A stretch of 48,244 nt of DNA from Deltaproteobacteria bacterium RBG_16_49_23 (GTDB lineage: Bacteria > Desulfobacterota > BSN033 > UBA1163): positions 1-48,244 of the forward strand of contig MGQQ01000084.1 in assembly GCA_001798855.1 (NCBI GenBank), written 5' to 3'. Positions 1 through 48,244 of the stretch are shown here, one piece after another (within the stretch, counting starts at the first letter, position 1; the number at the start of each line of letters is the position of its first letter). Made by a program: the position numbers and the translations under genes. The notes under the pieces are model-generated. The model was not told the origin of the DNA, did no database searches, and worked only from the letters and a program-made list of their open reading frames with translations.

Positions 1-1
1 G

Positions 2-355
2 AAGAGACCCGGAATCTCCATTACGGTTTCAGGCGTCACGGATATCGTCCAGGGGATGATGGATGAAGCAGGCCTGGGTCGTATCCACACCGTCGAGTAT
101 TCCATGGGAACATGGGGTCAGACTGAGAAGCTACCCGATTATGATGTTTTGAAGATCACCACGATGTGTGGCCATGCCATGATTGCCAACGACCTGGTGG
201 GGAAGATGATCCGGGATATCAAACGGGGTAGAAAGACACTGGATGAAGTAGCGGTGGAGATGGCCAAGTGTTGTACTTGCGGCAATTTGAACTTGACCCG
301 TGCGAAAACGATGTTGAAAGAGATGTCGCCCCTCTATGTGATCAACAGCTATTGA
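2..355 (+). CDS. Unrecognised protein, C-terminal part only
   Basis: The reading frame is open from the window edge to TGA at 353-355, so only the last 117 or so residues are visible. An internal ATG at 56 exists, but the frame continues upstream of it, so it is probably not the start. Visible features are a Cys-Cys-x-Cys cluster (KCCTCGN) near residue 70 of the part after that ATG, a single Cys earlier (TTMCGHA), and a predicted alpha/beta character with no membrane segment. It lies 36 bases before a FAD/NAD oxidoreductase and on the same strand as the CooF/CooS-like genes, so it is probably the upstream gene of that operon. I do not recognise the family. The cysteines could bind metal, but that is inference. 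Confidence 0.6.
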   Translation, partial: KRPGISITVSGVTDIVQGMMDEAGLGRIHTVEYSMGTWGQTEKLPDYDVLKITTMCGHAMIANDLVGKMIRDIKRGRKTLDEVAVEMAKCCTCGNLNLTRAKTMLKEMSPLYVINSY

Positions 356-391
356 ACCATCTGTATTCGGGACATAAGGAAGGAGTGAAAA

Positions 392-1690
392 ATGCGATAT
401 ATCATTATTGGAGGAAGTGCTGCGGGGATTAGTGCCGTCGAGGCTATTCGGTCTATCGATCAGACCTCCTCCATCGAGCTGTTCAGCGGTGAAGGGACTC
501 CCTTCTACTCGCGTGTTTTACTGAGTTACTATATTGCCGGAGCCATTACAAAGGAAGAGTTGCATTTCAGGCCCCTGGAGTTCTTCGCAGACAATAAAGT
601 CAACGCTCATCTGGGTCAGAGAGTCAGTCAGGTTTTACCTGAGTCAAAATCGATCCGAATGGGAGACGGAAGAGAGTATCCTTTTGACCGATTACTGATC
701 GCATCGGGTTCGTCCCCAAAGATTATGGAGGTTCCGGGGAAGGATAAAAAGGGGGTTGTGGTCATGAGGAATATCGATCACGCCCAGGAGATTGTCAACC
801 GTGTAGAGGAAATGAAAACAGCGTGCGTACTGGGAGGAGGGCTGATCGGCCTGAGGACGGGTTATGCCCTTTCGGTTCGGGGCGTGAAGGTGAAGATCAT
901 TGTTAAATCAAGTCATGTCCTTTCTCAGATGTTAGACCAGGAATCAGCAGAAATGATCCAGGGAACGATGCGCCAGCATGGTGTTGATATCCGGACGGGC
1001 CGGGATGCTGTTGAGATTGTAGGAAAGGAATCGGTTGAGGGGATCATCCTTGATGATGGAGAGCGAATCAATTGCCAACTCGTTGTCATTGGGAAGGGTG
1101 TCCAGCCCAATGTCGATTTCCTCTCATCCACTCAGATTAAAGTCAATGAGGGGATTGTTGCAGATGAGACCATGATGACCAGTGTGCCGGATATTTACGT
1201 GGCTGGGGATGTGGCAGAGACTTATGACCTTACCACCGGAAGGACGAGTGTCAATGCCATTTGGCCATGCGCTTTTGAACAAGGCCGTGTGGCAGGTTTG
1301 AACATGGCCGGTAAAAAAGCCAAATATGAGGGGTCTTTCCGGATGAATTCACTCGACTTTTATGGACTGCCTGTGATTTCAATGGGAATCACCCGTATCG
1401 ATGGGAATGGATTCCAACAGTTCCAGAAGAAGACGGAAAATACTTATCGGAAACTTGTCCTAAGGGATGGGCGTATCGTTGGAGCGATTCTGGTCGGTCA
1501 GGTTCAAAAGGCAGGGATCCTGGCCACTCTTTTGAAGAAGCGGGTGAATGTTTCGGATATCATCCCCCTGTTAATGAGTCATAGACTCAATTTTGCCGAA
1601 TTATTACCCTTGACCCAACAGAATCGAGAAAGATTCAATGAGGTTGAATATAGAGAGCTAAGTCAACGACCGTTGGCATCGAGACGTTAA
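392..1690 (+). CDS. FAD/NAD(P)-dependent oxidoreductase of a CODH-type operon
   Basis: A 432-residue pyridine nucleotide-disulfide oxidoreductase-family flavoprotein. An N-terminal FAD-binding Rossmann motif (IIGGSAAGISA, residues 5-15) is followed by an NAD-binding motif (VLGGGLIGLRTG, about residues 145-156) and the second FAD motif (IYVAGDVAE, about residue 270). There is no redox-active CxxxxC disulfide, so it resembles NADH oxidase/ferredoxin reductase types rather than dithiol reductases. The start ATG at 392 has a GGAAGGAG ribosome site just upstream. CooF-like and CooS-like genes follow in the same direction. In known CODH operons such flavoproteins are thought to pass electrons from the ferredoxin to NAD(P). 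That role is inferred here from context; the protein family itself is clear. Confidence 0.9.
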   Translation: MRYIIIGGSAAGISAVEAIRSIDQTSSIELFSGEGTPFYSRVLLSYYIAGAITKEELHFRPLEFFADNKVNAHLGQRVSQVLPESKSIRMGDGREYPFDRLLIASGSSPKIMEVPGKDKKGVVVMRNIDHAQEIVNRVEEMKTACVLGGGLIGLRTGYALSVRGVKVKIIVKSSHVLSQMLDQESAEMIQGTMRQHGVDIRTGRDAVEIVGKESVEGIILDDGERINCQLVVIGKGVQPNVDFLSSTQIKVNEGIVADETMMTSVPDIYVAGDVAETYDLTTGRTSVNAIWPCAFEQGRVAGLNMAGKKAKYEGSFRMNSLDFYGLPVISMGITRIDGNGFQQFQKKTENTYRKLVLRDGRIVGAILVGQVQKAGILATLLKKRVNVSDIIPLLMSHRLNFAELLPLTQQNRERFNEVEYRELSQRPLASRR

Positions 1691-1771
1691 GAGATTTCTG
1701 AAAAAGTCCAGAAATCTTTGTAATCAAGAGAGCGTGAAATAGTTTTTCAAAGCTCTATTTAGGAGGATAAG

Positions 1772-2245
1772 ATGAAAGTGATCAAGGTAGATCCAGAAAA
1801 ATGTACACAATGTCATACCTGTGACCTCTGGTGTGGCATTGAGATCGGCTCTGAGAAGAAGGAGCTGAATAACGCCATTCATGAGAAACCGCAGCCTGTC
1901 CCCCGAGTTTATGTAGAGGGGAATAACTTCCCCCTTCATTGTCGCCATTGTGAAGTGGCCCCTTGTATTGACGCCTGTCCCAATGGAACGATGCGAAGAG
2001 ACCCGGCGACGGGGCTGGTCTATGTCTATGAGCCGACCTGCATTGCGTGCTGGATGTGTGTGATGGTCTGCCCCTTTGGAATTATTGCCCCATCGCCCTC
2101 GATCCATGTCGCTGTAAAATGCGACCGCTGCCGGAACATGGAGTACCCCATCTGTGTGGATGTCTGTCCCACGAAGGCATTGGCTCTGGAGGAAAGGGAG
2201 GAGGGAGCGACCTGGTATGGGTATGCCCCCAAGCGGAGTTATTAA
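1772..2245 (+). CDS. cooF: CooF-like ferredoxin with four [4Fe-4S] motifs
   Basis: A 157-residue cytoplasmic polyferredoxin of the CooF/HycB/DmsB type. Four cysteine groups are visible: CTQCHTCDLWC at residues 11-21, CRHCEVAPCIDACP near 56, CIACWMCVMVCPFG near 90, and CDRCRNMEYPICVDVCP near 116. Together these fit four [4Fe-4S] clusters. AGGAGGATAAG precedes the ATG at 1772. It sits between the FAD/NAD oxidoreductase and the CooS-like gene, the usual place for the electron carrier that docks on the CODH B/D clusters. It should move electrons between the CooS-like protein and the flavoprotein. The family is certain; the specific CODH partnership rests on operon position. Confidence 0.9.
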   Translation: MKVIKVDPEKCTQCHTCDLWCGIEIGSEKKELNNAIHEKPQPVPRVYVEGNNFPLHCRHCEVAPCIDACPNGTMRRDPATGLVYVYEPTCIACWMCVMVCPFGIIAPSPSIHVAVKCDRCRNMEYPICVDVCPTKALALEEREEGATWYGYAPKRSY

Positions 2246-2257
2246 CGGAATACCTGT

Positions 2258-2284
2258 AGTCGCAGGCTTTAGCCTGCGAATTTA
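2258..2284. repeat. Short copy of the GGCTTTAGCC palindromic repeat
   Basis: The intergenic sequence around GCAGGCTTTAGCCTGC is a palindrome in the gap between the ferredoxin and CooS-like genes. The same core occurs at about 9197 and 15675 inside longer elements, so this is probably a truncated member of that dispersed family. Confidence 0.65.
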
Positions 2285-2314
2285 CTGGTGACAGATTAGA
2301 AAGGAGAGGAAGAG

Positions 2315-4000
2315 ATGGATTTCGTACAAAGAAAGACTGCGGATAGTGTGGTAGATCATTTTTTAAAGGAAGCAGCAGAGAAAGAGATTCCATTAGTGTG
2401 GGATCGCTATGAAGGGTCGCTTCCCCAGTGTGGGTTTTGTGAGACTGGATTGAATTGCAGGGATTGTCTACAGGGGCCTTGCATCAGCCATCCTTTCAAG
2501 GATCAGAACAAGGTGGGTATCTGCGGAAAAGACAAGGATATCCTTGCCGTTCATTCTTTCATCAGGCTGGTGGTACAGGGGGCAATGGGTTACCTGGATC
2601 AACTGACCGATTTTGCCAAGGACGTTGAAGCTGGGGAAGGGTCTCCCAAGCGAAAACAGGAGGCGGTTAAGCTTATCAAGGATATCCAGGGCATGTGGGG
2701 AGATGGAAATACGGACGTCATGAAAAAGTTTCCGAAGGCCCTTATCGACGGTTGGAAGGCAGCAGGCATCTATCCGGATGGAATTGGCAGCGCCCTGTTC
2801 AAGGTGTCTCAGAAATTGGATGGAGGGGTCGGAAATGTTGAGGAGACTCTTCTTTGGGCATTCAAGGGGGCCCTCATGGGTTGTGCAGCCCAGATGCTTC
2901 AGGGAAGATTGAAGACAGCTGTTTTTGGAGATACCGCTCCCACGAACGTGGAGGTCAATCTGGGTGTGCTTCCGAAAGACCTGCCCGTTGTTCTTCTCTA
3001 TGGTCATTTCTCTCCTTTTTTGAAACAGAAGATTGCTGACGAAGCCAAAGGGAAGAAGGTGAAAGTCATGGGGGTCTGCACGGATCCCTTTGTTCCACCT
3101 TATTCTTTTTCTCCAGTCACCAACTATGGCTCCCAGGAGATACCTCTAATGACAGGAGCGGTGGACTTGATTGTGGCCGGCGACCAATGTGTCAATCCCT
3201 CTTTGGCGGAATTGGCTAAGATTTGGAAGGTGGAAGTCGTCCCCACAGAAGTTTTAAATAGGGGAGATGTGAGCTCTTTTGCCAGGGAGATCATTGGAAT
3301 GGCTCAAGAGGCTTTTAAGGCTCGCAGTGAGGTAGCCAGAGACATCCCTAATATTAAAGAGTCGGGTATCATGGGTTTTTCTGCAAAGAACATCCATGCG
3401 GACAAGGTGGTGAAGGGACTTTCAGATGGAAAAATTAAGGGAATCGCCATCCTGGCGGGATGTAACAATGTCAAGTTCACACAGGATCAAGAGATTGTTT
3501 CAATCGCCCGTGAGTTATTGAAAAAAGATATTTTCTGTGTCTCAGAGGGGTGTGCCAGTGTGGGTCTTGCCAAATTCGGGTTATTAAATCCCAAACAGCG
3601 TGATGCCAGTTGTGGCAAGAGGTTATCGGCTCTGCTTGCTTCTCTGGGGAAGAATGTCCCGGCAGTCATCGATCTCGGAAGTTGTGAAAATAGCGGCGTG
3701 ACCGATTTCTTACTGAACATGGCAAGCGTGGGGAAAAAGCCTATCAAAGAATTTCCGATCGTGGCCTGTTTTCCTGAGGCTAACCGGACCAAGGCAGTAG
3801 CCAGGGCAGCCTGGACTGTGGCCATGGGAATCCCGACCTATTTCTGGCCATTTCTGCCTGTCACCGGAAGTCAGAAGATCATAGAGTCCCTGAGTGGATT
3901 CTGTTTAGAAAAATTCGGCGCAAAGCTTTATGTCATCACGGAAAAAATGGATTATACCAAGAAAGCGGAATTGCTTGTGAAAAGTCTAAAAAAGGCGTAG
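2315..4000 (+). CDS. cooS: Divergent CooS-type Ni-Fe-S carbon monoxide dehydrogenase homologue
   Basis: A 561-residue protein of the CooS/hybrid-cluster superfamily, shorter than typical CooS (about 620-640). Its N-terminus aligns without gaps to Carboxydothermus CODH-II numbering as I recall it. B-cluster cysteines 48, 51, 56 and 70 are present. D-cluster Cys39 is kept, position 47 is Asn, and there is an extra Cys42 (C-x2-C). Probable C-cluster ligands are H231 (YGHFSP), C255 (GVCT), C292 (GDQC), C383 (GCNN), C413 (EGCAS) and C457 (GSCEN). Lys493 corresponds to the catalytic Lys. The His equivalent to H93 is Tyr93, and positions 96, 99 and 102 are Gln, Asp and Lys. The tandem Cys pair near residue 255 is a single Cys. 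The fold and metal sites look intact, but CO oxidation is uncertain. AGGAGAGG precedes the start. Confidence 0.85.
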   Translation: MDFVQRKTADSVVDHFLKEAAEKEIPLVWDRYEGSLPQCGFCETGLNCRDCLQGPCISHPFKDQNKVGICGKDKDILAVHSFIRLVVQGAMGYLDQLTDFAKDVEAGEGSPKRKQEAVKLIKDIQGMWGDGNTDVMKKFPKALIDGWKAAGIYPDGIGSALFKVSQKLDGGVGNVEETLLWAFKGALMGCAAQMLQGRLKTAVFGDTAPTNVEVNLGVLPKDLPVVLLYGHFSPFLKQKIADEAKGKKVKVMGVCTDPFVPPYSFSPVTNYGSQEIPLMTGAVDLIVAGDQCVNPSLAELAKIWKVEVVPTEVLNRGDVSSFAREIIGMAQEAFKARSEVARDIPNIKESGIMGFSAKNIHADKVVKGLSDGKIKGIAILAGCNNVKFTQDQEIVSIARELLKKDIFCVSEGCASVGLAKFGLLNPKQRDASCGKRLSALLASLGKNVPAVIDLGSCENSGVTDFLLNMASVGKKPIKEFPIVACFPEANRTKAVARAAWTVAMGIPTYFWPFLPVTGSQKIIESLSGFCLEKFGAKLYVITEKMDYTKKAELLVKSLKKA

Positions 4001-4029
4001 GGTCTTCAATGTTTCATGAGATTTTTGTG

Positions 4030-4050
4030 CTTTCTTCGCTATGAAGAAAG
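4030..4050 (+). terminator. Hairpin after the CooS-like gene
   Basis: CTTTCTTC and GAAGAAAG form a perfect 8-bp stem with a 5-base loop 30 bases after the CooS stop codon. There is no T-run after it, so it may be a weak or factor-dependent terminator or a processing site between the CODH-type and transporter operons. Confidence 0.35.
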
Positions 4051-4095
4051 AGGCTGTTGTATCATTCCAAAAATGCAGGGAAAGGAGGATCTGAA

Positions 4096-5076
4096 ATGAA
4101 GATGAACAAATGGTTACAAGTAACAACAATGGTGTTTCTTACGATCCTGGTTTTTGTCAGTGGAGCCCAGGCAGCCGATTGGAAGCCAACCAAACCGATC
4201 GAGTTCGTGGCTCCCTTTGCTCCGGGGGGTGGCAGCGACGTATTAGCCCGGTCTATTGCCAGCATCATTGAGGGAGAGAAATTATGTCCGGTACCCCTCC
4301 TCGTTGCTAACAAAGCTGGCGGCAGCGGCCTCGTTGGAACGACAGCGGTCGTCCAGCAGAAAGGGGATCCTCATGTCCTTGTGACCTACATCCCCGGTCA
4401 GGCGCAAGCGGCCTTGGTAGCAGGGAAGGGAGCTCCCACCTATCGTGAGCTCACCATGATCTGCGGCCTGGCCCTCGATGAACAGTTGATTGTCGTAAAG
4501 ACCGATTCGCGTTTCAAAACAATTCAAGACATCATCGCTGAGTCAAAAAAGCGTCCAGGAGAATTGACCATTGCAGGAACGGGCTCAGGCCAGGACGACC
4601 ATATATGCACGCGCGTTTTCGAACGATCTGCAGGAATCAAATTTCGTTATGTTCCCTTCAAAAGCGGTGGGGAATGCATTACAGCCCTTCTGGGTGGACA
4701 CGTGGATATGATCTGGGCCAATCCTCCTGAATTCGTGCCCCAGTGGGAGGCAAAGATGGTTCGTCCTGTGGCCGTTGCAAAACTTACACGCATGCCGGAT
4801 TTCCCGGATGTGCCCACCCTGAAAGAAATAGGCCATACTGTAACCTACTTCTTTTACCGAGGTATTGCTGCCCCCCAGGGCATCCCAGTTGAAGCCGCAG
4901 CTTTTTATGAGAATATGTTTAAACGAATGGTGGATTCATCTGCGTGGAAGGAAAAATATCTAAAAAAATACATGCTTAGCCCGAGTTGGATGGGGAGCAA
5001 GGAGTTTGCAAAGGTCGTTGCCCAGAATGAAGAAGAATCGAAGGAGACCCTGAAGGATCTGGGACTCCTTAAGTAA
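4096..5076 (+). CDS. tctC: Tripartite tricarboxylate transporter substrate-binding protein (TctC/Bug)
   Basis: The periplasmic solute-binding component of a TTT system. An ATG at 4057 is in frame, but the ATG at 4096 follows AAAGGAGG by 7 bases and begins a clean signal peptide (MKMNKWLQ, a hydrophobic stretch, then cleavage after GAQA), giving 326 residues. The mature protein starts with the Bug-family pattern KPIEFVAPFAPGGGSDVLAR and carries the usual GGSGLVGT region. Genes for the small (TctB) and large (TctA) membrane subunits follow. The ligand is likely a carboxylate, possibly an aromatic or dicarboxylic acid given the surrounding catabolic genes, but sequence does not decide it. Confidence 0.92.
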   Translation: MKMNKWLQVTTMVFLTILVFVSGAQAADWKPTKPIEFVAPFAPGGGSDVLARSIASIIEGEKLCPVPLLVANKAGGSGLVGTTAVVQQKGDPHVLVTYIPGQAQAALVAGKGAPTYRELTMICGLALDEQLIVVKTDSRFKTIQDIIAESKKRPGELTIAGTGSGQDDHICTRVFERSAGIKFRYVPFKSGGECITALLGGHVDMIWANPPEFVPQWEAKMVRPVAVAKLTRMPDFPDVPTLKEIGHTVTYFFYRGIAAPQGIPVEAAAFYENMFKRMVDSSAWKEKYLKKYMLSPSWMGSKEFAKVVAQNEEESKETLKDLGLLK

Positions 5077-5107
5077 AGGTTCTTCCGGCTTTTGTGTAGG
5101 TGCTTCC

Positions 5108-5164
5108 CCTTTATAACCCCTCCACACCTCCCCTTAATGTAAGGGGAGGCTGGGTGGGGTTATC
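5108..5164. repeat. GC-rich palindromic intergenic repeat
   Basis: AACCCCTCCACACCTCCCCTT, then a short spacer, then the complementary AAGGGGAGGCTGGGTGGGGTT form an almost perfect hairpin between tctC and tctB. The same element in the opposite orientation lies at 38779-38828, so it is a dispersed repeat. It may also attenuate transcription between the solute-receptor and membrane genes. Confidence 0.75.
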
Positions 5165-5199
5165 ATAGAGGGAACGGAGGATTCGGTTGGAGCATAGAG

Positions 5200-5646
5200 A
5201 TGCGACTTGCTGACCTCATAGGCGGAGTAATCGTTCTGATATTAGGAGTGGCCGCGATCTATTTTTCCTCGCAACTTGAATATTATTCTGAATTCGGTCC
5301 GGGGCCTGGATTTTTACCTCTTTGGGTAGGAATCTGTATCACGGGTTTTGCCATCGTCCTCATTTTCAACATCTTAAGAAAACATGAAAAAGCAGGAGCT
5401 TTTTTAAAACCCCGAACCAGGGAAGGGTTCAAACTGCTCATCATCATTATTGCGACTTTTTTCCTTTTACCTCACCTCGGTTTTTCTATTGGTTTCGGTC
5501 TTTTTGCTGGACTCACCATGCGTTTCATGGGAAGACATCGCTGGTTTGTTTGCGGTCTCACAGCCGTTGGGATAGCCATTGGCATTCGTTACGTCTTTGG
5601 TCATTGGCTGAGCATCCCACTGCCAAAAGGCATCGCGGGATGGTAG
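5200..5646 (+). CDS. tctB: TTT transporter small membrane subunit (TctB)
   Basis: A 148-residue membrane protein with about four hydrophobic segments (residues about 8-25, 45-62, 80-95 and 115-135). It has the family pattern of an N-terminal helix followed by a short periplasmic stretch ending in GPGPGFLPLWVG. It lies between tctC and tctA and should form the transporter's membrane core with TctA. Length and topology are normal for TctB. The start ATG at 5200 was chosen because the hydrophobic first helix begins directly after it; the ribosome site is weak. A 96-base inverted-repeat element separates it from tctA. Confidence 0.88.
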   Translation: MRLADLIGGVIVLILGVAAIYFSSQLEYYSEFGPGPGFLPLWVGICITGFAIVLIFNILRKHEKAGAFLKPRTREGFKLLIIIIATFFLLPHLGFSIGFGLFAGLTMRFMGRHRWFVCGLTAVGIAIGIRYVFGHWLSIPLPKGIAGW

Positions 5647-5650
5647 TTCG

Positions 5651-5746
5651 CCCCGTTAGAAAAGGCGTAAGCCCGCCCTTTCTGCAGGGTTAATTAAGTT
5701 TCAATTCTATAATCCCCGTCATGAATGGCTTGACATTCTAACGGGG
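5651..5746. repeat. 96-bp inverted-repeat element between tctB and tctA
   Basis: The 11-base sequence CCCCGTTAGAA at 5651-5661 is repeated as its exact complement, TTCTAACGGGG, at 5736-5746. The interior holds smaller palindromic pieces (GGCGTAAGCCCGCC). It encodes nothing. It looks like a small non-autonomous, MITE-like element or a folded RNA segment inserted in the transporter operon. Confidence 0.6.
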
Positions 5747-5758
5747 TAAAGGACGGAT

Positions 5759-7270
5759 ATGGATCTGCTTCAAAATCTCTATATGGGGTTCTCCATCTCC
5801 CTTACCCCGATAAACATTCTCTACTGCCTTGCGGGATGCTTCTTAGGACAAATTGTTGGCGTCCTGCCAGGCATTGGAGCGCCGACCGCCGTGGCCCTGC
5901 TCCTCCCTCTGACTTTTTCAATTAACCCCACCTCTGCCATCATTATGTTTGCTGGCATCTATTATGGGGTGGCTTATGGAGGAACAATTACTTCAGTCCT
6001 CATCAATGTCCCGGGTGAATCCTCCACGGTCATGACCTGTCTCGATGGATACCAGATGGCCCTTAAGGGCCGGGCTGGAGCGGCTCTATCCGTTGCAGCC
6101 ATCGGCTCCTGGATTGCGGGAACGATTGCTGTCGCTATTCTAATGTGTTTTGCACCGGCCCTGGCCAATTTTGCCCTCCGCTTTGGACCGTCTGAGTTCT
6201 TTGGTCTGGCCTTCATGTCCTTCGGACTGCTTACCGTTTTCGGAGCGGAAGAGCCCATAAAGACGATCATCTCCACGCTGATCGGCCTACTCATTGCGAC
6301 GATCGGGCTTGATGTGGTAAGTGGCATGCCCAGGTTTACTTTTGGTATGCCCCAGCTATTCGGTGGATTTGATTTCATCGTCATGATTTGTGGCATCTTC
6401 GGACTGGCTGAGGTTTTCAATAGCATTGAGGAACCTGAGGAAGGCCAGCTCATTAAGGAGAAGATGCGACTCCGTGATCTCTTCCTCACGAAGGCGGAGT
6501 GGGTCGCCTCGCGATGGGCCATCCTGCGAGGCACAATCATCGGGTTCCTCACAGGGATTATCCCGGCTGGCGGGATCACAACAGCCTCCTTCCTCGCGTA
6601 TCTTGCAGAGAAAAGGGTCTCAAGGCATCCTGAGGATTTTGGGAAAGGAGCGATCGAGGGAGTGGCCTCACCCGAAGCGGCAAACAATGCTGCTTCGATC
6701 AGCGGATTTGCTCCGCTCCTCGCTTTGGGGATACCGGGCTCCCCGACAACGGCTGTCATGTTGGCAGGGTTCATGATGTGGGGGATTCGACCAGGGCCTC
6801 TGCTTTTTCAGACCAAACCAGATCTCGTATGGGGCCTTATTTCAAGCAAGTTCATCGGGAATCTCATCCTCCTTCTGATGAACATTTTTCTCATCCCTCT
6901 ATTTGTTATGATCCTGCGCGTACCTTATACTATTTTGATGTGTTTTATTGTCATCTTCGCATCTGTAGGTGCTTTCACTGTCAACAACAACTTCTTCGAT
7001 GTCTGGATGATGCTCGGATTCGGCATATTGGGCTATATCATGAGGAAACTCAGTTATCCGATCGTCCCCTTGGTCTTAGCCCTGGTTCTTGGAAACCTGG
7101 CGGAAAATTCCATTCGCCAAGCCCTCACCATATCCGGAGGAAGTTTTTCCATATTCTTCACAAGACCTATTTCCGTTCTTTTCATTATCGTAGGCATCCT
7201 CGCCTACCTCAGCCCGGTGATCCGATGGGCGCTGAAGGGAGTGCGGGGCCCCAAAGTAGAGGTATCCTAA
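5759..7270 (+). CDS. tctA: TTT transporter large membrane subunit (TctA)
   Basis: A 503-residue polytopic protein of the TctA family with about 10-12 hydrophobic segments. It shows the conserved early motif GVLPGIGAPTAVALLLPLTF, the region YGGTITSVLINVPGE, and the second repeat motif GIIPAGGITTASFLAYLAEK with AANNAA and LGIPGSPTTAVML. These are the substrate-pathway signatures of the family, and the length matches. It acts with TctB and TctC as a secondary, ion-coupled importer with a periplasmic receptor. It is the last gene of the transporter operon; a long gene-free stretch follows. Confidence 0.93.
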   Translation: MDLLQNLYMGFSISLTPINILYCLAGCFLGQIVGVLPGIGAPTAVALLLPLTFSINPTSAIIMFAGIYYGVAYGGTITSVLINVPGESSTVMTCLDGYQMALKGRAGAALSVAAIGSWIAGTIAVAILMCFAPALANFALRFGPSEFFGLAFMSFGLLTVFGAEEPIKTIISTLIGLLIATIGLDVVSGMPRFTFGMPQLFGGFDFIVMICGIFGLAEVFNSIEEPEEGQLIKEKMRLRDLFLTKAEWVASRWAILRGTIIGFLTGIIPAGGITTASFLAYLAEKRVSRHPEDFGKGAIEGVASPEAANNAASISGFAPLLALGIPGSPTTAVMLAGFMMWGIRPGPLLFQTKPDLVWGLISSKFIGNLILLLMNIFLIPLFVMILRVPYTILMCFIVIFASVGAFTVNNNFFDVWMMLGFGILGYIMRKLSYPIVPLVLALVLGNLAENSIRQALTISGGSFSIFFTRPISVLFIIVGILAYLSPVIRWALKGVRGPKVEVS

Positions 7271-7919
7271 ATCCCGGATCCGTAGCCATACATAAGGGTT
7301 GAATTCGACTGTTTGAAGTTAGATAGAAGCAGAGCCTTTTGGCCTGGCTAACGAATCGCCCCTTTCTGAGGAAATGTTAAACCATCTTTTAAGAATGTCA
7401 AAGAAAAAGATGAAATAATATTAGTCTTATGAATACAGAAACTTATAAGATTATATTTTTATTAAATGGTTTATAATAGAAAGATTTATCAAATTCTGTC
7501 CGGGGTCAAAACAAGAAAATTGGATACAAATTTTAGGATTCCTTCTTGACAGGCTGCTTAAATAAGGAAGGCGTATGGATTCAGTAAACCTGGCGCAGAT
7601 GTACAATTTAATTCAGGTTCTTCGTGTAATCGAGTGGGTCATTTCTGCCTTTTCTCTCCCCCTCTTTGGCCGCCGGCCCATAGGGCTTCCGGCTCGGAGA
7701 GCGCTACAGCTCGGAGAGCCTCTGGCCTGGAGGGCAAAGGTGGGTGAGCCTGCCTGCCGGTAGGCAGGGGGAGATTTTATAAATCATAAGCAACTCCATA
7801 TTCCTTCCATCACTCCGCCAATATTCTCGAAGACATCCCTGTCATATTTTTTCTGAGATGCTGCGATAATGTTTTCAACTATTTATCGTAAGAAAGGATT
7901 TGTTCTTAAAATCCTCCTC
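7271..7919. other. Gene-free stretch after tctA
   Basis: No convincing gene was found. The first 250 bases are AT-rich. Bases 7660-7770 are GC-rich and repeat-like, including the palindrome CCTGCCGGTAGGCAGG at 7753-7768, which recurs at 22945-22960. An open frame at 7575-7763 runs mostly through this repeat and is not believable as a gene. Confidence 0.6.
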
Positions 7920-8268
7920 CATCCCCCTTTGCTAAACTGATCCTTACCCATAAATAGGGGCGCTGGACACAAGGGGCACCCTGATAGATTCCCCATCCCC
8001 CTCTCTCCGAGCCAGAGGCTCTCCGAGCCGGCGGCCTGACCTCCCCCTTGAAGGGGGAGGAACGTGGGGATTACCTTCTCTTTCATTAGGAGGACCATAG
8101 CGATTATCCTCCCCTTCAGGGGGAGGGTTGGCCTGCCTGCCGAAGCCTCGGCGCAGGCAGGGGTGGGGGTGGGGTATGCCAAAACCTCAATTTCACCAGT
8201 CGTACGTTCCCTCCTTGTGTCCAGCCCCCCGACTTATGGGACACGGTTAGTTTGCTAAAGGGGGATAA
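7920..8268. repeat. MITE-like element with long imperfect inverted ends
   Basis: Left arm 7947-7974 (CCCATAAATAGGGGCGCTGG and on to ACACAAGG) is complementary to right arm 8213-8240 (CCTTGTGTCCAGCC through TTATGGG), with about 24 of 28 positions pairing. The complementarity extends outward through ATCCCCCTTT on the left and AAAGGGGGAT on the right. Inside are smaller hairpins such as CCTCCCCCTTGAAGGGGGAGG. No transposase is encoded, so it would be non-autonomous. Confidence 0.6.
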
Positions 8269-8295
8269 TAAAGATTATAAGCGACTCATGCGCCC

Positions 8296-9012
8296 TTACA
8301 CTTTTTCTCCATGTTTCGCTTCGTAAATCTTCTTCTTGATCTGGCCGATCTGTTTGGTGACGGAGATCTCTTTGGGGCAGACCTCTGTGCACTTCCACAG
8401 GGTCTGGCAACCCCATGCCCCATCCTTTTGGTCCAGCAGGGCCATTCTCTCCTCTGAAGCTTCATCCCGGGAATCAAAGAGGTATCGAAAGGCCCGGACG
8501 AGGGCCGCAGGCCCGACATATTGTTCCGTCTCTTTATTCTGGTTAATCGGGCAGGAGGCCGTGCAGCAGGCGCAGAGGATACAGCGGATCGCCTCTTCAA
8601 AGATTTTGTGATCCTCCGGAGATTGTTTTCTCTCTTGATCGGGCGGAGGTGTTTTTGTGAGGAGGTAGGGTTTGATGGAAAAATATTTTTCAAAAAAAGG
8701 ATCGAGGTCCACAATCAGATCCTTCACCACTTTGAAGACGGGAAGGGGCTCGATCAGAACCTCCTCCTGAAAACCCCGGACCAGCTTCTGACAGGCCAGA
8801 CCACAGATGCCATTGATCCTCATCCCATCCGATCCGCAAATCCCATGGCCGCAGGACATTCGGAAGGAGAGCGTGGGGTCCTGCTCCCAGCGAATCCGGT
8901 TGAGACAATCGAGAAGCCGGTCCATGGGATCGGCCTCCACCTCAAAATTCTGGTAGTAGGGCTTCTCGTCTTTCCCCGGATCAAAACGGAAGATCTTTAA
9001 TTTGACGAGCAT
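8296..9012 (-). CDS. sdhB: Succinate dehydrogenase/fumarate reductase iron-sulfur subunit
   Basis: A 238-residue protein with a plant-type ferredoxin domain and an alpha-helical ferredoxin domain. The [2Fe-2S] site is SCGHGICGSDGMRINGICGLAC, with Asp in the third ligand position as in E. coli SdhB. The [4Fe-4S] site is CILCACCTASCP, and the third cluster uses the cysteines around GCQTLWKCTEVCPKEI. The frame opens at 9033, but ATG 9012 (MLVKLKIF) lies 6 bases after AGAGG and gives the usual N-terminus. It transfers electrons between the SdhA flavin and the quinone site. It is the last gene of gltA-sdhA-sdhB on the minus strand. No cytochrome b anchor gene is nearby. Confidence 0.93.
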   Translation of the reverse strand: MLVKLKIFRFDPGKDEKPYYQNFEVEADPMDRLLDCLNRIRWEQDPTLSFRMSCGHGICGSDGMRINGICGLACQKLVRGFQEEVLIEPLPVFKVVKDLIVDLDPFFEKYFSIKPYLLTKTPPPDQERKQSPEDHKIFEEAIRCILCACCTASCPINQNKETEQYVGPAALVRAFRYLFDSRDEASEERMALLDQKDGAWGCQTLWKCTEVCPKEISVTKQIGQIKKKIYEAKHGEKV

Positions 9013-9040
9013 CATCAACCTCTTCCCCCTCACCCTATCC

Positions 9041-9150
9041 CTCTCCTCTCCGAGCCAGAGACTGCCAGGGGAGAGGGGAATTTATGGATTCAACTTAAAA
9101 TCCCTCCCCCTTGACAGGGGAGGGTAAGGGAGGGGGTGACACCCTCTTCT
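9041..9150. repeat. GC-rich palindromic repeats between sdhA and sdhB
   Basis: Tandem C-rich and G-rich tracts (CCCTCCCCCTTGACAGGGGAGGG and neighbours) can fold into hairpins. They belong to the same dispersed C-tract/G-tract family as those at 8039, 13795, 22925 and 40780. They lie within the sdhA-sdhB gap of this operon. Confidence 0.6.
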
Positions 9151-9159
9151 ACATTAGTA

Positions 9160-9274
9160 GAGCGATTCCAAAATACCATTATAGACCATAAATGGTATCA
9201 GGCTTTAGCCTGCGAAAATGGCGCGCCCTAAAGGGTGCGGCTACAAGTGTCGTTGGAATGTTAATTTGGAATCA
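9160..9274. repeat. GAGCGATTCC...GGCTTTAGCC element, copy 1
   Basis: It starts GAGCGATTCC, contains CAGGCTTTAGCCTGCGAA and then GCGCCCTAAAGGGTGCGGCTAC, and ends ATTTGGAAT, which pairs with ATTCCAAAAT near its start. It matches the order of blocks in the element at 15638-15820. It is non-coding and probably mobile or REP-like. Confidence 0.65.
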
Positions 9275-9279
9275 TTTTA

Positions 9280-11004
9280 TTAATAAACTCTCGCTTCGGG
9301 TTGAAATCGTGTGATCTTCACGGGCTTATATCTTATCTCCGGTCCCTTTGAAGTCTGCGAGACAAGAGAATGTTTCAGATAGTACCGGTCCGCCCTCTGA
9401 GGGAAATCTTCCCGGTAGTGGGCTCCCCGGCTTTCCCTCCGATGGAGGGCGCTGAAGAGGATGACCTCCGAGAGAGTGAGTTGATGGTCGAGCTCCATCG
9501 CTTCCATTAACTCAAAATTAAAAGTTTTCTTTTTATCCGTCACGGCTATATTTTTGTATCGTTCTTTCAGAGACCGGATCTCCTCGATCCCTGTCCTCAA
9601 TCCTTCTTCATTCCGGAAAACCGAACCAACCTCCATCATCAGAGATTGCATCCTTTGTCGAATGTCAACGATCCTCTCTCTCCCTTTCGAGTTGAAAAAA
9701 TCTTCGATCTTCTGTTCCACGATTCTTAATGAATCGTTTGAGATTGTCGAATGCCCATATTTTGAAATCGCTTGCTTCATGGCCAGTCCGCATCTCCGTC
9801 CGAATACAACCAGATCAAGAAGGGAATTGCAACCGAGCCGGTTGGCGCCGTGGACGGAGACGCAGGCGCACTCTCCTGCCGCAAACAATCCCTGGGCGAT
9901 TGAGCCTTTTTCATCCAGGAGGACTCTCCCATTCACATCGGTGGGGATGCCGCCCATGACATAATGACAGGTGGGCTTCACGGGAATGGGATCGTAAACA
10001 GGATCAATGCCTAAATAGATTCTGACAAAGGAGGCAATCTCCCAGAGCTTCTCCTCAATCTTCTCTTTTTCAAGGTGGGTGAGATCGAGATGAACATATG
10101 CCTTTCCGCCGATTCCCCTTTTCTGACGGATCTCGGTCAGGATGGCCCTTGAAACGATATCCCTCGCTGCCAGGTCTTTCACCGCGGGAGCATAGCGCTC
10201 CATAAATCGTTCACCCAGCCTGTTCCTTAAAAGTCCGCCCTCGCCCCTTGCCGCCTCGCTCACGAGGATCCCCATCGGATAAAGCCCTGTAGGATGAAAT
10301 TGAACAAACTCCATATCCTCAAGCGGGATGCCCGACCTGTAGGCGAGGCTCAGCCCATCACCGGTCGATGCAAAACCATTGGAAGTCGTCTTATAGATCT
10401 GACCGCACCCTCCTGTGGCCAAAAGAATGACTTTAGCCTGAATGAGCCGGAGCTCCCCTGTCGCAAGATCGTAGAGAACTGCGCCCGCATATCTTCCCCT
10501 TTCCATGACAAGGGAGAGGAGATAATGTTCGGAGTAGAATTTTACCCGATGGCGCAGGCACTGATCGTATAAGGTGTCGAGGACGACCCTTCCGGTGTGA
10601 TCTGCCGCATGGCAAGCCCTCTTCACGGGATGCTTGCCATAATCGCGGGTGTGACCGCCGAAGTTTCGTTGGGCGATCCTTCCTTCGGGGGTCCTGCTGA
10701 AGGGAACCCCCATATGTTCGAGTTCATAAATCGCCCGGGGAGCATCCTTGACCATGATCTCAATGGCATCCTGATCGCCGAGGTAGTCGCTTCCTTTCAC
10801 CGTATCGAAGAGATGCCATTCCCACCGGTCCTCTTCTTCATTTCCAAGCGAGGCGGTAATCCCGCCCTGCGCCGTGCCCGAATGGGAACGCGTGGGAAAG
10901 ACCTTGCTCACCACAGCCACCGTGGCCTGATCCACGCACTCCACAGCCGCCCGAAGGCCTGCCAGACCTGCTCCAATGATGAGGATATCAACCTGGATGT
11001 TCAT
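9280..11004 (-). CDS. sdhA: Succinate dehydrogenase/fumarate reductase flavoprotein subunit
   Basis: A 574-residue flavoprotein. It begins with the FAD motif IIGAGLAGLRAA and has the covalent-FAD region TRSHSGTAQGG, where the His fits the 8-alpha-histidyl flavin site. The substrate region HPTGLYPMGILVSEAARGEGG and the capping/active-site motif HYVMGGIPTD are present, as is the C-terminal GAHYREDFP. The length is normal. ATG 11004 overlaps the last four bases of the citrate synthase gene, so the two are translationally coupled. With SdhB it interconverts succinate and fumarate on the cytoplasmic side of the membrane. The direction (SDH or FRD) cannot be read from the sequence. Confidence 0.94.
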   Translation of the reverse strand: MNIQVDILIIGAGLAGLRAAVECVDQATVAVVSKVFPTRSHSGTAQGGITASLGNEEEDRWEWHLFDTVKGSDYLGDQDAIEIMVKDAPRAIYELEHMGVPFSRTPEGRIAQRNFGGHTRDYGKHPVKRACHAADHTGRVVLDTLYDQCLRHRVKFYSEHYLLSLVMERGRYAGAVLYDLATGELRLIQAKVILLATGGCGQIYKTTSNGFASTGDGLSLAYRSGIPLEDMEFVQFHPTGLYPMGILVSEAARGEGGLLRNRLGERFMERYAPAVKDLAARDIVSRAILTEIRQKRGIGGKAYVHLDLTHLEKEKIEEKLWEIASFVRIYLGIDPVYDPIPVKPTCHYVMGGIPTDVNGRVLLDEKGSIAQGLFAAGECACVSVHGANRLGCNSLLDLVVFGRRCGLAMKQAISKYGHSTISNDSLRIVEQKIEDFFNSKGRERIVDIRQRMQSLMMEVGSVFRNEEGLRTGIEEIRSLKERYKNIAVTDKKKTFNFELMEAMELDHQLTLSEVILFSALHRRESRGAHYREDFPQRADRYYLKHSLVSQTSKGPEIRYKPVKITRFQPEARVY

Positions 11005-12185
11005 TCAGACCGCTCTTCGACGGGGATATATTCACAGGCCTGGGGACCGCAATAGGTCCCGACATAATCGGCGTCGGGCCGGTAGAGTTCGGGTTTCGGC
11101 TGGGCTTCAGCAAACTTTTCTTCGATGATATGTGCGGTCCAGCCCGAAATCCTCGATAGGGCAAAGATCGGGGTAAAAAGATCCGTCGGAATTCCCATCA
11201 TGTGATAGACAGAAGCGCTGTAAAGATCCACATTGGCATAGATCTCTTTTCCCTTCGTCTTTCTGACCCCCTCCTTCGTCGCCGCCTCAATGGCCTTGGT
11301 CAATTCGCACCACCGGGGATCCCCTGTCCGGCCGGCCATGCGTCCGCATATCTCCCTGAGGATAGATGCCCTGGGATCTTCGGTGCGGTAGACGGCGTGT
11401 CCCATCCCCATGATCTTTCCTCCCTTCAGGAGTCTTTCCATCACCCAGGGTTTGACGCGATCCACTTCTCCAATCTCCAATAACATTCTCATCACTTCGC
11501 TATTGGCTCCCCCATGGAGTTCTCCGGAGAGGGCGCCCATTGCTGCGGCAACAGCGGCATACATGTGGGCGTGTGTGGAGGCGACCTCCCGCCCTGCGAA
11601 GGTAGAGGCATTAAAGGAATGCTCGGCATGCAGGATAAGACAGATATCAACATCCCTTGCCACGCCCGGATCAGGGAGAGAATCCTTTAACATATAGAGA
11701 AAATTAGCTGCATGGGAAAGCTCCGGATGGGGCGGGAGGGGGGGGAGCCCTCTCCGGATACGATCCCAGGCCGCAAGGAGGGTGGGCAATTTAGCAATCA
11801 GCCTGAGCGCCTTTCTCATGTTGGCTTCCTTTGTCTCTTCTCTCAACTGAGAATCATAACCCGCCAGCGCTGGAATCGAGGCCTGGAGCACATCCATGGA
11901 AGAGGCGGATCCCGGCAGCATCCCAAAAAAATCAAATAGGGTTGCAGGGACCTCTCTCTCCGAAGCCATCTCCGACTGAAATCTCTTCAATTCATCTCTT
12001 GAGGGAAGATGATCCCTGAGAAGAAGAAAGGCAATCTCTTCGTAGGTGGAGGACCGGGAGAGATCGATCACATTGAAACCCCGGTAGATGAGAATCCCTT
12101 TCTCTCCATCCACATCCGAGATGCGGGTATCCGCCACCTTCACTCCCCGAAGCCCGATATTCTTGGTTTCTAAACTCTCATTCAT
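11001..12185 (-). CDS. gltA: Citrate synthase
   Basis: About 394 residues. It condenses acetyl-CoA and oxaloacetate. The catalytic motifs are GELHGGANSEVM with the first His, GMGHAVYRTEDPRA with the second His, and the Asp-containing C-terminal region ANVDLYSASVYHMMGIPTDLF. The frame allows a GTG start at 12194, but ATG 12185 is preceded by GGAG at good spacing and is preferred. The gene overlaps sdhA by 4 bases, making a gltA-sdhA-sdhB operon. The size is in the range of the bacterial short (type I-like) forms, and 2-methylcitrate synthase activity cannot be excluded. No methylcitrate pathway genes are adjacent. Confidence 0.93.
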   Translation of the reverse strand: MNESLETKNIGLRGVKVADTRISDVDGEKGILIYRGFNVIDLSRSSTYEEIAFLLLRDHLPSRDELKRFQSEMASEREVPATLFDFFGMLPGSASSMDVLQASIPALAGYDSQLREETKEANMRKALRLIAKLPTLLAAWDRIRRGLPPLPPHPELSHAANFLYMLKDSLPDPGVARDVDICLILHAEHSFNASTFAGREVASTHAHMYAAVAAAMGALSGELHGGANSEVMRMLLEIGEVDRVKPWVMERLLKGGKIMGMGHAVYRTEDPRASILREICGRMAGRTGDPRWCELTKAIEAATKEGVRKTKGKEIYANVDLYSASVYHMMGIPTDLFTPIFALSRISGWTAHIIEEKFAEAQPKPELYRPDADYVGTYCGPQACEYIPVEERSE

Positions 12186-12332
12186 TTTCTTCACTCCACC
12201 ACACTCCTCTCTGATCCTCCCGGGCGCCTGCAGAAATCCAAAGAAGCCTTTCCCTCACAATGATGTCTGACTATTATGATATACAGAATTTTTCCAGTAA
12301 TTCAATAGTTTTTTGTAAGACTTTACCGCTTT

Positions 12333-12532
12333 ACCCCGAGGGACGTAGGTGAAAATTGATACTTTTTATGACGAATGACTTTCCACAGACGCAATAAACT
12401 CGAGAACCGCCGTCCTATTGTCACCGGCTCCCAAGGGTAATTCAATACTAAGTTGTTCCAAAGGTCAAACCCATTTCTCAAGAGAAAGTGGACAGGGCGT
12501 CCATTTTTCATCTGTCACCTACGTTCTCAGGG
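12333..12532. repeat. About 200-bp element with inverted ends upstream of gltA
   Basis: ACCCCGAGGGACGTAGGTGA at 12333-12352 is complementary to TCACCTACGTTCTCAGGG at 12515-12532, with ten central bases perfect plus matching CCC and GAG blocks. The interior has a 62-codon minus-strand frame (12323-12511) of unknown origin. This is a candidate MITE or IS remnant. The rest of the gap 12186-12712 is AT-rich, and no gene was seen in it. Confidence 0.5.
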
Positions 12533-12712
12533 AAGAGAGAATCAGTCTGTTTGTATTTTATGAATATGATTTTGACAAAATTGGACGAAAAAATATTTCC
12601 TGGATTAGATTCACTCAAAATATTCTTTTGTGAATTTAGTAATTTCAATAAGTTGCGCGTGTTAGAAAGGGGCATCGGATTTGCATATAATCGTTTGGAA
12701 GGAGGTTTTGCT

Positions 12713-13486
12713 GTGAATGTTCGTCTCCCTATTTTGATCGTATTCTTCTTTATCTTATTCTTCTTGATCCAAGCCTGCCCCTGCTTTGGGCAGCATTTTT
12801 TTCTTTTAGCCAAGAATGAAGAAGTAGTAAAAGAGGGACCTGACCCGGCCGTTGAGGAGTACGAAAAAGAGAAGCTTGCCAAATTGAAGAAGAATATTGG
12901 CAGACGGTTGTTGGCGGTCAGGACAATCAACCCGGCAGAATTCTACGAATCCCCGGATGATTTAGAAAGAAAATTAAACATAAAAAGGGAGAAAGAAGGG
13001 TTTGTGATCATGGGGGTGGTTCAGAATCAATTGGGGACGATGAATTTCTACCAGGTAAAATTTGATACGGATCAGACAGGGTATTTAAGCGCGGATGGGA
13101 ACTATTTGCAAATCAAAATTAAGGAAGGGAGTCTCATTTCTGTTTCGAGAAAAACAACCGCTAAGAAGAAAGAGCTAAATCAATCGAAAGCCCTTGCCTC
13201 TCGGGCAATAGAGTTGGTAAAAGACCATCTCACCCTGGCCGATCCTGTGACCGGTTCAAAGAGGTCTGTTGAAAAGAGGATGATGGATCAAAAGATAAGT
13301 TCTTTCCCAAATCTGAAATGGAGATACGAGGCAAAGGAAATCAGAAACAATCAGTACAGGGTCACGCAATATGCAGGAGAAGGAGCGGGTCCCCCATTGA
13401 TCAGGACATGGATTGTTGATCTTTCAACGGTGGAGGTCAAGCCAGAAAATCTGGCGGCCAAAGAGATGTATCGATCATTTAATTAA
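12713..13486 (+). CDS. Hypothetical exported protein
   Basis: The frame is open from 12488, but AAGGAGG at 12699-12705 sits 7 bases before a GTG codon at 12713, which gives 257 residues with a clean signal sequence: MNVRLP, a strongly hydrophobic run, then LIQACPCFGQ. The Cys may be a lipobox cysteine (weak match), or signal peptidase I may cut after CFG. The mature part is Lys/Glu-rich with helical stretches and then beta-rich. No cysteines or catalytic motif are visible after the leader. Family not recognised. Its stop overlaps by 4 bases the end of a converging gene. Confidence 0.7.
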   Translation: MNVRLPILIVFFFILFFLIQACPCFGQHFFLLAKNEEVVKEGPDPAVEEYEKEKLAKLKKNIGRRLLAVRTINPAEFYESPDDLERKLNIKREKEGFVIMGVVQNQLGTMNFYQVKFDTDQTGYLSADGNYLQIKIKEGSLISVSRKTTAKKKELNQSKALASRAIELVKDHLTLADPVTGSKRSVEKRMMDQKISSFPNLKWRYEAKEIRNNQYRVTQYAGEGAGPPLIRTWIVDLSTVEVKPENLAAKEMYRSFN

Positions 13487-13764
13487 AGTTCCGCGATGGT
13501 GTTTTCAATCTTTTTTTGGAGGGTGGGGTCAATATTTCCTCTCCTCCATTCCTGGCTGGCTTCAATTTCAGACCGCCCTAACTCTACTTCTTTACTCTTT
13601 TCCTTTTTTGACAAAATGAAGACGTAAGAGAAATCCAACTTTCGCATACGATCGATGATGACATCAGGATCTATCTCCTGAACCACCTTTTCGGCCATGC
13701 GTTTCACCTCTCCCTTGTCGTCAAAAATGGTTATTCCTTTGAAACGGTCAAATGGAGAAGACAT
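13483..13764 (-). CDS. Small hypothetical protein
   Basis: A 93-residue charged protein (MSSPFDRFKGITIFDDKG...). It has a helical middle (DPDVIIDRMRKLDFSYVFIL), no cysteines and no membrane span. It reads convergently with the exported protein gene, sharing four bases at the stops. A GGAGG lies about 12 bases upstream and AAGGG about 6. Family not recognised. Coding likelihood rests on a plausible protein composition and the tight fit between neighbours. Confidence 0.5.
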   Translation of the reverse strand: MSSPFDRFKGITIFDDKGEVKRMAEKVVQEIDPDVIIDRMRKLDFSYVFILSKKEKSKEVELGRSEIEASQEWRRGNIDPTLQKKIENTIAEL

Positions 13765-13789
13765 TGATTACCCTTGCCTCCAATCAAAT

Positions 13790-13838
13790 GCCCCTCACCC
13801 ATGCCCTCTCCCCGCGGGGGAGAGGGACGGTGAGGGGG
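13790..13838. repeat. GC-rich palindromic repeat
   Basis: CCCCTCACCCATGCCCTCTCC and its complement GGAGAGGGACGGTGAGGGG pair around CGCGG. This hairpin of the dispersed C-tract/G-tract family ends just before the stop codon of the DUF35 gene. Confidence 0.7.
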
Positions 13839-13839
13839 A

Positions 13840-14253
13840 TCAGGCTTTTGTCACTTCGAATGAAAGCTGGCCATTGTCGTACTTGACCGGCCTGATGGCT
13901 ACGTCCATCCCCACCTTTACCTCTTCGAGTTTTATCTCTTTTGCCACACGGGCAAACAACTTCAACCCATTGCCAAAGTCCACGACTCCCATGGTGTAAG
14001 GAGGGTCGGCCTCGAAACCCAATGGGGCATAATAGGCGGTGGTGAATGTCTCAAGTTTGCCTTTCTCCGGCATCACAAACCAGTCCATATTCTTTGAAAA
14101 ACATTTTGCACAGTCAGCCCTTGGAGGAAAGAACTTAACGCCACAATCCTTACAAACAGTCCCTTCGATCTTCCCTTCTGCCAGGAGATCAACAAACCTC
14201 GCCGTCTTGGTTATAGCTGCAAAGCTCTTCCTTCCAAATTTCTCGAAACCCAT
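13840..14253 (-). CDS. DUF35 Zn-ribbon/OB-fold acyl-CoA-associated protein
   Basis: A 137-residue protein with an N-terminal helix, a zinc ribbon (C34-KD-C37 and C48-AK-C51, in the pattern CKDCGVKFFPPRADCAKC), and a C-terminal OB-fold whose strands include PPYTMGVVDFGNG. This is the classic DUF35 layout. DUF35 proteins form complexes with SCP2/thiolase-fold proteins and aid acyl-CoA handling. Here the gene lies next to a thiolase of that type on the same strand. GGAGGTG precedes the ATG. The order is thiolase, then a palindromic insert, then DUF35, probably one operon. Confidence 0.9.
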   Translation of the reverse strand: MGFEKFGRKSFAAITKTARFVDLLAEGKIEGTVCKDCGVKFFPPRADCAKCFSKNMDWFVMPEKGKLETFTTAYYAPLGFEADPPYTMGVVDFGNGLKLFARVAKEIKLEEVKVGMDVAIRPVKYDNGQLSFEVTKA

Positions 14254-14274
14254 GTCTCACCTCCATTAAAAATA

Positions 14275-14416
14275 ATCAATGCAAAATGGGCAATTAGCAA
14301 TTATCAATTAACAGTGGGAAAAAACAGTATTCCTTCTTTAAACTGAAGGAAGTAATGTCTCTTTATGTTATTCATTGAAAATTGTTAATTGACCATTGCT
14401 AATTTTGCATTGATTT
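14275..14416. repeat. 142-bp inverted-repeat element between thiolase and DUF35 genes
   Basis: The left end (ATCAATGCAAAAT, then GCAATTAGCAATTATCAATTAAC) is complementary to the right end (GTTAATTGACCATTGCTAATTTTGCATTGAT) over about 33 bases with one small indel. It is AT-rich and non-coding, MITE-like, and of a different family from the GC-rich palindromes. Confidence 0.65.
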
Positions 14417-14419
14417 TTG

Positions 14420-15601
14420 TTAGTCTCTCCCAAAGATTGTTACATTCCCGTAGAGTCCGACGCCGCCAATGTTGTGGACAAGGCCGATGTCCGGTTCGCC
14501 GGCTACTTGCATCGGTCCTGTCTCCCCTCGAAGTTGCAGAACAATCGTTCGGATCTGGGATCCGCCCGTCGCGCCAATGGGATGGCCTTTTGAAAGGAGC
14601 CCGCCATCCACGTTCACAGGGATTTTTCCTTCTTTATACGTCGCCTTCTCGCGAATGAGCTGTTTACCTTCCCCCGGGGGGGCAAATCCGAGGCCCTCAT
14701 AGGCCATGATCTCTGCGATGGTGAAACAGTCGTGAACTTCGGCCACCTTGACATCTTTTGCGGTGATTCCGGCCATCTTATATGCCTGGCCGGCTGCGGT
14801 ATAACCCACACTCAGCCCCCTGGTAAAATCCGGCCTCGCAGCCATATTGACTGCCTCTGATGCCGCTCCGATGCCTAAAACCCAGACCGGTTTCTTGGAA
14901 AGGGTTTTTGCTTTCTCGGCATTTGCAAGAATAATACAAGAGCTTCCATCCGCATTCGCACAGCAGTCACCAACCCGGAGCGGCCATGCGACGGGACCTG
15001 CCATTTTCGCTTCGGGGTCGCCCTGTTTAAAGTCTCCTGGCTTGATCGGTTTCCTGTAGACAGCCCGATCATTGATGACGCCATAGGTGGATGATTTGAT
15101 CCTGACATTCATCAGATCGTCATGGGTCAAGCCGTGCTTCGCCATATAGGCCTGTGCATAAAGGGCATAATAGGCAGGCATCATGGTTCCAAAGGGCGCC
15201 TCCCACTGGATATCAGAGCCCCTGCCCATCCTCTCCTGGGATTCCGCCGAGGAAATTTCCGACATTTTCTGGAACCCGAGGACAACAATGACATCATGAA
15301 GCCCGGATTTAATGAGGCCATAGGCCACTTTTAATCCGGAGCTGCTTGAAGAGCAGACAGTCTCCACATAAAGCGTCGGCTGAGGAATAAGTCCCAGATA
15401 TTCCGCGAGGACGCCCGCAGGGGAGCGTTGTTTGTCATACTCAGGGGCGGAGCAGAAAACAGAAGCATCCACATCTTTCTGGGTAATGCCCGCATCCTGC
15501 ATGGCTTCCCTAAAGGCGTCAAAAGCCAATTCACGAATCGAGCCTTCATAACCCCGTACAAATGAAGTTTGCCCAACACCAATGACGGCTACCTCTTTCA
15601 T
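14420..15601 (-). CDS. Thiolase family protein (SCP-x/acetyl-CoA acetyltransferase type)
   Basis: A 393-residue thiolase-fold enzyme. The acylated cysteine is probably Cys83 (VETVCSSSSSG), with the downstream motifs VHDCFTIAEIMAYEGLG and the HPIGATGGSQ histidine loop. It ends in the usual GGVGLYGNVTIFGRD. The SCP-x-like subfamily is typically paired with a DUF35 protein, which is encoded just downstream. It should cleave or form 3-ketoacyl-CoA, or a related acyl-CoA, with CoA. AGGGAGG is well placed before the ATG. The substrate is unknown. In this setting it may serve beta-oxidation after aromatic ring opening. Confidence 0.92.
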   Translation of the reverse strand: MKEVAVIGVGQTSFVRGYEGSIRELAFDAFREAMQDAGITQKDVDASVFCSAPEYDKQRSPAGVLAEYLGLIPQPTLYVETVCSSSSSGLKVAYGLIKSGLHDVIVVLGFQKMSEISSAESQERMGRGSDIQWEAPFGTMMPAYYALYAQAYMAKHGLTHDDLMNVRIKSSTYGVINDRAVYRKPIKPGDFKQGDPEAKMAGPVAWPLRVGDCCANADGSSCIILANAEKAKTLSKKPVWVLGIGAASEAVNMAARPDFTRGLSVGYTAAGQAYKMAGITAKDVKVAEVHDCFTIAEIMAYEGLGFAPPGEGKQLIREKATYKEGKIPVNVDGGLLSKGHPIGATGGSQIRTIVLQLRGETGPMQVAGEPDIGLVHNIGGVGLYGNVTIFGRD

Positions 15602-15637
15602 CCATAACCTCCCTTTCTCTTTTTAGTAAGACCCAAA

Positions 15638-15820
15638 TTGAGCGATTCCTTTAAAAAGACCTATAAATGACTGGTAGCCGAAGGCTTTAGCCTGCGGTTT
15701 CCTCTCACCCATTGGGTGAGAAATCATTTCGGACCCGCCTGCCAAAGAACTTGTTCGGCGGGCAGGTAAAATCACGCAACCTAAAGGTTACGGCTACATT
15801 TAAGATAACAAATCGCTCAA
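15638..15820. repeat. GAGCGATTCC...GGCTTTAGCC element, copy 2
   Basis: TTGAGCGATT at the left end is complementary to AATCGCTCAA at 15811-15820. Inside, GTAGCCGAAGGCTTTAGCCTGCG and CGCAACCTAAAGGTTACGGCTAC form nested palindromes. It matches the block order of the element at 9160-9274 and the fragment at 2258-2284. No coding capacity. Confidence 0.75.
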
Positions 15821-15865
15821 CTTAGGTAATACTTAAACATAAATGAGATGACATTTTTTTTCAAG

Positions 15866-16924
15866 TCAATTTTTCCGGGACGCATTCTTCTGGTACTTTC
15901 CTACCGCGCGCTGGTGTTCTTCAAAACTCTCAGAAAAATGATGGGATCCATCATTTTTCGAGACGAAATAGAGATAGGGGACAGAAGCGGGGTGGAGGGC
16001 AGCCCAGATGGATTCCTTTCCCGGATTGCAGATGGGAGTTGGAGGGAGCCCGGCAAAAAGGTAGGTATTATATGGCGTAGGTCTGAGCAAATGTTCTTTG
16101 GTCAGATTGCCATCAAAATTCTGGATTCCATAGATGACGGTGGGGTCACTTTGTAGAGGAATCTTCTTTTTTAAACGATTGTGAAAGACAGCCGAAATGA
16201 TAGGTTTCTCTTCTGAAAGGGAGGTCTCCTTTTCGATGATGGAGGCCAGGATAACAGCATCTCTTGGACTGATTCCCAGTTGAGAAGCCCTTTCGATCAG
16301 GTCGGGACCGAAGACTTTACGAAACTGATGAACCATTGCCTGGATCACTTCCTCAGGGTTCATCTCTTTGATGAAGTGGTAAGTTTCGGGGAAGAGGTAG
16401 CCCTCTAATGTCAAACCGATTCTGCCTGAGAAGGGCGCTGACTCCTGATTTTGAACAAGCTGAGAGAGTCCGAGAGAAGTAATATCGGCAGGAGAGGAGG
16501 CCCTTTGAAGGAATGCTTCCTTTTCCACAATACCCAGGTCTTCCAGGAGCCGTCCGATTTGAGAAAGGTTATAGCCTTCTGGAATGGTGACGAGATGACG
16601 TTTTACTTGCCCCTTGACTAAGTGATTGAGCACTTCAAGGGGAAGCATCCGGGTATGGAATTCATATTCCCCTGCCTTCATCTCCCCCTTCTTTCCCAGA
16701 AAGGTAGCCATGGCAATAAAAAAATATCTGTTTCGAAGGATCCCTTCCTTTTCGAGCGTCATTGAAATCCTGCCCAACGGCATCCCTCTTTTGATGGATA
16801 TGACTTTGGTCGATGAAGTTTGAGAAGGTGGGATGAAAACGAATCCCAGAAGGAAGAGACCCCCCAAAAAGAATAAGGAAAATAAGCCGATGAGTAGGAT
16901 TTTAGGTCGAAGGAGGTAATTCAT
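15866..16924 (-). CDS. mltG: Endolytic murein transglycosylase MltG (YceG-like)
   Basis: A 352-residue inner-membrane enzyme that cuts nascent glycan strands and helps end peptidoglycan chains. An N-terminal membrane anchor (ILLIGLFSLFFLGGLFLLGFV, residues about 9-29) is followed by a LysM-like region and the YceG catalytic domain. That domain has ILASIIEKET, containing the catalytic Glu, and SDPTVIYG, YNTY and GLPPTPICNPG. The length is normal. It overlaps ruvX by 23 bases, a common pairing. The 3' side runs into an AT-rich gap. Confidence 0.95.
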   Translation of the reverse strand: MNYLLRPKILLIGLFSLFFLGGLFLLGFVFIPPSQTSSTKVISIKRGMPLGRISMTLEKEGILRNRYFFIAMATFLGKKGEMKAGEYEFHTRMLPLEVLNHLVKGQVKRHLVTIPEGYNLSQIGRLLEDLGIVEKEAFLQRASSPADITSLGLSQLVQNQESAPFSGRIGLTLEGYLFPETYHFIKEMNPEEVIQAMVHQFRKVFGPDLIERASQLGISPRDAVILASIIEKETSLSEEKPIISAVFHNRLKKKIPLQSDPTVIYGIQNFDGNLTKEHLLRPTPYNTYLFAGLPPTPICNPGKESIWAALHPASVPYLYFVSKNDGSHHFSESFEEHQRAVGKYQKNASRKN

Positions 16925-17342
16925 CTTTTTGATTCCTGATTTGGTCGAGATATCCCTGAAGAATGAGAACAGCAGCTAATTTATCTATCACTCCCTTTCT
17001 TTTTTTTCTGGAAAGATCGGCTTGCAGCAAGGTTCTTGAAGCCTCCACCGTTGAAAGTCTTTCGTCCCGGGTCACAATGGGGAGTTTCATTCTTTCCTTA
17101 AGGGCCTTGATCCATTGGAAAACAAATTCTGCCTGTCTCCCCAGGGTCCCGTCCATATTGATGGGGAGGCCGACCACGATCTTCTCAATTTTAAACTGAT
17201 CAATAATCGATAGGATCTCTCCCAGGTCGTTCGACATTGAGGTCCGTTTAATTGTTTTGAGACCCTGGGCAGTTAATCCAAGTTCGTCACTGATCGCTAT
17301 TCCAATTGTTTTGGAACCAAGGTCTAACCCCAAAATCCGCAT
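16902..17342 (-). CDS. ruvX: RuvX/YqgF family pre-16S rRNA nuclease or resolvase
   Basis: A 146-residue RNase H-fold protein. It begins MRILGLDLGSKTIGIAISDE, with the first acidic metal ligand in the LGLDLGSKTIGIA strand, and carries the VVGLPINMDGTLGRQA region and RDERLSTVEA, both typical of YqgF. A GTG codon at 17345 immediately precedes the ATG at 17342; the ATG is preferred. It processes the 5' end of 16S rRNA in E. coli and is often annotated as a Holliday junction resolvase. It is the first gene of ruvX-mltG. Confidence 0.95.
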   Translation of the reverse strand: MRILGLDLGSKTIGIAISDELGLTAQGLKTIKRTSMSNDLGEILSIIDQFKIEKIVVGLPINMDGTLGRQAEFVFQWIKALKERMKLPIVTRDERLSTVEASRTLLQADLSRKKRKGVIDKLAAVLILQGYLDQIRNQKDELPPST

Positions 17343-17463
17343 CACTTTATATCTCCCATTTTACGGTTCAATGTCAAGAGGCTGATTTTCAAGAGAAGAC
17401 GTTTTTTTAAAAAATAAAATAATTTTAATAGGTTATAGTTTTTATGAGAGCAATAAAATTATC

Positions 17464-17492
17464 TTGACATTAAATGTTGAGTTTGTTATAAA
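17464..17492 (+). promoter_or_regulatory. Sigma-70-type promoter for the acyl-CoA dehydrogenase operon
   Basis: TTGACA at 17464-17469 and TATAAA at 17487-17492 are separated by 17 bases, a near-consensus promoter, with AT-rich sequence upstream. The first start codon lies about 28 bases after the expected transcription start. Confidence 0.75.
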
Positions 17493-17527
17493 TTGCACAA
17501 TCTAATAAAAGAGAGGGGGCCATTTTT

Positions 17528-18672
17528 ATGGATTTTTCATTAACAGAAGAACAAGTGGCAATGCGTGAAATGGCAAAAAGTTTTGCGGAGAAGAAGATTG
17601 CCCCGACGATGGAGGAAGACGAGAAAGAACATCGTTTCCGGCGGGAGATTGTTAAAGAAATGGCCAAACTGGGGTTCTTTGGATGTATTGCGCCTGAGAA
17701 ATATGGTGGAAATGAGACGGGGTATCTTGCGGCCTCTGTGATGACTGAAGAGATCGCAAGAATCTCCCCGTCTTGGGGACTCCCTTTCAATCTTCAAATG
17801 AATTCGATCCAGTCTGTCCTTCTTAATTTTGGAACGGAGGAACAGAGGGAACGCTGGATTCCCAAATTGATCAATGCTGACTTACTGGGGTGTTTTGCCA
17901 TCACCGAGGCCAATACCGGGTCGGATGTTGCCTCCATGAAGTCAACGGCAGTAGAGACAGAGGGAGGATTTGTTCTGAACGGGACCAAGATGTGGATTTC
18001 AGGGGTGCCTGTGGCTGATCTTGGCATCGTCTATATGTATACTGACAAGGCAGCAAAACATCGCGGCATGTCAGCCTTTATCGTAGATATGCATGCCCCG
18101 GGCGTCACCCAAAAATCGATTGATTCGAAATTGGGCCTTTTCTGTGCTCCGACAGGGGAAATCATTTTTGAGGATGTGAAGGCGCCGAAGGACTGTCTGG
18201 TGGGCCAAAAAGGAGATGGATTTAAAATTTGCATGTCCATGCTTGATAATACTCGGCTTTCTTCCGCATCACGGGCCGTTGGGGTGGCCAGAGCATGTCT
18301 CGAACACTCTGTCCGGTATGCCAATGAACGAGAGCAGTTTGGACAACCCATTCCAATTTCCAAATGATCCAGGAACAGATTGCAGAAATGTATGTGGAAG
18401 AACAGGCTGCCCGGCTGCTGGTTTATCGAGCCGCCTGCAATAGAGACTTGGGACAGCGGAACACCATCGAGGTATCCTGTGCAAAATTTTATGCTGCAGA
18501 GGTGGCTGTCAAAGCCGCAAATCAGGCGGTGAAGATTTTCGGATCTTATGGTTTTTCCAGTGAATATCCGGTTGAGAGGCTTTATCGGGATGCGAAGTCC
18601 TACCAGATTGTGGAAGGAACGTCCAATATCCAGAAGATGATTATCGCCAGAAATGCATTGGGGCTGAAGTAA
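17528..18672 (+). pseudogene. Acyl-CoA dehydrogenase, split by a one-base deletion
   Basis: Two frames together make one standard acyl-CoA dehydrogenase of about 381 residues. The first frame (17528-18367) carries the N-terminal helical domain, the FAD-binding FAITEANTGSDVASMKSTA and the WISG strand, and ends shortly after REQFGQPI. The second (18364-18672) continues with FQMIQEQIAEMY and holds the catalytic-Glu region IVEGTSNIQ. The switch falls at CCCATTCCAATTTCC; one extra T would restore an unbroken frame (1146 bases). It is either a recent inactivation or a sequencing error. RBS GAGAGGGGGC is upstream. It would oxidise a short or cyclic acyl-CoA; the substrate is unknown, and the neighbouring bam genes suggest a ring-derived or dicarboxylic acyl-CoA. 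Confidence 0.85.
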
Positions 18673-18710
18673 ATAAAAAAGAAATCGGTTGTTAAGAGGA
18701 GGTTATCATT

Positions 18711-18926
18711 ATGGGGACATCAGTAACTGTACCAATGGTAGGAAAGATAGTTTCGGTTTCCGTCAAGGCAGGAGATAAAATAAAAGAGGATGATCAAGTG
18801 GCTGTTTTGGAAGCGATGAAGATGGAGATGCCCATCGTGGCTCCGGTTAGCGGGACAGTCAAAGAGATCTGCGTGGGCCCCGGACAGGAAGTTGAGGCAG
18901 AGGCAGTGATTGCTGTGATTGAATGA
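18711..18926 (+). CDS. Stand-alone biotin (biotinyl/lipoyl) carrier protein
   Basis: A 71-residue single-domain carrier. The motif EAMKMEM places the modified lysine at residue 37, with the mirrored half-barrel ending in GPGQEVEAEAVIAVIE. Such small carriers serve multi-subunit biotin-dependent carboxylases or decarboxylases (for example glutaconyl-, methylmalonyl- or acetyl-CoA systems). No carboxyltransferase or biotin carboxylase gene is in the window, so its partner is elsewhere. It lies 38 bases after the acyl-CoA dehydrogenase and is likely in its operon, with AGAGGAGG-like sequence before the ATG. Confidence 0.92.
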   Translation: MGTSVTVPMVGKIVSVSVKAGDKIKEDDQVAVLEAMKMEMPIVAPVSGTVKEICVGPGQEVEAEAVIAVIE

Positions 18927-18950
18927 GGAAAGGGGGGATAAAAAAAGCAC

Positions 18951-19406
18951 ATGAATGAGGTTTTTTTATCCAGTTTGAGTATTCGGCCCATGACCGTTGG
19001 AGATATTGATGCGATCGTTGACATCGACCGCAGGGTTATCGGAAAGTCGAGGCTGGATTACTGGGAGAAGCTCGTTCCTCAGAATCCACAGTATCCTTTT
19101 TCCTCTCTGGTAGCTGAGTTTGAAGGGAAGGTGATCGGGTTTGTGGTAGGGGAAGTGAGCGGATGGGAGTTTGGTGTTCCTGATACGATCGGGTGGCTCA
19201 GTATCATCGGTGTGGATCCGGACTATCAGCACAAAGGCGTGGCGAGAAGATTGAGCCAGGAATTTGTTAAAAATCTTAAGACGATTGGCGTCAGCGTCAT
19301 CTATACCCTGGTGAACTGGAACGATTGGGACCTCCTCAAGTTTTTCCGGGCGATGGGGTTTGCAAGAGGAGGAGATATGATCAACCTGGAACTGAAGGTT
19401 GAATGA
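18951..19406 (+). CDS. GNAT family N-acetyltransferase
   Basis: A 151-residue single GNAT domain. It starts with LSIRPMTVGDIDAIVDIDRR, has the central strand WLSIIGVDPDYQHKGVARRL, whose QHKGVA matches the Q/RxxGxG/A acetyl-CoA pyrophosphate loop, and ends with NWNDWDLLKFFRAMGF. Length is typical. The acceptor is unknown; it may act on a protein lysine or a small amine. It is 24 bases downstream of the biotin carrier. In some aromatic degraders GNAT enzymes regulate acyl-CoA ligases by acetylation, but nothing in this sequence shows that. Confidence 0.88.
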   Translation: MNEVFLSSLSIRPMTVGDIDAIVDIDRRVIGKSRLDYWEKLVPQNPQYPFSSLVAEFEGKVIGFVVGEVSGWEFGVPDTIGWLSIIGVDPDYQHKGVARRLSQEFVKNLKTIGVSVIYTLVNWNDWDLLKFFRAMGFARGGDMINLELKVE

Positions 19407-19532
19407 TGTCGGAGGATGGAGGATGGAGGCAAAACATCTATCCTCGAATGCACTGTTCCTCCACGGCCTCGGCAAGGCGAAGCCGAGAGTGGCAAACGGA
19501 GTCATCTTCCCTCGAAATGAAAGGAGTTGCGG

Positions 19533-20288
19533 ATGGGTCGGCTGGAAGGTAAGGCTGCCGTTGTAACAGGCGGAGGGAGAGGAATCGGAAGGGCTATCTG
19601 CTTTGCCTATGCGAAGGAAGGGGCGGATGTGATCGTCAACTATGCTACGAAAGAACAACCCGCACAGGAAGTGGTAGCGGTGATCGAAAAAATGGGACGG
19701 AAAGCTGTTGCGGTGAAAGGCAATGTGGCGGTCAAGGCCGATGCGGAGAAGATCATTAATACCTGCGTTGACCATTTCGGAAAGATCGACATCCTGGTAA
19801 ACAATGCAGGAGTTTCAAAACCAAATATGCTTTATAAAATGACAGAGGAACAGTGGAATGAGGTGATCGACATTCAACTTAAAGGGCCCTTCCTCTGCAT
19901 CCAGGCCGCGTCAAAATATATGATGGAGAGAAAATACGGAAAGATCATTAATGTGACTTCTTCAGCCGGGTTGTGGGGAACGAAAGGACAGATCAACTAT
20001 AGTTCAGCAAAGGGAGGAATCCTTGCTCTGACGAAGTCGGCGGCACGAGAATTGGCCGGTTATGGGGTTACGGTGAATGTGATTCAGCCGGGATATGTAA
20101 GCACTGAGATGACCGAGAAGATTCGGACAGACCCAAAGCTTAAGGAGATTTATACGGGCAGGATTTTGCTGGGTCGATTTGCGGAACCGGAAGAGATTGC
20201 TCTCACCTTCGTCTTCTTGGCGTCGGAAGAGTCGAACTATATCACCGGCCAGTTGATCTGCGTGGATGGTGGACTTGGAATGACTTAA
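19533..20288 (+). CDS. SDR family oxidoreductase (FabG/3-hydroxyacyl-CoA dehydrogenase-like)
   Basis: A 251-residue classical short-chain dehydrogenase. It has TGGGRGIG (cofactor loop, from about residue 13), NNAG (about 90), catalytic Ser in TSSAG, YSSAKGG (Tyr-x3-Lys), and PGYVSTEM. ATG 19533 lies behind AAAGGAG; an in-frame TTG at 19527 is less likely. The N-terminal region (VNYATKEQ) lacks an obvious acidic residue at the second strand end, so NADP may be used. It should reduce or oxidise a 3-hydroxy/3-keto acyl group. Gene order beside bamQ suggests a beta-oxidation step after ring opening; this is inference. Confidence 0.9.
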   Translation: MGRLEGKAAVVTGGGRGIGRAICFAYAKEGADVIVNYATKEQPAQEVVAVIEKMGRKAVAVKGNVAVKADAEKIINTCVDHFGKIDILVNNAGVSKPNMLYKMTEEQWNEVIDIQLKGPFLCIQAASKYMMERKYGKIINVTSSAGLWGTKGQINYSSAKGGILALTKSAARELAGYGVTVNVIQPGYVSTEMTEKIRTDPKLKEIYTGRILLGRFAEPEEIALTFVFLASEESNYITGQLICVDGGLGMT

Positions 20289-20402
20289 TCGATTGCGGAT
20301 TGTGGATTGCGGAATTAGATCTTGATGGAGAATCTTCAGTTGAAAAAATTAAATCCGCATTCCGAAATCCGAATTCCAAAATAAGAAAAGGGGGTGAAAT
20401 AA

Positions 20403-21515
20403 ATGTCAACAGTACCTGAAAAGATTCAAACGTGGCAGATGGTTCAACCCACCTCAAAGAATAAGGAGACGGGTGAGGTTAAACCGGGTAAACTGGAGAA
20501 GACTTCCATTCCGGTCCCTACATTGGCGGCGGATGAGGTCCTGGTTAAAGTGGCGGGCTGTGGAGTCTGTCATACGGACCTCGGCTATTTCTACGATGGT
20601 GTTCCAACCGTCCAGAAACCGCCTCTCACCCTTGGTCATGAGATCAGTGGAACGGTGGTGGCAGGGGACGAAAAATGGATGGGCAAAGAGGTGATCATCC
20701 CGGCGGTCATGCCCTGCCGTAAATGTTTGCTCTGCAAGACCGGCAGGGGGAATCGCTGTTTGGTTCAGAAGATGCCAGGAAACAGCCTGGGGGTTTATGG
20801 GGGGTTTTCGAGTCACATTCCAGTCCCCTCCATTGATCTCTGCGAAGTGAGAAACCGGGGCAATATTCCTCTGGAACATTTAGCGGTTGTGGCGGATGCG
20901 GCAACCACACCGTATCAGGCGGCTAAAAGGGCTGACATCCAACCAGGTGATCATGTGATTATCATCGGGGTTACCGGAGGAGTCGGGGTCTATATGGCTC
21001 AAACAGCGAAAGCTCTTGGCGCAAAGGCGGTTATAGGGATTGCGAGAAACCCGCAGAAACTTCAGAGGGCTTTGAAATATGGGGCTGATTTTGTAATCAG
21101 TTCACAGGATAAACAGATCAAGGATATCCGAAATGAGTTTCGAGATATCTGCAAGAAGAATGGTCTGGAAGCGGGTTTTGGCTGGAAGATTTTCGAGGTG
21201 ACCGGAATTAAGGCAGGACAGGACATTGCCCTGGAATTACTCTCGTTCACTGGAAAGCTGGTTGTAGTTGGATTCGGGATGGCAAAGAGTGAATATATGT
21301 TATCTCGTCTGATGGCTTTTGATGCGGATATTCTTGGGACCTGGGGGTGTCTACCGGAGTATTATCCCATCGTGCTCAATATGGTCCTATCGAAAAAGAT
21401 CGACATTGGACCCTTTGTCGAGACACGACCGATGAGCCAGATTGCATCGGTCTTCGATGAGGTTCACAAGGCCGGTTCTCCGGAAAAGAGAATCGTTCTG
21501 ACCCCTGACTTTTAA
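20403..21515 (+). CDS. bamQ: 6-hydroxycyclohex-1-ene-1-carbonyl-CoA dehydrogenase
   Basis: A 370-residue zinc-dependent medium-chain alcohol dehydrogenase. Catalytic zinc ligands are CGVCHTD and GHE, and the structural zinc site is CRKCLLCKTGRGNRC. The cofactor loop is GVTGGVG. The N-terminal region and the unusual C-terminal WGCLPEYYP region match the Had/BamQ family as I know it. It oxidises 6-hydroxycyclohex-1-ene-1-carbonyl-CoA to the 6-oxo compound with NAD+ in anaerobic benzoyl-CoA breakdown. The next gene encodes the ring-opening hydrolase that uses its product, which strongly supports the call. AAGGGGGTG precedes the ATG. Confidence 0.9.
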   Translation: MSTVPEKIQTWQMVQPTSKNKETGEVKPGKLEKTSIPVPTLAADEVLVKVAGCGVCHTDLGYFYDGVPTVQKPPLTLGHEISGTVVAGDEKWMGKEVIIPAVMPCRKCLLCKTGRGNRCLVQKMPGNSLGVYGGFSSHIPVPSIDLCEVRNRGNIPLEHLAVVADAATTPYQAAKRADIQPGDHVIIIGVTGGVGVYMAQTAKALGAKAVIGIARNPQKLQRALKYGADFVISSQDKQIKDIRNEFRDICKKNGLEAGFGWKIFEVTGIKAGQDIALELLSFTGKLVVVGFGMAKSEYMLSRLMAFDADILGTWGCLPEYYPIVLNMVLSKKIDIGPFVETRPMSQIASVFDEVHKAGSPEKRIVLTPDF

Positions 21516-21526
21516 AAAACTGGACC

Positions 21527-21613
21527 AATGGAATACTGGAATGTTGGAAGATTGGGTTTAATTGTAACAATTTGTTTGATCATCATTCCATTATTCCACC
21601 ATTCCAATCTTCT
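21527..21613. repeat. GGAAT/ATTCC-rich potential hairpin
   Basis: Repeated TGGAAT units on the left (21529-21556) and ATTCCA units on the right (21584-21608) can pair in several registers between bamQ and bamA. Similar AAATCCGCAATCC-like strings occur at 20289-20395 and 24022-24055. They are non-coding, low-complexity intergenic repeats. Confidence 0.4.
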
Positions 21614-21679
21614 TTGTCGTCAATGATAGAGATATTCTGGTTGACTACAACGCATTAACAAAATGGAAAGGAGGATATT

Positions 21680-22828
21680 ATGTCATTAAAGTGGATGCCG
21701 CGAGAGCATGAGATGAAAAACCATAGTCGTTATGGATCAGAGCATTGGGGAACAGAGGCCCCATGCACAGTGTACGAAAAAAAACCTTTGAAGGACCCAA
21801 AGGGGAATGTCATACCCGGGCTTTTCAATGCTTGGATCAGGCTCAATAACCCGAACCAATACAACTCCTATACGACGGAGATGGTGAAAGGGGTTATTGC
21901 GGGTTTCGAAAATGCCTCCACCGACCGCTCGGTGGTGGCTGTTGTATTTACCGGCACAGGCCCTTATGCCTTCTGCACCGGCGGCAACACCAGGGAGTAT
22001 TCAGAATATTACAGCATGCGGCCCGAAGAGTATGGGTCTTACATGGAGCTCTTCAATAACATGGTGGACTCCATCCTCATGTGCAAGAAACCGGTTATCT
22101 GCAGAGTGAATGGCATGAGGGTAGCAGGAGGGCAGGAGATTGGTACCGCCTGCGATCTGACTGTTGCTTCTGACCTTGCCATTTTAGGCCAGGCAGGTCC
22201 CCGGCACGGATCCGCTCCGGTGGGCGGCGCTTCTGACTTTCTCCCCTTTTTCCTTTCCATCGAGGATGCCATGTGGAGCTGCATTAGCTGCGAGATGTGG
22301 TCTGCGTATAAGATGTGGCGCAAGGGTCTCATCTCCAAGTGTGTTCCTGTTCTCAAAGATGAAAAAGGACAATGGGTTCGAAATCCTCAGGTCATTACCG
22401 AAACCTATGTGAAAGATGGCGACCTTGTCTATGGAGAGTTAAAGACCGGAGACGAATTCAAGAAGGCCCGGGAATGGGTAAACGGAAAACTCAAGAATAA
22501 TGAATATGACTTTGCCCTTCTCGATGCGGAGGTGGAGAAGATTTGCTGGACCTTTGCGAATCTCTTCCCGGGTTGTTTGATAATGTCCATTGACGGCATT
22601 CGGAACAAGAAGAAGTTCTTCTGGGATCAGACCAAGAACACGAACCGGCACTGGCTGGCCGCCAACATGATGGGAGAGGCTTTCCTTGGATTTGGCGCCT
22701 TCAACACAAAGAAGATTACCGGCGCCGACACAATCGATTTCATCAAATACCGCCAGAATATTGCCGAAGGCAAGCTCGTGGACGAGACCTTCTTCGAGGA
22801 AGTTTTAGGAAAACCCCAGAGCAAATAA
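21680..22828 (+). CDS. bamA: 6-oxocyclohex-1-ene-1-carbonyl-CoA hydrolase (ring opening)
   Basis: A 382-residue crotonase-superfamily enzyme with the long extensions that set BamA/Oah apart from ordinary hydratases. Visible are FTGTGPYAFCTGGNTREYSEYY near residue 90-110, the oxyanion region VNGMRVAGGQEIGTACDLTVASD, and GQAGPRHGSAPVGGASDFLPFF. It hydrolyses the alicyclic ring to 3-hydroxypimelyl-CoA and is a recognised marker for anaerobic aromatic degradation. AAAGGAGGATATT precedes the ATG. It follows bamQ and precedes bamR; a strong intrinsic terminator lies just after it. Confidence 0.95.
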   Translation: MSLKWMPREHEMKNHSRYGSEHWGTEAPCTVYEKKPLKDPKGNVIPGLFNAWIRLNNPNQYNSYTTEMVKGVIAGFENASTDRSVVAVVFTGTGPYAFCTGGNTREYSEYYSMRPEEYGSYMELFNNMVDSILMCKKPVICRVNGMRVAGGQEIGTACDLTVASDLAILGQAGPRHGSAPVGGASDFLPFFLSIEDAMWSCISCEMWSAYKMWRKGLISKCVPVLKDEKGQWVRNPQVITETYVKDGDLVYGELKTGDEFKKAREWVNGKLKNNEYDFALLDAEVEKICWTFANLFPGCLIMSIDGIRNKKKFFWDQTKNTNRHWLAANMMGEAFLGFGAFNTKKITGADTIDFIKYRQNIAEGKLVDETFFEEVLGKPQSK

Positions 22829-22852
22829 GGTGAAAATGATTGGCAAAAGCAT

Positions 22853-22898
22853 ACCCTTTGGGCCTGGAAATTTTTCCCTGCCCAAAGGGTGTTTTTTT
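22853..22898 (+). terminator. Intrinsic terminator after bamA
   Basis: ACCCTTTGGGC (22853-22863) and GCCCAAAGGGT (22880-22890) form a perfect 11-bp stem with a 16-base loop, followed by GTTTTTTTA. This is a textbook Rho-independent terminator, so bamR downstream may depend on read-through or its own promoter. Confidence 0.9.
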
Positions 22899-22921
22899 AT
22901 GAATGCTCAAAGATTATAGAA

Positions 22922-23098
22922 ATTGCCCTCTCCCTTGATGCCTGCCTGCCGGTAGGCAGGGGAGAGGGCAGGGGTGAGGGTGATTAGACTTTGATTTCCC
23001 CTCCCCTCCATCCCCTCCCCTGCCTTCGCCGAAGCGCCTGCCCTCCGCAAGGCTTCTGGAGGCGGGGCTACGCGCAGGCAGGCGCCAGGGTAGGGGAA
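22922..23098. repeat. GC-rich palindromic repeat cluster before bamR
   Basis: CCCTCTCCC pairs with GGGAGAGGGC around CCTGCCGGTAGGCAGG (22945-22960). A second GC-rich segment (23020-23095) has further CCTGCC/GGCAGG blocks. These belong to the dispersed palindrome families. No gene is seen here, and no clear promoter for bamR was found inside. Confidence 0.6.
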
Positions 23099-23120
23099 AT
23101 ATTTGGAAGGAGGTGCAACA

Positions 23121-23888
23121 ATGACTTTTAAGCATATCCAGATCGAATTCAAGGACGGGGTGGCTTTCATCACCTTGAACCGTCCTCCTCTCAATTGGCT
23201 GAACCTCGAAATGATGGAAGAGTTCAATGCCTATCTTGAGAGCCTGATGAACGAAAAGACCCTGAAGCTCCTTGTCATTCAGGCGATGGGTAAGGCGTTT
23301 TCCGTGGGTGTGGAGGTGGCGGACCACCTGGGAGATTTGGGTCCCAAAATGATCGAGACCTTTCATAAGATGTTCAGGCTCATGGATTCTCTCAAAGTTC
23401 CCTCCATCGGCCTGGTCAACGGCGCCGCCCTTGGAGGAGGCTGTGAATTGGCGATTTATTGCGACATGGTGATTGCAACAGAAAGGGCAAAGTTTGGACA
23501 ACCTGAAATCCAGGTCGGCGTCTTCCCACCTATCGCCGCTTTGATCTTTCCAAGGATGATCGGACGAAAGAAGGCGATGGAGTTAATCCTCACCGGCGAT
23601 ACGATCGGCGCCCAGGAGGCTCTGACATTGGGATTGGTCAATAAGGTTGTTCCCGAAGCCTCGCTTCAAGAGGAGGTAAACGGCTTTATTGATAAATTTA
23701 AAAAGTTAAGCGGTATCGTTCTGAAGTTGACAAAGGAAGCCGCGCTTGCAGGTCTTAACGACGACATGGATCAGGGACTCAAAGCCATTGAGAAGATCTA
23801 TCTCGATCGATTAATGAAAACGGACGATGCCACCGAAGGCCTCAAGGCCTTCATGGAAAAGCGAAAACCCACCTGGAAAGACCAGTAG
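23121..23888 (+). CDS. bamR: Cyclohexa-1,5-diene-1-carbonyl-CoA hydratase
   Basis: A 255-residue crotonase-family enzyme. AAGGAGG at 23106-23112 fixes the ATG at 23121 (MTFKHIQIEF) rather than the in-frame TTG at 23103. It shows VNRPP-like NRPPLNWLNLEM, the oxyanion-hole loop VNGAALGGGCELAIYCDMVIA, and GQPEIQVGVFPPIAALIFPR. The last is typical of dienoyl-CoA hydratases of the Dch/BamR type, where an ordinary hydratase has a Glu-Glu pair. It hydrates the diene formed by benzoyl-CoA reductase to 6-hydroxycyclohex-1-ene-1-carbonyl-CoA, the substrate of BamQ. The family is certain and the specific reaction is likely from context. Confidence 0.87.
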   Translation: MTFKHIQIEFKDGVAFITLNRPPLNWLNLEMMEEFNAYLESLMNEKTLKLLVIQAMGKAFSVGVEVADHLGDLGPKMIETFHKMFRLMDSLKVPSIGLVNGAALGGGCELAIYCDMVIATERAKFGQPEIQVGVFPPIAALIFPRMIGRKKAMELILTGDTIGAQEALTLGLVNKVVPEASLQEEVNGFIDKFKKLSGIVLKLTKEAALAGLNDDMDQGLKAIEKIYLDRLMKTDDATEGLKAFMEKRKPTWKDQ

Positions 23889-23894
23889 AATTTT

Positions 23895-23931
23895 GGGGGA
23901 AGGACCAATGGGCCTCCCCCACCTATCTTTT
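23895..23931 (+). terminator. Probable terminator after bamR
   Basis: GGGGGAAGG and CCTCCCCC pair with one bulge around ACCAATGGG, followed by a short T-rich run (ATCTTTTT). It sits 6 bases after the bamR stop and probably ends the operon. Confidence 0.6.
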
Positions 23932-24158
23932 TCCGTTCCAATAGACTTGAAATTCCAACCTATTCGTCTCCAATTATATGACCATTGTCATAACGTTGTT
24001 ATTCTGATATAGTGGGGCAAATTGCGATTTCCGAAATCCGCAATCCGAATTTCACATTTGGTATGCTCCAAAAAATTGAAAGATGAAGGTGTGGAAGATT
24101 TTATCATTTAAATAGTAAGAGAAGGAATTCAAGAGTTTTAGTGAGTTGGGGTGTGTTT
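23932..24158. other. Gene-free AT-rich border of the defence island
   Basis: No gene was found. It contains AAATCCGCAATCCGAATTT-type repeat text at about 24022-24055, similar to that at 20289-20395. It is the left edge of the restriction-modification region, where sequence character changes from catabolic operons to defence genes. No tRNA or direct repeat marking an integration site was recognised. Confidence 0.4.
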
Positions 24159-24260
24159 ATGTCAGTTGAACGAATCAAGAAAGAAGAGGTAGATTTCTGG
24201 GTTCGTTCAAGATCGCAAATTGCGATCTTGAATCGTAGTAAGGTTGAGGGTAATGAATAG
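24159..24260 (+). CDS. Possible 33-residue leader peptide upstream of hsdR
   Basis: A short frame, MSVERIKKEEVDFWVRSRSQ and on to EGNE, ends 79 bases before hsdR. It is charged and has no known motif. A perfect 27-base palindrome lies inside it, which argues that the DNA or RNA structure may matter more than the peptide. There is no strong ribosome site. Low confidence. Confidence 0.2.
   Translation: MSVERIKKEEVDFWVRSRSQIAILNRSKVEGNE
24206..24232. promoter_or_regulatory. Perfect 13-bp-arm palindrome upstream of the RM operon
   Basis: TTCAAGATCGCAA, a single A, then TTGCGATCTTGAA. There is no T-run on the plus-strand side, so it is not an obvious terminator. Its position about 110 bases before hsdR suggests an operator for the restriction-modification genes or a leader RNA hairpin. 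Confidence 0.5.
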
Positions 24261-24339
24261 TGTAGGCTCAACAATCAATCTATTCATAATTCGATGCCTT
24301 GGAAATAAGAAGTAGGTGGAGGGCAAAAGATAAACAACG

Positions 24340-27003
24340 ATGACCCCACTTAACGAAGCTGATACCCGAGCCAAACTCATCGACCCTAAGATCAAGCTTT
24401 CCGGATGGGGCGAAAGCCAAATCGAAAGGGAACATTTCTTTCGAAAAGGTGTCACTTTGACTCCCGGACGAATCTATCTTATCGGAAGAGAGACCCGAAG
24501 GGGCCAACCTAAGAAAGTGGATTACCTTCTTCGCTATAAAGGGCTCCCCATTGCGGTTCTTGAAGCGAAAGAGGAGACAAAATCTCCAGATGCAGGTATT
24601 GAACAGGCCAAGGATTATGCAACATTTCTGGACATCCCTTTTGCATACTCAAGCAACGGTCACCATTTTATAGAGTTTGATTTCATAACCCATCGAAACC
24701 GAAAATCGGAGCAATTCCCCCATCCTGAATCGCTTTGGTTACGTTGGAAGAAGGCAATCCCTCGCATCGAAAGCATACCTCTCGCGGCTGATGGGCAAGA
24801 GCCATTTGGCCCTGAGCGAGATCCTCTACTTCATCCCTACTGTCCGCCCGAACGCTGCGGAAATCTCACCCCCCACTATTTCCAGGAGATTGCGATACGT
24901 CGGACCATAGAGAGAATCACAGTAGGTCAAAAGAGAGTTTTGTTAGCCATGGCCACAGGGACCGGAAAGACTTTTGTTGCTTTTCAAATTGCCTGGAAGC
25001 TCATACGCTCTGGTTGGCTTACCCATCTCCACTCAGAGAAACCGGGTCGAATCCTGTTTCTGACCGATAGGATTGTACTTCGCGATCAGGCTTATAATAA
25101 ATTTTCCGCTTTTGCAGACGGAACCAGCGATCCCCGGTACATCATTGAAGAAGACCCTCCCAAGCTTACCCGTGATATCTATTTCGGGATCTACCAAAGC
25201 CTCTGGAGCGAAGATGCAAAAGGTAAAAGGACATATGAGAAATTTCCGCCAGATTTTTTCGACTTGATTATCATTGATGAGTGCCACCGTTCGGGATTTG
25301 GGACATGGCGTGAAATCCTGGATCACTTCTACGTCGCTATCCATCTTGGCATGACGGCCACTCCAAAACAGGACGAAAATATAGACACCTACATGTACCT
25401 CTGTGCCGAGGAGCCGGAAATTGCCATCGATCCTGAGGATCCGAACAAGGGCGACTGGCATCCTCCGGCATATCAGTACAGCTTCGGACAGGGCATTGAA
25501 GACGGATTTCTCGCCACCTATCGGGTCCACCGGGTAAGGACTACTGTCGATGCAAAGGGTCTCCATTTAAAAGACGCTATCGAAGAAGGTGCCGAAGTTA
25601 TCGTCCCTCCTGAAGTGTCTGTTAAAGAGATCTACTATACTCCGGAATTTGAGCGGGAGATTACGCTGCCGGACCGCACTGAAACCATCGTCAAGCACCT
25701 AACGGGCCTGCTGAAAAAGTTCGATCCGATGTCGAAGACCATGGTCTTCTGTGTCGACATGGACCACGCCCGTCTCGTGGCCCGCCTTCTGCAGAATGAA
25801 TTCTCCTATCTGGGAAGCGATAGCTATGCTGTTCCTATCATATCGGAAGAGGGTGAACGTGGAAGGGAATGGCTCGAAGCCTTTGCAGATTCCGACAAGA
25901 GATTTCCGGTAGTCGCTACAACCGCTGAGCTTCTATCCACTGGTGTTGACGTCCCATCTTGTAAGAATATTGTTTTTATAAAAACGTTATCATCGCCGCT
26001 ACTTTTCAAGCAGATCATTGGTCGAGGGTCACGTGTCGATCCAGCCACGGGAAAGCTCTGGTTCAGGATCATCGACTACACAGGTGCCAGCCGACTGTTC
26101 GATACCTGGGATCATCCACCCAGACCACCCGCCGAAAGTCCCCAGGGGCATCAGACGGCCACAATCCAGGGTTCCGTCCGAAATGCAGAGGACCAGGGCC
26201 TCATAGTAGGCGCCTCTGTGTTTGTCCGCACAGGACCAAATATCGTGTTGGGTCCTTTTTATACAGACTCCAATGGCCAATTTGTGATAAAGGGACTCCC
26301 CGAAGGTCGCCTTGATCTTACGGTGCAGGCTACCGGATTCCGGTCGAGAAGTCTCAAAGTGGATACGGTTGCCGATGAGACTACCTTTTTGGAAATCGAG
26401 CTTTACGAGGCAAAACGGGCAAAAAGCAAGATATATGTCCGTGGAATTGAGGTGACCATCGCCGATGAGGTGATCTTTCTCATCGAATCCACAGGGGAAC
26501 AGCTCAACCTTGAGGAGTACAAGAGCTTTACACGCAACCAGGTTCTTCGAGTGTCTCCCACTGTCCGTGATTTAAGAAAGATCTGGATCGATCCCCAAAG
26601 GAGAAAAGATTTCCTTGATAGACTTAGAAGTTCAAGTATTCATCCCGAGCTGATCGCTGAAGTCATGGGAAGAACCGAAGCCGATGCCTTTGATCTTCTG
26701 GCCCATTTGACATTTGGGTCTCCAATTAGGAGCCGAAGCGAACGTGCCGTGGCTTTTCGGAACCGCGAGCAAACGTTCATAGAACGTCAGGGGGAGGAGG
26801 CCCGGCGTGTGATTCTGGAACTTCTCGAAAAATATAGGGTTGTTGGCGTCGAAGAGATTTCTGATGCCCGTATTTTTTCTATCCAGCCTTTCCGAGACCT
26901 GGGCGGGGCTATAGGCATTAGCCAGAAGTTTGGAGGGATTGACAAGCTCCAATCTTCCATGAAAGAAATGCAAGAAAGATTGTATCCTGAGGAGGCCGCC
27001 TGA
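24340..27003 (+). CDS. hsdR: Type I restriction enzyme R subunit with an extra carboxypeptidase-regulatory-like domain
   Basis: An 887-residue motor/nuclease subunit. The PD-(D/E)xK nuclease is N-terminal, with D61, E75 and K77 (VDYLLRYKG, LEAKEE). The SF2 helicase has Walker A ATGTGKT (K210), the DECH box (313-316) and MTATPK. Motif VI is in IIGRGSRVDP. After the helicase a segment of about 85 residues (about 605-692: TIQGSVRNAEDQGLIVGASV, DSNGQFVIKGLPEGRLDLTV) looks like a CarboxypepD_reg beta-sandwich, before the EcoEI-type C-terminal domain. With HsdM and HsdS it cleaves unmodified DNA after translocation. The stop overlaps the hsdM start by one base. Confidence 0.95.
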   Translation: MTPLNEADTRAKLIDPKIKLSGWGESQIEREHFFRKGVTLTPGRIYLIGRETRRGQPKKVDYLLRYKGLPIAVLEAKEETKSPDAGIEQAKDYATFLDIPFAYSSNGHHFIEFDFITHRNRKSEQFPHPESLWLRWKKAIPRIESIPLAADGQEPFGPERDPLLHPYCPPERCGNLTPHYFQEIAIRRTIERITVGQKRVLLAMATGTGKTFVAFQIAWKLIRSGWLTHLHSEKPGRILFLTDRIVLRDQAYNKFSAFADGTSDPRYIIEEDPPKLTRDIYFGIYQSLWSEDAKGKRTYEKFPPDFFDLIIIDECHRSGFGTWREILDHFYVAIHLGMTATPKQDENIDTYMYLCAEEPEIAIDPEDPNKGDWHPPAYQYSFGQGIEDGFLATYRVHRVRTTVDAKGLHLKDAIEEGAEVIVPPEVSVKEIYYTPEFEREITLPDRTETIVKHLTGLLKKFDPMSKTMVFCVDMDHARLVARLLQNEFSYLGSDSYAVPIISEEGERGREWLEAFADSDKRFPVVATTAELLSTGVDVPSCKNIVFIKTLSSPLLFKQIIGRGSRVDPATGKLWFRIIDYTGASRLFDTWDHPPRPPAESPQGHQTATIQGSVRNAEDQGLIVGASVFVRTGPNIVLGPFYTDSNGQFVIKGLPEGRLDLTVQATGFRSRSLKVDTVADETTFLEIELYEAKRAKSKIYVRGIEVTIADEVIFLIESTGEQLNLEEYKSFTRNQVLRVSPTVRDLRKIWIDPQRRKDFLDRLRSSSIHPELIAEVMGRTEADAFDLLAHLTFGSPIRSRSERAVAFRNREQTFIERQGEEARRVILELLEKYRVVGVEEISDARIFSIQPFRDLGGAIGISQKFGGIDKLQSSMKEMQERLYPEEAA

Positions 27004-28520
27004 TGGCCCAGAAAAATTCGAACTCATCCCAGACCAAGAGCGATCTGGCGAACCAAATCTGGAGTGCCTGTGACATTCTCCGGAGGGACAACAACTGCGG
27101 CGGCATCATGGAGTATGTCGAGCATCTGGCATGGCTCCTATTCTTGAAGTTTCTCGACGATCAGGAGGAGGAGTGGGAGACCCAGGCCAGGATCGACAAC
27201 CGAGAGTACCAGTGGATTCTCGAAGGAAAGTTCCGCTGGAAAGAATGGGCGCCCAAAGACTGGCCGGCTGATGACCTGATCCGATTTGTGAATGGAGAAT
27301 TGATTCCCAATCTTCGCAACCTTCAAGGCGATCCTGTCCGGGATACGATCCGTGGCGTGTTCTCCGAGCGAAACGTGATCGTGTGTGCTTCAGGATACAA
27401 CTTAAAGGATGTTTTGAAGATCATCGATGAGGTTAATTTCCATAACAGAGACGATGTGTTCACTGTTTCGCAGGTCTATGAAGAACTCCTGAAACGTTTA
27501 GGGAGTGAAAACCGCATGGCTGGGGAGTTCTATACTCCACGGTCTGTGGTGCGATTCATGATCGAAGTAATCGACCCATTAATTGGCGAAGTGGTCTACG
27601 ATCCTGCATGCGGCTCCTGCGGCTTTTTGGCGCAGTCCTATGAGTGGATGAAAAAGAACGAAATGACTATCCAGGCTAACGAGATGCTTCAACAGAGGAC
27701 CTTCTTCGGTCAGGAGAAGAAGGCTGTTCCAGCACTCCTTGGAGCGCTGAACCTTGTCTTGCACGGTGTTACTGCCCCACGAGTTTACCGGAGAAACACC
27801 CTTGAGGAGAACATCAGACAGGTTTCAGAGCGGTATGATGTAGTCCTGACAAATCCTCCTTTCGGGGGCACCGAAGGCAAACACATTCAGGAAAACTTCC
27901 CGGTTCAAAGCAATGCAACAGAACTTCTCTTTGTCCAGCACATTATGAAGAAACTTTCAGCCAAGGACGGTGCACGCTGCGGCATGGTGGTTCCGGAAGG
28001 AACGCTTTTTCGTGGTGGGGCCTTTGCCACGGTTAAAAAAGATCTGCTGGAAAGTTTCAATCTATTTCTCGTGGTCAGCCTTCCACCAGGAACATTCTCC
28101 CCATATTCAGACGTGAAAACCGGGTTGCTTTTCTTCAAACGGCCCGGCCCAACGAAAGAAGTTCTCTATTACGAGATGCCCCTTCCCGAGGGTCTCAAAA
28201 AGTTCTCAAAAGGAAGCCCAATAGCTGACGAGCACTTTAACGAGGCCGGTAAGATTTGGAAACGATGGAAGGACTACATTGAAACTAAAGCCTCCAGGCC
28301 AGAGAACACATCGACAAGCTGGGTTGAAGATGCCGAGAGCTTGGCCAAGCGCGGTTATGATCTCTCGGCCAAAAATCCCAGCCGCCCCGAAGGTGAGAAA
28401 CTACCGTCTCCAATGGAGATCGTCGCCGGACTCATGGAAAAAGAGCGTGAGATTTTAAGCATCGTAGAAGAATTGGATGAAATGCTGGCAAACAACCAGA
28501 ACGTAGAGAGTACAAAATGA
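27003..28520 (+). CDS. hsdM: Type I DNA methyltransferase M subunit
   Basis: A 505-residue N6-adenine methyltransferase. An N-terminal helical HsdM_N domain (ANQIWSACDILRR) is followed by EFYTPRSVVRFM, the SAM-binding DPACGSCGF (from D200), and the catalytic NPPFGG (N284-F287). It methylates adenine in the sequence chosen by HsdS and is required for restriction as part of the R2M2S complex. It overlaps hsdS by four bases (ATGA), so M and S are translationally coupled. Complete, with no frameshift. Confidence 0.97.
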   Translation: MAQKNSNSSQTKSDLANQIWSACDILRRDNNCGGIMEYVEHLAWLLFLKFLDDQEEEWETQARIDNREYQWILEGKFRWKEWAPKDWPADDLIRFVNGELIPNLRNLQGDPVRDTIRGVFSERNVIVCASGYNLKDVLKIIDEVNFHNRDDVFTVSQVYEELLKRLGSENRMAGEFYTPRSVVRFMIEVIDPLIGEVVYDPACGSCGFLAQSYEWMKKNEMTIQANEMLQQRTFFGQEKKAVPALLGALNLVLHGVTAPRVYRRNTLEENIRQVSERYDVVLTNPPFGGTEGKHIQENFPVQSNATELLFVQHIMKKLSAKDGARCGMVVPEGTLFRGGAFATVKKDLLESFNLFLVVSLPPGTFSPYSDVKTGLLFFKRPGPTKEVLYYEMPLPEGLKKFSKGSPIADEHFNEAGKIWKRWKDYIETKASRPENTSTSWVEDAESLAKRGYDLSAKNPSRPEGEKLPSPMEIVAGLMEKEREILSIVEELDEMLANNQNVESTK

Positions 28521-29704
28521 CTGAAGGTCCTCATAAACTGCCAAATGACTGGCGGTGGGTGAAATTGGGAGAGGTAGCCGGGATCATAATGGGTCAATCC
28601 CCGCCTGGCGGAACTTACAATACGATAAAACAGGGTCCCCCTTTCTACCAGGGAAAAGCGGATTTTGGTGAACTTCACCCGCATCCGCGGTTTTGGTGTT
28701 CTGAACCACAAAAGATCGCTGACCACGGCGATATTTTGATCAGTGTGCGTGCTCCCGTTGGCCCTACCAATTTAGCGGAGGAACAATGCTGCATTGGGCG
28801 GGGACTTGCTGCACTGCGCCCCCAAAAAGATTTGGAAAAGACGTGGCTTTTGTATTACCTGCGAAATATTGAAGCGGAGCTCCAGAGAAGTGGGAAAGGC
28901 TCGGCTTTTGCAGCAATCAAAAAGAAAGATTTGGAAGAATTGTTTCTCCCTTTTCCACCTCCCCATGAACAGCACCGCATCTTGACGAAAGTGGATGCAC
29001 TAATGGAGCGGGTGCGGGAGGCGAAGCGTCTCCGCATAAAAGCCCGCGAAGATGCTGAGCGCCTGATGCAAGGTATACTATCGGAGACCTTTCCCAATCC
29101 TCAAAATGACTTATCTCATGGCTGGATTTGCGGACAGGTGGCGGATATTAGCGAAAACCCTCAATATGGATACACTCAATCGGCTAAAGATGACCCGGTT
29201 GGACCGAAATTTTTACGCATCACTGATATCCAAAACGGCGACGTTAATTGGCAAAGCGTCCCATACTGCATATGTGATGATGCAACGATTAGCAAATATC
29301 TTCTCCAAGATGGAGATATAATGTTTGCTCGATCTGGCGCTACCACCGGTAAAACTTATCTTGTCAAGGAATGCCCGAAAGCGGTCTTTGCTTCTTACCT
29401 CATAAGACTCCGCCTGCGACCCGGGGTTATGCCAGAGTACTTATTCTGGTTTTTCCAATCACCCTTTTATTGGAACCAGATCAAGCTACGCGGAGCAGCC
29501 CAACCAAATATGAATGCACGAATTCTTGGAAGCTTACGAATACCTCTACCCTCATCCGAACGAGAACAGCGTCGCATCGTAGAGTATCTAAATACAGTAA
29601 AGGTTAAGGTTTTAGCTCTCAATAGGGGTCATGAGCATACCAAAGCAGAACTCCAGCGCTTAGAACAAGCGGTTTTGGATAGGGCCTTTCGTGGGGAATT
29701 GTGA
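28517..29704 (+). CDS. hsdS: Type I specificity subunit
   Basis: A 395-residue protein with two target-recognition domains separated by conserved helical spacers. TRD1 is at about 10-165 (LPNDWRWVKLGEVAGIIMGQSPPGG...), with spacer helix EQHRILTKVDALMERVREAK. TRD2 is at about 200-355 (GWICGQVADISENPQYGYTQ...), with spacer EQRRIVEYLNTVKVKVLALN and a final LEQAVLDRAFRGEL. Complete and unmutated, so this is a working candidate specificity. The bipartite target sequence cannot be read from the protein. Confidence 0.95.
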   Translation: MTEGPHKLPNDWRWVKLGEVAGIIMGQSPPGGTYNTIKQGPPFYQGKADFGELHPHPRFWCSEPQKIADHGDILISVRAPVGPTNLAEEQCCIGRGLAALRPQKDLEKTWLLYYLRNIEAELQRSGKGSAFAAIKKKDLEELFLPFPPPHEQHRILTKVDALMERVREAKRLRIKAREDAERLMQGILSETFPNPQNDLSHGWICGQVADISENPQYGYTQSAKDDPVGPKFLRITDIQNGDVNWQSVPYCICDDATISKYLLQDGDIMFARSGATTGKTYLVKECPKAVFASYLIRLRLRPGVMPEYLFWFFQSPFYWNQIKLRGAAQPNMNARILGSLRIPLPSSEREQRRIVEYLNTVKVKVLALNRGHEHTKAELQRLEQAVLDRAFRGEL

Positions 29705-29788
29705 ACCTATCAAGTAGCGGGCTAATGAGGATTTGCTCCCAATCGGCAACGGCGTAGATGACCCGGAAGGTCTAAGGAGGGGGGCGTT

Positions 29789-32602
29789 ATGAACATAACA
29801 AGAAAAGATGTAGGTTATACAATTTACTCCAGATTGGAAGAATCTCTTCGTATCTTTATTAAGGAGTGTTTACTAAACCAATTCGGTGGCGAGTGGCATA
29901 CCCATATACCCGAGGGTATTTGGGGTAAGAAATTGGAGACTTTGCCTTTCAAGATGGCGAAAGATGTTGATGATCCCGGTCTTTTGCTTGAAGAAACCGA
30001 CATTCCGGATCTTAAGGAGATCGTTTGCTATAAGAAAGCGTATTCGATTTTTTTCCCAGATAACACGATCAAATTAGAGGATTTCCGAGAAAGAATGGAT
30101 AGACTCTATGAGATTAGAAATAAGATTGCCCACGTAAAACGAACCTTTACAGCGTTTGACTTAGACTATCTTATTGAAATAGCAAAGACATTTATGCCCA
30201 TACTTGGCACAGTTTCTAGGGACCTGCAGGAAACTCTTGATTGCATAGATAAGAATCCTGAAAGGGTCCTAATTAGAATACCTCCAAACTTCTTCATTGA
30301 TGATGAACAGACCTCATTTCCATACATTACCAATCTCCCGCCGGGGGACTATGACCCTGACGGTGGCTTCATCGGACGGAAAGAAGATCTAATTAAAATA
30401 GAAAACATTGTTCTTGGAGAACTCCACAGAGTAGTTACCATCTCAGGTGCAGGGGGGGTCGGGAAAACAGCTCTCGCCCACCGGTTCTGTCAAAATCTTC
30501 TTGGAAAGACAGAATTCCCATTCGATGGCTTAGTGTGGGTAAGTGCAAAGGAGGAGAAACTAACCTTAAAGGGCATCGAACCGATCGAGCCCTCATTCCG
30601 GAATTACGAGGGCGTACTTGATAGTATCCTTGACACTTTCGGATGGTTAGATGATCTTTCTAAGAGCCTTGACAGGAAACAAGAAAGTGTCGAAATGATA
30701 CTTAGGGCAGGGGATAAAGGAATTCTCCTCGTGGTTGATAATCTGGAAACTATTCAAGATGAGCGAGTCAGAGAATTCATAAAGGATTTTCCACCTCCCA
30801 GTAAGGTTTTAATAACAAGTCGTATGGGACTAGGGGAAGTTGAAAGAAGATACGTCCTTAAAGAGATGACCAACAAAGACGCTGTTACCCTCCTTCGTGC
30901 TATCGCCCGAGAAAAAGGTTGTGAATCCCTGGCAAAATTGCCGGAGGATGTTTTGTTAAAATATGCGAACAAAATGTCTAGATATCCTTTAGCCATAAAA
31001 TGGGTGGTAGGTCAGGTTGCTCTTGGTAGGGAAATTGACCTGGTTATTGGTGATTTGACTTCTTCAGAGGGGGATGTCGCGAAATTTTGTTTCGAACACA
31101 TATTTAATTCCTTCTTAAATGAAGATTCAAAAATGGTATTGTTTGCCCTCGCTGCTTATGACAAGGCCCTGGTAAGAGGGATATTAACGCACGTTTCAAA
31201 TCTTACGACTGAGCAACTTGACGTTGCTCTTAGAGAGCTCACGATAGCCTCATTTGTTATTCCAACTCAACTTAAGTCATCGGACGACGCAATAGAGACA
31301 AGATATGAATTGCTGCCTTTGACAAGAAACTTTATCTTTTCAAAACTTCAATCTCGTCCCGAAATAAACAGAGCCATCAAGACCAGGATAGAAATGGTTC
31401 AAACCCTTGTGGAGGAAGCAGAAAGAGCAGGCAGAGAATACCGTTATTCTCTGCGCCATCTAGGAGCAGAAACTGACGAAGAAAAAGTGGCAGCCATGTG
31501 GGCTATCACAGCGTTTCAAAAATATCAGGCAGGGGATTATGGGGGCGCTGTTTTAAGCTTTGAGAAGGCAGCTCAAATTGCCCCGAAGTTTTCAGCGGTT
31601 TACCGGAATTGGGCCACAATGGAAAGTGAAGCAGGTTTTTACGAAAAAGCCGATAATTTAATGCGAAAGGCAACTGCCCTTGACCCTAAAGATTCGAGTA
31701 TATGGTTTGTTTGGGGAAATATAGAAAAACGGAGGCAGCGATATGATAGAGCTTATGAATACATAAAGAAAGCATTGGATTTATCCCCTAACGATGCACC
31801 AATTCTCGGAGCCCTTGGTGAAGTGGAGAAGAGAAGAGGGAATTTTGAAAATGCAGACGAACTTCTTCGCAAGGCTCTTGAAGAAGGATGTTATGACGTT
31901 TCCCGGAGGAGACACGAAATAGTATGTTATACATCTCTTGCAGATAACTCACGAAGGTGGGCTGAAGCACTTACAAGGGATAGACGAAACGAAGACGCAA
32001 TTATTAAGCTGAGAGAATCCTATGAGTTTGCTGTCAAAGCCGCAGAATTGGGCAAGGATGATCCTCGGGCCCAAGATACATTGAGAGAAGTATCTCTGGA
32101 CTTGGCATTCAAAGTAAGAAGATTAGAAGGGATAAGAGGTGCCAAACCGTACTTTCTGAATGCTATTAAAGAAAATGCGAGAAGGATAAAAGAAAAGAAA
32201 ATTACAGAAGTTGCATGTTACGGATTAGCCGACGGTTTAATTCAAGCGGGAGATATCGAGGAAGCCAGAAAATACTATAATTTGGGGCGCAAGTTTCAGA
32301 TGGGCAGTCACTATACCGACAAAATCAAAGCCCTGGCCTTGGAGTTTTCAGAAGAACGGATTACAGGAAGGCTTTACCATATCGTGCCCAAGAAGGGGTA
32401 CGGTTTTTTGGAACCTGAGGGTCAGATAGGTCAATCCGTGTACCTGCACGTAAGTGAAATCGTACCATCTATCACAGTTGAAGAATTTGAAAATTTAAAA
32501 GGTCATAGCTTCACTTTTCTAATTGACAAAGATAACAGAGGACCACATCCGGCAGCCAAAAGAGTTCGTATAATAAATAGTATAGAGGGGAAAAACACAT
32601 GA
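29789..32602 (+). CDS. HEPN-STAND NTPase-TPR-cold-shock-domain protein (putative defence effector)
   Basis: A 937-residue multidomain protein. Residues about 1-150 are helical and hold R110-NKIA-H115, an R-x4-H motif of HEPN ribonucleases, within a Swt1-like region. Residues about 195-500 form a STAND/NB-ARC-like NTPase: Walker A GAGGVGKT (220-227), Walker B ILLVVDN (D317), LITSRM as sensor and a SRYPLAI-type winged-helix start. Several TPRs follow (about 578-720). The last 75 residues look like a cold-shock domain, with KGYGFL (869-874) and VYLHV (884-888). AAGGAGG precedes the ATG. It lies 84 bases after hsdS. By analogy with STAND defence proteins, the TPRs would sense a phage or RNA trigger and HEPN would cut RNA. 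Function inferred. Confidence 0.85.
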   Translation: MNITRKDVGYTIYSRLEESLRIFIKECLLNQFGGEWHTHIPEGIWGKKLETLPFKMAKDVDDPGLLLEETDIPDLKEIVCYKKAYSIFFPDNTIKLEDFRERMDRLYEIRNKIAHVKRTFTAFDLDYLIEIAKTFMPILGTVSRDLQETLDCIDKNPERVLIRIPPNFFIDDEQTSFPYITNLPPGDYDPDGGFIGRKEDLIKIENIVLGELHRVVTISGAGGVGKTALAHRFCQNLLGKTEFPFDGLVWVSAKEEKLTLKGIEPIEPSFRNYEGVLDSILDTFGWLDDLSKSLDRKQESVEMILRAGDKGILLVVDNLETIQDERVREFIKDFPPPSKVLITSRMGLGEVERRYVLKEMTNKDAVTLLRAIAREKGCESLAKLPEDVLLKYANKMSRYPLAIKWVVGQVALGREIDLVIGDLTSSEGDVAKFCFEHIFNSFLNEDSKMVLFALAAYDKALVRGILTHVSNLTTEQLDVALRELTIASFVIPTQLKSSDDAIETRYELLPLTRNFIFSKLQSRPEINRAIKTRIEMVQTLVEEAERAGREYRYSLRHLGAETDEEKVAAMWAITAFQKYQAGDYGGAVLSFEKAAQIAPKFSAVYRNWATMESEAGFYEKADNLMRKATALDPKDSSIWFVWGNIEKRRQRYDRAYEYIKKALDLSPNDAPILGALGEVEKRRGNFENADELLRKALEEGCYDVSRRRHEIVCYTSLADNSRRWAEALTRDRRNEDAIIKLRESYEFAVKAAELGKDDPRAQDTLREVSLDLAFKVRRLEGIRGAKPYFLNAIKENARRIKEKKITEVACYGLADGLIQAGDIEEARKYYNLGRKFQMGSHYTDKIKALALEFSEERITGRLYHIVPKKGYGFLEPEGQIGQSVYLHVSEIVPSITVEEFENLKGHSFTFLIDKDNRGPHPAAKRVRIINSIEGKNT

Positions 32603-32652
32603 GAACAGATGAATATATGCGAGAGGGCAGGGGAGCAGCTCTTGACATTTGA
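32599..32652 (+). other. 17-codon frame coupled to the STAND gene, likely gene remnant
   Basis: ATGA overlaps the STAND gene stop and starts MRTDEYMREGRGAALDI followed by TGA. Neighbouring frames continue with protein-like text (LTFDEPIKKI, MRSVPDDLKERYGHP), as if a following gene had decayed by frameshifts. No family recognised. The rest of 32653-32831 holds no gene. Confidence 0.25.
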
Positions 32653-32831
32653 CGAGCCAATCAAGAAAATATGAGGGACGTTCATGCGGAGCGTGCCTGA
32701 TGATCTTAAGGAAAGGTACGGGCATCCATAAAAAAGCTGGCCGGTTCTAAAAAAAAGATGGCGAGATGAGGGGGCAGAGAGCAAAACGCCAAGGGGAAAG
32801 AGTGAAGGCTAAGATTGAAGCGTGAAGCAAG

Positions 32832-33485
32832 TTGTCGGGTCTCAGATTCATTGAGGAGCGGTTGACTGAATTTTTCAGTCAAGAGGGTCACTTGAAAAGT
32901 AGAGATCAAAGACCAAATCTTTACATCATCGCGGGTCCTAATGGAGCTGGGAAGACGACCTTTGCTCGTAAGTTTCTTCCAGATTATGCAAAATGCTTAG
33001 AATTTGTGAACGTAGATCTAATTGCAAGTGGTTTATCTCCATTCGATCCGGAAAGAGCTGCTCTCAAAGCTGGAAGAATTATGCTGGAGCAAATTCATTC
33101 GTTAGCTGAGCGAGGCGTGGATTTCGGGTTTGAGACCACCCTCTCAGGAAAGACATATGTGAAAGTCCTGCAGGAGGTGAATAAAAGGGGTTATCTCATT
33201 CATATATTTTTCCTTTGGATTACCGATGTGGAGTTAGCACTCGAACGCATTAAGCTACGGGTGCGAAATGGAGGACATCATATTCCGGAGGATGTTGTCC
33301 GCCGCCGTTTTATTAGAAGCCTGCCAAATTTTTTCCGTATCTATAAACCACTGGCAGACTCATGGGTAATCTTTGATAATTCAGGGGATGTCCCCAAAAT
33401 GATTGCTATTCAAGAATCTGGAAAGATCGAAATACTTGATCGAGATCTCTTTAACATTTTATTAAGATTTAGAGGGGACCAATGA
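32832..33485 (+). CDS. Zeta-toxin-like P-loop kinase
   Basis: A 217-residue protein from a TTG start (the only in-frame start near the N-terminus). Walker A is GPNGAGKT (35-42), followed by FVNVDLIASGLSPFDPE, FGFETTLSG and IFFLWITDVELALERIKLRV, the pattern of zeta/UDP-N-acetylglucosamine kinase-like proteins. Zeta enzymes phosphorylate UDP-GlcNAc and poison cell-wall synthesis. This stand-alone form may act on another small molecule. A 70-residue gene overlaps its stop by four bases. Being next to RM and STAND genes suggests a toxin or immunity role, but function is not shown. Confidence 0.8.
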   Translation: MSGLRFIEERLTEFFSQEGHLKSRDQRPNLYIIAGPNGAGKTTFARKFLPDYAKCLEFVNVDLIASGLSPFDPERAALKAGRIMLEQIHSLAERGVDFGFETTLSGKTYVKVLQEVNKRGYLIHIFFLWITDVELALERIKLRVRNGGHHIPEDVVRRRFIRSLPNFFRIYKPLADSWVIFDNSGDVPKMIAIQESGKIEILDRDLFNILLRFRGDQ

Positions 33486-33694
33486 AAAAGGGGAAAAGAA
33501 CGTCTTTCCTTTTGGCATACAAAGCCGAAGAGGCACTTCGCAAGGCTGTGGCTGAAGCGATTGCCGACCATCGCCGGAATGGAGTTCCGATTGCCATCTG
33601 GCGCAATGGCAAAGTGGTACGTATTCCTGCTGAACAGATCGAGGTTCGGGAACCTGAGGTGGAGTACTCCGTCTCTCATAAGAAGCGAAAGTAG
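33482..33694 (+). CDS. Small partner protein of the zeta-like kinase
   Basis: A 70-residue, strongly basic protein (MKKGKRTSFLLAYKAEEALR..., RNGVPIAIWRNGKVVRIPAE). It starts inside the kinase stop codon (ATGA). A helical N-terminus is followed by a small beta hairpin. I have seen similar small genes beside zeta-like ATPases, and it could be the antitoxin or a chaperone. Known epsilon antitoxins are encoded before zeta, so the order here differs. No enzyme motif is present. Confidence 0.65.
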   Translation: MKKGKRTSFLLAYKAEEALRKAVAEAIADHRRNGVPIAIWRNGKVVRIPAEQIEVREPEVEYSVSHKKRK

Positions 33695-33849
33695 GAAAGG
33701 CTGGCGGGGACGTAATTAAGTTGTTTAAGAATATTGCCTCCGAATTGTTTCGGCGGCGAACTTTACAATTGAAGAGCATGCGACAAAGGGTCGGATCGAG
33801 GGGCAGATCTTTAAGGTTGAAAAACCAATTGTAAAAAAGGAGAACTCCA

Positions 33850-34499
33850 ATGCCAAGACAGCCACGAATAACATCAAAAGGGACATGCGCACTTTGTAAA
33901 TCGGCATTTGGTAAATCGACCATGACAAGACATCTGCAGTCATGTATGGAAAAAAGCCAGATTGATGAGAAATTTACGAAAGATTCATCCTTTTTATTAA
34001 AATCCTTTCATCTCCTTGTAGAAGGGCATCATCTGCCGGAATACTGGATGCATCTTAAAGTATCAAGCCATGCGCGTTTTGAAGATTTGGACAATTTTCT
34101 CAGAGAGATATGGCTTGAATGTTGTGGTCATATGAGCGCTTTTCGCATTGGAAGAGAGGAGGTAAAAAAAGCAAGAAGCTTGAGTATGTTTTGCATCCTG
34201 GAATGCGATTAAACTATGAATATGATTTTGGCAGTACCACAGAGCTTATGGTAAAAGTTGTTTCCGAGTTTAAAAGCAATATAAAAACGGGTGAAGTGGG
34301 AATCCTTGCAAGGAATGATCCACCCCAGATTAAATGCTCAAAATGCGATCATCTGGCCACACGCATCTGCACAGAATGTATTTATGAGGATGCAGGATGG
34401 CTTTGTGATGACTGTGCTGAGGATCACAAATGCGGTGAAGAGATGCTGCTTCCTGTAGTTAATTCACCTCGAACTGGAGTGTGCGGATATGTGGGATAG
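33850..34499 (+). pseudogene. pRiA4b ORF-3-like protein in two frames
   Basis: Frame one (33850-34212) has a zinc-finger-like N-terminus (C-x2-C, H, C in TCALCKSAFGKSTMTRHLQSC) and a domain start (HLLVEG...FLREIWLECCGHMSAF). Frame two (34119-34499) completes it with LHPGMRLNYEYDFGSTTEL, the pRiA4b ORF-3 family signature, and a Cys/His cluster (CSKCDHLATRICTEC, CDDCAEDHKC). The frames join exactly by a -1 shift at GTA-AAA-AAA-G. Total length is 650 bases, one short of a clean frame. It is either a one-base deletion in an A7 run or a programmed -1 frameshift. A GGAG precedes the first ATG. Function unknown; relatives are found in mobile DNA. Confidence 0.7.
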
Positions 34500-34598
34500 T
34501 CTTTTAGGTGAGAAGCTTGCTCGGGTAGCCGTTAGCCACGGGCCTGAAATCGAGTCTTGCAGGTATTCTGGTGCAACACGACCAAACCAGTACACTTC

Positions 34599-34643
34599 AT
34601 GAAACTTTTACTGGATACATGTGTTTGGGGCGGAGCCCTTTAA
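34599..34643 (+). pseudogene. Start of a PIN-like toxin gene, remnant
   Basis: ATG at 34599 opens MKLLLDTCVWGGAL and stops at TAA 34641. The LLLDTCVWGG start is characteristic of DUF5615-like PIN proteins, and the acidic D fits a PIN nuclease active site. Everything after codon 14 is missing, so this is a 5' remnant. Confidence 0.45.
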
Positions 34644-34664
34644 GCACCGATCGGGAGGAATGAT

Positions 34665-34760
34665 ATGCCCCTAAAACCGTGGTACAAAGTTGTTACTCCC
34701 CGTTAAGTCCTGCGCGAGGGTGTAGCAAATATGATATGTCACTATCTTAATTTCGTGAGG
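34665..34760 (+). pseudogene. Start of a second gene, remnant
   Basis: GGGAGG followed by ATG at 34665 gives MPLKPWYKVVTPR, a stop (TAA 34704), then VLREG in the same frame. This matches, as I recall it, the N-terminus of large DUF499-type ATPases (KPWYKVVTPREDLREG). The rest of that gene is absent before the SDR gene. A decayed defence or helper gene at the island's right border. Confidence 0.4.
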
Positions 34761-34767
34761 TGGAAAG

Positions 34768-35508
34768 ATGAGACTCAAAGATAAAAAAGCAATTGTGACG
34801 GGGGCGGGGCAGGGGATTGGCAGAAGCATTGCCCTGAAGATGGCTCAGGAGGGAGCCGATGTCGTTATTGCTGAGATGAATCCGGATACCGGAGCGCAGA
34901 CCGCCAGAGCGGTGGAGGCTCTTGGCAGAAAGGCGATGTCTGTTGCTGTGGATGTGGCCAACCAGAAACAGGTTCAGGATCTGGTGGTTCAAGCGTTAAA
35001 GGCCTGGAAGAGAATCGATATTCTTGTTAACAATGCAGGCTTTGACCGGCCTGCCGGTCTTTTGAAGGTGAAGGAGGAAGATTGGGATGCCGTGCTGGGC
35101 GTTCATTTGAAGGGAACCCTAAACTGCATTCAAGCCATTACTCCGCACATGGTTGAGAATGGATATGGAAAGATCATCAATCTCTCTTCTGTTTGGGGAA
35201 GGAGGGGAGCTGTTTCAGAGATCAGTTACAGTACAGCCAAGGCGGGGATCATCGGTTTGACAAAGAGCGTTGCCAGAGAACTGGGTAAATATCAGATTAA
35301 TGTAAATGTGGTTTTACCGGGTTTTATCCTGACCCCTACGGTTTCAAAGATGGCTGATAAATATCGAACCATGATCATTGAAAATACCCCTCTGAAAAGG
35401 GCTGGCCAACCTGAGGAGGTTGCCAATGTGGTGGCTTTCCTGGCTTCCGACGAGGCCAGTTTTATGACCGGGGCCGAAGTGACGGTTTCCGGCGGATGGC
35501 ACATATAG
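34768..35508 (+). CDS. SDR family oxidoreductase
   Basis: A 246-residue classical short-chain dehydrogenase. It has TGAGQGIG (about residues 12-19), Asp/Glu-containing second strand end (VVIAEMN), NNAGFD, a catalytic Ser in LSSVWG, YSTAKAG (Tyr-x3-Lys) and VLPGFILTPT. GTGAGGTGG precedes the ATG. It is the first gene after the defence island and precedes the AOR cluster by 309 bases holding the operators. A FabG/hydroxyacyl-CoA dehydrogenase-like role is likely. It resembles the SDR at 19533, so the two may be catabolic paralogues. Confidence 0.9.
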   Translation: MRLKDKKAIVTGAGQGIGRSIALKMAQEGADVVIAEMNPDTGAQTARAVEALGRKAMSVAVDVANQKQVQDLVVQALKAWKRIDILVNNAGFDRPAGLLKVKEEDWDAVLGVHLKGTLNCIQAITPHMVENGYGKIINLSSVWGRRGAVSEISYSTAKAGIIGLTKSVARELGKYQINVNVVLPGFILTPTVSKMADKYRTMIIENTPLKRAGQPEEVANVVAFLASDEASFMTGAEVTVSGGWHI

Positions 35509-35621
35509 CTTTCCCACTCCCCCTTGGGTATAAGTTTGAAATCTGTCTCCAATGACCTTTAAACCATAGTGAAAAAAAACCTGAACCCCTGAATAATGGA
35601 ATCCACGGCCCCTCTTCGATA

Positions 35622-35637
35622 GTTCACAATAGTGAAC
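35622..35637. promoter_or_regulatory. Putative IclR operator, site 1
   Basis: GTTCACAATAGTGAAC, a palindrome with 6-base arms (7 with the flanking A/T). It lies about 30 bases upstream of the -35 box of the AOR-cluster promoter. Same pattern as 35731-35746 and 43499-43514. Confidence 0.7.
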
Positions 35638-35665
35638 TTGGGTCATGGCAGGATAAAAATATCGC

Positions 35666-35694
35666 TTGACAAAGTGGTAAATGTAGTTTAAGAA
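35666..35694 (+). promoter_or_regulatory. Promoter of the zinc ribbon-AOR-ferredoxin genes
   Basis: TTGACA (35666-35671), a 17-base spacer and TAAGAA (35689-35694). The -35 region reads TTGACAAAG, as at the iclR promoter. It is flanked by palindromes about 28 bases upstream and 36 bases downstream of the boxes. Confidence 0.55.
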
Positions 35695-35730
35695 TCTAAA
35701 TGAGCTGATGTTTTGGATAGGATTTTGGGG

Positions 35731-35746
35731 GTTCACTATCGTGAAC
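35731..35746. promoter_or_regulatory. Putative IclR operator, site 2
   Basis: GTTCACTATCGTGAAC, a perfect palindrome with 6-base arms and a 4-base centre. It lies downstream of the predicted transcription start and 72 bases before the zinc-ribbon gene, a position suited to repression or looping with site 1. Confidence 0.7.
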
Positions 35747-35817
35747 TTCTTGTTCGAGGAGAGGAACCTTATCCCACCCTCCGCTTTCCACATTCTACTT
35801 TAAGAAAGGGGGTTGTT

Positions 35818-36099
35818 ATGGTAACCGAGAAAGAAGGACTTTCAACAGCCGAGAGTCTGCGTAAGACTCGCACCTATGGCCAGGTGAGATGCCATAATCC
35901 CAGTTGTATGGGAAGACTTCAGCCGGAACGCGGTGCGAAACAAGTGAAATGTCCTGCGTGCGGCCTGGAATTCCGGGTGGCCTGGGTTAAAGACGGATTC
36001 CCTCGCATCAGGGGACCGGTTTGGGATGTGAACAAACGAATCGCGGAGGAGGCGTTTGAAAGAAAGATGAAGGAGGAGAAGAGAGATGGCGCTAAATAG
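35818..36099 (+). CDS. Small zinc-ribbon protein coupled to AOR
   Basis: A 93-residue protein starting at ATG 35818 behind AAAGGGGG. An upstream in-frame ATG at 35713 lies inside the control region and is rejected. A zinc-ribbon core, C-x4-C (CHNPSC) then CPAC, and a Lys/Glu-rich helical C-terminus are visible. Its last 14 bases overlap the AOR start, so the two are translationally coupled. The family is unrecognised. It may bind AOR or aid its maturation, which is only inference from the overlap. Confidence 0.8.
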   Translation: MVTEKEGLSTAESLRKTRTYGQVRCHNPSCMGRLQPERGAKQVKCPACGLEFRVAWVKDGFPRIRGPVWDVNKRIAEEAFERKMKEEKRDGAK

Positions 36100-38026
36100 G
36101 AAGATAGCCTATATTGATCTTTCCACAGGCAAGATAGAGATTAAACCAATTCCGCTCGATATGCGGAGAAAATTCCTTGGGGGCCGGGGACTCGATGCTT
36201 ATTTGCTCTATAATCATGCTCCCAAGGGATGCGATCCCCTTGGCCCTGAAAACCCTGTCATCGTCAGCGGCGGAATTCTAACGGCCACTCTGGCATCGGC
36301 CACAGCGAGAACCCATGTGATGGCTAAATCCCCGCTGGGAGGGATGTTGGGGAGCTGCAATATGGGTGGTTTTTTCGCTCCCGAGATGGCCTGGGCGGGC
36401 TTTCATCATCTTGTCATCAAGGGGAAGGCGGAAAAGCCGGTTTACCTCTGGATTAAAAATGGCAAGATCGAGATACGTGATGCCAGAAATCTCTGGGGCA
36501 AGACGACCACGGAAACCCAGTGGACGGTCCGGGAAGAACTGGGGGATGAGGATATCAAGAGCCTGGTCATCGGGCCTGCCGGCGAAAATAAGGTCCGGTT
36601 TGCCAATGTCATGACCGGGATTAAAAATTCAGGCGGAAGAACCGGAATGGGAGCGGTGATGGGCTCAAAAAATTTAAAGGCCATTGCCGCCCGCGGGACC
36701 ATGGATATTAAAATCTCCTATCCGAAAGAGGCGTTGGAGTATAACAAACGTTTTATTGATCAGATCACAAGCGCCAAGGTGAACCAGACTCAAGGAACCC
36801 TCGGCACGCCCTTTATCTGGGGAGCCACGAACTCCTGGGGAGGCGTCCGGTGCAGGAATTTTCAGTATAACCAGCAGCTCTATTGTGATGAGATTGAGCC
36901 CGAAGCCATTGATGAGGCCTGTGCGGAAACGATGGGACCCTATCATATGGCGGGTTGTTTCGGCTGCCAGGTTCACTGCAGGGCAAAGTATAAGATTCCT
37001 ACCGGCCCTTATAAGGGAGTGTATGACGAGGGCCCGGAATATACTTCTCAGGGCGCCTTTTGCGGAGAGCCGGACTGCACGAGCCTTGAAACTCTCTTAA
37101 CAGGCAATCACCTGGTGGATCAATGGGGAATGGATAACCTTGAAACCGGAAGTATCATCTCATGGGCAATGGAGCTCTACGAACTGGGAATCCTCACGAG
37201 CAAAGAAACCGATGGTTTGGATCTTCGGTTTGGCAATGATGAGGCGCTCCTGGAGATGACCAGACGGATTGCCTTCAGAGAGGGCTGGCTGGGCAATGTC
37301 CTGGCCGAGGGGGGGATCATCGCTTCGGAGAAGATCGGAAAGAATTCGTTCGACTACCTGATCCAGGTCAAAGGGGTGAGCAATCTTCATTCCGATGAGC
37401 GGGCCACACCTGCGCTTGCGCTAAATATCGCCACGGCTTCCCGGGGGTCCGACCATTTGAGGAGCAGGCCGGCGATTGATCTCTACCATCTCCCACAGGA
37501 AGTGATGCGGAAGATCTACAGCAACCCGGTGCCCTATGATGGACCGTTGAGTTCAGAGCATACCGAGTACATCGGCAAGCCGTGGCAGGTTTTCTGGCAT
37601 GAGAACTGTTATATGGCTGTCGATTGCCTCGGCATCTGTAAATACCATACCACCTTTTTGGGTGCGACGCTTCCCAATTTTGAAGATTGGTCAAAGGTGA
37701 TTTACCTCAATACGGGACTGGAGTTTACTCCCAGGGAAATCTGGGACATCGCCGAGCGGTGTAATATGATGGAACGACTCTTTAACCTCCGGGAAGGTTT
37801 GCAGAGAGAGGATCTTAAAAAAGGCGATATGCTCAATCACCGCTACTTTGATGAGCCCACGCGAAGGGGGGCGCCTGATGTAGTCGGCAGGGTGATCGAT
37901 CGAGAAAAATTCAAAAAGATGGTAGATGAGTTGTATGAATACAAGGGGCTTGATAAGAACGGCGTTCCAAAGCCGGAAACGCTCAAGAGGCTTGGCGTGG
38001 AAAAGGAACCCTCCCGCCTGTTGTAA
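36086..38026 (+). CDS. Tungsten-dependent aldehyde:ferredoxin oxidoreductase family protein
   Basis: A 646-residue AOR-family enzyme. It binds bis-tungstopterin and one [4Fe-4S] cluster. Visible are GGRGLDAYLLYNHAP at residue 27 onward, cluster ligands C291, C294 and C298 (GCFGCQVHC), and D513-x4-C518 (DCLGIC), matching D489/C494 of Pyrococcus AOR. The motifs GMDNLETGSII and SRGSDHLRSRP lie in the cofactor-binding domains. It should convert aldehydes and carboxylic acids with ferredoxin. BamB, the benzoyl-CoA reductase subunit, is in the same family, but the CFGC and SRGSDHLRS segments look more AOR-like. A following ferredoxin and the MoaD/ThiF genes support a dedicated AOR system. Confidence 0.92.
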   Translation: MALNRKIAYIDLSTGKIEIKPIPLDMRRKFLGGRGLDAYLLYNHAPKGCDPLGPENPVIVSGGILTATLASATARTHVMAKSPLGGMLGSCNMGGFFAPEMAWAGFHHLVIKGKAEKPVYLWIKNGKIEIRDARNLWGKTTTETQWTVREELGDEDIKSLVIGPAGENKVRFANVMTGIKNSGGRTGMGAVMGSKNLKAIAARGTMDIKISYPKEALEYNKRFIDQITSAKVNQTQGTLGTPFIWGATNSWGGVRCRNFQYNQQLYCDEIEPEAIDEACAETMGPYHMAGCFGCQVHCRAKYKIPTGPYKGVYDEGPEYTSQGAFCGEPDCTSLETLLTGNHLVDQWGMDNLETGSIISWAMELYELGILTSKETDGLDLRFGNDEALLEMTRRIAFREGWLGNVLAEGGIIASEKIGKNSFDYLIQVKGVSNLHSDERATPALALNIATASRGSDHLRSRPAIDLYHLPQEVMRKIYSNPVPYDGPLSSEHTEYIGKPWQVFWHENCYMAVDCLGICKYHTTFLGATLPNFEDWSKVIYLNTGLEFTPREIWDIAERCNMMERLFNLREGLQREDLKKGDMLNHRYFDEPTRRGAPDVVGRVIDREKFKKMVDELYEYKGLDKNGVPKPETLKRLGVEKEPSRLL

Positions 38027-38080
38027 AGAAAATAGCATAGCGCAGAGGGCATAGCGCATAGCGTAACGATATTGATTCAT

Positions 38081-38158
38081 AAAATCCCTCCTAACCTCCC
38101 TTTTCCAAAGGGAGGAATTACCCCTCTTTGGCAAAGAGGGGTGAGGGGAGATTTTCAA
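38081..38158. repeat. GC-rich palindromic repeat (double hairpin)
   Basis: AAAATCCCTCC and GAGGGGAGATTTT are outer complements; CCTCCCTTTTCCAAAGGGAGG and CCCCTCTTTGGCAAAGAGGGG form two inner hairpins. A close copy is at 41664-41771 and another variant at 47496-47580. It lies between the AOR and ferredoxin genes. Confidence 0.75.
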
Positions 38159-38213
38159 AGGACTGTCAATTCAATTATGAGATCGTTAACAACATTGAAA
38201 GGAGAGGAAGTTA

Positions 38214-38723
38214 ATGGAACCCATGGGTAAAGTTCTTGCAATCAGTCCCGAAAAGTGCACCGGCTGCAGGCTCTGCGAGCTCGTCTGCTCGGTTTTCCAT
38301 GATGGCGTATCCAATGCCGCCCGGAGCCGGATCAAGATCATGAAATGGGAATCCGAAGGGCTTTATATCCCCATGTCCTGTCAGCAGTGCCAGGATGCTC
38401 CCTGTATGATTGTTTGCCCTGTGAAGGCCATTTCCCGGGATGAGAAGCTGAGCCGGGTGATGGTGAACCACGACATCTGCATCGGTTGCCGCTCCTGCGT
38501 GACGGTCTGTCCCTTTGGGGCGATGGGCTTTAATGTCATCGACCGGAAGAATTTTAAGTGTGATCTCTGCGATGGAGATCCGCAGTGCGTTCGTTTCTGC
38601 GAAATCAAAGCTGTGGATTATTTGGATGCGGACCGGGTGAGCATCGCTAAAAAGAAAGCAGCCGCCGAGAAGATCACTGCCGCTCAAAGACAGGCAATCG
38701 CTTTGGAGTCAGAATCACATTAA
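38214..38723 (+). CDS. Ferredoxin with four [4Fe-4S] motifs (AOR partner)
   Basis: A 169-residue CooF/HycB-type polyferredoxin. Cys groups: CTGCRLCELVCSVFH, CQQCQDAPCMIVCP, CIGCRSCVTVCPFG and CDLCDGDPQCVRFC. GGAGAGGAAG precedes ATG 38214. It follows AOR on the same strand after a palindromic repeat, and is probably its electron acceptor. A paralogue with the same spacing is on the opposite strand at 41828-42313 next to NrfD. Confidence 0.92.
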   Translation: MEPMGKVLAISPEKCTGCRLCELVCSVFHDGVSNAARSRIKIMKWESEGLYIPMSCQQCQDAPCMIVCPVKAISRDEKLSRVMVNHDICIGCRSCVTVCPFGAMGFNVIDRKNFKCDLCDGDPQCVRFCEIKAVDYLDADRVSIAKKKAAAEKITAAQRQAIALESESH

Positions 38724-38778
38724 GATGAATCACCGAATTACAAACACCCATCATCAAATAATAAACAAGATGAATAAA

Positions 38779-38828
38779 TAACCCCACCCAGCCTCCCCTT
38801 AAATTAAGGGGAGGTGTGGAGGGGTTAC
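38779..38828. repeat. GC-rich palindromic repeat, second copy
   Basis: AACCCCACCCAGCCTCCCCTT pairs with AAGGGGAGGTGTGGAGGGGTT. It is the reverse-oriented copy of the element at 5108-5164. It sits between the convergent ferredoxin and radical SAM genes and could serve as a bidirectional terminator hairpin. Confidence 0.75.
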
Positions 38829-38868
38829 TGTTTTAACATGGCCTTCCTCGCGTTCAGTATGAACGTCC

Positions 38869-40266
38869 TCATTTTCTGAGTTTTCGTCTGGCCAATCCAA
38901 CCATGAGGAGAGGTAGTTTAAAAAATGCATCCATCAAATCACGGCCACTGAAAAGCCCGATTCGCCGGGCTTTTCTGATAATATGGATGACCTGCGGTAG
39001 ATCGTAAAACGCCGACCGGATCCGGTTCCGGATTTGCTTCAGCTCCTTGCGCCCGTAATGGTCCGAATACACGGAACCGCCGATACGTTTGTAGTAGTAG
39101 CCAGGGGTTTCTTCAACCACTTCCTTCAGCGGTGAAAACCTCTCAACGCGGAGTTTCTGGAAGCTGATGGAATCCAGCTTGATCTCCTTCGCGAACTTCG
39201 GGATGTAAAGCATCTCTTCTTCCGTCTCACTGATGTTGCCGTAGATGAAGTACCCGTGCAGATAGAAGTCATATTGCGTCAGGACCGCAAACGCATCCCG
39301 AACCTCCTGTCGGGTGATGCCCTTTTGAAGCTGGTTCAAGATCCGGTCGTGCGGCGACTCGATCCCGATCAGGAAGACTTTGAAACCTGCTTTCTCTGCC
39401 TTGTCGAGGACCCTGCGATGCTTTGCGATGTCAATCCGGGCCTGGACAACAAAGATCTTTTTGATCTTGTTCTCGATAATCAGATCGCAAAGCTGTTCGC
39501 TCCTCTTCGGGTTCGTGAAGAAGTTGTCATCGCTGAAAAGCACGACATCGGCTGTAACCGTCTTCAATTCTTCGATGACCGATTCGACCGGTCGTTCCGT
39601 GTAGCTCCTTTTCTGGCCGAGTGGATTAAGGCTGAATGTACAAAACTTGCATTTGAACGGACATCCCCTCGTTGTCAGTACCGTGTCGAACGTGTGGCTG
39701 CTGAGTCGAACACCGTGTTTAACCAGGCAATAATCCTGCTTTCTCAGGGACCGGTCAGGAAACGGAATACGAGTGATGTCAGGCAGAGGATGGATTTCGT
39801 TGTGGACGACTCCTCCGTTCTCCCGATAGGAAAGCCCGCGGATATCCTTGTACGGAATCCCCGTGACAACCTGTTTGATGATCTCTTCGCCCTCCCCTCG
39901 TACGATCATGTCAATATTCGGGCAACGGCTGAACAGATATTCAACTTCCTCCGTCGCCTTGTACCCTCCAACGATCGTGCAAACCTCAGGAGGCAGTTGA
40001 GAGAGGAAATCACAGACGTCCTCAAACCGGGATTCCCATCGGATGCTGACGCATAGAAGATCGATCTCGTTCCGGATAAACTTGCTGAGGGCCTTCGGGT
40101 CCTGATAGGCCTTCTCGTGCCGAAGGTCGAGAAGCGTCACCTTGCCAACCAGATCTTTCATGCTCGCGGAGATGTACTCAAGGCCGGTCGGAGGGAAAAG
40201 CCCAATGAGAGCGGTAGAATCCCCGAAATACGGGTTCAGGGCGAGAACATGGTTGAATTTGCTCAT
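38869..40266 (-). CDS. B12-binding-domain radical SAM protein
   Basis: A 465-residue class-B-like radical SAM protein. An N-terminal cobalamin-binding domain (LNPYFGDSTALIGLFPPTGLEY... and DMIVRGEGEE) precedes the radical SAM TIM barrel. That has the [4Fe-4S] motif in TTRGCPFKCKFCTF (C-x3-C-x2-C) and FSDDNFFTNPKRSE, then a C-terminal helical part. Such enzymes methylate or rearrange unreactive carbons. It is the last minus-strand gene of the NrfD-ferredoxin-ThiF-MoaD series. It may modify a cofactor or substrate of the AOR system, but its specific reaction is unknown. Confidence 0.9.
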   Translation of the reverse strand: MSKFNHVLALNPYFGDSTALIGLFPPTGLEYISASMKDLVGKVTLLDLRHEKAYQDPKALSKFIRNEIDLLCVSIRWESRFEDVCDFLSQLPPEVCTIVGGYKATEEVEYLFSRCPNIDMIVRGEGEEIIKQVVTGIPYKDIRGLSYRENGGVVHNEIHPLPDITRIPFPDRSLRKQDYCLVKHGVRLSSHTFDTVLTTRGCPFKCKFCTFSLNPLGQKRSYTERPVESVIEELKTVTADVVLFSDDNFFTNPKRSEQLCDLIIENKIKKIFVVQARIDIAKHRRVLDKAEKAGFKVFLIGIESPHDRILNQLQKGITRQEVRDAFAVLTQYDFYLHGYFIYGNISETEEEMLYIPKFAKEIKLDSISFQKLRVERFSPLKEVVEETPGYYYKRIGGSVYSDHYGRKELKQIRNRIRSAFYDLPQVIHIIRKARRIGLFSGRDLMDAFFKLPLLMVGLARRKLRK

Positions 40267-40406
40267 GTGAAATTATAATTGGAAAGGACCGCAGATACAA
40301 GCCAACCCATAGAAATTCAAAGCAACCGTTGTTTATGGATCGTGGGAATACGGACTTTGGTCCTATGGACGGATCTTGCCTGGTTTATCAGTTCGTCTTT
40401 CTTCTG

Positions 40407-40679
40407 TTACCCGCCGGCAAGCATGATGACGAGATGAATTTCATCCCCGTCTTTAACGGGTTTAAGGAGTTCGTTGGGGTAGGCGCTGGCATGGTTTAAA
40501 TAAATTTCAACGATGTTGTGCAATTTATCTTTTTTCGCAAAGATCGCTTTCTCCATCTCCGGAAACTGCCGGATGAGATGGTTCAGGCATTCCCCCACCG
40601 TATGGCCTTCAACTTCGATGACCTCCTGGCCATTGGTAAATCGCCGATGCGTTGCATGAATGTGCGCCTTGACAGGCAT
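40407..40679 (-). CDS. MoaD/ThiS-like ubiquitin-fold sulfur carrier
   Basis: A 90-residue beta-grasp protein that ends VIMLAGG. The terminal Gly-Gly is the adenylated/thiocarboxylated tail of MoaD-like carriers, and HLVIMLAGG matches the family ending. AAAGGA precedes the ATG. The MoeB/ThiF-like activating enzyme is the next gene upstream. It supplies sulfur for the pterin dithiolene of the tungsten cofactor, and dedicated copies beside AOR genes are well known. It could equally serve another thiolation reaction. Confidence 0.9.
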   Translation of the reverse strand: MPVKAHIHATHRRFTNGQEVIEVEGHTVGECLNHLIRQFPEMEKAIFAKKDKLHNIVEIYLNHASAYPNELLKPVKDGDEIHLVIMLAGG

Positions 40680-40739
40680 GGTTTATTCCTTTCCCCTATC
40701 TGGCATAAGCGCTAACTTTGCTCTTCATCCCTTTCATTT

Positions 40740-40880
40740 GCCCTATCCCTTCCCCCCGTATCCAGTACGGGGCAGGCTCTAACCCTCCCCTTGAAGGGGA
40801 GGGAATCTTGTGGGTAACTTTCTTAACTCCTCCCCCTTCAAGGGGAAGGTTGGGAGAGGGATGGGGTGAGGGGATCCCCG
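40740..40880. repeat. GC-rich palindromic repeat cluster
   Basis: CCTCCCCTTGAAGGGGAGGG at 40785-40803 and CTCCCCCTTCAAGGGGAAGG at 40828-40850 are hairpins. The outer tracts CCCTATCCCTTCCCC and GGGGAGGATGGGGTGAGGGG-like runs also pair. The right end runs into the last 40 or so bases of the ThiF-like gene. Confidence 0.65.
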
Positions 40881-41599
40881 CAGTGATCACAATCCGGGTT
40901 TCGGTTGACCGTAAATTCCCTGAACGTCGCATTCAATCCGTCATAGAGGAGTAAACGGTTGATCAACAGATTCCCGGCCCCCGTGAGATACTTAATGACC
41001 TCAGTCGCTTGAATGCTGCCAATGACTGCTGGGGTCACGCCAATGACAGGAAACTTCTGCTCCGGCGCCAGACCTTGATGCATACACCTCAGGCAGGCTG
41101 TTTTTCCGGGAAGGATGGTCATCGCTCTTCCCTCAAAGCCATTCACTGCGCCATGAAAGAATGGAATCTTTTTCTTGATCGCAGAGCGATTGAGAATGTA
41201 ACGGGCCGGCAGGTTGTCCATCGCATCGACGATGACGTCACAGCCACCCACCAGCCGGGAAACATTGGTTTCGGTTATATTTTCATCGATCGATTCAATC
41301 TCAACCGCCCGGTTAAAGTTTTTCAATTTCGTTCCCGCAGAATCAACCTTCTTTTTCCCAATATCTTCTTCCCAGTGCAGAACCTGGCGGTTCAAGTTGC
41401 TCAGTGACACCCGGTCATGATCGATCAACCGAATCATTCCTATTCCAGCGGCCGCCAGGTAGAGAGAGACAGGAGAACCGAGTCCGCCGGCGCCTGCAAT
41501 GGCCACCCGTGATCGTTTGAGCCTTTCCTGCCCTTCCTGACCGATCTCTTCGATCATGACCTGCCTGTCATATCTTTCCCATTCGTCCGGTGTCAGCAC
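40838..41599 (-). CDS. ThiF/MoeB/HesA family adenylyltransferase
   Basis: A 253-residue E1-like enzyme, starting at GTG 41599 behind GGGGGATT. An ATP-binding Rossmann motif (GAGGLGSPVSLYLAAAG), the RDxxR-like region DRVSLSNLNRQVLHW, and VDAMDNLPARY are present. Two CxxC pairs (CLRCM and CDHC) form the structural zinc site. It activates the C-terminal Gly of the adjacent MoaD-like protein for sulfur transfer. Its last 16 or so residues (CGDPLTPSLSQPSP) are read from the palindromic repeat downstream, so the original stop may have been replaced. Confidence 0.92.
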   Translation of the reverse strand: MLTPDEWERYDRQVMIEEIGQEGQERLKRSRVAIAGAGGLGSPVSLYLAAAGIGMIRLIDHDRVSLSNLNRQVLHWEEDIGKKKVDSAGTKLKNFNRAVEIESIDENITETNVSRLVGGCDVIVDAMDNLPARYILNRSAIKKKIPFFHGAVNGFEGRAMTILPGKTACLRCMHQGLAPEQKFPVIGVTPAVIGSIQATEVIKYLTGAGNLLINRLLLYDGLNATFREFTVNRNPDCDHCGDPLTPSLSQPSP

Positions 41600-41663
41600 T
41601 GCAATCCCCCGCCTTCATTAGCCGCCAGTTATTAACAGTCTCATAATAATCACGACATTGTTT

Positions 41664-41771
41664 TATAAAATCCCTCCTCACCTCCCTTTGCCTGTCTTTG
41701 ACAGGAAAAAGATTACCAAAGGGAGGGAAAATACCCCTCTTTGGCAAAGAGGGGCAAGGGGAGATTTTGTG
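41664..41771. repeat. GC-rich palindromic repeat (double hairpin)
   Basis: AAAATCCCTCC ... GGGGAGATTTT outer complement, with CTCCCTTTGCCTGTC/GACAGG... and ACCCCTCTTTGGCAAAGAGGGG hairpins inside. It is related to 38081-38158 with an insertion. It lies in the gap between the ferredoxin and ThiF-like genes. Confidence 0.7.
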
Positions 41772-41827
41772 GAACATGTCGATTCAATTTTGAGACTCTT
41801 AATAGAAGCAACATAAAGATTAAAGTT

Positions 41828-42313
41828 TCACCTTGCCTGTTTCAGTAGATCGGCCAATCTGTTGGCCGATTCCCTTCTCCTGGCCAAATTTGAGTTATTT
41901 GCATCTATAAAAGAGATGGCCTTAACATCACAGAAACGGACACACTGCGGATCTCCGTCACAATAATCACACTTCACAGTGACCCGTTCTCCGGCATCAA
42001 AAAAGGGTTGGCCAAATGGGCAGGCCATGATACAGGTTCGGCATCCGATACAGAGCTTCTTGTCGATCACCACCCGGTTATCCTTTTCAGGTTCCCTGTG
42101 ACAGGCTTTGGTGGGACAGACCTCGACGCAGAAGGCATTGTCGCAATGGTTGCAGGTCATAGGAAGGTAAATACCCATATGTTCCCATTTGACCACTCTC
42201 ACTCGTGAACGGCTTGGATTACTTGCTCCGGTGTGATAAACTGAGCAGACCAATTCACACTGACGGCAGCCCGTGCATTTTTCCTGATCGACCACCAGTA
42301 CCTTTTGTTCCAT
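41828..42313 (-). CDS. Ferredoxin with four [4Fe-4S] motifs (NrfD partner)
   Basis: A 161-residue paralogue of the ferredoxin at 38214. Cys groups: CTGCRQCELVCSVYH, CNHCDNAFCVEVCP, CIGCRTCIMACPFG and CDYCDGDPQCVRFC, plus helical C-terminus RRRESANRLADLLKQ. It lies 21 bases after nrfD, on the same strand. NrfD plus a four-cluster ferredoxin is the usual module that exchanges electrons between a redox partner and the quinone pool; here the partner is probably the AOR. GGAG-like sequence is weak before the ATG. Confidence 0.93.
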   Translation of the reverse strand: MEQKVLVVDQEKCTGCRQCELVCSVYHTGASNPSRSRVRVVKWEHMGIYLPMTCNHCDNAFCVEVCPTKACHREPEKDNRVVIDKKLCIGCRTCIMACPFGQPFFDAGERVTVKCDYCDGDPQCVRFCDVKAISFIDANNSNLARRRESANRLADLLKQAR

Positions 42314-42334
42314 CTCAAGACTCCATGATAAATC

Positions 42335-43354
42335 TTAAACTCGAAATTCGGATTTCGAATTTTTTACCAACCCATAACGGATCTCCACCAACCTCTGCAT
42401 CGGGATTCGGTCTTTAACGCCTGCGCGCAGAATACCCAGTCTGAGAAAGAAACCGCCTGTGAGCAGGGAGAGGCCGGCGATCCACAAGAGAGCGGAATTC
42501 CGGTAATAACTCGATATAAACTCAAGAACGATTGGGAAAACCAAACCCAGAAAAATAATTCCCTGCCAGAAGACAAAACGCAATTTGCCGGTTAAAAGAA
42601 GGCGAACCGAATCCTTTCCCTGTTCCGAGACCCTGTATCTGCGGGAGAGGAAGAGATAGAGAAGGATTCCTTCGACGATCACCAAGAGCTGCTCCGCGTA
42701 CATTAAAACCTTCATCGCTCCCTTGTGATACGCGATCGGGTCGCTTCCCAGAAGTGAAAGGATGATCGCCATCGAACCGGTGGAGAGTGCGGACGCAAGA
42801 AAGAGCACAGGGAGGAGATGAGTATTCCAAAGGGGGACCGATTTCGTCGCCTTTAAAAGGATCCCTGTGTAAAGGGCGGTTGCAAAAGCGAAGACAAAGG
42901 CAATGCCCTCCGGGATGAGCCAGGGGCTGGATTCCGGATAGAGCCATTTAAAAGGCAGAAGAGACTTTGCAAGGATAAGCAGTCCGAGGACGATAAAGAT
43001 GGAGAGGATGATAAACCCACGGGCCACCCATGAAGTTCGAGGATTCAGGCAGGCATACATGAACCTCCATTTGATCCCCAGATCCAAAATCAAAAAGGGG
43101 GCGCCCATGGAGACCACGATTGGCCCCCAGAAGATCGGACTCTTTGTGAGGTCGAGACGATAACCGAGGAGTTCGATGAAAGGAAGGGATGGAGGATTTA
43201 ATATTACCCCCGTCCAGTGGATCAGGAGACCGATGATAAAGGAGCCGGCTCCCATCCCTGCAAGATAGAGATAGATGGCGATCATCGCCTTCCATTCCTG
43301 CTGGGGTCTGGGCGTCCTTCCCTCTCTTATCGAATGAGTATGAGCTGCTCCCAT
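42335..43354 (-). CDS. NrfD/PsrC-type membrane quinone-interacting subunit
   Basis: A 339-residue integral membrane protein with about eight or nine hydrophobic helices. The frame opens at 43423, but the promoter's -10 box lies over that start. ATG 43354 (MGAAHTHS) has GGAGAAAAG before it, so it is preferred. It begins EWKAMIAIYLYLAGMGAGSFIIG, and PIVVSMGAPFLILDLG and LNPRTSWVARGF are typical of NrfD/PsrC. These bind quinone/quinol with no haem. First gene of the minus-strand operon that continues with a four-cluster ferredoxin. Confidence 0.92.
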   Translation of the reverse strand: MGAAHTHSIREGRTPRPQQEWKAMIAIYLYLAGMGAGSFIIGLLIHWTGVILNPPSLPFIELLGYRLDLTKSPIFWGPIVVSMGAPFLILDLGIKWRFMYACLNPRTSWVARGFIILSIFIVLGLLILAKSLLPFKWLYPESSPWLIPEGIAFVFAFATALYTGILLKATKSVPLWNTHLLPVLFLASALSTGSMAIILSLLGSDPIAYHKGAMKVLMYAEQLLVIVEGILLYLFLSRRYRVSEQGKDSVRLLLTGKLRFVFWQGIIFLGLVFPIVLEFISSYYRNSALLWIAGLSLLTGGFFLRLGILRAGVKDRIPMQRLVEIRYGLVKNSKSEFRV

Positions 43355-43403
43355 CTTTTCTCCATAAGATTGTTCTTCATAATGAACAGGCCAAATCAAC
43401 CTA

Positions 43404-43431
43404 ATCATACCATATACACCCATCTTGTCAA
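43404..43431 (-). promoter_or_regulatory. Promoter of the nrfD operon
   Basis: On the minus strand TTGACA (43431-43426) is followed after 16 bases by TATGAT (43409-43404), a strong sigma-70-type pair. It faces away from the iclR promoter, making a divergent control region. Confidence 0.65.
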
Positions 43432-43459
43432 GATTTAATGAGAATATTTGGAATATCTA

Positions 43460-43488
43460 TTGACAAAGAAATACGAATCTTGTAATTT
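43460..43488 (+). promoter_or_regulatory. Promoter of iclR
   Basis: TTGACA (43460-43465), a 17-base spacer, then TAATTT (43483-43488). Transcription would start near 43495, so an apparent upstream start at 43448 cannot be translated from it. An operator-like palindrome sits at the expected start. Confidence 0.65.
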
Positions 43489-43498
43489 AATGCAACTA

Positions 43499-43514
43499 GT
43501 TCAATATGGTGAAC
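43499..43514. promoter_or_regulatory. Putative IclR operator, site 3
   Basis: GTTCAATATGGTGAAC, the third member of the GTTCA-n2-AT-n-GTGAAC set. It begins 11 bases after the iclR -10 box and ends 2 bases before the iclR ATG, a typical place for autorepression. Confidence 0.65.
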
Positions 43515-43516
43515 GC

Positions 43517-44287
43517 ATGAAGAAGAGCGCCTATTCTGCTCCATCCGTTAAGAAAGCCTTTAAAATCCTTCATACCGTCGCTGAATCTTCTGGCGGCCTC
43601 GGTGTCAGCGAACTGGCAAAACAATTGAAGATCGGCAAGAGCACCGTCCATGGAATTACCTCCTCTCTGGAAGAGTTAGGGGCTTTGGTTCGTGATCCCA
43701 TTGATAAGAAATACAATGTCGGCTATACGTTGCTGGAACTCGGAAGGAAGACTTATGGAAGAATTGACCTAAGGGAGACCGCCAGGGTTCCGATGGAGCG
43801 ATTGATGGAAAAGGTTGGAGAGACCGTCTTCCTCGGAGTCATGAACGGAGATCATATCACCATCCTGGATGTCGTGGAGTCCCATAACGAGATGAAGATC
43901 ACTTCGCCTCCAGGGACGAGACTTCCCCTCCTCGCAGGCGCCACTGGAAGAGCCTTTCTCAGCCTTCTTGATGCGAAAAAGGCAAGAGAGATCGTCCAAA
44001 AGATAGGTTTGGTGAGATATACCCCCAAGTCGGTGACTGAACAGAAACAATATCTCTATGAGGTGGAAGAAGCAAGAAAGAGGGGGTATGCGATTGATGA
44101 TGAAGAGTATCTCCTGGGTGTCAGAGCCGTTGCAGCGCCCATTCAATTAACCTCTCATTCCCTAGCTGCTATTTGGGTGGTGGGATTTACGTCAAGTCTC
44201 AATGACCAGAAGATGGAAAGAATTATCCTCGAGATTCGAAAAGCAACTCAAGAGGTCAACCACTCTTTAAAGAATCATCATCGATGA
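43517..44287 (+). CDS. IclR family transcriptional regulator
   Basis: A 256-residue protein starting at ATG 43517 (MKKSAYSAPSVKKAFKIL). An N-terminal winged helix (GLGVSELAKQLKIGKSTVHGITSSLEELGAL) is followed by the IclR effector domain with VFLGVMNGDHITILDVVES and PPGTRLPLLAGATGRAFLS. The end is RKATQEVNHSLKN. It likely binds a carboxylate or aromatic ligand and controls the AOR/NrfD cluster through the palindromes at 35622, 35731 and 43499. Its stop overlaps the MFS start by four bases. Confidence 0.93.
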   Translation: MKKSAYSAPSVKKAFKILHTVAESSGGLGVSELAKQLKIGKSTVHGITSSLEELGALVRDPIDKKYNVGYTLLELGRKTYGRIDLRETARVPMERLMEKVGETVFLGVMNGDHITILDVVESHNEMKITSPPGTRLPLLAGATGRAFLSLLDAKKAREIVQKIGLVRYTPKSVTEQKQYLYEVEEARKRGYAIDDEEYLLGVRAVAAPIQLTSHSLAAIWVVGFTSSLNDQKMERIILEIRKATQEVNHSLKNHHR

Positions 44288-45525
44288 AGTGGGAGAAATA
44301 TCATACCGTCTGGGCCGTCATGATCTTTGGTTGGGTGACCAACTATATGGTCCGTTCGAGCCTCTCTCCTCTTCTCATTCCCATCCTCCAGGAATTTAAA
44401 CTGACCTATGCACAGGCTGGAATATTAGCCACCGCCTTCTTTTATGCTTACACCTTCATGCAACTTCCCGCCGGTTATCTGGGTGACCGATTGGGCAGGA
44501 AAATTGTTCTCGTCCTCTGCACCAGTTGGTGGGGCCTGATGTCCCTGCTTACCGGTTTGGTCCACTCTTTTGCCTCCCTTTTTATCTTACGTTTTTTGAC
44601 GGGTGTCGGGGAAGGGGCCTATTTCAGCAACGATCGACCTATCATTTCTGCCTACACACCGGAGAAGAAGAGGGGACTGGGGCAGGGGATTTCATTCATC
44701 GGGTTGGGGATCGGGATGTTCATCGGTATCTCACTCGCCGGGTGGATATCCGATCTCTGGGGCTGGCGATCCGTCTTCATTCTCTATGCCTTTCCTTCCT
44801 TTCTTGCCTCTTTCTTCATTTATCGTTGGATTAAAGAACCTCCACGGACAAAGAAAAAGGCTGAGGCTGAGGTTGAGGTTGAGAATAAGGGTACTTCTTA
44901 TTCTGTTGTCTTTAAGAGCAGAGACCTTTGGCTATTATATTTGGGAGGTATTCCCGGTATTTATGCCCTCTGGGTAGTGGGGACATGGGCTCCTGCCATA
45001 TTTAAGGAGATGGGGGTTAAAACACTCGCCCAATCATCCTTCTATTCGAGCCTCTTGGGGATTTCTGCCATCCCGGGCCTTGCCCTGACAGGGTTTGTGA
45101 GCGATCGACTGGCAAGAAAAGGGAAGGGGAGAAAAGGTCTCATTGCTATTGAATTCTTTCTGATCTCATTCTGTATGCTTGGATTGGGATATGGATTGAA
45201 AACGAAGATGAATATCTATCTTTTCATCATTTTCTTCTTTATGGCCGGGTTCTTTATATGGGGACACTGGGCAGCCTTCTATGCCCTTCTTCCTGACATC
45301 GTCCCCTATGAAATTCTTGGGACAGCATACGGTTTGACCAATACGATTCACTTCACAGGTTCGTTAATCGCCCCCTGGGTGACAGGATGGATTAAAGATG
45401 TGACCGCTTCATTTTCATGGGGACTTTACCTTGCGGCAATCTTCTGTATTTTGGGAGGCATCTTGATCCTGGCTGTCAGACCGTCTTTTGGTTTCGGGAA
45501 AGAAAAGATAATATTCGAAACCTGA
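44284..45525 (+). CDS. MFS transporter (anion:cation symporter-like)
   Basis: A 413-residue, 12-helix major facilitator. The start WEKYHTVWAVMIFGWVTNYMVRSSL and motif-A loop GYLGDRLGRKIV after helix 2 are present, with GVGEGAYFSNDRPI in helix 4, and the second motif-A-like GFVSDRLARKGKGR. The long loop near residue 195 is Glu-rich (KAEAEVEVENKG). Its start is translationally coupled to iclR, so its substrate is probably the regulator's ligand, likely an organic acid. Uptake is more probable than export. Confidence 0.92.
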   Translation: MKWEKYHTVWAVMIFGWVTNYMVRSSLSPLLIPILQEFKLTYAQAGILATAFFYAYTFMQLPAGYLGDRLGRKIVLVLCTSWWGLMSLLTGLVHSFASLFILRFLTGVGEGAYFSNDRPIISAYTPEKKRGLGQGISFIGLGIGMFIGISLAGWISDLWGWRSVFILYAFPSFLASFFIYRWIKEPPRTKKKAEAEVEVENKGTSYSVVFKSRDLWLLYLGGIPGIYALWVVGTWAPAIFKEMGVKTLAQSSFYSSLLGISAIPGLALTGFVSDRLARKGKGRKGLIAIEFFLISFCMLGLGYGLKTKMNIYLFIIFFFMAGFFIWGHWAAFYALLPDIVPYEILGTAYGLTNTIHFTGSLIAPWVTGWIKDVTASFSWGLYLAAIFCILGGILILAVRPSFGFGKEKIIFET

Positions 45526-45550
45526 AGGGGTCGGCTTAGTCCCAACTCCA

Positions 45551-46021
45551 TCACTCCTTCCCGAGGTTTTCCTTCCAACCTTCACCGAATTTCTTATCGA
45601 AAAAGTCTACCATTTTTTCGAACAGCCTTTTCCAACCCGACGAGAATTCATGCGTCAGAGCATCCTCCAAAAAAGGGACAACTTCTCCAAGCTTCTCCTT
45701 TGGCAAGTAAGATCGGGCCTTTAATTCGTAAGATCGCTTCAGGGCTTCCGGAGTTAGGTTGTGTGCGGTCAGCATGACCACCCGGAGATTGCGACTGACA
45801 GCCAACTCAAGCAATTCAAAACCCCGAACACCCATGATGTCAAGAATCACCAGGTCGTAGGCTGAAGAGCGTATCTCTTGGACAGCTTGCTCATATTGAG
45901 TGGCCTTTTCAAACCGGCAGTCCGGGCAGGCACCTAAAATTTCTTCCTTTAAGATTGCGAGGACATCTGGTTCATCATCTACTGCGAGGATCCGTTTCCC
46001 TTTCAAGATCGACTCTTTCAT
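45551..46021 (-). CDS. Single-domain response regulator
   Basis: A 156-residue receiver domain (MKESILKGKRILAVDDEPDV). Asp15-Asp16 and the phosphoacceptor Asp61 (LVILDIMG) are present, with the Thr of MLTAHN and the Lys of LPKEKLG. The C-terminal tail (about 130-156) is Trp/Lys-rich and not an HTH, so it acts without DNA binding. GAGGAGG before the ATG at 46021 favours this start over the frame opening at 46078. No kinase gene is adjacent. Confidence 0.93.
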   Translation of the reverse strand: MKESILKGKRILAVDDEPDVLAILKEEILGACPDCRFEKATQYEQAVQEIRSSAYDLVILDIMGVRGFELLELAVSRNLRVVMLTAHNLTPEALKRSYELKARSYLPKEKLGEVVPFLEDALTHEFSSGWKRLFEKMVDFFDKKFGEGWKENLGKE

Positions 46022-46126
46022 ACTATTTCCTCCTCTCTCAATTAAGACCAAGAACAAAAAGGGATTGTCTGCAAACATCCTAAAACAATATAATAGGGCG
46101 TTTTCTTGGCTCCATCAACAGAAAAG

Positions 46127-47200
46127 TCATAAAGATTCCAGAATTCTAACCATATCCACTCCGACTTCATTTGTTTTTGAGCTTCCACCAAGGTCTACGG
46201 TCCTAACTTTTTTCTCAGAGAGATTCTGTTTGACAGCCCGTAATAGAAGGCCGGCGGCCTCTTCTTCTCCCAGATAGTCCAGCATCAATTTAGCTGTAAG
46301 GATAGCCGCAATAGGATTGGCCAGCCCCTTTCCGGCAATATCCGGCGCAGAGCCATGGACGGGATCGAAAAAACCTGGATAAGATCTGTCCTTTGGATTG
46401 AAACTGGCTCCAGGCGCTAACCCCATGCCCCCTGTTACCGAAGCGGTCAAGTCTGAAAGGATGTCGGCAAAGAGATTGGAGGCCACGATCACATCATATC
46501 CCTTGGGATTTCTCACGACATCCATGCAGGCGGCATCGATCAATTTGGATTCGGTTTGGATGTCAGGATATTGAACCGAGACTTCTATAAAGATTCTGTC
46601 CCAGAGGACCATTCCATATCGCTGGGCATTGGACTTGGTGATGGAGGTAACCTTCTTCCTGCCTTTCTTTCTCGCATATTCGAAGGCAAAGGCGATGATT
46701 CTTTCCATTCCCTTTCGTGTGAAGAGACCGCTCTGGACGGCTAATTCTCGATCTTCGACGCCGACAATTCCCCCGATATTCGAATATTCGCCTTCAGTAT
46801 TCTCTCTGATGACCACAATGTCAATTTCTCCTCCGGAGATATTGGCCAATGGGGATTCCAACCCTGGAAAGAGATAGACAGGACGGAGGCCCACGTAGAG
46901 GTCAAATTCCCATTTGATGGGAAGAAGAAGTCCGTGAAGGGTCACATCATCCGGGATCCTCGGATCACCCACGGCGCCCAAATAGATGGCGTTAAAATTC
47001 TTCAGGACCTCGAGGCCATCTACGGGCATCATCCTTCCATTCTGCAGGTAGTAGTCGCTACCCCATGGGAAATATTCGAATTCGAATTGAAATCCCTCCG
47101 TGATTTCAGAAAGGGCTTTCAAACATTTAATCCCTTCAGAAATGACTTCTTTCCCAATCCCATCCCCTGGGATAACGGCAATTCGATGAGATTTCTTCAT
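46127..47200 (-). CDS. Isocitrate/isopropylmalate dehydrogenase family: tartrate/D-malate dehydrogenase-like
   Basis: A 357-residue beta-decarboxylating dehydrogenase. It begins [14 protein letters not shown]; the substrate loop [30 protein letters not shown] has Leu-His-Gly where IMDH/IDH have others and resembles TtuC/DmlA. Metal ligand Asps are in [14 protein letters not shown] region is [17 protein letters not shown]. It oxidatively decarboxylates tartrate, D-malate or a related 2-hydroxy acid. It is not near leuB neighbours, and no leucine genes are present. The last gene before a long gap on the minus strand. Confidence 0.9.
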
Positions 47201-47381
47201 AAGCGAAGATAAAGCGAATTATTTTTCCTTGCGATATGAAGCGGGTGTTTCCTGATCACCTGCTCCAGATCTTCCGTTTCGGTTAAAAACCCAAATAGCG
47301 AATCAACGATGTCTATGCTATACAAGATTGGATGGAAAGTATCAAGACTCGACGGTAGTATATATTTTTTGTTTTTTGTAG

Positions 47382-47410
47382 TTGACTTACAAACAAATTT
47401 TAGTTATCTT
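47382..47410 (+). promoter_or_regulatory. Possible promoter
   Basis: TTGACT (47382-47387), 17 bases, TATCTT (47405-47410). A fair sigma-70 match, 456 bases before the TAXI receptor gene, with a repeat between. Confidence 0.35.
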
Positions 47411-47495
47411 CTGTAACCAATTAATAAAAAAAGTCTTTATCACTTTTATAGAGAGAAACATAAGTAATGCAATATCGGCGCATTCCTGCCGAATT

Positions 47496-47580
47496 ACCCC
47501 CCTTTAGCAAAGGGGGGTGAGGGGGATTTGAGACCCGGAGAAATCCCCCTCAATCCCCCTTTTCCAAAGAGGGAGGTTAA
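47496..47580. repeat. GC-rich palindromic repeat
   Basis: CCCCCCTTTAGCAAAGGGGGG is a hairpin; AAATCCCCCTCAATCCCCC and GGGGGATTTGAG pair as outer arms; CCCCCTTTTCCAAAGAGGG follows. It is a variant of the family at 38081 and 41664. Confidence 0.7.
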
Positions 47581-47865
47581 GGTAAGCACTGTAAAACATC
47601 CACAAACACGCTTCAGAATTGAGGGGACTCCTGTTGCATTACTTTTGCGGTCCTCTATAACCATCGCCGAACATGATGGGTGGGGAAATTCGTCGCAGGG
47701 ATGCCTGTAATCGCTGGTTCGAGGCTGCCGGCCGGCTGATCCGAGGTAGCTATCAGTACGGGCCGCGGGCCGACGAACCGGCGGTGGCGATGACCATTAC
47801 GGCGTCTTGCCGAAGTCGGGTGGCGACGCCCCGTTCCGCTAAATTACACTTAAAGGAGGAAAGCC

Positions 47866-48244
47866 ATGTCAAAAACAAAATCAGGTTATGTTTTTTCAGT
47901 ATTGGTTGTGGCGCTTGTCGCCGTCTTCGCTCTTTCGGCGATCAACCCGGCCAACGCACAGGAGCGCAAGCCGCTGCGGTGGGCGACCGCCGCGGTCGGC
48001 TCGTACGGCTACATGGTCGCCGCCTCGATGAGCAAGATCTTCGAGAAGGCGCTCGGCGGCGAATACACTGTCACCGTCCAGCCTTATACCTCTCCCACCG
48101 TTGCCATGAAGGCGGTGATGGACGGCACCGCTGAGATTTCCTACACGGCAGACATCGGCATGGGCGAGTTTCATCAGCGCGTCGGCGGATTCAAGGACTA
48201 CAAGCCCAAGATGCCGGAGCTCGTGCACACCTGGTACGCCTATC
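47866..48244 (+). CDS. TAXI-family TRAP solute receptor, N-terminal part
   Basis: The frame is open from ATG 47866 to the end of the window, so the C-terminus is missing. AAAGGAGGAAAGCC precedes the start. A signal peptide (MSKTKSGYVFSVLVVALVAV... ANPANAQ) is followed by a mature region with LRWATAAVGSYGYMVAASMSK and TVQPYTSPTVAMKAVMDGTAEI, the TAXI pattern of a periplasmic extracytoplasmic receptor. Codon use is GC-rich compared with neighbours. It would bind a small organic acid for a TRAP-type carrier beyond the window. Confidence 0.85.
   Translation, partial: MSKTKSGYVFSVLVVALVAVFALSAINPANAQERKPLRWATAAVGSYGYMVAASMSKIFEKALGGEYTVTVQPYTSPTVAMKAVMDGTAEISYTADIGMGEFHQRVGGFKDYKPKMPELVHTWYAY

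Follow-up and report, generated by a model that had tools for sequence, protein, structure and literature searches.

The window analysed here, a 48,244-nucleotide stretch of Deltaproteobacteria bacterium RBG_16_49_23, carries a gene whose product combines an N-terminal HEPN domain, an NB-ARC/STAND NTPase, a TPR superhelix and a C-terminal cold-shock domain (CSD). It probably encodes a bacterial alarm protein, which would stop the cell by RNA cutting upon virus sensing. Profile comparison and the AF2 model of the protein (pLDDT 87.5, pTM 0.66) confirmed the four-domain anatomy. This architecture has been known since 2013 (PMC3710099), and the window protein is a further example of it, not a new layout. 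The features of the protein, in window coordinates, are as follows:

29789..32602, + strand: HEPN-NB-ARC(STAND)-TPR-CSD protein, open ORF with ATG start, 937 aa (Pfam, family alignments, AF2 model)
29801..30253, + strand: Swt1-like HEPN domain, residues about 5-155 (hhalign to Swt1-HEPN, HEPN-only model)
30116..30133, + strand: R110-N-K-I-A-H115, predicted RNase motif of the metal-independent kind, closing helix 96-114 (54/54 rows with letters)
30365..31048, + strand: NB-ARC/STAND NTPase, residues about 193-420 (Pfam NB-ARC 1.4e-8 over 210-408)
30446..30469, + strand: Walker A GAGGVGKT, residues 220-227 (K226 in 56/56 rows)
30725..30742, + strand: Walker B LLVVDN, residues 313-318 (D317 in 56/56 rows)
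31475..32347, + strand: TPR superhelix, residues about 563-853 (Pfam TPR_2 3.9e-17, helical pairs in the model)
32357..32575, + strand: cold-shock (CSD) OB fold, residues 858-928 (Pfam on the isolated tail, family profile, model)

The R-x4-H motif (R110 to H115), Walker A (220-227), Walker B with D317, the TPRs and the RNP1-like (869-874) and RNP2-like (884-888) motifs all lie where the original prediction had placed them, and its assignment of the HEPN, STAND NTPase, TPR and CSD domains agrees with profile comparison and the model. In Pfam searches with the single protein, NB-ARC (34.8 bits, cut-off 23.5) and the TPRs scored above their cut-offs. HEPN_Swt1 (2.8e-4, 21.6 bits, cut-off 27.5) and CSD (0.0037) both stayed below the gathering scores, and these two divergent domains were thus tested with family profiles. 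Relatives were collected with two patterns in the NTPase region, yielding 80 loci, the 24 weakest of which (L075-L098) were not taken for full ORFs. Among 59 ORFs, L030, L063, L069, L073, L074, L100 and L101 were left out as short, cut or distant; L050 and L059, the ORFs of which lack the N-terminal region, were dropped after the residue count, reducing the alignment from 56 to 54 rows.

Alignment of the family HEPN against bona fide Swt1-HEPN (PF18731) by hhalign gave 98.2% with a pairwise E of 5.2e-14 over 114 columns, with R-x4-H in register, versus 2.7% for a PF05168-type HEPN and 0.1% for the CSD alignment as controls. HEPN_Swt1 itself was matched by 16 of the 54 rows at E <= 0.01. Both R110 and H115 are kept in all 54 rows with letters at these positions (56 rows including the window protein, two without the N-terminus), in line with the conservation anticipated for homologues, and no other column of the 54-row HEPN alignment is invariant. 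Since selection of the relatives relied on patterns in the NTPase region and made no use of the HEPN motif, it did not predetermine this conservation. The HEPN-only model (pLDDT 92.7) is all-helical, with helices 5-39, 72-83, 96-114 and 122-155 among others, and the R110/H115 motif closes helix 96-114 and is followed by a loop. The HEPN R-x4-6-H motif has been placed at the end of helix 3 with a polar residue after the Arg (PMC3710099), a description with which the Asn directly after R110 agrees. The acidic residue of the Ex3[KR] motif, assigned to helix 2 in the same paper, may correspond to E17/R21, yet both residues sit in the first helix of our model. Foldseek of the HEPN-only model against the PDB returned 43 matches up to E 10, none at E <= 0.001, so that the structure search did not confirm the HEPN fold; the HEPN profile found just four unrelated PDB sequences at E >= 0.3. 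The all-helical model and the motif at the helix end are consistent with the predicted HEPN-like fold at the N-terminus, although no HEPN was returned by structure search. By profile similarity and motif, we assign the N-terminus as a putative Swt1-like HEPN domain.

The NTPase region qualifies as STAND/NB-ARC by Pfam and by its predicted Walker A and Walker B motifs. NB-ARC was matched by 54/54 rows (E <= 0.01), and K226, D317 and N318 are kept in 56/56, although the conservation of K226 is partly built in because the search pattern covers Walker A. At the other end of the protein, the C-terminal family profile matched Unr (5e-17) and CspB (5e-16) in the PDB, and the isolated tail matched Pfam CSD (PF00313) at 6.8e-5 (23.1 bits, below the gathering score of 27). 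Five strands are formed in the model (858-866, 871-876, 884-887, 907-913 and 922-928), with RNP1 KGYGFL at 869-874 (within KKGYGFLE, 868-875) and RNP2 VYLHV at 884-888. The tail is therefore best described as a predicted cold-shock domain with a five-stranded OB barrel, consistent with the C-terminal CSD fold expected from the original prediction. A CSD-like tail was judged by eye to be present in 47 of the 54 rows, window protein included; 25 of the 54 rows match Pfam CSD at E <= 0.01, and at E <= 0.1 it is matched by 37 of the 47 tails and not by the other 10. The S1 fold was rejected for the window tail, as S1-like matches occur in 5/47 tails against 37/47 for CSD. The CSD is absent from seven rows that retain the remainder of the protein, which requires at least three changes on the tree. 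Strict RNP1 ([FY]GF[ILV]) is found in 31/47 tails and, together with an RNP2-type His, in 16/47. With the RNP signature relaxed in this way, RNA binding by the CSD is not constant across the family, though the window protein has both motifs.

The order of domains, which had been regarded as unfamiliar, was already described by Anantharaman et al. (PMC3710099), whose table gives Swt1-HEPN, STAND, TPR and S1 for Npun_F6454, MED222_16016 and Desac_1927, and who mention in one sentence the combination of HEPN and STAND with cold-shock-like OB domains. That group shares with the window protein the effector family, the NTPase class, the repeats, the C-terminal OB kind and, so far as the table and text tell, the domain order, as likened by description. 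Its R-x4-H, described as "mostly active", is also present in the window protein. Its tail is named S1 in the table, whereas that of the window protein is a CSD by profile. Judged against the published text, the window protein appears to fit this HEPN-STAND-TPR-OB group; given this description and the tail in 47/54 rows, we rejected a reading as a new fusion. Our search of literature listings, abstracts and passages found no experiment on any HEPN-STAND-TPR-CSD member.

Among solved structures, the best Foldseek match of the window model was the STAND-TPR protein 6mfv (E 6.5e-13), followed by SAMD9 (9zjs, E 1e-9). The former, which we take to be an archaeal (Pyrococcus) protein, likewise joins a STAND NTPase to a TPR sensor; its structure title names no CSD, in contrast to the window protein. 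In bacterial NLR (bNACHT) antiphage STAND proteins, one protein unites effector, STAND and sensor in a tripartite logic, as in the window protein. The AVS antiphage STAND proteins also follow this one-protein logic (PMC13245274). SAMD9/SAMD9L is a human antiviral anticodon nuclease (PMC5445408, PMC13245274) that resembles the window protein in combining an RNase, STAND, TPRs and a CSD-like OB domain. However, its effector is AlbA_2/tRNase-SA instead of HEPN, and it has lost the Walker A lysine, which the window protein keeps as K226. The core of the SAMD9 family consists of AlbA_2, a SIR2-like domain, STAND, TPRs and OB. Neither AlbA_2 nor SIR2 was among the best 25 of the 33 Pfam families matched by the window protein at E <= 0.1, nor among 24 families at E <= 0.01; accordingly, the protein is not placed in the SAMD9 family, though it may work like SAMD9. 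The low TM-score of the SAMD9 match (0.15) indicates like parts in like order, not demonstrated common descent. A related chassis with another nucleic-acid-type N-terminal effector is seen in AlbA_2-NB-ARC-TPR proteins from the same phylum (L018), Rhizobium (L121) and Phaeobacter (L122), which have no HEPN and no CSD match or visible tail; in L122, NB-ARC is below the cut-off and no TPR model is among the matches listed. They branch outside the HEPN group, the support of which as one group is only 37, so an exchange of effectors is no more than possible.

The architecture is recurrent in bacteria and archaea with a sporadic distribution. In the phylum of the window, 2 of 395 genomes match at E <= 1e-10, namely its own and one in which AlbA_2 replaces HEPN. 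The HEPN form extends across several phyla of bacteria and five groups of archaea, including Lokiarchaeota, and members also occur on a plasmid and on viral contigs (three matches in a second scan of viral contigs; none in a first scan, and none in phage records). A whole-protein search of 59 genomes, the window's own included, gave outside the window gene matches that, among those listed, all fell in the TPR region, and the best 60 of 358 PDB matches of the whole-family profile were TPR proteins.

Comparison of the window with nine genus relatives by blastn revealed that the gene lies in an inserted island, which contains the following features:

24024..34750, no strand: inserted island, ~10.7 kb (blastn against nine genus relatives)
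24340..27003, + strand: HsdR, EcoAI/FtnUII-type type I restriction subunit (NCBIfam restrict_EcoAI 691.8 bits, cut-off 550; Pfam)
27003..28520, + strand: HsdM, type I DNA methyltransferase (Pfam N6_Mtase 5.4e-56; PADLOC MTase_I 1.1e-142)
28517..29704, + strand: HsdS, type I specificity subunit (Pfam Methylase_S 2.4e-28)
32832..33485, + strand: Zeta-toxin-like P-loop kinase, downstream neighbour (Pfam Zeta_toxin 6.4e-13)

HsdR carries an inserted carboxypeptidase-regulatory-like domain by Pfam. In four of the nine relatives the site is empty, and the enoyl-CoA hydratase and SDR genes that border the island are adjacent to each other. A scan of 38 loci, 4 kb on either side, in which 91 hand-picked ORFs of 149 were scanned (controls: 60 of 64 ORFs from 16 loci), found no recurring partner gene: no Pfam family occurred in more than three of the 91 ORFs, and the families listed were mostly ordinary genes. 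At 1e-10, 67 PADLOC families (25 of them listed) matched near the family versus five near controls, which gives no rate because many matches are several models on few proteins. The window protein itself was assigned to no PADLOC family and had weak partial matches only, Avs4 (0.042) among them. Promoter-like sites (10) were below the shuffled mean of 13.4; terminator-like sites (24) were above theirs of 13.1, but scattered within genes.

The position beside a type I restriction-modification (RM) system, emphasized in the original prediction, holds at the window locus, where the HEPN gene follows HsdS on the same strand after 84 bases, yet it is no rule. Of 62 related loci, 5 have an HsdM-like gene nearby, as does one of five in the archaeal branch (L026), several loci being short contigs on which linkage is invisible. 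Linkage is genuinely enriched, though loosely (3 of 45 genomes observed versus 0.12 expected), and without constant hsdRMS linkage we rejected an obligate RM component. PrrC guards EcoprrI, and the window protein could in comparable fashion guard the adjoining RM system, its RNase firing in response to anti-restriction proteins from phages or to disturbance of the HsdRMS complex. A Rhizobium plasmid member is likewise close to hsdRSM, linkage exceeds chance, and PrrC/RloC belong to a HEPN RNase family frequent in RM operons (PMC3710099). Nevertheless, we consider such a guard quite unlikely, given the few linked loci, the gene order and orientation that vary among them, and the description of PrrC as an ABC-ATPase fusion and not a STAND-TPR-CSD protein (PMC3710099). 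Another alternative is a STAND regulator outside defence, for instance of development or stress, whose HEPN would process cellular RNA. The largely ordinary neighbours would fit, but insertion in an accessory island, members on a plasmid and viral contigs, patchy presence and RM enrichment make this regulator about as improbable as the RM guard.

We regard it as fairly likely that the single gene encodes an NLR-like sensor of viruses or stress that acts through an RNase effector, i.e. a suicide sensor. It is suggested by the HEPN identity with its invariant R-x4-H at a helix end before a loop, by the NB-ARC domain with K226 (partly built in by the search pattern) and D317 kept in all rows, by the 6mfv and SAMD9 fold matches and the CSD fold, by the patchy occurrence, empty sites and HsdM enrichment, and by the role of HEPN RNases in defence, e.g. 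DS-11, in which a HEPN mutation abolishes defence (PMC13092281). The lack of a recurring partner, the weak RM linkage, the missing Foldseek HEPN match, the uncertain match of the helix-2 acidic residue, the CSD-less rows, the tails without a Pfam CSD match and the relaxed RNP motifs argue against it, as does the use of STAND proteins for purposes besides defence. In this putative model, the STAND NTPase would keep the resting protein closed until a trigger made by infection binds the TPR superhelix; the cold-shock OB domain may act as an accessory nucleic-acid-binding element, in sensing or in delivering RNA to the effector. Nucleotide exchange would then lead protomers to assemble and the HEPN domains to pair, and the R110/H115 site would cleave RNA, stopping translation and thereby infection. 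RNase activity, autoinhibition, oligomerisation, TPR sensing and growth arrest are expected here from the protein families, from which it may also be fairly inferred that RNA cutting by HEPN would follow recognition of a phage RNA or protein through the CSD or TPRs. Alternatively, sensing proper might fall to the CSD, with free single-stranded RNA from phage or cell binding to it and opening the STAND switch, as the CSD profile match, both RNP motifs and the widespread tail would allow. This seems rather unlikely, since members without a CSD keep their other domains, many tails have lost RNP residues, and STAND proteins usually sense through repeats such as TPRs (PMC7159879).

In summary, one polypeptide of this conserved bacterial and archaeal single-gene family joins an effector of RNase type to an apoptosome-type switch, a TPR sensor and a tail of RNA-binding type. 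If the family does defend by cutting RNA, it would provide a compact model for RNase NLRs. On a more speculative and doubtful view, the family might be the prokaryotic functional counterpart of SAMD9, a translation-arresting NLR cutting tRNA or mRNA, with an OB tail reading the state of RNA or ribosomes and an ancient STAND-TPR-CSD chassis fronted by an exchanged RNase, HEPN here and AlbA_2 in animals (as tRNase) and some bacterial relatives. Were this parallel true, it would offer a bacterial system for asking the role of the SAMD9 C-terminal OB domain.

The window gene is an intact open reading frame, and the original prediction of HEPN, STAND NTPase, TPR and cold-shock motifs in its product is confirmed, all the motif positions being correct on re-reading of the sequence.

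29789-32602, + strand: HEPN-STAND-TPR-CSD open reading frame, intact, 937 aa

As a single sequence, the protein matches the NB-ARC and TPR families of Pfam above the cut-off, and HEPN_Swt1 and CSD (cold-shock domain) below it. PADLOC and NCBIfam assigned no family to it, the NCBIfam matches being sub-cut-off; weak partial PADLOC matches were to the defence models mad8 (2.4e-4) and PDC-M34B (4.8e-4). The top solved-structure matches of the full-length predicted model (pLDDT 87.5, pTM 0.66) are 6mfv, a STAND protein with TPRs (6.5e-13), and human SAMD9 (9zjs, 1e-9). Given that the TM-scores on the query are low (0.24 and 0.15, respectively) and that many plain TPR proteins rank close behind (1e-9 to 1e-6), these matches reflect shared parts rather than a shared overall pose.

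Genome and viral contigs were scanned with the N-terminal halves of four aligned proteins, which yielded 105 encoding relatives in genome contigs, of which 80 were kept, and 3 in viral contigs. The genome scan selected relatives by two patterns in the NTPase region; thus, conservation of Walker A is partly built in, whereas that of the HEPN domain is not. The open reading frames of 59 relatives were read, giving a first alignment of 56 rows, including the window protein and three plasmid proteins, and then one of 54 rows. In tblastn searches, the window protein matched 26 plasmid records, each over less than 80% of its length, and nothing among the phage records. An IMG/VR viral contig (L099, 7506-10073) encodes a member with the HEPN motif and a CSD-like tail, and the gene may therefore travel on phages. 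The eight closest relatives, 28-42% identical to the window protein in the 54-row alignment, come from a Clostridiaceae MAG, a bacterial MAG, a filamentous cyanobacterium and five archaea (Bathyarchaeota, Methanosarcinales, Woesearchaeota, Thermoplasmatota and Lokiarchaeota; L022-L026). Together with the window protein they form one group of 9 on the tree (support 100/100), within which the archaea are a single branch. Only two of 395 genomes of the window's own phylum match at E <= 1e-10, namely the window's own genome and one encoding a protein with AlbA_2 in place of HEPN (L018).

R110 and H115 are present in 54 of the 54 rows with letters at those columns, window included, and they are the sole invariant columns of the HEPN-domain alignment. 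Among 148 phylum genomes, 11 Swt1-HEPN domains pass the Pfam cut-off, one of them only when its frame neighbours are included. Profile-profile comparison against the alignment of these 11 gave a probability of 98.2% with the IRN..xH stretch in register. The controls scored 2.7% against PF05168-type HEPN and 0.1% against the CSD alignment. Since real Swt1-HEPN scored only 1.0% against PF05168-type HEPN, the test separates HEPN families, and the low score against the latter is therefore not evidence against the HEPN superfamily. The HEPN-only predicted model is confident (92.7) and has the R110/H115 motif where helix 96-114 ends, matching the helix-end location described in the available text of Anantharaman et al. 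2013 (PMC3710099). E17 and R21 resemble the Ex3[KR] element of that text, which lies there in helix 2 but here in the first helix. Foldseek returned no significant match for the HEPN model, so we infer the fold of the N-terminal domain without a structural match to it.

At the other end of the protein, a profile built from 47 C-terminal tails chosen by eye matched Unr (5e-17) and CspB (5e-16) in the PDB. Pfam CSD matches 37 of the 47 isolated tails at E <= 0.1 and 25 of the 54 whole proteins at E <= 0.01. The predicted model of the window protein places RNP1 in the second CSD strand and RNP2 in the third, as in CspA and CspB. Seven of the 54 rows stop short of the CSD, a pattern that the tree explains with no fewer than 3 changes. 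An Anaerolinea (Chloroflexota) member (L047, 7544-10306) has two CSD stretches.

The domain order, unfamiliar to the original prediction, is not new, for the architecture already appears in the available text of Anantharaman et al. 2013 (PMC3710099), where proteins of Swt1-HEPN, STAND, TPR and S1 are tabulated and HEPN-STAND proteins with a cold-shock-like OB domain are named in a sentence. A search of open-licence PMC papers for the locus tags of its three examples, Npun_F6454, MED222_16016 and Desac_1927, matched no other paper. Among the open-access titles, abstracts and passages covered on HEPN with NB-ARC, TPR, cold shock, NLR, STAND or SAMD9, none described an experiment on such a protein. 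In the available text on CoCoNuTs (PMC11090510), HEPN and CSD likewise occur together in systems predicted to give RNA-directed defence, there on McrBC GTPases.

In the window, hsdR, hsdM and hsdS share a few bases at their junctions, the HEPN gene starts 84 bases after them, and a zeta-toxin-like kinase gene comes next. In four of nine genus relatives (L112, L116, L118, L119) the site is empty: alignments of the two flanking genes, for enoyl-CoA hydratase and an SDR, end 8-71 bases from each other, versus 10.7-10.9 kb in the window. The other five showed no empty site: one contig (L113) stops 474 bases on, and L114, L115, L117 and L120 carry different sequence. The RM-HEPN block was thus either gained as an island here or lost from the four empty-site relatives, and gain is favoured because the distribution is patchy. 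In L114, the flanking enoyl-CoA hydratase gene has its 3' end region present twice (250-2537 and 5961-6164), about 3.4 kb apart, and the site may therefore be a recurrent integration spot; no repeat of this end was found in the window. Within the EcoAI-type HsdR, a carboxypeptidase-regulatory-like domain (26161-26403, residues 608-688; Pfam 3e-12) between the helicase part and EcoEI_R_C looks unusual for a restriction subunit. The kinase and a 70-aa open reading frame that follows and overlaps its end (together 32832-33694) look like a small separate unit. Two overlapping open reading frames in different frames at 33850-34499, the second weakly matching PRiA4b_ORF3 (0.026), are possibly a broken gene.

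The placement beside a type I RM system thus stands for the window locus and fails as a family rule, HsdM-like genes lying near 5 of 62 related loci, some of them short contigs (L014, L026, L027, L064 and L071, the last by a Rhizobium HsdM query alone). With the window HsdM as sole query, 3 of 39 distinct genomic matches fell inside family-gene flanks versus 0.12 expected, assuming uniform placement over 45 genomes (228.7 Mb from rounded sizes; flanks 0.72 Mb). RM linkage of the family is loose. In the Lokiarchaeota locus (L026), a type I RM system lies about 4 kb from the family gene. Among 91 neighbouring open reading frames, each Pfam family occurs in 3 at most, so that no partner gene is evident.

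The proposal that the CSD or TPRs recognize phage RNA or protein, whereupon the HEPN domain cuts RNA, is sensible. In the available text of Mekhedov et al. 2017 (PMC5445408), from which the word HEPN is absent, the SAMD9 core comprises AlbA_2, a SIR2-like domain, an Apaf-1-like P-loop NTPase, TPRs and an OB fold nearest cold-shock proteins; SAMD9 is an anticodon nuclease according to the available text of a 2025 review (PMC13245274). The two open-access papers that name SAMD9 together with HEPN appear to concern CRISPR. Three bacterial proteins (L018, L121 and L122), one from the window's own phylum (L018), carry SLFN_AlbA_2 ahead of a related NB-ARC-type chassis, lack a CSD and, on the tree, branch outside the HEPN group. 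Domain order in the window protein is that of SAMD9, except that another RNase-type domain stands first; it is not filed as a SAMD9 member because the AlbA_2 and SIR2 features were not found among its listed Pfam matches. We hypothesize that the parallel with SAMD9 indicates how the window protein may work, rather than the family to which it belongs.
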